25,285 nucleotides of DNA from a virus. Below are positions 1 to 25,285 of the stretch, in pieces. Each line of letters begins with the position of its first letter. Position 1 is the first letter of the stretch. The DNA is taken from positions 1-25,285 of the IMG/VR virus record IMGVR_UViG_3300035564_000211; one strand, 5' to 3'. The notes below the pieces were generated by a model. The model did no database searches, was not told where the DNA came from, and saw only the letters and a program-made list of their open reading frames with translations. The translations under genes were made by a program, and so were the position numbers.

Positions 1-153
1 ATCCGCGGATCGAGCCAGACCGAGATAATCCAGAAGTGGCGCCTGAATCGTGCGCGCACCTACAAGGAGCTGGCCTCGGATCTTCGGTGCTCGATCGGAA
101 CGGCATGGAGGATCGAGCGTGAGACACCGCAATTGATGGAGGTAGAACTTTAG
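1..153 (+). CDS. HTH-containing protein, C-terminal end only
   Basis: The reading frame is open from the first base of the window to a TAG at 151-153 and gives 50 residues; the start lies outside. The segment RTYKELASDLRCSIGTAWRI has the spacing of a helix-turn-helix: a first helix containing KELASDL, a short turn, and a recognition helix containing GTAWRIER. It could be a small DNA-binding regulator or the tail of a larger phage protein such as a terminase small subunit, which also carries an HTH. Only the last 50 residues are visible, so the family cannot be fixed. The next plus-strand gene begins about 50 bases later. Confidence 0.55.
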   Translation: MRGSSQTEIIQKWRLNRARTYKELASDLRCSIGTAWRIERETPQLMEVEL

Positions 154-203
154 TAAATGGCGTCACCTGCCAATGAGTGGTGAGCGCCCGCTGGGTATAT
201 ATT

Positions 204-566
204 ATGGAAACAAGACTTGAAAGAATGGATGCTTCAGCTCGAAGTATGAAAGCTATAACAAGAGAGATGCTTAATACTACTATGCCTCAGGCTTCAATAA
301 AGCCTGAACATATCCGTGATGGCCAAGTATATGACCAGGTAAACCAAATCCAGGACGCTATTGATATGCTTGCGAAGGCTATCGATGGGCTTTGGCCAAC
401 GCTTAAGAATGTACTTACTGATCCTACACCGAATGTAATGCCAACATCCCCAACCCCACCCGATGAGTGTTTGGTGCCACTAGCTGATTCGCTTAGGAAT
501 ATCAGGCGCTGCATAACGAATAACACCGAGCGTATTCACGGCATCCTGCGCAGGGTCGAAGTCTAA
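204..566 (+). CDS. hypothetical helical protein
   Basis: A 120-residue protein of no recognised family. The first 70 residues look helical and amphipathic (METRLERMDASARSM at the start, then a DQVNQIQDAIDMLAKAI stretch), followed by a Pro/Thr-rich linker around residues 74-88 and a second helical part with SLRNIRRCI and RIHGILRRVEV. There are no membrane segments and no metal-binding motif. The frame also allows a GTG start at 177; I prefer the ATG at 204 because it begins a natural helix, but neither start has a Shine-Dalgarno site. It follows the truncated HTH gene on the same strand and may be co-transcribed with it. Confidence 0.55.
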   Translation: METRLERMDASARSMKAITREMLNTTMPQASIKPEHIRDGQVYDQVNQIQDAIDMLAKAIDGLWPTLKNVLTDPTPNVMPTSPTPPDECLVPLADSLRNIRRCITNNTERIHGILRRVEV

Positions 567-602
567 CTGGAAATCCCCAGCAATTCCTGCTAGGGTTATG
601 GT

Positions 603-791
603 ATGAACTCACATCCAGGTTTTGCTGGGGCCACTCGTTCGGTGGCCGCGCGGGAACATCTCCCTATGAAGAATGCCGCGGCTATCATCGCCGCTTCGTC
701 ACGTAATGCCTCGCCGGCCGCCAAGCGCGAAAATCCACGGCTCAAGAAGGTTCGTGGCCGTGGAAAGACTGGTCTGAGCAAAATCTACTGA
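603..791 (+). CDS. small basic protein, hypothetical
   Basis: A 62-residue, strongly basic protein rich in Ala, Lys and Arg, with a tail KKVRGRGKTGLSKIY. The ATG at 603 is preceded by AGGG with a 7-base spacer, one of the few plausible ribosome binding sites in this window. An internal ATG at 666 would give a 41-residue version. Its stop codon abuts the stop codon of the convergent minus-strand gene at 792, which fits real gene ends meeting. The basic tail suggests nucleic-acid or ribosome contact, but that is a guess. An opposite-strand frame of similar length covers most of it, so coding status is not certain. Confidence 0.4.
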   Translation: MNSHPGFAGATRSVAAREHLPMKNAAAIIAASSRNASPAAKRENPRLKKVRGRGKTGLSKIY

Positions 792-1196
792 TTACGGAGT
801 CGGTGGAGCGACGGGCGGCGTGACTGCATCCAATGCCGTGAGCTTGTCAGCTATGGTTTTGGTGCGCGCCTCAATGCCATCAAGCAACGCCTGATCAGCA
901 GGGGTAATGGTACCGGGGGAGTTTTGAAGCTGAGTGATCTGATCACTGAGGTTTTTGATGTCACTGGTGAGTCCAGTAACAGCGGCATCGATTTGATCGT
1001 TAACGGCATTTTGTTTGGTGACGAAGTCTGATATGGCGGACATGAGTTTATTTCCTAGTTCGTGCAGGTCTTGTTTGGTGGCAGTACTAGACATCGACCT
1101 GGTGAAATGTCCAACTGCAGCGATGAGTTTATCACCAAGTCGATCCATCAACTCAGCTATGAGTTGAATGGGTTCCTTGGGGTGATCGTGATCCAT
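792..1196 (-). CDS. coiled-coil protein, hypothetical
   Basis: A 134-residue protein if started at the ATG at 1196 (MDHDHPKEP); the frame is open to an ATG at 1286. Residues about 42-90 form a heptad-like coiled coil (KQDLHELGNKLMSAISDF, then DIKNLSDQITQLQ), a Thr-Pro break follows at about 94-100, then a second helix (LLDGIEARTKTIADKLTAL) and a Pro-rich tail ending PPVAPPTP. Proteins with this plan are common small phage genes of unknown role, often near lysis or tail genes. Its promoter should lie in the 105-base divergent gap to the gene at 1302, because the operon to its right ends at the terminator at 1494-1528. Confidence 0.6.
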   Translation of the reverse strand: MDHDHPKEPIQLIAELMDRLGDKLIAAVGHFTRSMSSTATKQDLHELGNKLMSAISDFVTKQNAVNDQIDAAVTGLTSDIKNLSDQITQLQNSPGTITPADQALLDGIEARTKTIADKLTALDAVTPPVAPPTP

Positions 1197-1301
1197 ACCA
1201 GCATAGTACCGCGATCGAGCTATAAGTTCGATAGGGTGAAACCCGACCCTGGTAGGGGAATACCTGATGGCCTGATTTGGTGGCACATGGTACTGTAGAC
1301 T

Positions 1302-1499
1302 ATGCCTATCATTTCGCTCATCATCATCTTGGTCGTAATCGGAGTAATCCTGTGGCTAGTGAATACGAAAATACCGATGGATAGTACCATCAAGGCGATC
1401 ATTAACGTGGTTGTGTTGATCGCAGTGCTGGTATGGTTGCTGAGCGTATTCGGTGTGATAGGAAGTATCGACACGGTGAAGGTTCCCAAGCTCAAATAA
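1302..1499 (+). CDS. small two-helix membrane protein (Thivi_2564-like)
   Basis: A 65-residue protein that is almost all membrane: helix 1 at residues 3-21 (ISLIIILVVIGVILWLV), a short polar turn NTKIPMDSTIK, and helix 2 at about 32-51 (AIINVVVLIAVLVWLLSVF), then a short soluble tail. The pattern of a P-[LI]-IS start, WLVN, IPMD, then NVVV and VWLL matches my memory of the small membrane family annotated Thivi_2564, found in many bacteria and some phages. Two helices with a short loop also fit a holin-like topology, but no endolysin is nearby to support lysis. The start follows a 105-base divergent gap, and the stop runs straight into the terminator stem at 1501. Confidence 0.7.
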   Translation: MPIISLIIILVVIGVILWLVNTKIPMDSTIKAIINVVVLIAVLVWLLSVFGVIGSIDTVKVPKLK

Positions 1500-1528
1500 A
1501 AACCCCGTCCCACATGAGAGACGGGGTT
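1494..1528 (-). terminator. intrinsic terminator for the helicase-protease-PEP-CTERM operon
   Basis: A perfect 9-bp stem pairs 1501-1509 (AACCCCGTC) with 1520-1528 (GACGGGGTT) around a 10-base loop. Read on the minus strand, the stem is followed at once by TTTTTATTT, the classic U-run. On the plus strand the stem is preceded by A residues and followed by GAGCGGG, so it is weak in that direction. It lies 55 bases past the stop of the minus-strand gene ending at 1584, and its U-run overlaps the stop codon of the convergent gene 1302-1499. Confidence 0.85.
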
Positions 1529-1583
1529 GAGCGGGTTTCCGGGTCCGCTCGGCTTCAGATAACCAAGCCACTCACTACATGGC

Positions 1584-2306
1584 TCAGCAATTTTTTAACC
1601 GGAATTTTCGTACAGCAATCAATACGATAAGCGCCATACAGCCGATCACGGCATATACTGATGGCTCCGGCACTGCATCAAAAGCGATCTGGCGGGTGTT
1701 GAGTCTTACCAAGAAAACACCATCGTTGAAATCGACCGTACGCGGATCTGAGGCTCGGTCGTCGATGAACGCCATGTAGTAGTTGAAGTTTGGATCATCG
1801 GTCGAAAGAAACCAGTGGAAGATCGAAGCGTTGAATTCATCTCCGGAGATCCCCATGCTGGCGTCAGTATGTTTGAAATCAATCACGTTCGATGGAAGTG
1901 AAGTAGATCCAGTACCGTCGATGCGCCAGGTTACCGTTGTGGCTGCGCTGTAGTTGGCGAATAGCGTGGTATTGCCGTTGAGCGTACCGAACGATATGAA
2001 GTTGTTCGAATCGGCAGAACTCTTCGTGATATACGAGACCTCGGCGAACTGAGTGAATGATCCGTTGTTGCCGACCGTGAACTCATTCGGCGCAAGCGTA
2101 CCAGTGATATTGCTGAATGTCAGGGCGGGAAGCGAATTCAAGGTGAAGCCTGCCGACATACCCGAGGCGAGCAGCGTATTGATATCGGATACGTTGGCGC
2201 GGATTGTCGAAGGAGGCGAAGTCACTCCTTCATTGGTGTAGATGAGCTGAGCGTAGGAACTAGTGGCAAGCACTAGGGCTAACAGGGTGATGAGTTTAGT
2301 TTTCAT
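1584..2306 (-). CDS. secreted PEP-CTERM sorting-signal protein
   Basis: A 240-residue exported protein. Residues 1-19 are a Sec signal peptide (MKTKLITLLALVLATSSYA, cleavage expected before Gln20). The C-terminus is a typical PEP-CTERM signal: VPEP at 212-215, a hydrophobic helix at about 219-233, and a basic end with RKFR. In bacteria such signals are recognised and cut by an exosortase, delivering the protein to the outer envelope. The middle is beta-rich and Ser/Thr/Asn-rich; near 180-205 there is FIDDR followed by DFNDGVFLVRL, resembling the acidic FND motif of DUF4114-type calcium-binding modules. The ATG at 2306 overlaps the TGA of the upstream protease gene (ATGA), so translation is coupled. 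No exosortase is seen here, so sorting would rely on the host. Confidence 0.85.
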   Translation of the reverse strand: MKTKLITLLALVLATSSYAQLIYTNEGVTSPPSTIRANVSDINTLLASGMSAGFTLNSLPALTFSNITGTLAPNEFTVGNNGSFTQFAEVSYITKSSADSNNFISFGTLNGNTTLFANYSAATTVTWRIDGTGSTSLPSNVIDFKHTDASMGISGDEFNASIFHWFLSTDDPNFNYYMAFIDDRASDPRTVDFNDGVFLVRLNTRQIAFDAVPEPSVYAVIGCMALIVLIAVRKFRLKNC

Positions 2307-3127
2307 GGCGAAGGAAGTTGGGCTATCCACGGATGGACCATATTCACCTCGAAGGTTGATCCCATCTTACGATCAGCTCCAAGGTAGAATGGAACACTGT
2401 TCCACATAAAGAAATTTGGAGATCCGCTATCACCTGGTTCGGTCATTGAGTTATTAAGCAGCATGCAAGTGCAGGTCATGACACCACCTGTGCCTCGGAT
2501 TGCGCGCAGGATACGGCCATCAGTGGCTACCGGTATCCAGTTGTAGGGCGTAATATTCCGACTTCCGACTAATCCAAAGGAAACAATAGGTTGGCTGATG
2601 TATGCCGCGATCTGCATGTCGCTCGCTAATCGAGCTGGGGTTATATCGGTAACCGGTGTCTGCAGCCTCCAGATATCGAGATCACCAAAGGTTGCTGCAA
2701 GTTCCTTAATCGTCGCAGTCACCACGCCATTCTTACCATAGAAGATAACCGCTTCTCCTGGCGATGCCGGGTAGTGATTGGCCAATGCAATCAGCGTGGG
2801 CTTGATGAGAGCGCATAACCGAATTGGATTGGTCTGAATAACCCCAACGCACTCGTAGGGATTTATGGATACACCGAGGATCGGTACTGACCGCGTAACC
2901 GGTGGAGGGGTTACTGTTATGATCTGGGTGAACGGCGGGAAGTCTACGGTGACGCCGTCCTGTGTGATCGATGGAACCTGTACTGTTATCGGTACCTGAA
3001 TTGGATCAGGCTGGAAGACGACATCCTGACTGGTTGGCTGAGCGCCGGCCTGTAGATAACCAAAGGCCGGGTTTGAAACGCTGTTCAGTACAAGTGCATT
3101 GGCCTGGGAGTAACCGGAAATTACCAT
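2303..3127 (-). CDS. trypsin-like (S1-type) serine protease
   Basis: A 274-residue protein with a readable chymotrypsin-fold catalytic triad: His118 in TLIALANHY (in place of the usual TAAHC), Asp151 in LDIWRLQTPV (in place of DIALLRL..PV), and Ser234 in EPGDSGSP, the family nucleophile motif. Spacing and order H-D-S fit the S1 fold. Residues 35-85 are Val/Pro/Thr-rich and may be a linker or strand-swapped arm. No clear signal peptide is visible at the annotated ATG, so export is uncertain. It lies in the helicase operon 73 bases after a small gene and is coupled by ATGA to the PEP-CTERM gene, which suggests a joint role such as maturing or displaying that protein. The catalytic reading is strong; the substrate is unknown. 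Confidence 0.75.
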   Translation of the reverse strand: MVISGYSQANALVLNSVSNPAFGYLQAGAQPTSQDVVFQPDPIQVPITVQVPSITQDGVTVDFPPFTQIITVTPPPVTRSVPILGVSINPYECVGVIQTNPIRLCALIKPTLIALANHYPASPGEAVIFYGKNGVVTATIKELAATFGDLDIWRLQTPVTDITPARLASDMQIAAYISQPIVSFGLVGSRNITPYNWIPVATDGRILRAIRGTGGVMTCTCMLLNNSMTEPGDSGSPNFFMWNSVPFYLGADRKMGSTFEVNMVHPWIAQLPSP

Positions 3128-3200
3128 TCGGCTACTCTATCTAGGTTATTCACTCTCGGCTATAAGGTAACTACCCCAATACTTGTAGGGGAAACGCTGA

Positions 3201-3467
3201 TCAAATATGCACCGCGTCAGACCAACGCTTCACCTTCGAGAGTAGATCAGTGTCATTGCAGACTGTAAATACCTGACGGTTATCGGCCGCTGAAATGATC
3301 GTGATATTCTCTGCTGTTACTGTATCGGCTGCTGTTTCCATCTGAGCTAACGAGATCGACCGGATGATGTCTATATGCGATAGGTCTACCTCTGTAGACT
3401 GGCCAAGAAGTCCACGGCCAATCCCGCATGCTGCATCCGATATCTTTATGGCGATGGCGAGGTTCAT
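3201..3467 (-). CDS. hypothetical small protein in helicase operon
   Basis: An 88-residue protein starting MNLAIAIKISDAACG. The start at 3467 shares one base with the stop of the gene before it (TGATG), so translation is probably coupled; that fixed the start over an ATG further upstream at 3509. It has a helical N-terminal half and a stretch ENITIISAADNRQVFTV that looks like two beta strands, ending KVKRWSDAVHI. There are two Cys residues but no metal-binding pattern. I do not recognise a family. Position third in the operon after the replicative helicase makes a DNA-replication accessory role possible, but this is inference only. Confidence 0.6.
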   Translation of the reverse strand: MNLAIAIKISDAACGIGRGLLGQSTEVDLSHIDIIRSISLAQMETAADTVTAENITIISAADNRQVFTVCNDTDLLSKVKRWSDAVHI

Positions 3468-3685
3468 CAGTAGTGCCGATGTTCTATTGGTCGGATGCTG
3501 TAGCGCCAAGGTTTTTCTGGATTACACCAGAAGTAGTCGGCGCCATTGTCGATGGATCGCTTCTCTTCAGCCATGGATATACGGCGTCCTTTCTCGACAA
3601 CGATTTTAATGCCGAGGTCTGGATGTCCGGATTTTAGGTTCATTTTGGCAGCACTAGTGGCGCTGCCTGGATTAGGGCCACTCAT
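3467..3685 (-). CDS. hypothetical small protein coupled to helicase
   Basis: A 72-residue, basic, Pro/Gly-containing protein starting MSGPNPGSATSAAK. Its ATG at 3685 overlaps the TGA of the helicase gene (ATGA), and its own stop overlaps the next start (TGATG), so it sits in a chain of coupled genes. The middle has GIKIVVEKGRRISMAEEKR and the end is rich in Tyr, Trp and Pro. No domain is recognised. The opening MSGPNPGS resembles the opening MSGNPSEI of the helicase, which may be chance. Confidence 0.6.
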   Translation of the reverse strand: MSGPNPGSATSAAKMNLKSGHPDLGIKIVVEKGRRISMAEEKRSIDNGADYFWCNPEKPWRYSIRPIEHRHY

Positions 3686-5397
3686 ATTGATCTTAGGTTA
3701 TATGTTTTCCTGTCGTTGATTATGGCTTCTGTGATGAAGCCTTCGCTGGTGAATTTTGATAATATCCCGTTTATTTTCTCTGTTCGTGATGGAAGTCCGT
3801 TGGTCGAGAATAGGCGCTGGATCTCATTGAATGATCGGCCTGGTTTGTCGTGCGGCGGGAATGCAAATCTAAAGTCGGAGAATATATACTTGTCGGGTGG
3901 TGCCTTAGTGGATGATGGCTTGGATTCCTCCGGCTGTACCTCGCGTGATTCCCAATAGATCTTTGGAATGCCGTTGGCGATACCAGGGATATCGAACCTA
4001 CCTGTAGCATGCTTGAGTGGTATGGTGGTGACCGGTTCTAGGCGTGTTCCCATGCCGTGGGGAACCTGCTTTGTAACTCCGGCGCGCCGGCCGCGCTTGG
4101 CCAGCACGAGATTGAAATTCCCCTCTACCTCATCCGCACGCAGCGATATGATCGCTCTCGCCCAGTTAATCAGTTCCGCTCCTCCTGCCATATCGTACAT
4201 CACCTCATGCCATAGCCGCTCTGACTTTTCTTTTCCTGTCGCTGGTTTTGTGGTGTGGTGGATTATGATGTACCCAAAGGTCGCTGGCTCGTTGATGCTA
4301 TTCAATCCTTCGCGCAGGAAGGCGCCTAGGTCACGGCCGTCGGTGACGTCGCCATCCATGAATGCCTGTAGTGGATTTATAATTACAATATCTGGTTTGA
4401 AGATAGCTATCTGCTTACGGAGTTCGTTGAGGAATCTCTCGCCACGGTTCACGCGATCTGTGATTACCCGAACCGAATCGTTCACGAAGTCGATCTGCTC
4501 CTTGGTAAGATTGAGTATATTCTGTAGCGAATAGGCTACCTCGGCAACATCGCCATCCGAGTCTTCCGATTGAACGATCAGAGTACGAAGTGGGCCGTTA
4601 CCGTGGATACCAAAGGGGCCTTTGTTGAGCGCGAGTTCCGTGGCCATCTGGATGGCCATCGCAGATTTGCCCATACCCGAGGTTGATACGATGATTGCCC
4701 CATCGCCGCGGCTCAGGTAGCGATTCCCAAGTAGGATCGATTTGTCCTTATCTTTGGCTAGCGAGAATTCGAAGAGGCCGCGGCTCTTGAGCTTGGCTGG
4801 GGTAGCAGTGAGTTCGGAAACCGACTGGAAGCGCGCCTGCGCATCGGCGATGAAATCCTCGATATCGCCTTGCTGGAGATAAGCGCGCTCGACGATTCCG
4901 GTGGCCTCTTTGATCGACCTGCGCAGCGCATGTAGGTCTTTCAGCGTCTTGATAAAATAACCTACCTGCGCGGTGGTAGGGATGCGCCCGCTGATCTGGG
5001 TGAGGAATGCATAGCCGCCAAGCCCTTCGAGTTCGTTATTCTTGCGAAGCTCCTCCGAAAGCATCACGAGGTCTATTTCTGACTTTGAGTCGTAAAGCTT
5101 TTCCAGTTTCTCGTAGACTATACGATTTGATCCACTGTAAAAATATTCCGAACTAAGACGCTCATCTCGACAGCGTCTCATGACGTCGCGCCCATCAAGC
5201 AGAATTCCTCCAAGTAGGTATTCTTCAGCCTCGACTGAATGTGGTGGCGATCGACCGAGTTCGGTACCGTTCTTTCCTACGGTCGATTTCTGGATACGCT
5301 TCACCGGTATTACCGGTAGGTCTTCAAACCGTACTGGCTCTTTTGCTGGTGGGGTATCGTCCCAATCTACTTCAATTTCTGAGGGATTCCCGCTCAT
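3682..5397 (-). CDS. replicative DNA helicase, DnaB N-domain fused to RepA-like ATPase
   Basis: A 571-residue protein. After an acidic 45-residue lead, residues 50-165 match the DnaB N-terminal helical domain: PHSVEAEEYLLGGIL, then YFYSGSNRIVYEKL and IDLVMLSEELRK. A linker leads to a RecA-fold ATPase with Walker A STSGMGKS (238-245), an acidic strand end at QSEDSDGD (277-283), Walker B PDIVIINP (335-342) and a sensor-like IIIHHTTKP (377-385). This core is closer to hexameric RepA-type (AAA_25) helicases than to classical DnaB. The C-terminus (about 510-571) resembles a winged helix, with SFNEIQRLF and GFITEAII. It would unwind the phage replication fork. It is first in a minus-strand operon behind a structured leader and coupled to the next gene by ATGA. 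No Shine-Dalgarno site is seen. Confidence 0.88.
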   Translation of the reverse strand: MSGNPSEIEVDWDDTPPAKEPVRFEDLPVIPVKRIQKSTVGKNGTELGRSPPHSVEAEEYLLGGILLDGRDVMRRCRDERLSSEYFYSGSNRIVYEKLEKLYDSKSEIDLVMLSEELRKNNELEGLGGYAFLTQISGRIPTTAQVGYFIKTLKDLHALRRSIKEATGIVERAYLQQGDIEDFIADAQARFQSVSELTATPAKLKSRGLFEFSLAKDKDKSILLGNRYLSRGDGAIIVSTSGMGKSAMAIQMATELALNKGPFGIHGNGPLRTLIVQSEDSDGDVAEVAYSLQNILNLTKEQIDFVNDSVRVITDRVNRGERFLNELRKQIAIFKPDIVIINPLQAFMDGDVTDGRDLGAFLREGLNSINEPATFGYIIIHHTTKPATGKEKSERLWHEVMYDMAGGAELINWARAIISLRADEVEGNFNLVLAKRGRRAGVTKQVPHGMGTRLEPVTTIPLKHATGRFDIPGIANGIPKIYWESREVQPEESKPSSTKAPPDKYIFSDFRFAFPPHDKPGRSFNEIQRLFSTNGLPSRTEKINGILSKFTSEGFITEAIINDRKTYNLRSI

Positions 5398-5430
5398 TAG
5401 AAGCCATGTTAGTTAAGAGAAGTGGAGGTT

Positions 5431-5524
5431 AAAAATCGGCCCAGTCCCGCGTAGGGCTGCGACGCACAACGGCCTACCTGCTTGCGGTAGGCCTCAACGC
5501 TAGGCGTTGATACACGGGACCGGG
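5431..5524 (-). ncRNA. candidate structured RNA or attenuator upstream of the helicase gene
   Basis: A branched fold can be drawn. The outer stem pairs 5440-5453 with 5511-5524 over 14 positions; two are A/C mismatches when read on the plus strand but become U-G wobbles on the minus strand, pointing to minus-strand RNA. Inside are a 7-bp hairpin, 5494-5500 with 5504-5510 (loop of 3), abutting an 8-bp hairpin, 5471-5478 with 5486-5493 (loop of 7), and then 17 largely unpaired bases with a possible 3-bp mini-hairpin (5458-5466). On the minus strand five U residues (5435-5431) follow four bases after the outer stem, terminator-like, and the helicase start is 34 bases further on. It could be a leader attenuator, a small RNA, or a DNA cruciform used at an origin. 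It is not a tRNA. Confidence 0.55.
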
Positions 5525-5586
5525 AAGTGACGGAAATTGAGATCATCGAAATAGGGCGTCGCAGCCTGATTGCAAATGGCAATAAA

Positions 5587-5601
5587 TCTTGCCACACAAG
5601 A
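5587..5601. promoter_or_regulatory. operator O1, TCTTG-N5-CAAGA palindrome
   Basis: Half-sites TCTTG and CAAGA are separated by 5 bases. The same half-sites and spacing occur again at 5633-5647, centre to centre 46 bp. An extra CAAGA follows directly at 5602-5606. The site overlaps a second palindrome, GGCAA-N6-TTGCC (5578-5593). These are likely binding sites for the XRE repressor encoded just downstream. Confidence 0.65.
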
Positions 5602-5624
5602 CAAGACAAATCCGACATATTTGT

Positions 5625-5630
5625 TAAAAT
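5625..5630 (+). promoter_or_regulatory. candidate -10 box of the repressor promoter
   Basis: TAAAAT matches 5 of 6 bases of the sigma-70 -10 consensus. The corresponding -35 region near 5602-5607 is poor. Transcription would begin inside operator O2, so repressor bound there would block its own promoter. The assignment is weak on its own and rests on its position between the two operators. Confidence 0.35.
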
Positions 5631-5632
5631 AA

Positions 5633-5647
5633 TCTTGTTTGACAAGA
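5633..5647. promoter_or_regulatory. operator O2, TCTTG-N5-CAAGA palindrome
   Basis: Second copy of the O1 palindrome, with an extra flanking A/T pair (ATCTTG...CAAGAT). It lies 9 bases before the repressor start at 5657. A TTGTCA read on the minus strand lies within it (5645-5640) and has a weak AAATAT 17 bases further on, a possible promoter toward the helicase operon, so one site could control both directions. Confidence 0.68.
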
Positions 5648-5656
5648 TCGGGGTAT

Positions 5657-5893
5657 ATGCGAACCTCACGGTCGATGCCAAAAGCACCAGATCAAGAGCT
5701 TCTTCTGCTTGCTAATCAGGTCAAGAAAAGACGTGAAGCGCTTGGCATTCAACAGATGAGTTTTGCTGAGGAGATCGGGATCTCAAATAAAACCCTACAT
5801 GGAATCGAAGCTGGCCGTCAATGGCCGTCGATGCCGATCTACATCAAACTCTGCCGGCGCCTCGAGTATGGGAGTATTCCGTTGATCACATGA
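5657..5893 (+). CDS. XRE-family HTH transcriptional repressor
   Basis: A 78-residue protein with one helix-turn-helix domain of the Cro/CI (XRE) type: NQVKKRREALG (20-30) is helix 1, QMSFAEEIGIS (33-43) the first HTH helix and NKTLHGIEAGRQWPS (44-58) the recognition helix plus the typical exit turn, ending IYIKLCRRLEYG. There is no C-terminal protease or dimerisation domain, so it is Cro-like in size. The start could be ATG 5657 (GGGG a few bases before) or ATG 5678. Two matching palindromes lie immediately upstream, so it probably regulates itself and perhaps the divergent helicase operon. Its TGA overlaps the next ATG (ATGA). Confidence 0.82.
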   Translation: MRTSRSMPKAPDQELLLLANQVKKRREALGIQQMSFAEEIGISNKTLHGIEAGRQWPSMPIYIKLCRRLEYGSIPLIT

Positions 5894-6171
5894 GGCCAGC
5901 ATGGATACCTCAGCAGCTTGGCGACTGGCCGGAGGATTATGCCGATGAAGAAAATGGCTGCTATGGCCATCAATGCCTATCATGCCGTAAGCAATTCACC
6001 GGTCACAAGCACCGACCGCCAACCTGTAAGGTCTGCGCTAACGCTGCCAAGGCGATATGGGATGCACTATCACCCGATGAGCAGAATGCGCTAACCCAAA
6101 GAAATGAGGAAGAATTTGTGCGGATCATGGCAGAACATCAATCACGCGATACCAATGGAAATTACCGATAA
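5890..6171 (+). CDS. zinc-ribbon protein, hypothetical
   Basis: A 93-residue protein. Residues 29-49 read CLSCRKQFTGHKHR then CKVC: two CxxC pairs 13 residues apart, a zinc-ribbon pattern, with a further Cys24 and His27 just before. The remainder is helical and acidic (DALSPDEQNALTQRNEEEF). The ATG at 5890 overlaps the repressor stop (ATGA), which decides the start against an upstream frame extension to 5821. It probably binds DNA, RNA or a protein partner; as part of the repressor operon it may be an early regulator. No specific family is recognised. Confidence 0.7.
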   Translation: MRPAWIPQQLGDWPEDYADEENGCYGHQCLSCRKQFTGHKHRPPTCKVCANAAKAIWDALSPDEQNALTQRNEEEFVRIMAEHQSRDTNGNYR

Positions 6172-6454
6172 CGAGCGAGCATATGAGAAGATGCGCTCAG
6201 ATATCATGGATATCGAGGCGCTACGTAAATTCGAACCATTCACTAGGTATTTCATTCGACGTCTGCGTGAGAAGCATGCTGCAGTTGTGGCGCGTCTCCA
6301 CGATGATCCAGTAGAAAAATGCTCACATGAGGAGCGCGAGATCCTTCGACGTCTTATGAAGGAGTACGAAGATATTATCGGGATGATGGCGCGCGAGGAA
6401 ACAACCTGTAAGGCGACCTTAACTCTGGCTGCTCTGGGGCCGCTGGCCAAATGA
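6155..6454 (+). CDS. hypothetical helical protein in repressor operon
   Basis: A 99-residue protein, almost wholly helical and charged, with EALRKFEPFTRYFIRRL and EEREILRRLMKEYEDII as main helices. The ATG at 6155 lies inside the end of the zinc-ribbon gene (17-base overlap); the frame is also open to an ATG at 6104, but that would give a long overlap. The 3' end overlaps the convergent receiver-domain gene by 36 bases, which is unusual. No domain is recognised, and there are no membrane segments. It is likely an early phage protein of the control operon. Confidence 0.62.
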   Translation: MEITDNERAYEKMRSDIMDIEALRKFEPFTRYFIRRLREKHAAVVARLHDDPVEKCSHEEREILRRLMKEYEDIIGMMAREETTCKATLTLAALGPLAK

Positions 6455-6919
6455 TTTCAGGCTAGCCGGCATTCGTACGTTATGCATCGCAAGAGCAAGT
6501 CGTACACTGTCGATAGTGATTGGTTTTTCATCAATGCAGACAGGACCGTATTCGGTGATTCCGGTCACGTTTAAGAACTGGCCTGATATGAGTACCACGG
6601 GCTGTGGTGGCCAGAGCTTGCGAATTTTCTCCAAGACTTCCATCCCGCTCAAATCTGGCAGTCTCATGTCGAGAAAAACTAGATCAAATGGATGGGTTGT
6701 AACGCCGCTTTCGAAGCGCCGCTCGTACATCTTTTGGTAGATCTCGACTGCGTTCTTGCCAGAGGTTGCTGTTTTCACGCTGAGCCCAAACGAAGTGAGC
6801 ATCTTTCGGATGACCTCTAGCAGCATGTCATCATCATCAACAACCATGATCTCAGGTGGAACAATCCAGTGGCGAACAAGGTCGTCGATCACCTGCACTG
6901 TATTGCTTGGGAGGCTCAT
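6419..6919 (-). CDS. stand-alone response-regulator receiver domain
   Basis: A 166-residue CheY-like protein. All residues of an active phosphoacceptor site are visible: the acidic cluster DDDD at 28-31 after MVV, phosphoacceptor Asp84 in LVFLDMRLPDLSG, Ser112 in VVLISGQ and Lys132 in DEKPI. There is no DNA-binding or enzymatic output domain; about 25 residues precede the domain and 20 Ser/Gln/Pro-rich ones follow. It should accept phosphate from a host histidine kinase and signal by protein contact. The ATG at 6919 lies 4 bases after the stop of the membrane-protein gene before it, which decides the start over a frame open to 7192. No kinase is encoded nearby. The 3' end overlaps the convergent gene by 36 bases. 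Confidence 0.88.
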   Translation of the reverse strand: MSLPSNTVQVIDDLVRHWIVPPEIMVVDDDDMLLEVIRKMLTSFGLSVKTATSGKNAVEIYQKMYERRFESGVTTHPFDLVFLDMRLPDLSGMEVLEKIRKLWPPQPVVLISGQFLNVTGITEYGPVCIDEKPITIDSVRLALAMHNVRMPASLKSFGQRPQSSQS

Positions 6920-6923
6920 GACA

Positions 6924-7286
6924 TTATGGGAAGAATTTCTTGAGGATAGCTTCGGATATCTTCGCCAGCAATCCGCTACCCAACGTGGTAACAATGAACA
7001 CAGCAATGCCTGAGTAAAGCGTGTAGCGCATTGTGAGCGATTTTTTCCACCTGCGCACGCGGATGAGTTCTGTTTCGAATTTACGTTGCTGGCGATTGGT
7101 CTCGATCGCCGCTTGAATGAGCCAGTCAACTTTTTGAGCGATGACATAAAATCCCAGTAGCAACTTCTGATCCCGTTTGTTGAAATCAGCAATGTCAGAC
7201 GCCGGTACGCTCGGAGAAAATTCAGGTGGTTTTAGCAAAGGCGTGGTGAGGTCGTCTTCAAGGACGTCTTCGTTTTCGGATGACAT
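6924..7286 (-). CDS. single-pass membrane protein, hypothetical
   Basis: A 120-residue protein with an acidic, Pro-rich N-terminus (1-30), an amphipathic helical middle with many basic residues (RKFETELIRVRRWKKSL, 68-84) and one membrane segment near the C-terminus at about 88-108 (LYSGIAVFIVTTLGSGLLA), ending KKFFP. The basic residues before the helix predict a cytoplasmic N-terminus. The shape suits a tail-anchored accessory protein or a class III-like holin, but no endolysin is present to support lysis. It lies between the two-helix membrane gene and the receiver gene, with 51- and 4-base gaps, so it could work with the receiver protein; that link is inference. Confidence 0.65.
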   Translation of the reverse strand: MSSENEDVLEDDLTTPLLKPPEFSPSVPASDIADFNKRDQKLLLGFYVIAQKVDWLIQAAIETNRQQRKFETELIRVRRWKKSLTMRYTLYSGIAVFIVTTLGSGLLAKISEAILKKFFP

Positions 7287-7337
7287 TGCTGGGAGGGTTA
7301 CTGTGCATGCTGTGCTGGAAATCGAATAGTTCCACCC

Positions 7338-8240
7338 TTAAAGCCGAAGATTTGCCTTTATCTTCTCGATGGCTGCCTGGGCAGTCTTGTCTCCGCCCCA
7401 CCAATTTTCGAGTAATTGCTCAGCATCTGCTGATCCTTTTATAGCCAGATGCTTGGCGTATTCACCGGCCGCAACGGCGTCGTGGAGCGTAGCGGAGGCG
7501 CCGCGAAGGCGCCATGAGACGATGAAGATAATAACGAGTAGCACGCCTATACCAATCAGTGCGGCCTTAAAGCGTTGCGCAAGTGTAACAGCGCCATCGG
7601 CCCAGTTCTTATTCTGTGCGGCCAGTTGTTCGGCATGGCCGGTGGTATTTACAATGGTGGTAGTCTGTGCAGCCAACTCGCTGGTAAGCGATGCTACGTG
7701 GGCATCAGCAGCCAATGCATGGGCATGCTCAGCGTCTTTGCCGACCGCGAGCGCCTCGGCATTCGCCCGAGCTTCCGCGAGCTGTTTCTCGATCTCAGCA
7801 TTGTGCTGGAGTAACGGTACAACCCGCTTTGCCCAAGCTATACGCTGCTCCGGCGTAGATTTGATACCGAGGGATGCATCCACAGAATCGCACATGCCAA
7901 TTGCGATGAGCGTATAGGGAGATGGGTTAGGATCGGCCTCAAGGAGCGCTTTACCTTGGCCATTGAAGTCGGAGGCGTTTTTGTCCATCTGATCTCGATC
8001 GGCGATTTCCTTGGCATGCGCGGCTGCGGCGACTGCGGCAGCAACCTTGGTTTCATCAGCCAAGCGCTTGGCTTCCTGTGCTTGTTTGTTGGCCTGATCT
8101 GTAGCGACGGCAATCTGATCTGCAACTTTCTTGTTCCTACTTGGCGCAGTGACTTTCTGATATGCCCATCCACTGACAACGATAAGGCCAATAACGGCCC
8201 ATGTGGCCGGATCTACTACACCTCGATTTGAGATTTTCAT
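7338..8240 (-). CDS. two-TM coiled-coil membrane protein
   Basis: A 300-residue protein. Membrane segment 1 is at residues 11-27 (PATWAVIGLIVVSGWAY), membrane segment 2 at about 226-244 (ALIGIGVLLVIIFIVSW). Between them lie long Ala/Lys/Glu/Gln-rich helices (35-92 and 147-222) that read as coiled coils, split by a Pro-containing break with one Cys near 105-125. The C-terminus is a further soluble helical tail. The ATG at 8240 overlaps the previous stop (ATGA) and fixes the start. The plan resembles chemoreceptors in outline (TM, long helices, TM), but the helices lie between the TMs and no HAMP or signalling tip is seen. A spanin or envelope-spanning role is also possible. Confidence 0.68.
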   Translation of the reverse strand: MKISNRGVVDPATWAVIGLIVVSGWAYQKVTAPSRNKKVADQIAVATDQANKQAQEAKRLADETKVAAAVAAAAHAKEIADRDQMDKNASDFNGQGKALLEADPNPSPYTLIAIGMCDSVDASLGIKSTPEQRIAWAKRVVPLLQHNAEIEKQLAEARANAEALAVGKDAEHAHALAADAHVASLTSELAAQTTTIVNTTGHAEQLAAQNKNWADGAVTLAQRFKAALIGIGVLLVIIFIVSWRLRGASATLHDAVAAGEYAKHLAIKGSADAEQLLENWWGGDKTAQAAIEKIKANLRL

Positions 8241-8809
8241 CGGAATAATCCTAGGCGACGTAGTTGATTGAAGATGCACCCTATCCATCGCCTGGGAAGG
8301 GGTAGCCATGGCCACGGGAAGGCAAACTTGTATGGTCCGGTGCCATTAATAAATGTGGGTTTATTATAGATGTAGCGAACTAAGATGGGTTCACCATCCT
8401 CAGGGATAAGTCCTAGAATCGTGCCTTCACAAGGATCATGGCATTGATCGCTCCAATTGTCCTGATCGAAGTCTACCTGACTTCCATGACCACGAACATA
8501 CCCAAGGAATCGATTATCATGGCATCCGCCCTTATTAGTGAAACCGTACTTGGTATTTTGGATATCCCATACCTCCGCTGTGAGAATGACTCGACTCGCT
8601 TGGTTATTGCAGTCGGCCGCTGATTCCGAGCCCCCAATTACTGTGCCATACTGGCCAAAGAAGTCATGCAGCTTCCCTGTGCATTTGATCGCTGACGTAT
8701 AGTTACCATCCTTATTCCCGATAGGAAATAGCTCGTGGACTTGTCGATGGTCATCCTCGCCTCCTATGTAGGAGATTAGATTAACATCGCATGTTCCATC
8801 TTGGTTCAC
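8237..8809 (-). CDS. cysteine-rich hypothetical protein
   Basis: A 190-residue protein with about seven Cys spread along its length and a high content of Gly, Asp and Asn, as in secreted or disulfide-bonded proteins, but no signal peptide is visible at this start. The tail is unusual: KFAFPWPWLPLPRRWIGC is Pro/Trp-rich and hydrophobic, followed by a basic end. Both ends are coupled to neighbours by ATGA overlaps (start 8809, stop 8237). No family is recognised. The body, with GGEDDHRQVHELFPIGNKDG, reads as a beta-rich domain of unknown function. Confidence 0.62.
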   Translation of the reverse strand: MNQDGTCDVNLISYIGGEDDHRQVHELFPIGNKDGNYTSAIKCTGKLHDFFGQYGTVIGGSESAADCNNQASRVILTAEVWDIQNTKYGFTNKGGCHDNRFLGYVRGHGSQVDFDQDNWSDQCHDPCEGTILGLIPEDGEPILVRYIYNKPTFINGTGPYKFAFPWPWLPLPRRWIGCIFNQLRRLGLFR

Positions 8810-9102
8810 TTTGGCTTTCCAACAAATTCGAGTTTTTCGATTAAGTCATTGGTCCACTTTGAAGTCGGGACCATCTCCTTAGCTAGGGCATGGGTAAATG
8901 CCTTTTTGCAGAGCTCAATATCAGGTTGGCAAAGTTCTACCTCGATGGGTAGCTCGGTATCTGATCCGTCCTTTATTGCTGGGAGCGTTTCGACCAAGAG
9001 CTTACCGCCACGGTATATTTCCTCGATATCTTTTGTCCATCCAGGGAATGTTATGACTTGCTTTAGGAGGTTTATCGTCTGCGCCTTCAGAGTATATTTC
9101 AT
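8806..9102 (-). CDS. hypothetical small protein, first in accessory operon
   Basis: A 98-residue mixed alpha/beta protein (MKYTLKAQTINLLKQV at the start, then WTKDIEEIYRGGKLLVETL and KWTNDLIEKLEFVGKPK at the end). No domain, signal peptide or membrane segment is recognised. It follows a 179-base gap after the tail-fibre stop and is the first of five closely spaced minus-strand genes, so a promoter may lie in that gap; I found no convincing one. It is coupled to the next gene by ATGA. Confidence 0.6.
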   Translation of the reverse strand: MKYTLKAQTINLLKQVITFPGWTKDIEEIYRGGKLLVETLPAIKDGSDTELPIEVELCQPDIELCKKAFTHALAKEMVPTSKWTNDLIEKLEFVGKPK

Positions 9103-9281
9103 GGGTTATGGATTGGGCTATGGGTTGAAATAGTTCCAGCAAAATCTTGTGTAGCCTGCAAGCGATGCGCGATAACACTGTTTATCAAGTTGTCCTTGTT
9201 ATAGATAATCTCAATACACATATTACACGACGGATGCTAAGCACATAAAGTGGTTTTGTATCAAGTGATTTTGGCATGGTA

Positions 9282-12098
9282 TTAAGCTGTTAAGAGGTCA
9301 TAGGGGATGCCGTTAATTTCTACGCGAACCCTACCGGCCTGTACGGCAATGCCAGAGGTGTAACCCCCAAGTTTCCACGGCTGGGCGGTGCCGCCGGACG
9401 GGGACGCGGTTGTTATAGCGCCGGACGACGATATGGATAAGGCGGTTACGCCACTCGCATACACAAACTCATAAGGGACGGATGTTCCGTTGAAGAATCT
9501 GAAGAAATTTGCGGGCGCCCAGTTTATAGTACCATCCGCGCTTTGTGCGTTTAGGACTATTTGTGAGCCGCCGCCAGTTCCGGTATTGACTACGCTAACT
9601 AAATTATACGCAGAGGGTTTGTTATCCGAACAGAAAAGGGCTTTGAAATTCGGGGCGGCACTTGTCCGTATATCCTGAATAGTATCCAGTATCCCCCCGG
9701 TGATCGCTAAAGAGTTTCCGGTGCTCAATGCCGCTAGCGTATTCGACGCACTCGCATAAAGCATTTTCCCGCTAGCGAGACCAGTCAATCCGGTACCACC
9801 ATTGGTAACTCCGATTGCTGTACCACTCCACGTACCAGCTGCGATTGTTCCAAAACTTATCTGATTATTTGATCTATTTACCGAGAATGCATTGGCTGTA
9901 AGATTTATATTGTAGAGACCAAATGCATCTACACCGCCGATATGGCTAATTAGTGACCACTCCTGAACATTATTAGACTCAAGTAGTAGACCGGCAGAGT
10001 TGTTTGTTACGTCAGCGTTGAGCGTGAGCGTTGCGTATCCTATGCCACGAGAGTCGATAGTAACGCCAGTAAAGGTGGGCGCGCCCGTTGTACGCAGATC
10101 TTGGGGCGTGCGCAGTTCTGAACTTGTGACCGTCATTCCATACCCAAGCGAAATTGCTCCCAATGTATTTGAAGCCGTACTCCATAAAAGCTTGCTAGCG
10201 GCAATGGTAGTCAAGCCGGTACCTCCACGAATCACATTGAGCGCCGCTTCTGATAGAACATCTCCAGTATCGTTTTCATAGAGGGCGCCCGCTGAGTAGC
10301 TGGTTAGTCTAAAGTTTCCATTTGCTGTAAGATTAGAAAATGAAGGAGATGCCGTTGATTTAACGCTCTGATCGAACCAGTCTGCTAGCGTTGGGTTGCC
10401 AGTGAGCTTGATCGTTCGTGCTGCGTTAACTACATCGAACGTCAGCGTTCTACCGGCCATCAACGCTGTAGATGATGTGGCTGCAAACGTTAGGTCAAAA
10501 GCTGCGCTTGTATCGCGTATCGCAAGCCCTGTGAGCCCAGCAAGCGTGCCGCTCGTGAATGCGGCTGCGTTTGTAACGACCAGTGTTCCATCGCTGCTTG
10601 TTGTTGTGATGAATCCATTCGTCGTAAGCGATCCGAGTTTCTTATTTGTAAGCGATTCAGCGCCGGCCAGCGTAGCCAATGTACCCGTAGTTGGAAGTGT
10701 GATACTGGTAGCAGCTGTAGCTGTCAGTGTGGTGGCGAAGGCCCCTGATGTGGTAAGATTTCCTCCGAGCGTTATTGTCTTACCTGTATTCGCCACTCCA
10801 GTACCACCATACTGGCCGGCGATAACAGACGCATTCCATGTGCCTGTCGCGATTGTGCCTAGCGTTGTAAGATTTGTAGATCCAGCCCATGTACTCAGTG
10901 CTGTGTTTTCGACAGCGCTAAGGCCAACATCTGATTTCGTTGGAGTTGAGTAGGAGAGTACTCCGGCCCCATCGTTGTGTAGCCATCCTGATGCGTTTGC
11001 TAGCGAACCGAATGATACAACATTGGCTGGTTTACCACTCAGGCTACCCCATGTCCCGTCGAAGCTGCTTGTACCGGCACCGATAGCCGTGCGAAAACTA
11101 GATGCATCTAGGGTTGAAACTGTATTGTCGGCGTTGATTCTCGGGAAAGTGATCGCCGAAGGATTGGCGAGCGTGAAAAGATTTTGGCCAACTGTAGTGC
11201 CTCCTAGATTTCCACGTGCTGTACCGGCATTAGCGATATCACTTAGGTTGCTAGCGGCTACCAGTTGTAGCGAATTAGCTACGTTGCCTAGCCCGACATC
11301 TGACTTGGTAACGGTTACATCCGAGCTGAGCGCGTGCCCATTTACCTGTCGTGTAGTTGGTACACCACCTAGTCCAGCCAGTGTGATAGCAGCAGCAGCG
11401 CCTGCAGGGTCAGCTCCTACTTCAGTATATGTATATGATGGCTTAGTGGGGGCTTTTGCCCATGCATAGACATCACTTGCAGGGCGAGCATCAGAAAGTC
11501 GAGCGTCATTGCCGACGCATGCTGTTGATCCGCTAGTTCCAAATCCAGGAAAGCTTACTGTACTTGATGGAGCTGCGCCTACATCGGAATACGTAGGCGT
11601 TGAATACGAGAGTACGCCGGCTCCATCATTGTGAAGCCAACCAATGGAGTTAGCTAAAGCAGAGAATGCTGAAAGTTTTGTATTTAGCGGTTGGTATATT
11701 GAGCTAAGATCGGGGAGATCGGTTGATCCGATGGTTCTGAATGTTGGCGCAGTGTCGGCCCCACTTGTTGGCCCAGCAAGAAATGTTTTCTGGGCTTGAT
11801 TAGTTAACGAGAATGTCAGCGCAGGTGTAGTGGTCGATGTGGCAACACTCGTGCTAAATAGCGGAGAAAGATTCCCGGCAGAGAAATTGGTGACTGTACC
11901 AGACCCTCCTCCACCACCTGTGGCGCTCAGAATGTTACCAACAAGCGTAATATTTGCACCAATTGAAACTTTGACCGGCCGCTTATTTGAATCAAATCCC
12001 CAGAGCGAATTTGCCTCTGGGGTGATAAATCTGTCTTCGTAGGCCGGGTGTGGCGTTACGTGTGTGGCCTGTGAAACTTTTACATCATCGACATTCAC
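9282..12098 (-). CDS. phage tail fibre protein
   Basis: A 938-residue Ser/Thr/Ala/Gly-rich protein with the repeat style of side tail fibres: SDVGLGNVANS and TKSDVGLSAVENT-type segments (as in lambda/Mu fibres), repeated GGTGL motifs each followed by a SxTLAAIS-like stretch, and alternate TxAPxFxxL units. The 17-residue unit GWLHNDGAGVLSYSTPT appears twice. Such proteins form trimeric shafts with a C-terminal host-binding tip; here the last 150 residues are non-repetitive and likely the tip. The start is GTG at 12098, directly after the stop of the previous gene. The repeats are similar at DNA level too, so unit gain or loss by recombination is plausible. Confidence 0.85.
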   Translation of the reverse strand: MNVDDVKVSQATHVTPHPAYEDRFITPEANSLWGFDSNKRPVKVSIGANITLVGNILSATGGGGGSGTVTNFSAGNLSPLFSTSVATSTTTPALTFSLTNQAQKTFLAGPTSGADTAPTFRTIGSTDLPDLSSIYQPLNTKLSAFSALANSIGWLHNDGAGVLSYSTPTYSDVGAAPSSTVSFPGFGTSGSTACVGNDARLSDARPASDVYAWAKAPTKPSYTYTEVGADPAGAAAAITLAGLGGVPTTRQVNGHALSSDVTVTKSDVGLGNVANSLQLVAASNLSDIANAGTARGNLGGTTVGQNLFTLANPSAITFPRINADNTVSTLDASSFRTAIGAGTSSFDGTWGSLSGKPANVVSFGSLANASGWLHNDGAGVLSYSTPTKSDVGLSAVENTALSTWAGSTNLTTLGTIATGTWNASVIAGQYGGTGVANTGKTITLGGNLTTSGAFATTLTATAATSITLPTTGTLATLAGAESLTNKKLGSLTTNGFITTTSSDGTLVVTNAAAFTSGTLAGLTGLAIRDTSAAFDLTFAATSSTALMAGRTLTFDVVNAARTIKLTGNPTLADWFDQSVKSTASPSFSNLTANGNFRLTSYSAGALYENDTGDVLSEAALNVIRGGTGLTTIAASKLLWSTASNTLGAISLGYGMTVTSSELRTPQDLRTTGAPTFTGVTIDSRGIGYATLTLNADVTNNSAGLLLESNNVQEWSLISHIGGVDAFGLYNINLTANAFSVNRSNNQISFGTIAAGTWSGTAIGVTNGGTGLTGLASGKMLYASASNTLAALSTGNSLAITGGILDTIQDIRTSAAPNFKALFCSDNKPSAYNLVSVVNTGTGGGSQIVLNAQSADGTINWAPANFFRFFNGTSVPYEFVYASGVTALSISSSGAITTASPSGGTAQPWKLGGYTSGIAVQAGRVRVEINGIPYDLLTA
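10938..10988 (-). repeat. tail-fibre repeat unit, second copy
   Basis: These 51 bases encode the same 17 residues (GWLHNDGAGVLSYSTPT) as 11592-11642, but with many synonymous differences, so the protein sequence has been conserved while the DNA drifted. Confidence 0.75.
11592..11642 (-). repeat. tail-fibre repeat unit, first copy
   Basis: Encodes GWLHNDGAGVLSYSTPT, identical in protein to 10938-10988 and 654 bases away. Both are followed by a SDVG motif, so the duplicated module is longer than the exact match. Confidence 0.75.
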
Positions 12099-12383
12099 TC
12101 AGGTTGAGGCTTTAAACCAGACCTTTGCGTTGGTTAAGTCGTTGTAATCATTTGGCCTCTGAACGCCTTCAGACGTTGCAGCTGTGCTCGCTAGCAATTG
12201 CCATGTCTGAGAAGTGCCATCAGATGCCTGGACCCAGTAACGAAGCGCAGGCGCAATCAGGTTAACCGTAGCCACAGCCGCGAGATCAGCCAGCGATGTG
12301 ATCCCTGTATCGATCGATGCTGATGGCCCGGAACCTGGTGTGCCGGGTGGATTGTAGACTGCGCGGCCTGGGCGGGTTTTCAT
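12099..12383 (-). CDS. fibre-associated small virion protein
   Basis: A 94-residue protein. After a Pro/Gly-rich start (YNPPGTPGSGPSASID) comes a segment with LIAPALRYWVQASDGTSQTW and QRPNDYNDLTNAKVW, a pattern I associate with small phage fibre or adhesin-like proteins that state a value and a covering DYxxxTNxxVW repeat. It lies directly between two fibre-type genes, its stop abutting the tail-fibre GTG, so a virion role near the fibre is likely. The exact role is unknown. Confidence 0.62.
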   Translation of the reverse strand: MKTRPGRAVYNPPGTPGSGPSASIDTGITSLADLAAVATVNLIAPALRYWVQASDGTSQTWQLLASTAATSEGVQRPNDYNDLTNAKVWFKAST

Positions 12384-12384
12384 T

Positions 12385-13311
12385 TTACTTGTAGAATACT
12401 ACTACGTCTGGAGCGGTACCAGGCGTGCCAGTTGAAGTTGGTGTAGTGCTTGCACCGATACCGATTCCAGTAGCATGATTGGCGAGCGCTATATCACCAA
12501 CTGGAATGAATATCTGTTGGGATGCCAAGACTGGAACCCACCACGTAACTGAAGTTCCAAGTGTTGGGGTACCAGCCGTATTGTAAAACTGTATGTAGAG
12601 AGTAGCTGCAGTTTTGTTAGCGATGGCCATGCCGTAAACACTGCCAGCACTGGCTTTGATGTTTGCCACCGTAAGGCCAGTAGCAAGTCCTACAGATGCC
12701 GCATTGATGGCTGCCGTAGTGGGTAGGCCAGCGGAGGCTACTTTATTCGTAGTTCCATCGGTAGTTTGGTCTACGCCAGTTTTTCCGATGATAGCTGACC
12801 CAGCGACAAGCACTGGGGCAGTTGCGATAGAAACAGGTTGTGTACCCTGCCAGAAAGTACCCGATACGGGAACGGCAGATTGGTTACTTGCTATGACTAC
12901 CGGCATTGAAGCAGCCATGAGCGCTTGCCCGAGAGCAGCTAACTTAGCATTGAGTGCCGCAAGTGTCGTTTGAGTGGCAAAATCTTTCCCAGCGATCGTA
13001 GCCAGATTGCCGCCTTCAGTTGCAGGCGCGGCGATTATCTTTGCCAGAATAGCCGCAAGGGTAGTCTGGGTTGCGAAGTCTTTACCTGCAATTGTCGCAA
13101 GAGACGTGTTCCCTGTATCCTGTTTGGCTGATGTAGAGGCCGAACCAAAGAAAGCCGTGGTTGCTGCTAAGTATCGCTTGAAAAGTGCGATGAGTGAAAA
13201 TGTTCCAGAATCAGATGCCGCTGCTGAATCTGACGGCAATCCAATACAGTCTGATGCCGGCGTGAAGTTAAGAGGCGCTCCGTTCCCGTCTTTAATAGGT
13301 ATAGATGACAT
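12385..13311 (-). CDS. structural protein with coiled repeats, fibre or baseplate-like
   Basis: A 308-residue protein. Residues about 62-128 hold repeats of LATIAGKDFATQTTLAA, with STSAKQDTGNTS before them, which read as a trimeric coiled-coil spacer. The middle has the phrase MPVVIASNQSAVPVSG, a recurrent motif in phage virion proteins, and the last 120 residues are a beta-rich domain (SVYGMAIANKTAATLYIQFYN, roughly) ending in VVVFYK. It lies upstream of the fibre genes with a one-base gap. I infer a virion protein attached to the tail; no specific family is assigned. Confidence 0.68.
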   Translation of the reverse strand: MSSIPIKDGNGAPLNFTPASDCIGLPSDSAAASDSGTFSLIALFKRYLAATTAFFGSASTSAKQDTGNTSLATIAGKDFATQTTLAAILAKIIAAPATEGGNLATIAGKDFATQTTLAALNAKLAALGQALMAASMPVVIASNQSAVPVSGTFWQGTQPVSIATAPVLVAGSAIIGKTGVDQTTDGTTNKVASAGLPTTAAINAASVGLATGLTVANIKASAGSVYGMAIANKTAATLYIQFYNTAGTPTLGTSVTWWVPVLASQQIFIPVGDIALANHATGIGIGASTTPTSTGTPGTAPDVVVFYK

Positions 13312-13315
13312 GGTG

Positions 13316-13441
13316 TTATTCTAGTATGATGTTAGCTGAGTTGGAGGATATGCTAAAATTCATTGACGGAGGCGGGCACCGATCATCTCCACCGCAACAC
13401 GAGCAGACGGATACACCTAGTTTTGTGCCTTGGGATGGCAT
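13316..13441 (-). CDS. 41-residue cysteine-rich microprotein
   Basis: A short frame: ATG at 13441, TAA at 13318-13316. Its ATG shares one base with the stop of the previous gene (TAATG), and it fills the gap before the next gene, ending 4 bases short of that start. The peptide has the cluster VCSCCGGDDRCPPP (four Cys, a possible metal site) and then a Ser/Asn-rich tail. Coupling and gap-filling are the support; the length alone would not be. Function unknown. Confidence 0.5.
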   Translation of the reverse strand: MPSQGTKLGVSVCSCCGGDDRCPPPSMNFSISSNSANIILE

Positions 13442-13728
13442 TAGCTGTTGTAGGCTATTACTGAACCAGTTGCTAGAGTTATCGCTGAAAAGTGGCCATA
13501 GATTGTAGCGCCAGCAGCGAGTACTATGCTTGCCATATCTGCTCCGTTATTTTCTTTGCATGTTAGCACTGAGAATGTGCATGCAGTTATGCATTGAATT
13601 GCCGACCATGATCCAGTTTTTGCGCTTGTGTCGTTGATGAAAGTAATTCCGCTCTCCCCTTGGAGATTGGCTACGTAGACAAGTTGTGCGGCAGACTTTG
13701 CGGCATTGTTGTATAGTCGATTGCTCAT
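13441..13728 (-). CDS. small virion protein, decoration or tail type
   Basis: A 95-residue beta-rich protein. The central and end motifs TGSWSAIQCITACTFSVLT and ATIYGHFSAITLATGSVIAY follow a pattern common in small phage structural proteins: a W-xx-IQ strand, then an IYG strand, then a GSVIAY end. It lies between the connector-like genes and the fibre genes, 3 bases after the previous stop, and its TAA overlaps the start of a 41-residue frame. A capsid-decoration or tail-collar role is plausible. Confidence 0.65.
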   Translation of the reverse strand: MSNRLYNNAAKSAAQLVYVANLQGESGITFINDTSAKTGSWSAIQCITACTFSVLTCKENNGADMASIVLAAGATIYGHFSAITLATGSVIAYNS

Positions 13729-13731
13729 GAT

Positions 13732-14613
13732 TTAAAATCCTAGTGGAGTGAATATGCGATTGGTTGGGGCAGCTGGTTGGCCGGGTTGATTCTTGAGAAA
13801 TTCTTCACCGCGAGTTGCGCGATCAAGCACGGCCTTGTCATCGTTATTTGATTTGTATGATGGCGATGACATGAATGCGCGGATGCAGAGCGGGATCAAT
13901 GCGACTTCTAGAAATTGATCAGGAACAGGAAGGGTCGTGGCTGCATCGTAGTCGGCGAGCGTGAGACGTTTCGACCAGAATGATAACCGAACATTCATCG
14001 CATAGGCGATGTCTGGCGCTGGCGCGAAGCGCAAAACCATTAGCGGCTCATTACCTTGTGAATTGCCGAGCATCTGTACCCACCATGTCTGGGGGACGCC
14101 AACTGTCTGCTGCCACGGCCAGACATTTGGGGTATTGTTGGCCTTCATGAGTTCGCGGCGCATCAGGAATGCGCTATTCTGATTCGCGAACATGGGATTG
14201 CCGATGATCCGATCAAACGGATACCGCATGGAATACACCGCATCACCGTAGAGCGTGCCATTTACCGTGCCTGTTTCCCCGAGGTAGGGATTAAGTAGCG
14301 CATTGGTAGCGATGACCTGGTTCCAACCCGGATCGCCGTCGAGCAGCACGGATCGGCCAATCTGGGTATCAGTGAAGACGTCGGACGAAAGCTGATTGGA
14401 GTTCTTCACAACGGACAGCGTGATCGGCTGTGGCGCCGGAAGTACGAATCCTTCGGTGATCTCCTTGAAGTACGCTGGCAGAAAATTGTAGATCTCCTGA
14501 AGGCCACTATTTGCGGCCTCGGCGATATCGGTCTGCTCCGTCATCGAAAGCTTCGTGAAGTCGCCTCCGGCCGCGCGGCGCCCAATGCGATGGAATAGCT
14601 GGATAGTTGTCAT
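13732..14613 (-). CDS. head-tail connector-like virion protein
   Basis: A 293-residue protein starting MTTIQLFHRIGRRAAGG. The opening helical segment with TEQTDIAEAANSGLQEIYNFLP, an internal strand region (ITLSVVKNSNQL) and the end with KAVLDRATRGEEFLKN fit the general plan of phage tail-tube or head-tail adaptor proteins, which place a helical bundle around a beta core. There are many Trp and Pro (VWPWQQTVGVPQTWWV). It is coupled to the gene before it by ATGA and lies after the capsid gene, which agrees with a connector role. I do not recognise an exact family. Confidence 0.6.
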   Translation of the reverse strand: MTTIQLFHRIGRRAAGGDFTKLSMTEQTDIAEAANSGLQEIYNFLPAYFKEITEGFVLPAPQPITLSVVKNSNQLSSDVFTDTQIGRSVLLDGDPGWNQVIATNALLNPYLGETGTVNGTLYGDAVYSMRYPFDRIIGNPMFANQNSAFLMRRELMKANNTPNVWPWQQTVGVPQTWWVQMLGNSQGNEPLMVLRFAPAPDIAYAMNVRLSFWSKRLTLADYDAATTLPVPDQFLEVALIPLCIRAFMSSPSYKSNNDDKAVLDRATRGEEFLKNQPGQPAAPTNRIFTPLGF

Positions 14614-15326
14614 CCTTCGGTTTTCCTTTCAGGGGCTGGCACATCGACGTTAGGGAATCCACCAGACAGCCCGAGCGCTTGGAGCGCGCGCTGGCCATCT
14701 TGCTCAAGTTGAGTAAGGAGATCTGGGCGGCTGAATTGCGATGACCGCGTGATCAATAGCCGTGCGATCGGCAGGAATATGCTCTCCGTGTAGTTCTGAG
14801 CTACGGGGAGAACGTTGGTGCTCGTGAGATCGGCAACCGTGTAGGATGGGGCATCGTTTACGACCTCGGCATAGAGTATGCCAGCTGGCGATGACGGCGC
14901 TGGTGCAAGCCGGAATGAGATTCCACAGATGTCACCAACTGTACCGTTTCGTAAGTACTTAACAAAATACGCAACTGGATCACCATCAGCACCTATGCCG
15001 TAGCCTGATCCGCCGTTAAAGATGCGATCAAATTGATCAAGTTCGCCCTCGCTGGTGAGCCCGCGGAGTGGCTTCACATTGTTCCAGCGGACAGGCCCAA
15101 GGACTGATTGAACGGTCGATGAGATATTGTAGATCGAAGTTCCAGCGGACAGCGGAATCGTGATTATCTCGCGGGTGAAGTAATCCTGCCCAGCCGTCTG
15201 GAGTAGCTGCATGGCGCCGTTAATGGCCACCATGACGTCCTGAAGCGCCAGCGTTTGGGCTAGCGTAGCGTTTTCGATGCCCAGCTTGCTGAGTAGGTCA
15301 TCACGAGCTTGGACGATTTGGAGCAT
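14610..15326 (-). CDS. connector-like virion protein
   Basis: A 238-residue protein starting MLQIVQARDDLLSKLGIENA. It has a helical N-terminus (to about 45), a strand-rich middle (REIITIPLSAGTSIYNIS, then WNNVKPLRGLT) and a helical end (IARLLITRSSQFSRPDLLTQ, ending KTEG). The plan, with a middle GTSIYNIS-type segment and the final ALQALG helix, parallels the neighbouring 293-residue protein, and both may be adaptor or tail-tube components. It is coupled to that gene by ATGA and begins 4 bases after the previous stop. Confidence 0.58.
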   Translation of the reverse strand: MLQIVQARDDLLSKLGIENATLAQTLALQDVMVAINGAMQLLQTAGQDYFTREIITIPLSAGTSIYNISSTVQSVLGPVRWNNVKPLRGLTSEGELDQFDRIFNGGSGYGIGADGDPVAYFVKYLRNGTVGDICGISFRLAPAPSSPAGILYAEVVNDAPSYTVADLTSTNVLPVAQNYTESIFLPIARLLITRSSQFSRPDLLTQLEQDGQRALQALGLSGGFPNVDVPAPERKTEG

Positions 15327-15330
15327 TGCA

Positions 15331-15681
15331 TTATGCGACCTCGATCGCAGGTTTAGGGCCTGGCTTCTTCTTTAACCGTTCTGGCGCGAGCCGCTGTAGA
15401 ACTTCCTCGGCCTTCTCAGCCGTGATCTCTTGAGCGGTGATTGTAGTGATTGGCGGGGGCTCGATAATTGCGATTCGCTGAACATCCACAACTTTTACGC
15501 GTGGATTCATATCAAAATTATTGCGTACTGCTTTTTCGTAGAGTTCGTTGAACTTCGAGGCGTCGATCTCAGATCCGCCGTAGATATAGCATTTGTGGGC
15601 TTCAGACCAGATGAACTCGCGCTGCTTGTACCCATTAAGCAGCGGTTTACCGGGAACCCAGATGATTAGTTTTGCTGACAT
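15331..15681 (-). CDS. hypothetical protein between capsid and connectors
   Basis: A 116-residue protein. The first 60 residues are mixed (LIIWVPGKPLLNGYKQREF, then CYIYGGSEIDASKF), followed by a strand-turn IAIIEPPPITTI and an acidic helix EITAEKAEEVLQRL, ending in the basic tail LKKKPGPKPA that resembles an AT-hook or a flexible charged arm. The leading gene position after the capsid hairpin suggests a head-completion or assembly role, but I recognise no family. No Shine-Dalgarno site is seen before the ATG at 15681. Confidence 0.6.
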   Translation of the reverse strand: MSAKLIIWVPGKPLLNGYKQREFIWSEAHKCYIYGGSEIDASKFNELYEKAVRNNFDMNPRVKVVDVQRIAIIEPPPITTITAQEITAEKAEEVLQRLAPERLKKKPGPKPAIEVA

Positions 15682-15689
15682 AAAAGGTA

Positions 15690-15718
15690 ATCTGCCGGGG
15701 AATTACACCCCGGCAGAT
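15690..15718 (-). terminator. strong hairpin after the capsid gene, terminator or attenuator
   Basis: A perfect 11-bp stem pairs 15690-15700 (ATCTGCCGGGG) with 15708-15718 around a 7-base loop. On the minus strand it follows the capsid stop by 18 bases and is trailed by TACCTTTTATG, so a short U-run begins four bases after the stem and runs into the next start codon. It may end many transcripts after the capsid gene, lowering expression of the downstream genes relative to capsid, or protect the capsid mRNA end. Confidence 0.7.
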
Positions 15719-15736
15719 ATGCGAACGAACTATGCG

Positions 15737-17224
15737 TTACGAAGTAACGGTGGGGAGACCTAGTTCGGGATAGCTGATGGCGTGGCGGAGGCGGACGAAG
15801 CCCGGGTATCTGCCGTTCACGTTCCTGCGGAGCTGCTGACCAAAGACCGTCAGGATGTACTTGCGGGTAACGAACGCATCGACGAACCACTGATCGCGCT
15901 TGTTACGGTATTTGCCGTAGCCGCGCAGCATGGCCATTGCGCCCATCATAACCGTGTCACCGATCGGAACGCCCTTGGCGTTACAGAGGATAATCGTGGC
16001 GCCGATGGGGTGGGTCTGTGTGTGGCGATTCAGCCATACACCGGTGTTCCAAACCACATCACCGATCTGGTTGAGGGCGACTGGGCCGTTCTGCACGGCA
16101 GCGAGGCGCTTGGTGATCGTGATCTTGTTACCGTTGTTGCCAGTGGTGTAGGCATACATGCCAACCTTGCCTGGGTCAACGGCGGCATTGCGCGGGTTGA
16201 CGATGAGCAGATACTGCTCGGTGGTGCCAGGTGAGTAGATGTCATTCGGCAGGAACTCGAACGCGAAGTTCGGGAAGAACCGGAAGTACTCGATGTTGGT
16301 GACCGCGGCTGCAGTGGCTGAACCACCACCGGTGATGTCGAAGGCTGCCGTACCGGCAGTGATCGCAGTGCCAAGGAATGCCTTGGCGTTGAACCACGAG
16401 CCAGACCAAGCGTAACCGTCTGGATCGATTGGGTTGAACTCGGTGATGCGGTGACCGTCGATATCGGTGTAACCACCTTGGAAGAGAGGATTCTCATCGT
16501 AGGCGGCTTCACGGGGAGCAGCTTCGCGCAGAACCTGCTTGTAGTCAGAGTCCTGCTTGAGGGAGAAGAGGCCCGGAGTTGTACCGATTACGCAGTACTT
16601 GTAGACTGGAGAGCCCTTGATCGTTGCGATTTCGCAAGGACGGCCGCCCATCGGCTTCAGAGCTTGGCCCATGAAGAGGATGTCGTTGTACACCAGACCA
16701 TCGGAGGTGAGGAGTTTGGATTCGTCGGTCTTGCCGCCACCGATCAGTAGATTTTCAGGTCCACCTTTCAGTACGAAGGTCATGCCGGCGCGGGCTGATT
16801 TCTCACGGCCCATCCACTTGCCGAGCTCTTCAGCTTGGCCGTCAACGAGTTCACCCTGCATACCCATGTACTCATCGGTACGAAGCGAAGCAGAGGCTGC
16901 ATTGCGAAGATAATCGCAATCCAACTCGTTGTTGTTGATGACGTCTGTGGCGAAATCGTCTTGGTCGATGAAGAGACCTTCACCGGACTTGCCCTTGTTG
17001 TAGTAACCTGCACGTGAAGTGATGCGGAATTTGAGACCGCGATCAACCGACGTGTCGTTAATTGTCATGATAGACGAATCTTTCGACTCGCCCTCGAATC
17101 TAGCGAAGAAGTCTTCCGTTTGTTCAAACGTATCGACGGTCTTCTGCCAGAGAATGCGTACCGACTCCGGTGACATTGCTGCCAATGCGGTGGCGGTATT
17201 ATTTGTGCCTGGTTCCCAGCTCAT
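15737..17224 (-). CDS. major capsid protein, N4 gp56-like
   Basis: A 495-residue protein with the composition and order I expect for the N4 gp56-type capsid family: an N-terminal helical segment (PESVRILWQKTVDTFEQTEDF), an ordered early strand with DRGLKFRITSRAGYY, a Gly-rich loop (NKGKSGEGLFIDQDDF), an NNELDCDYLRN strand and a long helix with DGQAEELGKWMGREKSARA. Later segments repeat beta-rich peripheral motifs, ending in LRHAISYPELGLPTVTS. It forms the icosahedral shell. It follows the scaffold-like gene and is followed by a strong hairpin, consistent with high expression. A TATAAT lies 9 bases before its start. The capsid assignment is firm; the exact family is by pattern memory. Confidence 0.82.
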   Translation of the reverse strand: MSWEPGTNNTATALAAMSPESVRILWQKTVDTFEQTEDFFARFEGESKDSSIMTINDTSVDRGLKFRITSRAGYYNKGKSGEGLFIDQDDFATDVINNNELDCDYLRNAASASLRTDEYMGMQGELVDGQAEELGKWMGREKSARAGMTFVLKGGPENLLIGGGKTDESKLLTSDGLVYNDILFMGQALKPMGGRPCEIATIKGSPVYKYCVIGTTPGLFSLKQDSDYKQVLREAAPREAAYDENPLFQGGYTDIDGHRITEFNPIDPDGYAWSGSWFNAKAFLGTAITAGTAAFDITGGGSATAAAVTNIEYFRFFPNFAFEFLPNDIYSPGTTEQYLLIVNPRNAAVDPGKVGMYAYTTGNNGNKITITKRLAAVQNGPVALNQIGDVVWNTGVWLNRHTQTHPIGATIILCNAKGVPIGDTVMMGAMAMLRGYGKYRNKRDQWFVDAFVTRKYILTVFGQQLRRNVNGRYPGFVRLRHAISYPELGLPTVTS

Positions 17225-17232
17225 TGTTGGAA

Positions 17233-17238
17233 ATTATA
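17233..17238 (-). promoter_or_regulatory. possible -10 box in front of the capsid gene
   Basis: TATAAT, a perfect -10 consensus on the minus strand, ends 8 bases before the capsid ATG. No good -35 is found at 16-18 bases (CATGTA at 17 bp). A transcript from it would begin almost at the ATG and be nearly leaderless, which would fit the lack of a ribosome binding site. It could be chance. Confidence 0.22.
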
Positions 17239-17296
17239 GAGTTTTGATTGCCAGCTACATGCTGGTGATGGCGATGTCACAGAATAATCGGTACGC

Positions 17297-18484
17297 TTAA
17301 CGTCGGAGCCCCAGCTCTTTTCTCAGTGCATTTAATCCTGCAACTGTAGTGGGCGTATTTCTGATTCGTGTTTCGATCGCGGAAGGTTGATTGGTTGATG
17401 GTGGGGTTGTTCTGCTTCCACCACCGGGCAATACTTGTTTCTTGGTAGTAGCTTGGGGTGCCGGAGCTGCGGCCTTGGCCGGCGCGGCGGGTGCTCCTTT
17501 CCGACGTGGAGCGATATGAAGTTCTGATGCAACCATCTGAGCAATTCGGAGCGGCTTATCCGGGCTGTAGTACAGTGGATCATCTGCGTCCCTGAGGTCG
17601 GCCTCGATCTCTCTCATGCGTTTGCCTCCGGCGCTTTCGGGATCTGCCGCGAATGCGTAGAGGTCAACTGCCTTGGATTCCGAACTGGTAAACTTTTGGT
17701 CGTAGGCTTTCGCTTCTGCGACTTCATGTTGTTCAGCTTGGCGCTCCAATGTGAAGCGGTGCTGGAGGAGATCTTCGACTTGATCGTTCAAGTCAGAAAC
17801 ATCTTCGAACCGAAGTTCGGTAGATGCCTTTTTACGTTCTGCGCGAAGTCTGGCAATTTCTGCCATTGTTTCATCAACGGACTTCGGGAGCTTCGATTCT
17901 ACTGCTGGTGTCTCTTCTTTGGTCGGCGATTGCTCGTTGAGGCCAAGTTGGGAGCGAGCCCGGGTTACTGCTTCCTCCATTAGCATGTCTTGATTACGTT
18001 TCATGAGGGACGCTGCTAAACGTCCTACCTTGTCGTCTTGCGCGAAACGGAGATGAGCGCGCTTTCCGGTGATCGGAGTAACGGGGCCATCGCCACCATC
18101 ACCCTCACCTTGATCGTCTTCTGTCTCCTGTGTCGTGGAGGATTCCTGCTCTTCGGGGGTCTCAGTTTCAGCTGGCTGTTCTTCGCTGGCCGGGGTTTCC
18201 TCGGTAGTTGGTTCAGCAGGCTGTTCCTGTTCTGGCTCAGCGGCGGGAGCGGCGGGTTTAACCTCACCGGGCTTCCAACCGTCTGGCTTGCGTAGTGTTT
18301 CCTGAATCGCAGCTTTCTGGGATGCAATAAGTGCTCTTACTTCAGCAGGCGAACTTGCTTTCTGAATTTTGCTCGTAAGATCTGGTTGCTGCAAAGAACT
18401 GGAAGCGGCGGAAGGCGCGGCCTCCGAACTAGCGGGTGCTACTACTGGTTGCCCGGGTGTCCCGCGGGCTGGACTTGTTTCCAT
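17297..18484 (-). CDS. capsid scaffolding protein, likely
   Basis: A 395-residue, very hydrophilic protein placed directly before the major capsid gene. Residues 1-130 are low-complexity Ala/Pro/Glu/Gln/Thr-rich; the middle (about 200-260) is a charged coiled coil with ETMAEIARLRAERKKA and LNDQVEDLLQHRFTLERQ; the end is Ala/Pro-rich and closes on a basic LNALRKELGLRR helix. Acidic, helical, with a basic capsid-binding tail and this location is the usual profile of a phage scaffolding protein, which guides procapsid assembly and then leaves. Sequence identity of scaffolds is poor, so the call rests on composition and synteny. It begins 39 bases from the divergent gene at 18524. Confidence 0.7.
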   Translation of the reverse strand: METSPARGTPGQPVVAPASSEAAPSAASSSLQQPDLTSKIQKASSPAEVRALIASQKAAIQETLRKPDGWKPGEVKPAAPAAEPEQEQPAEPTTEETPASEEQPAETETPEEQESSTTQETEDDQGEGDGGDGPVTPITGKRAHLRFAQDDKVGRLAASLMKRNQDMLMEEAVTRARSQLGLNEQSPTKEETPAVESKLPKSVDETMAEIARLRAERKKASTELRFEDVSDLNDQVEDLLQHRFTLERQAEQHEVAEAKAYDQKFTSSESKAVDLYAFAADPESAGGKRMREIEADLRDADDPLYYSPDKPLRIAQMVASELHIAPRRKGAPAAPAKAAAPAPQATTKKQVLPGGGSRTTPPSTNQPSAIETRIRNTPTTVAGLNALRKELGLRR

Positions 18485-18523
18485 AACTGACGATTGGAAT
18501 TAATATCAGGGAGTGTCAACAAG

Positions 18524-20002
18524 TTGTTAGCAACCACACACCGCCAATCGACGAATTACTCTTGGCGTGACATTTATGGGAATAGATACCATGTGAATAA
18601 CGTGGCAAATCTGGACCTCCAAAATCGAGCACCTACGGTAATTCGATTACCGGACTTCAGGCAGCGCGTGGAGCGTAGGTATGATGTAATGAATTGGATT
18701 CCTAAAGACCCAGCTACTATATTGGCCGAATGCTGGAAGCCATTAGGTACTGTAGATGAAAAATATACTACCTGCTATCTAATCGATCAACGTGTTGAAG
18801 GAATTGGTGGTGGGCACGGTCATGGCAATTACTACGAGCCAAATAAATTCCCTCCGGTTCTACTGAGGGTCTTCGAGGAACTTAATCCAACAGGCGAGAC
18901 GCAGGTTGGCCAATCAGGGGTTGAGCTAGATCAGTATAATAATCGTATTATTACGATCGACTATCTTCAGTTGAATGTCGGAACTGCTACATATCAGATT
19001 CCCGGTACAACTGCAGCTCCAGCTCCGTTTAGTGATTGTATTCTAAAAACAGAAGGTCGAACTAATGACGGAACTCTTCAGCGTATTCGAAGAGTATATA
19101 TTAGCAGCGGCCAGTTGTCGCAGACCGACGATGTTAAATTTGGCGGTAAGGTACAGCTTCGTACTATAACTTCGCTAGGTACAGTACCAGCTACCCCGTC
19201 TGGGTGGACGCTATTAACCCAGAATGTAGAATTCATAAACGGTCGGCAGGTTTATCGGTATGAGTTCGTACTTGGAAATGGGCTAATCGAGGAAGCTATT
19301 AGTGCAATAAGTGATGGCTTGCGTGAAGTGACTGATATTTCTTTCGGGACAAAAGTCACACCATCAGGCGTAGTAATCAGGGATGAGTACCGCGAGTCGG
19401 ATGGGTACAAAATATACACCGTAACTACGATCCAGAGCGATAGTGGTGGAGATCCTACGAGCGGTAGCTTTTCAGTTAAGAGGATACTAACGTTCCCGTA
19501 CCCTGGAAGAGCCAAGGCATTTACAGAGACCTATAGCGGTAGGACCATGCTTGATATCTACAAGAGTCCTCCAGTAGATATGAGGTGTTCTGGTACGATT
19601 ACGGTCACGTATCAATCATCGAATACGTTCACGACTCCATCTGACTTGTGGGCTCCCACCGCTTGGGCTGTGGCAAGGGCTCAATGGATCAGCTTTGGGA
19701 ATAATCCACATAATCTCGTGGAGGCTATGAATGGTTATTTTTCAGTTAGCTCAACACCAGTTACGGTTACATGTAGCAACGTTGCCCCGATCGATGCAGC
19801 AATTTTTGGTAATCCGATTTACGGTGGAACTACGGCTCAGATCATAGTTGCCGGTGGACCATCAGATCCGGCTGGTAATACCGTGACACTTGAAGCCTAC
19901 ATAGATGAGCGGCCAGCTTTCGCAGCAGTAGATGGAACAAAGTACTACAGGAAAACGGTGATAACTGTCGTCGTACCTACACCACCTGCACTACCCGTAT
20001 AA
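18524..20002 (+). CDS. beta-rich virion-like protein, hypothetical
   Basis: A 492-residue protein if started at TTG 18524, which has AGGGAG 10 bases before it; the frame is open to a TTG at 18494. The protein is rich in Thr, Tyr, Gly and Ile, with repeated short strands (RIITIDYLQLNVGTATYQI, then YKIYTVTTIQSDSGGD) and few helices, as in phage tail or baseplate proteins. The opening, with SRDIYG-like order NYSWRDIYGNRYHV, and a Trp-rich section near 385-400 are distinctive. Its end has a TVTLEAYIDERPAF segment and YYRKTVITVVVPTPP. No family is recognised. It is the first of five tightly spaced plus-strand genes, one base before the next. Confidence 0.62.
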   Translation: MLATTHRQSTNYSWRDIYGNRYHVNNVANLDLQNRAPTVIRLPDFRQRVERRYDVMNWIPKDPATILAECWKPLGTVDEKYTTCYLIDQRVEGIGGGHGHGNYYEPNKFPPVLLRVFEELNPTGETQVGQSGVELDQYNNRIITIDYLQLNVGTATYQIPGTTAAPAPFSDCILKTEGRTNDGTLQRIRRVYISSGQLSQTDDVKFGGKVQLRTITSLGTVPATPSGWTLLTQNVEFINGRQVYRYEFVLGNGLIEEAISAISDGLREVTDISFGTKVTPSGVVIRDEYRESDGYKIYTVTTIQSDSGGDPTSGSFSVKRILTFPYPGRAKAFTETYSGRTMLDIYKSPPVDMRCSGTITVTYQSSNTFTTPSDLWAPTAWAVARAQWISFGNNPHNLVEAMNGYFSVSSTPVTVTCSNVAPIDAAIFGNPIYGGTTAQIIVAGGPSDPAGNTVTLEAYIDERPAFAAVDGTKYYRKTVITVVVPTPPALPV

Positions 20003-20003
20003 T

Positions 20004-20288
20004 ATGCCTGAGGATATTCAAGAAGCACATCCGTTTTTGCCAGCTGGTTGGATGGAAAGCCAGAAGAAACCGATATTGCCTGACTACAATGCAATTTCTG
20101 AAGCAGAAAAAAAGGCCAACGAGGCAATAAGTAGGATCAGGCAATCGCTTGGCGTGCTACAGCAGCAGTCAAGCGGTGATAAAAATATCAACATTATTAT
20201 CGCGAGATTAAATCGCGTCGAACAGCAGATTTTAGGCGCTAGCATCTCATGTAGTGGTAGCACGATAACGTTAACGTGGGGGGCATGA
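20004..20288 (+). CDS. short coiled-coil protein, hypothetical
   Basis: A 94-residue protein. A Pro-rich start (AHPFLPAGW) is followed by a helix of about 30 residues (AISEAEKKANEAISRIRQSL), a polar gap (QQQSSGDKN), and a second helix (IIIARLNRVEQQIL) before a short strand end with STITLTWGA. It begins one base after the previous stop and ends one base before the RCC1 gene. The layout of a coiled coil between two virion-like proteins suggests an adaptor that trimerises or joins the propeller protein to the tail; this is inference from position. Confidence 0.62.
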   Translation: MPEDIQEAHPFLPAGWMESQKKPILPDYNAISEAEKKANEAISRIRQSLGVLQQQSSGDKNINIIIARLNRVEQQILGASISCSGSTITLTWGA

Positions 20289-20289
20289 C

Positions 20290-21552
20290 ATGTCATCGAT
20301 TTCATTTACTCCGTGCGGATGCTGCTCATCTGGAGATAAAGCATGGTTTTGGGGTGATAACTCATTTGCTGTAGACGGTAGTGGATCTGGTTCAGGTGTT
20401 GAGGCTGTGACCCAGATCGGGTCTTCAACTGATTGGTCTGATCTTACAAATAATGGAACGGCTGTGATCGGCCTAAAGACCGATGGTACAATCTGGTTTT
20501 GGGGTACAAACTTCAATGGAGAGAATGGAAGCGGTGTAGCCGATGGGCTGTCATATGCTCCAACTCAAATTGGAACCGATACCAACTGGAAGAAAGTATA
20601 TCAGACCGGGAAATGCTTTATTGGTCTGAAAACTAACGGTACATTATGGTTCTGGGGTACGAATAACCGAGGTGAAAATGGAAGCGGTGTAGATGATGGA
20701 TTAGTTTACTCGGTTACCCAAATAGGTACAGACTCTGACTGGGATAGGTTAGGTAATCTATTTATCAATGTAATAGGTATAAAGACAAGCGGAACGATTT
20801 GGTTCTGGGGTAGAAGCGGAAATGGTGAGGTTGGTAACGGTATTGTTGGTGGGACATATGCACCGACCCAGATAGGATCATCGACATGGAGTAAGGTTTA
20901 TAACGTAGACCAATGTATTTTGGGAATAAGAACCAATGGTACAGCGTGGTTCTGGGGGTTGAATGGATTCGGAGAAAATGGAAGTGGAGTCGCTGATGGG
21001 TTAATCTACGCTCCTACACAAATAGGTGCTGCAACTAACTGGGAAGAACTAGCCCTCGGCGGAACAGGCGCTATAATCGGGCTAAGAACTGATGGTACTT
21101 TGTACCACTGGGGGGCTAATACTTTCGGCGAGAAAGGAACCGGATCGGGTGATGCTGTTATTCATGTACCTGCTCAGATCGGATCGGCATCGGATTGGGT
21201 TCATGCCTACCAGTTTGACAATTGCGTGGCGGCTGTGAAGTCAACTGGAACTGCGTGGTTTTGGGGTACAAATGGAGCTGGTGAGAATGGTAGCGGAGTT
21301 GCTGATAATTTAATATATGCGCCAATGCAGATAGGTAGCGCTACAGACTGGGACCAGCTCTACCCTGGTATGGGTGCTGTTGTTGGTCTTAAGACAGGTG
21401 GCTCTATCTGGTTTTTTGCAACGAACAATAACGGCGAAATAGGAACTGGCACAGCCGATGGGTTAGTTTATGCTCCAGTCCAGATAGGTGTGGCTACAAA
21501 TTGGGCAAATGTATTTTATGCTTTATTTAGCTATATAGCTTTGAGCGCATGA
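20290..21552 (+). CDS. RCC1-type beta-propeller protein
   Basis: A 420-residue protein made almost entirely of repeats of about 50 residues. Eight copies of the RCC1 signature can be read, for example AWFWGDNS, IWFWGTNFNGENG, LWFWGTNNRGENG, IWFWGRSG, AWFWGLNG, LYHWGANT, AWFWGTNG and IWFFATNN, each followed by a GSGVADGLxYAPxQIG stretch and a DW segment. This predicts a seven-bladed (perhaps eight-bladed) propeller with ends meeting. RCC1 propellers bind proteins or sugars; in a virion gene block a receptor-binding or tail role is likely. No signal peptide or nuclear-type features. Blades 2, 3, 5 and 7 are the most alike, suggesting recent duplication. It is coupled to the next gene by ATGA. 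Confidence 0.85.
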   Translation: MSSISFTPCGCCSSGDKAWFWGDNSFAVDGSGSGSGVEAVTQIGSSTDWSDLTNNGTAVIGLKTDGTIWFWGTNFNGENGSGVADGLSYAPTQIGTDTNWKKVYQTGKCFIGLKTNGTLWFWGTNNRGENGSGVDDGLVYSVTQIGTDSDWDRLGNLFINVIGIKTSGTIWFWGRSGNGEVGNGIVGGTYAPTQIGSSTWSKVYNVDQCILGIRTNGTAWFWGLNGFGENGSGVADGLIYAPTQIGAATNWEELALGGTGAIIGLRTDGTLYHWGANTFGEKGTGSGDAVIHVPAQIGSASDWVHAYQFDNCVAAVKSTGTAWFWGTNGAGENGSGVADNLIYAPMQIGSATDWDQLYPGMGAVVGLKTGGSIWFFATNNNGEIGTGTADGLVYAPVQIGVATNWANVFYALFSYIALSA

Positions 21553-21824
21553 ACATTGTTGCCATAAGGAAATTCAAGAATCTGCAGCGTGAGCTTCGAT
21601 TATGGGCTAGTCGTGGATTCCCTGTTGTTAGCGATGAAACTAGGGATCTTCGCAGCGTCGCATGCAATGCATGCAGCTATTACAAAGCAGGCGGGAACCT
21701 CGGACTAGGTGAATGCACGGCTCCTGGTTGTGGATGCACTCGATTCAAATGGTGGCTGGCAACGGCTAAATGCCCACACCCCGAAGGGTCGAAGTGGCCC
21801 GATATTAATTTGACCAAATTGTAA
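21549..21824 (+). CDS. six-cysteine putative metal-binding protein
   Basis: A 91-residue protein with Cys at 39, 42, 56, 61, 63 and 75 in the order CNAC, then C, then CGC, then CP. A helical basic start (RKFKNLQRELRLWA) precedes the cluster, and the end has WWLATAKCPHPEGSKWPD. The layout CxxC-x13-C-x4-CxC-x11-CPxxxxxxW is one I recall in many small phage proteins next to tail-fibre genes, annotated as unknown. It probably binds one or two zinc ions, or an iron-sulfur cluster. It overlaps the RCC1 stop by 4 bases, so the two are made together. Confidence 0.72.
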   Translation: MNIVAIRKFKNLQRELRLWASRGFPVVSDETRDLRSVACNACSYYKAGGNLGLGECTAPGCGCTRFKWWLATAKCPHPEGSKWPDINLTKL

Positions 21825-21844
21825 AAACATCCAATTAACTGATC

Positions 21845-22543
21845 ATGCCATCCGTTTCACTTACCCGCGCTTATCGTGGAAGGCAGCCGCTCTTCCAGAC
21901 TCAACCAGTCGGTGCAACCAGACTTGCACCTCTCCAGCAGTCGGCAATTCAATCTCAGGCTCAGAGTGTTGTTTCACAGGCAAAGACTCCGTTGCGTAGG
22001 ACGACGCCGAATAGCGGTGGTACGATGACGCGTAATGGGATTACGACAACTGTAGCGCCAAGCGCATATGGATCGAGTGATCTTTCGCCTACACAGAATT
22101 CGGGTGGCACTCTGACTCGTGGCGGAGTTACGCGTGTAGTTCCTTCAAGCTCAGTAAGTGACGCACTCGCCGGTAGTGGTAGTACGATAGTGAAAAATGG
22201 CGTTACCAAGACTGTCGCGCCAACTCAGGCGACGGCAACCGCGGCGCCAATAAACGAGCCGGCTGACGAGCCGAGCGAGCCCACAGCGGCTAATCCGGCG
22301 CAGAATAATCCTCTTACCAACGATACTGGCTCTGAAGAGTTACCAGGCGATCAAGAGGAGATTGATCCGGCGAAGCAGATGGGTTTCAGTCAGCGCGGAT
22401 CGAGCGTACCTCGTGGCAGCGACGCATCCGGAGAAGGCCACATGGGCGGCTCTGGTCTTTACGCCAAGAAGTTCTCGAATCCAAAATCTGCCGATCTCTA
22501 CGGAAGCTACGTCAAGAAGCTGTTCGGCGAGGATATGGCCTAA
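21845..22543 (+). CDS. Ser/Thr/Pro-rich protein with three internal repeats
   Basis: A 232-residue protein, disordered in look. Three copies of an 18-residue unit occur at about 56-73, 85-102 and 110-127: NSGGTMTRNGITTTVAPS, NSGGTLTRGGVTRVVPSS and GSGSTIVKNGVTKTVAPT. A Pro/Glu/Asn-rich acidic section follows (about 137-175), then a Gly/Ser/Lys end with YGSYVKKLFGEDMA. No domain is recognised. It is last in the plus-strand block and its stop overlaps the convergent helicase stop by 4 bases. Repeats of this type can form beta-solenoid rungs or short protein-binding sites; a virion linker role is possible. Confidence 0.62.
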   Translation: MPSVSLTRAYRGRQPLFQTQPVGATRLAPLQQSAIQSQAQSVVSQAKTPLRRTTPNSGGTMTRNGITTTVAPSAYGSSDLSPTQNSGGTLTRGGVTRVVPSSSVSDALAGSGSTIVKNGVTKTVAPTQATATAAPINEPADEPSEPTAANPAQNNPLTNDTGSEELPGDQEEIDPAKQMGFSQRGSSVPRGSDASGEGHMGGSGLYAKKFSNPKSADLYGSYVKKLFGEDMA

Positions 22544-24246
22544 CTAGTAGCGCGCTGGAGCTTGCGCTCAGCCATGGCGTGATCGATCGCCATTGAAGCT
22601 TCCTTCATTGTCAGCGTAGCACAGGTATGCTCATCGAGCCCGAGCTGGCGCATAAGCGATAGCTGGCGCCCAGTGGCTAGTCCTAGGTTAACGCGAGAAA
22701 CGACACGGCCAATGATTTTGTGAGCAAGCCCCTTGTATTTAATCTTTGACGTATCGATACCCTGTTTTTGCAGGAAACTTATCTGGCCTTCAGTCGGGGC
22801 GTCGGCCTCCCAGTTCTCAGCCGGAACGAAATCTGCAAGTGCTTCTTCACCGACCATCACTGACCATTGAAGTGGATCGATGACGCGAGCCTGCTTGCGC
22901 GCGTGTTTAAGAGCTTCTTTTTCAAGAGCCTTGATCATGTCGCGCTCAGCCTGGCGCGCTGCTTCTTCGGATGGCTGGCCGAGCTTTTTCATCCGCTCTT
23001 TAATCTCAGGCTTATCTGTAAATAGATCGTAAGCATCGCATAGATCGATTCGATCTGAAACCCAAAGCGGATCTAGGATGAGCAGCGTTGGCTTCGCGCT
23101 AGCTGCAATGGCAGCCCGTCGTAATTCTGGCGTGGATAATCCATCGACAATGCCAGGCAGCGTCCTGGTTCCCCGGCCAATCATTTGTCGATAGAATCCG
23201 GTTGATTTTGTAGCGCGAGCGATGACAACGCACGATGTATCAGGAAAATCCGCTCCCTCACAATACAGGGCACAATTACAAAGTACTGTTCCACGGCCGG
23301 CGCGACGATAGGCTTCGGTCTTCTCATCTACATCAAGACAGTCTCCAGATACGAAAATTCCATTTAGCCCGTGACGTGTGATTGCTTCGGCTAAGATGCG
23401 TGCGCATTCTACTGATGGCACGAAGGCGATTGTCTTCTCGTTGGCTGCGATCGAGCAGATCTGTTCAGCGAGTGCCTCTAGTACAGGCACCAGTCGAGCG
23501 CTGAGATCTTCGAGTTTGAAATCACTGCCGTTGGGTGTTCGGCCTGGTCGTAATCCTCGTATATCGATCTTGAGTGGAATATTTTTTGTGATCGGTGGAA
23601 CCAGCCATCCGTCACGTACAGCGTTAATGAGGGAATAGTTGTAGGCTATAGTTTGGTATGCTTCACCAAGCGTGCGCTTAGAAGAGAGTTCAGGTGTGGC
23701 TGTGACTCCAAGAATTCTTGCTTTATGCTGATAGGTACCATCAGGAGGCGCAACCCAGCCTTCGACCATGGACTCCATGCCGTAATGGAAGTACGATAGG
23801 ATCTTGGCGTAAGATGTGGCTAAACTATGATGCGCTTCGTCCGTGACCACCAACGAAAAGTGATCGTGTGGAAATCCTGTTAATCGTCGATCACGACAGA
23901 GCGTAGGAACCGAGGCGATTACGATTGGTGCGGTTATGCTAGCATGTAGATCTGCCATCTCGATCTCGCAATCTATACCAGTCTCATCTTTGATGCGTTT
24001 GGCAGTCTGCCGTACGAGTGCATCTCGATTCTCAAGGATTAACGTACGCCCTCCACGAGACCATTCATCTGCTCCTATAGCTGCGAATATCGTGCTCTTT
24101 CCCGTACCTGTTGCCATCGATAAAAGCTGGCGAGAATACATCTGCCAGCCTTCATGAGTAGCGTCTTTAGCGGCAACTTGGTAATCTCGCAGATTGAACG
24201 CGAGCTTTGTATCACCAAAATCTACCTCTATGAGTTCATCCGTCAC
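22540..24246 (-). CDS. superfamily 2 DEAD/DEAH-type helicase
   Basis: A 568-residue SF2 helicase in the Ssl2/type I restriction R-subunit style. Motifs from the GTG at 24246: LRDYQ (19-23), Walker A MATGTGKS (44-51), DEAH (136-139), VTATP (181-185), and motif VI QMIGRGTR (354-361). The C-terminal 90 residues (TEGQISFLQKQGID, then GLATGRQLSLMRQLGLD) are an added module seen in phage helicases. It would translocate on or unwind DNA, for example in replication, recombination or repair. The start 24246 has GGAGG 6 bases upstream; the longer GTG at 24252 would leave no spacer. It overlaps the VRR-NUC gene by 11 bases. Confidence 0.86.
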   Translation of the reverse strand: MTDELIEVDFGDTKLAFNLRDYQVAAKDATHEGWQMYSRQLLSMATGTGKSTIFAAIGADEWSRGGRTLILENRDALVRQTAKRIKDETGIDCEIEMADLHASITAPIVIASVPTLCRDRRLTGFPHDHFSLVVTDEAHHSLATSYAKILSYFHYGMESMVEGWVAPPDGTYQHKARILGVTATPELSSKRTLGEAYQTIAYNYSLINAVRDGWLVPPITKNIPLKIDIRGLRPGRTPNGSDFKLEDLSARLVPVLEALAEQICSIAANEKTIAFVPSVECARILAEAITRHGLNGIFVSGDCLDVDEKTEAYRRAGRGTVLCNCALYCEGADFPDTSCVVIARATKSTGFYRQMIGRGTRTLPGIVDGLSTPELRRAAIAASAKPTLLILDPLWVSDRIDLCDAYDLFTDKPEIKERMKKLGQPSEEAARQAERDMIKALEKEALKHARKQARVIDPLQWSVMVGEEALADFVPAENWEADAPTEGQISFLQKQGIDTSKIKYKGLAHKIIGRVVSRVNLGLATGRQLSLMRQLGLDEHTCATLTMKEASMAIDHAMAERKLQRATS

Positions 24247-24709
24247 AGCCACCTCCTAATGCGAGGTAGTCTTGGATTTCCTGAACAGCAATCTCGGGTG
24301 ATCTACATATGCGTACCACAAATGATTGTTCTAATAGCGCATGGACCATTTCGGACTGCTCATCCGACACGACTCCTCTTGGCGTTTTCATCTCAATCCA
24401 TAATCCATGGAACGGCCCACGGCCGACAGCGAGCATTAGATCGAGAGTGCCAGCTCTACAGCCCTCAGCTTTCATTCTTGCTCCATTGCGTGGCGTGCGC
24501 GCAGCTTGAAGAGGGAATGCCATAAGTAGGCGCTCAGGTATCGCGTAGGCGCCACAGGCATGGTGCCACCACTGGATTACAGCCTGCTGGAGTTGTGACT
24601 CTGATGGGCCGGCTGATTTAACCGAGTTCTTGCGGAACTTGAAATCAACTTCGAATCCCTGTTTTGTCAGAATCCCAGCGAGATCTGCGTCAGTCAATCT
24701 CCGGCCCAT
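24236..24709 (-). CDS. VRR-NUC domain nuclease
   Basis: A 157-residue protein. Residues about 38-150 match the VRR-NUC fold of the PD-(D/E)xK superfamily: a helix SQLQQAVIQWWHH, a GARMKAEGCRAGTLDL segment holding the metal-binding Asp90, then LWIEMKTPRG with Glu106 and Lys108, and VSDEQ with Gln118. This order (D, ExK, Q) is the expected catalytic site. Family members cut branched DNA; phage copies commonly neighbour helicase and polymerase genes. The N-terminal 35 residues are extra and basic. Gene position before the SF2 helicase, with overlap, suggests joint action on replication or recombination intermediates. Confidence 0.85.
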   Translation of the reverse strand: MGRRLTDADLAGILTKQGFEVDFKFRKNSVKSAGPSESQLQQAVIQWWHHACGAYAIPERLLMAFPLQAARTPRNGARMKAEGCRAGTLDLMLAVGRGPFHGLWIEMKTPRGVVSDEQSEMVHALLEQSFVVRICRSPEIAVQEIQDYLALGGGCDG

Positions 24710-24857
24710 GTAGAGTAGGGGTAAAATTTTGAGCTACTGGACGGTGTCCGCCAATTGTGCGTCGGTAAAGCTGGTTGGCTTTGTTGAGCTGGGGCAAGCG
24801 AGACATAGTGCGCTTGCGGAATTTAAGTTTCTTGTAGGGTCGTTCAACGATCTTCAT
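24690..24857 (-). CDS. 55-residue basic protein
   Basis: A short frame from ATG 24857 to TGA at 24692-24690. It begins 3 bases after the stop of the gene before it and runs 20 bases into the VRR-NUC gene, so it fits the operon exactly. The sequence is very basic in its first half (KIVERPYKKLKFRKRTMSRL), then has LYRRTIGGHRP, and ends FTPTLHGPEID. Its 17 basic residues in 55 suggest nucleic-acid binding. Support is from tight spacing and composition; it was not seen as a longer frame. Confidence 0.55.
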   Translation of the reverse strand: MKIVERPYKKLKFRKRTMSRLPQLNKANQLYRRTIGGHRPVAQNFTPTLHGPEID

Positions 24858-24860
24858 GCT

Positions 24861-25285
24861 TTAAGTGAATTGCAAAATTTTACGTTCTCCTTGGACTACG
24901 AAAGGTCTCAGGCGTGAGTCAAAGAGCCCTTCGGCGGTCACTGGGGCCTTGCCGCTTTTTGGGACACCGAGCTTTTCAGCCAGTTGGTCCTTTACCCTGG
25001 TTACAGATGGTGTGACGCATTTGGCTAGCGCATCATCACCTGGGAGCAGTTCCCTAAACGCTGAGAAGAACGCCGGCATATCCGGGAACGAGTAACTTCC
25101 TTTCTGGATCTTGCGCGTGATGGTAACTCCGCATCCAGCCTGAATCGACGGCACGCTATCTAGACGCTCGTGCAGGATCTTCTCGGCATCGTCAGTAGGG
25201 CGTGATAACGTGCGTGCGGTAATGACCCAGTCAGCGAGTACGGCATCTTCTGGCTGGGCTTTAATCTTAGCCAGCATTTCTGGCG
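24861..25285 (-). CDS. 5'-truncated protein, first gene of nuclease/helicase block
   Basis: The frame is open past the right edge; 141 residues are seen. The Met at 25277 need not be the start. Visible parts are helical and charged (MLAKIKAQPEDAVLADW, then DAEKILHERLDSV), a strand pair GVTITRKIQKGSYSF, and a helix-rich end DMPAFFSAFRELLPGDDAL, SVTRVKDQLAEKLGV, closing FVVQGERKILQF. Placed upstream of VRR-NUC and a helicase, it could be a replication or recombination protein such as a Cas4-like nuclease or its accessory, but I do not recognise it. The next gene starts 3 bases after its stop. Confidence 0.55.
   Translation of the reverse strand, partial: PEMLAKIKAQPEDAVLADWVITARTLSRPTDDAEKILHERLDSVPSIQAGCGVTITRKIQKGSYSFPDMPAFFSAFRELLPGDDALAKCVTPSVTRVKDQLAEKLGVPKSGKAPVTAEGLFDSRLRPFVVQGERKILQFT

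Follow-up and report, generated by a model that had tools for sequence, protein, structure and literature searches.

The window analyzed here, an entire IMG/VR virus record (25,285 bases), raises the question of whether a phage can carry a gene for a PEP-CTERM protein and, if so, what such a protein would do for it. PEP-CTERM proteins, by which many bacteria equip their envelope, combine a signal peptide with a PEP motif, a C-terminal helix, and a basic end (Haft et al., PMC1569441; PMC3237569), and in the model for the class they are exported by Sec, anchored by the helix, cut by exosortase at the PEP motif, and transferred to the envelope or exopolysaccharide (PMC1569441). The first-pass annotation had described a complete exported protein of this type, with a signal peptide and a PEP-CTERM tail, at positions 1584 to 2306. 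Analysis of the ORF, its hydropathy, and its tail bore out both the coordinates and the description, since the gene, P0001, is a complete ORF on the minus strand that fills exactly this interval and encodes 240 amino acids from an ATG start.

Hydropathy analysis revealed only two strong hydrophobic stretches in P0001, at residues 5 to 22 and at about residues 212 to 237. The former, with a hydropathy above 1.6, belongs to the N-terminus MKTKLITLLALVLATSSYAQ, which is preserved in the homologue from related phages (see below), corresponds to the signal peptide of PEP-CTERM proteins, and by eye looks like a good Sec signal. The latter lies in the C-terminal end DAVPEPSVYAVIGCMALIVLIAVRKFRLKNC, in which VPEP (residues 212 to 215; the motif can be written VPEPS-YA) is followed by a hydrophobic segment (residues 216 to 232) and by RKFRLK (residues 233 to 238). 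A PEP motif, a transmembrane helix, and a basic cluster are thus all placed at the extreme C-terminus, with the model match stopping about 5 residues before the end. The predicted structure of P0001 was unusable overall (pLDDT 31), and a helix at residues 215 to 238 appeared in the tail of that poor model. The whole protein had no match in Pfam, NCBIfam, or PHROGs, and a DUF4114-like domain considered for the stretch FNYYMAFIDD...DFNDG was rejected, as it had no Pfam support at thresholds of up to E 10 for the homologue in L006 and E 1 for P0001. The features of the locus are summarized in Table 1.

Table 1. Features of P0001 and of its surroundings in the window
Feature	Position	Strand	Basis
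Serine recombinase, C-terminal end, cut by contig end	1..153	(+)	L003 homologue is a phrog_125 DNA invertase
Coiled-coil-like protein, fourth cassette gene	792..1286	(-)	comparison with relatives
Small hydrophobic membrane protein, same cassette	1302..1499	(+)	phrog_23151
Terminator-like inverted repeat (I7) between convergent genes	1501..1528		
PEP-CTERM-type exported protein gene P0001	1584..2306	(-)	ORF, hydropathy, profile matches, shuffle test
C-terminal tail of P0001, residues 212-240: VPEP, hydrophobic helix, basic RKFRLK	1587..1673	(-)	profile matches, hydropathy, shuffles, helix in model
Signal-peptide-like N-terminus of P0001, residues 1-19 (MKTKLITLLALVLATSSYA/Q), without lipobox Cys	2250..2306	(-)	sequence and hydropathy
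Trypsin/chymotrypsin-fold protease gene, ATGA overlap with P0001 start; His118, Asp149, Ser234 invariant	2303..3127	(-)	
Conserved small gene adjoining cassette	3201..3509	(-)	
Conserved small gene after helicase	3467..3685	(-)	
DnaB-like replicative helicase	3682..5397	(-)	

The tail of P0001 was then scored alone against the profile models of the class, yielding 14.6 bits with TIGR02595 (cut-off, 16) and 14.8 with PF07589 (cut-off, 20.7), such that the curated HMM cut-off for PEP-CTERM proteins was narrowly missed in both models. Nevertheless, the only families matched were PEP-CTERM families, namely, six in NCBIfam (the PepA tail included) and one in Pfam. The first-pass annotation had called for such an HMM comparison and would have been given up on a tail that fails to match PEP-CTERM models; the outcome is not a clean failure of this kind, as the matches are sub-threshold yet all of them point to PEP-CTERM models. 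For calibration, canonical [IV]PEPSTYA tails from other phage contigs were scored in the same models. They reached 13.3 to 16.0 with TIGR02595 in six of the seven tested, with 21.4 in the remaining one, and 12.3 to 19.9 with PF07589 (n = 4 tested), all below its cut-off. Since textbook PEPSTYA phage tails mostly miss the thresholds too, the low score of P0001 is not telling, and the cut-off is weak as a defining test. We also applied a tail rule that asks for [VILAM]PEP, a hydrophobic stretch, and two C-terminal basic residues to 2,055 ORFs with lengths of 60 amino acids or more from the window phage and its relatives (415 kb), and only the P0001 family passed. The tail of P0001 exceeds chance expectation: none of 27,000 shuffled C-terminal transmembrane tails passed the rule, and of 200,000 shuffles of the P0001 tail itself, 45 passed.

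We consider it probable that P0001 is an accessory gene of the phage (moron-like) and that its product, an envelope protein of the PEP-CTERM type, is displayed via the host exosortase and changes the host surface to the advantage of the phage. In this process, the signal peptide would direct P0001 to the Sec system of the cell, the C-terminal helix would hold the protein in the inner membrane, and the host exosortase, an enzyme on which the phage would then depend, would cleave at PEP. The ectodomain of 190 residues would thereby be handed to the infected cell's envelope or exopolysaccharide, where it would most likely alter the cell surface for the benefit of the phage, for example, against competing phages. 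Superinfection exclusion is our guess for this role, made plausible by the analogy to exclusion proteins of the envelope (PMC11436027). Among these, Cor of phi80/N15 exerts surface exclusion at the envelope by receptor inactivation (PMC11436027); P0001 has in common with Cor its small size, its accessory nature, and a presumed site of action in the host envelope, but the two have no sequence link.

As the first-pass annotation had stated, the window contains no exosortase, which a PF09721 search confirmed for the window record and for four related phage records; no exosortase was detected either in T4-like records with PEP-CTERM genes (see below), and the records of both sets may be fragments. 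By helicase, the nearest cellular contig belongs to a Sulfuritalea MAG (L023, JALHNN010000001.1; 52%), the only contig in the genome collection with a relative of the helicase, and it may be a misbinned phage contig. Neither a PEP-CTERM nor an exosortase match was found on this contig, an absence that carries little weight because the PF07589 control was silent, and the link between contig and phage is weak as well.

Relatives of the phage were found via the DnaB-like helicase, which gave 15 related IMG/VR loci. A homologue of P0001, 71% identical and ending in FDPVPEPSAYALYGAAALILLVAVRKLRFSRTA, is present in L003, L004, and L006, which are near-identical to each other and were therefore counted as one lineage, such that only two independent lineages are known for the family. 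No P0001 homologue was found in described phages, plasmids, the genome collection, or 185 genomes from the class to which the Sulfuritalea MAG belongs; the lone weak genome match (L030, E 0.008) showed no credible exported protein. The search for homologues in other phages that the first-pass annotation had proposed succeeded in one related lineage and returned nothing from described phages. The homologue retains VPEPS-YA, the helix, and the basic end, while adjacent tail positions have diverged. This conservation bears on whether P0001 could be a plain type I phage membrane protein, exported and anchored by its C-terminal helix, in which PEP is coincidental and exosortase never cuts. The sub-threshold HMM scores speak for such a protein, as does the lack of an exosortase in the phage records; however, the same elements stand in place in both lineages amid diverged neighbors, the chance rate of the tail is near zero, and scores just as low are obtained for clear PEPSTYA tails from the contigs of other phages. 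We thus regard a plain membrane protein as unlikely.

The comparison of P0001 with its homologue over the full length gave a dN of 0.21 and a dS of 2.3 (dN/dS, about 0.09), and the whole protein is, as judged from these substitution rates, under purifying selection. By region, dN was 0.18 to 0.19 for ectodomain residues 21 to 208 versus 0.34 for the tail. These values are relevant to a role for P0001 as an exosortase decoy, in which a flood of substrate would strip or remodel the PEP-CTERM surface proteins of the host instead of displaying the ectodomain. A decoy can claim the same tail evidence as display does, but strong purifying selection on the ectodomain would be needless for it, and the stronger selection on the ectodomain than on the tail favors a functional surface protein; we hold a decoy to be quite improbable.

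The region between the serine recombinase and the replication genes, in which P0001 lies, is a variable slot. The neighborhood of four genes, comprising P0001, the protease, the small membrane protein, and the coiled-coil-like protein, is common to both lineages, and in both the start codon of the PEP-CTERM gene overlaps the protease stop codon as ATGA. The closest relative, L002 (helicase 82% identical), lacks this cassette at the corresponding position, and its 31-kb record contains no P0001 homologue anywhere; in L003, the cassette is inverted relative to the helicase (window 790-3127 versus L003:12233-14540). A DNA-invertase-family serine recombinase (phrog_125) adjoins the slot in L002, L003, and other relatives. 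A block that is absent in L002, inverted in L003, and located beside a serine recombinase indicates an accessory cassette; accordingly, the placement of the gene in the phage helicase operon, as first annotated, holds by position, whereas a block that relatives carry in inverted form or lack at this site is not part of the operon proper. Given the inversion between lineages and the adjacent recombinase of the DNA invertase family, the cassette is possibly an invertible segment; no significant inverted sites were found at the block boundaries, and the three L003-type records agree in orientation.

The protease encoded upstream of P0001 has an invariant triad of His118, Asp149, and Ser234 (in GDSG), as in S1-fold proteases, with the fold taken from a low-confidence model. 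In a Foldseek search with that model, almost all of the best 50 matches listed were chymotrypsin-fold proteins (best E, 6e-4), and the match to PF13365 (E 0.0045) was below the cut-off. The protease has no obvious signal peptide. The small membrane protein of the cassette weakly matches a holin family (phrog_13404, E 0.68), and with this neighbor as holin, P0001 could be a lysis protein, that is, a unimolecular spanin-like bridge of the inner and outer membranes, to which its N-terminal export signal, its C-terminal helix, and a middle part predicted as partly beta-stranded (low-confidence model) would be suited. Nevertheless, L002 lacks the cassette at this position, and the cysteines of P0001 are at residues 223 and 240 only, with none in the homologue. 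A lipoprotein or unimolecular spanin was rejected on this ground, as no Cys lies near the N-terminus to form a lipobox and hence to provide an outer-membrane lipid anchor; we consider a lysis role very improbable. Finally, although PEP-CTERM genes are normally bacterial (PMC1569441), the chance that host DNA or misassembly accounts for P0001 is negligible, since it is flanked by phage genes on either side and independent related phage records contain the cassette as well, in agreement with the phage-borne gene originally proposed.

Two other regions of the window were recorded. At 6419-6970 (-) and 6924-7286 (-), a response-regulator receiver domain (PF00072, E 5e-17) is preceded by a small protein that has a hydrophobic stretch at its C-terminus, and the pair (6419-7286) is kept in L002 and L003. 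At 20290-21552 (+), the window encodes an RCC1-like beta-propeller repeat protein (PF13540, PF25390), and an ORF similar to it (MSSISFTGPCSCCS...) is located at one end of a related 61.7-kb record.

IMG/VR was also scanned with an exact DNA pattern for [IV]PEPSTYA, which revealed 36 loci; in at least 30, the motif is at the C-terminus and is followed by a hydrophobic stretch, and some of the loci may be bacterial flanks of prophages. Several of the contigs are T4-like, with genes for a gp32 single-strand binding protein (E 2.5e-112), a gp59-type helicase loader, PAAR, PhoH, and a sigma-like factor nearby. From the likeness of their record names, we take these T4-like contigs to be marine. One T4-like family comprises 12 loci, most of them with PEP tails. 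In the near-identical loci L082, L083, and L084, IPELSTYA stands in place of IPEPSTYA. In ten loci (L036, L056, L058, L059, L062, L079, L080, L082, L083, and L084), the PEP-CTERM gene is directly followed by a gene for a conserved putative beta-barrel outer-membrane protein of about 385 amino acids (PF10082, below cut-off). Two T4-like PEP-CTERM queries had no match in the collection of described phages. The first-pass annotation had regarded a virus-encoded cargo of this pathway as unusual, and this assessment is weakened by the 36 loci, the T4-like contigs, and the 12-locus family. Tentatively, several unrelated phage lineages may independently use the host exosortase pathway for surface display of PEP-CTERM cargo that they bring along (encoded beside a protease gene here and beside an outer-membrane barrel gene in the T4-like phages), remodeling the envelope, probably against competing phages.

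The selection seen with the second lineage, together with PEP-CTERM genes in unrelated phages, indicates that the gene is real and probably lets the phage display a protein via host machinery. P0001 resembles the known PEP-CTERM/exosortase (EpsH) proteins (TIGR02595 and PF07589, including Zoogloea PepA, NF033554, and the large Verrucomicrobium spinosum set) in its signal peptide, PEP motif, helix, and basic end, and its ectodomain, Ser/Thr/Asn-rich and without known homology, is likewise typical of the class (PMC1569441). In contrast to the bacterial proteins, P0001 is encoded by a phage in which no exosortase was found, falls slightly short of the curated cut-offs, and has a gene that overlaps a protease gene rather than forming a single-gene operon. 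The other phage PEP-CTERM genes (T4-like families, alignment A4, and the L036/L056/L058/L059 group) are similarly phage-borne, with a signal peptide, an [IV]PEPSTYA tail, and no exosortase in their records, but their ectodomains are unrelated to that of P0001, and the ten paired loci combine them with a putative barrel, not with a protease. P0001 thus represents a known class of bacterial proteins in a variant carried by a phage, and the observation stands, with a scope somewhat wider than first proposed.

A search of the open-access full-text literature turned up no report of PEP-CTERM genes in phages, and viral use of PEP-CTERM sorting appeared undescribed there. PEP-CTERM proteins form a large class of which little is known in terms of function. 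Phage PEP-CTERM genes that are kept under selection and paired with a protease or a barrel suggest that the pathway matters during infection, and these phage pairs are compact systems for probing the role of exosortase cargo.
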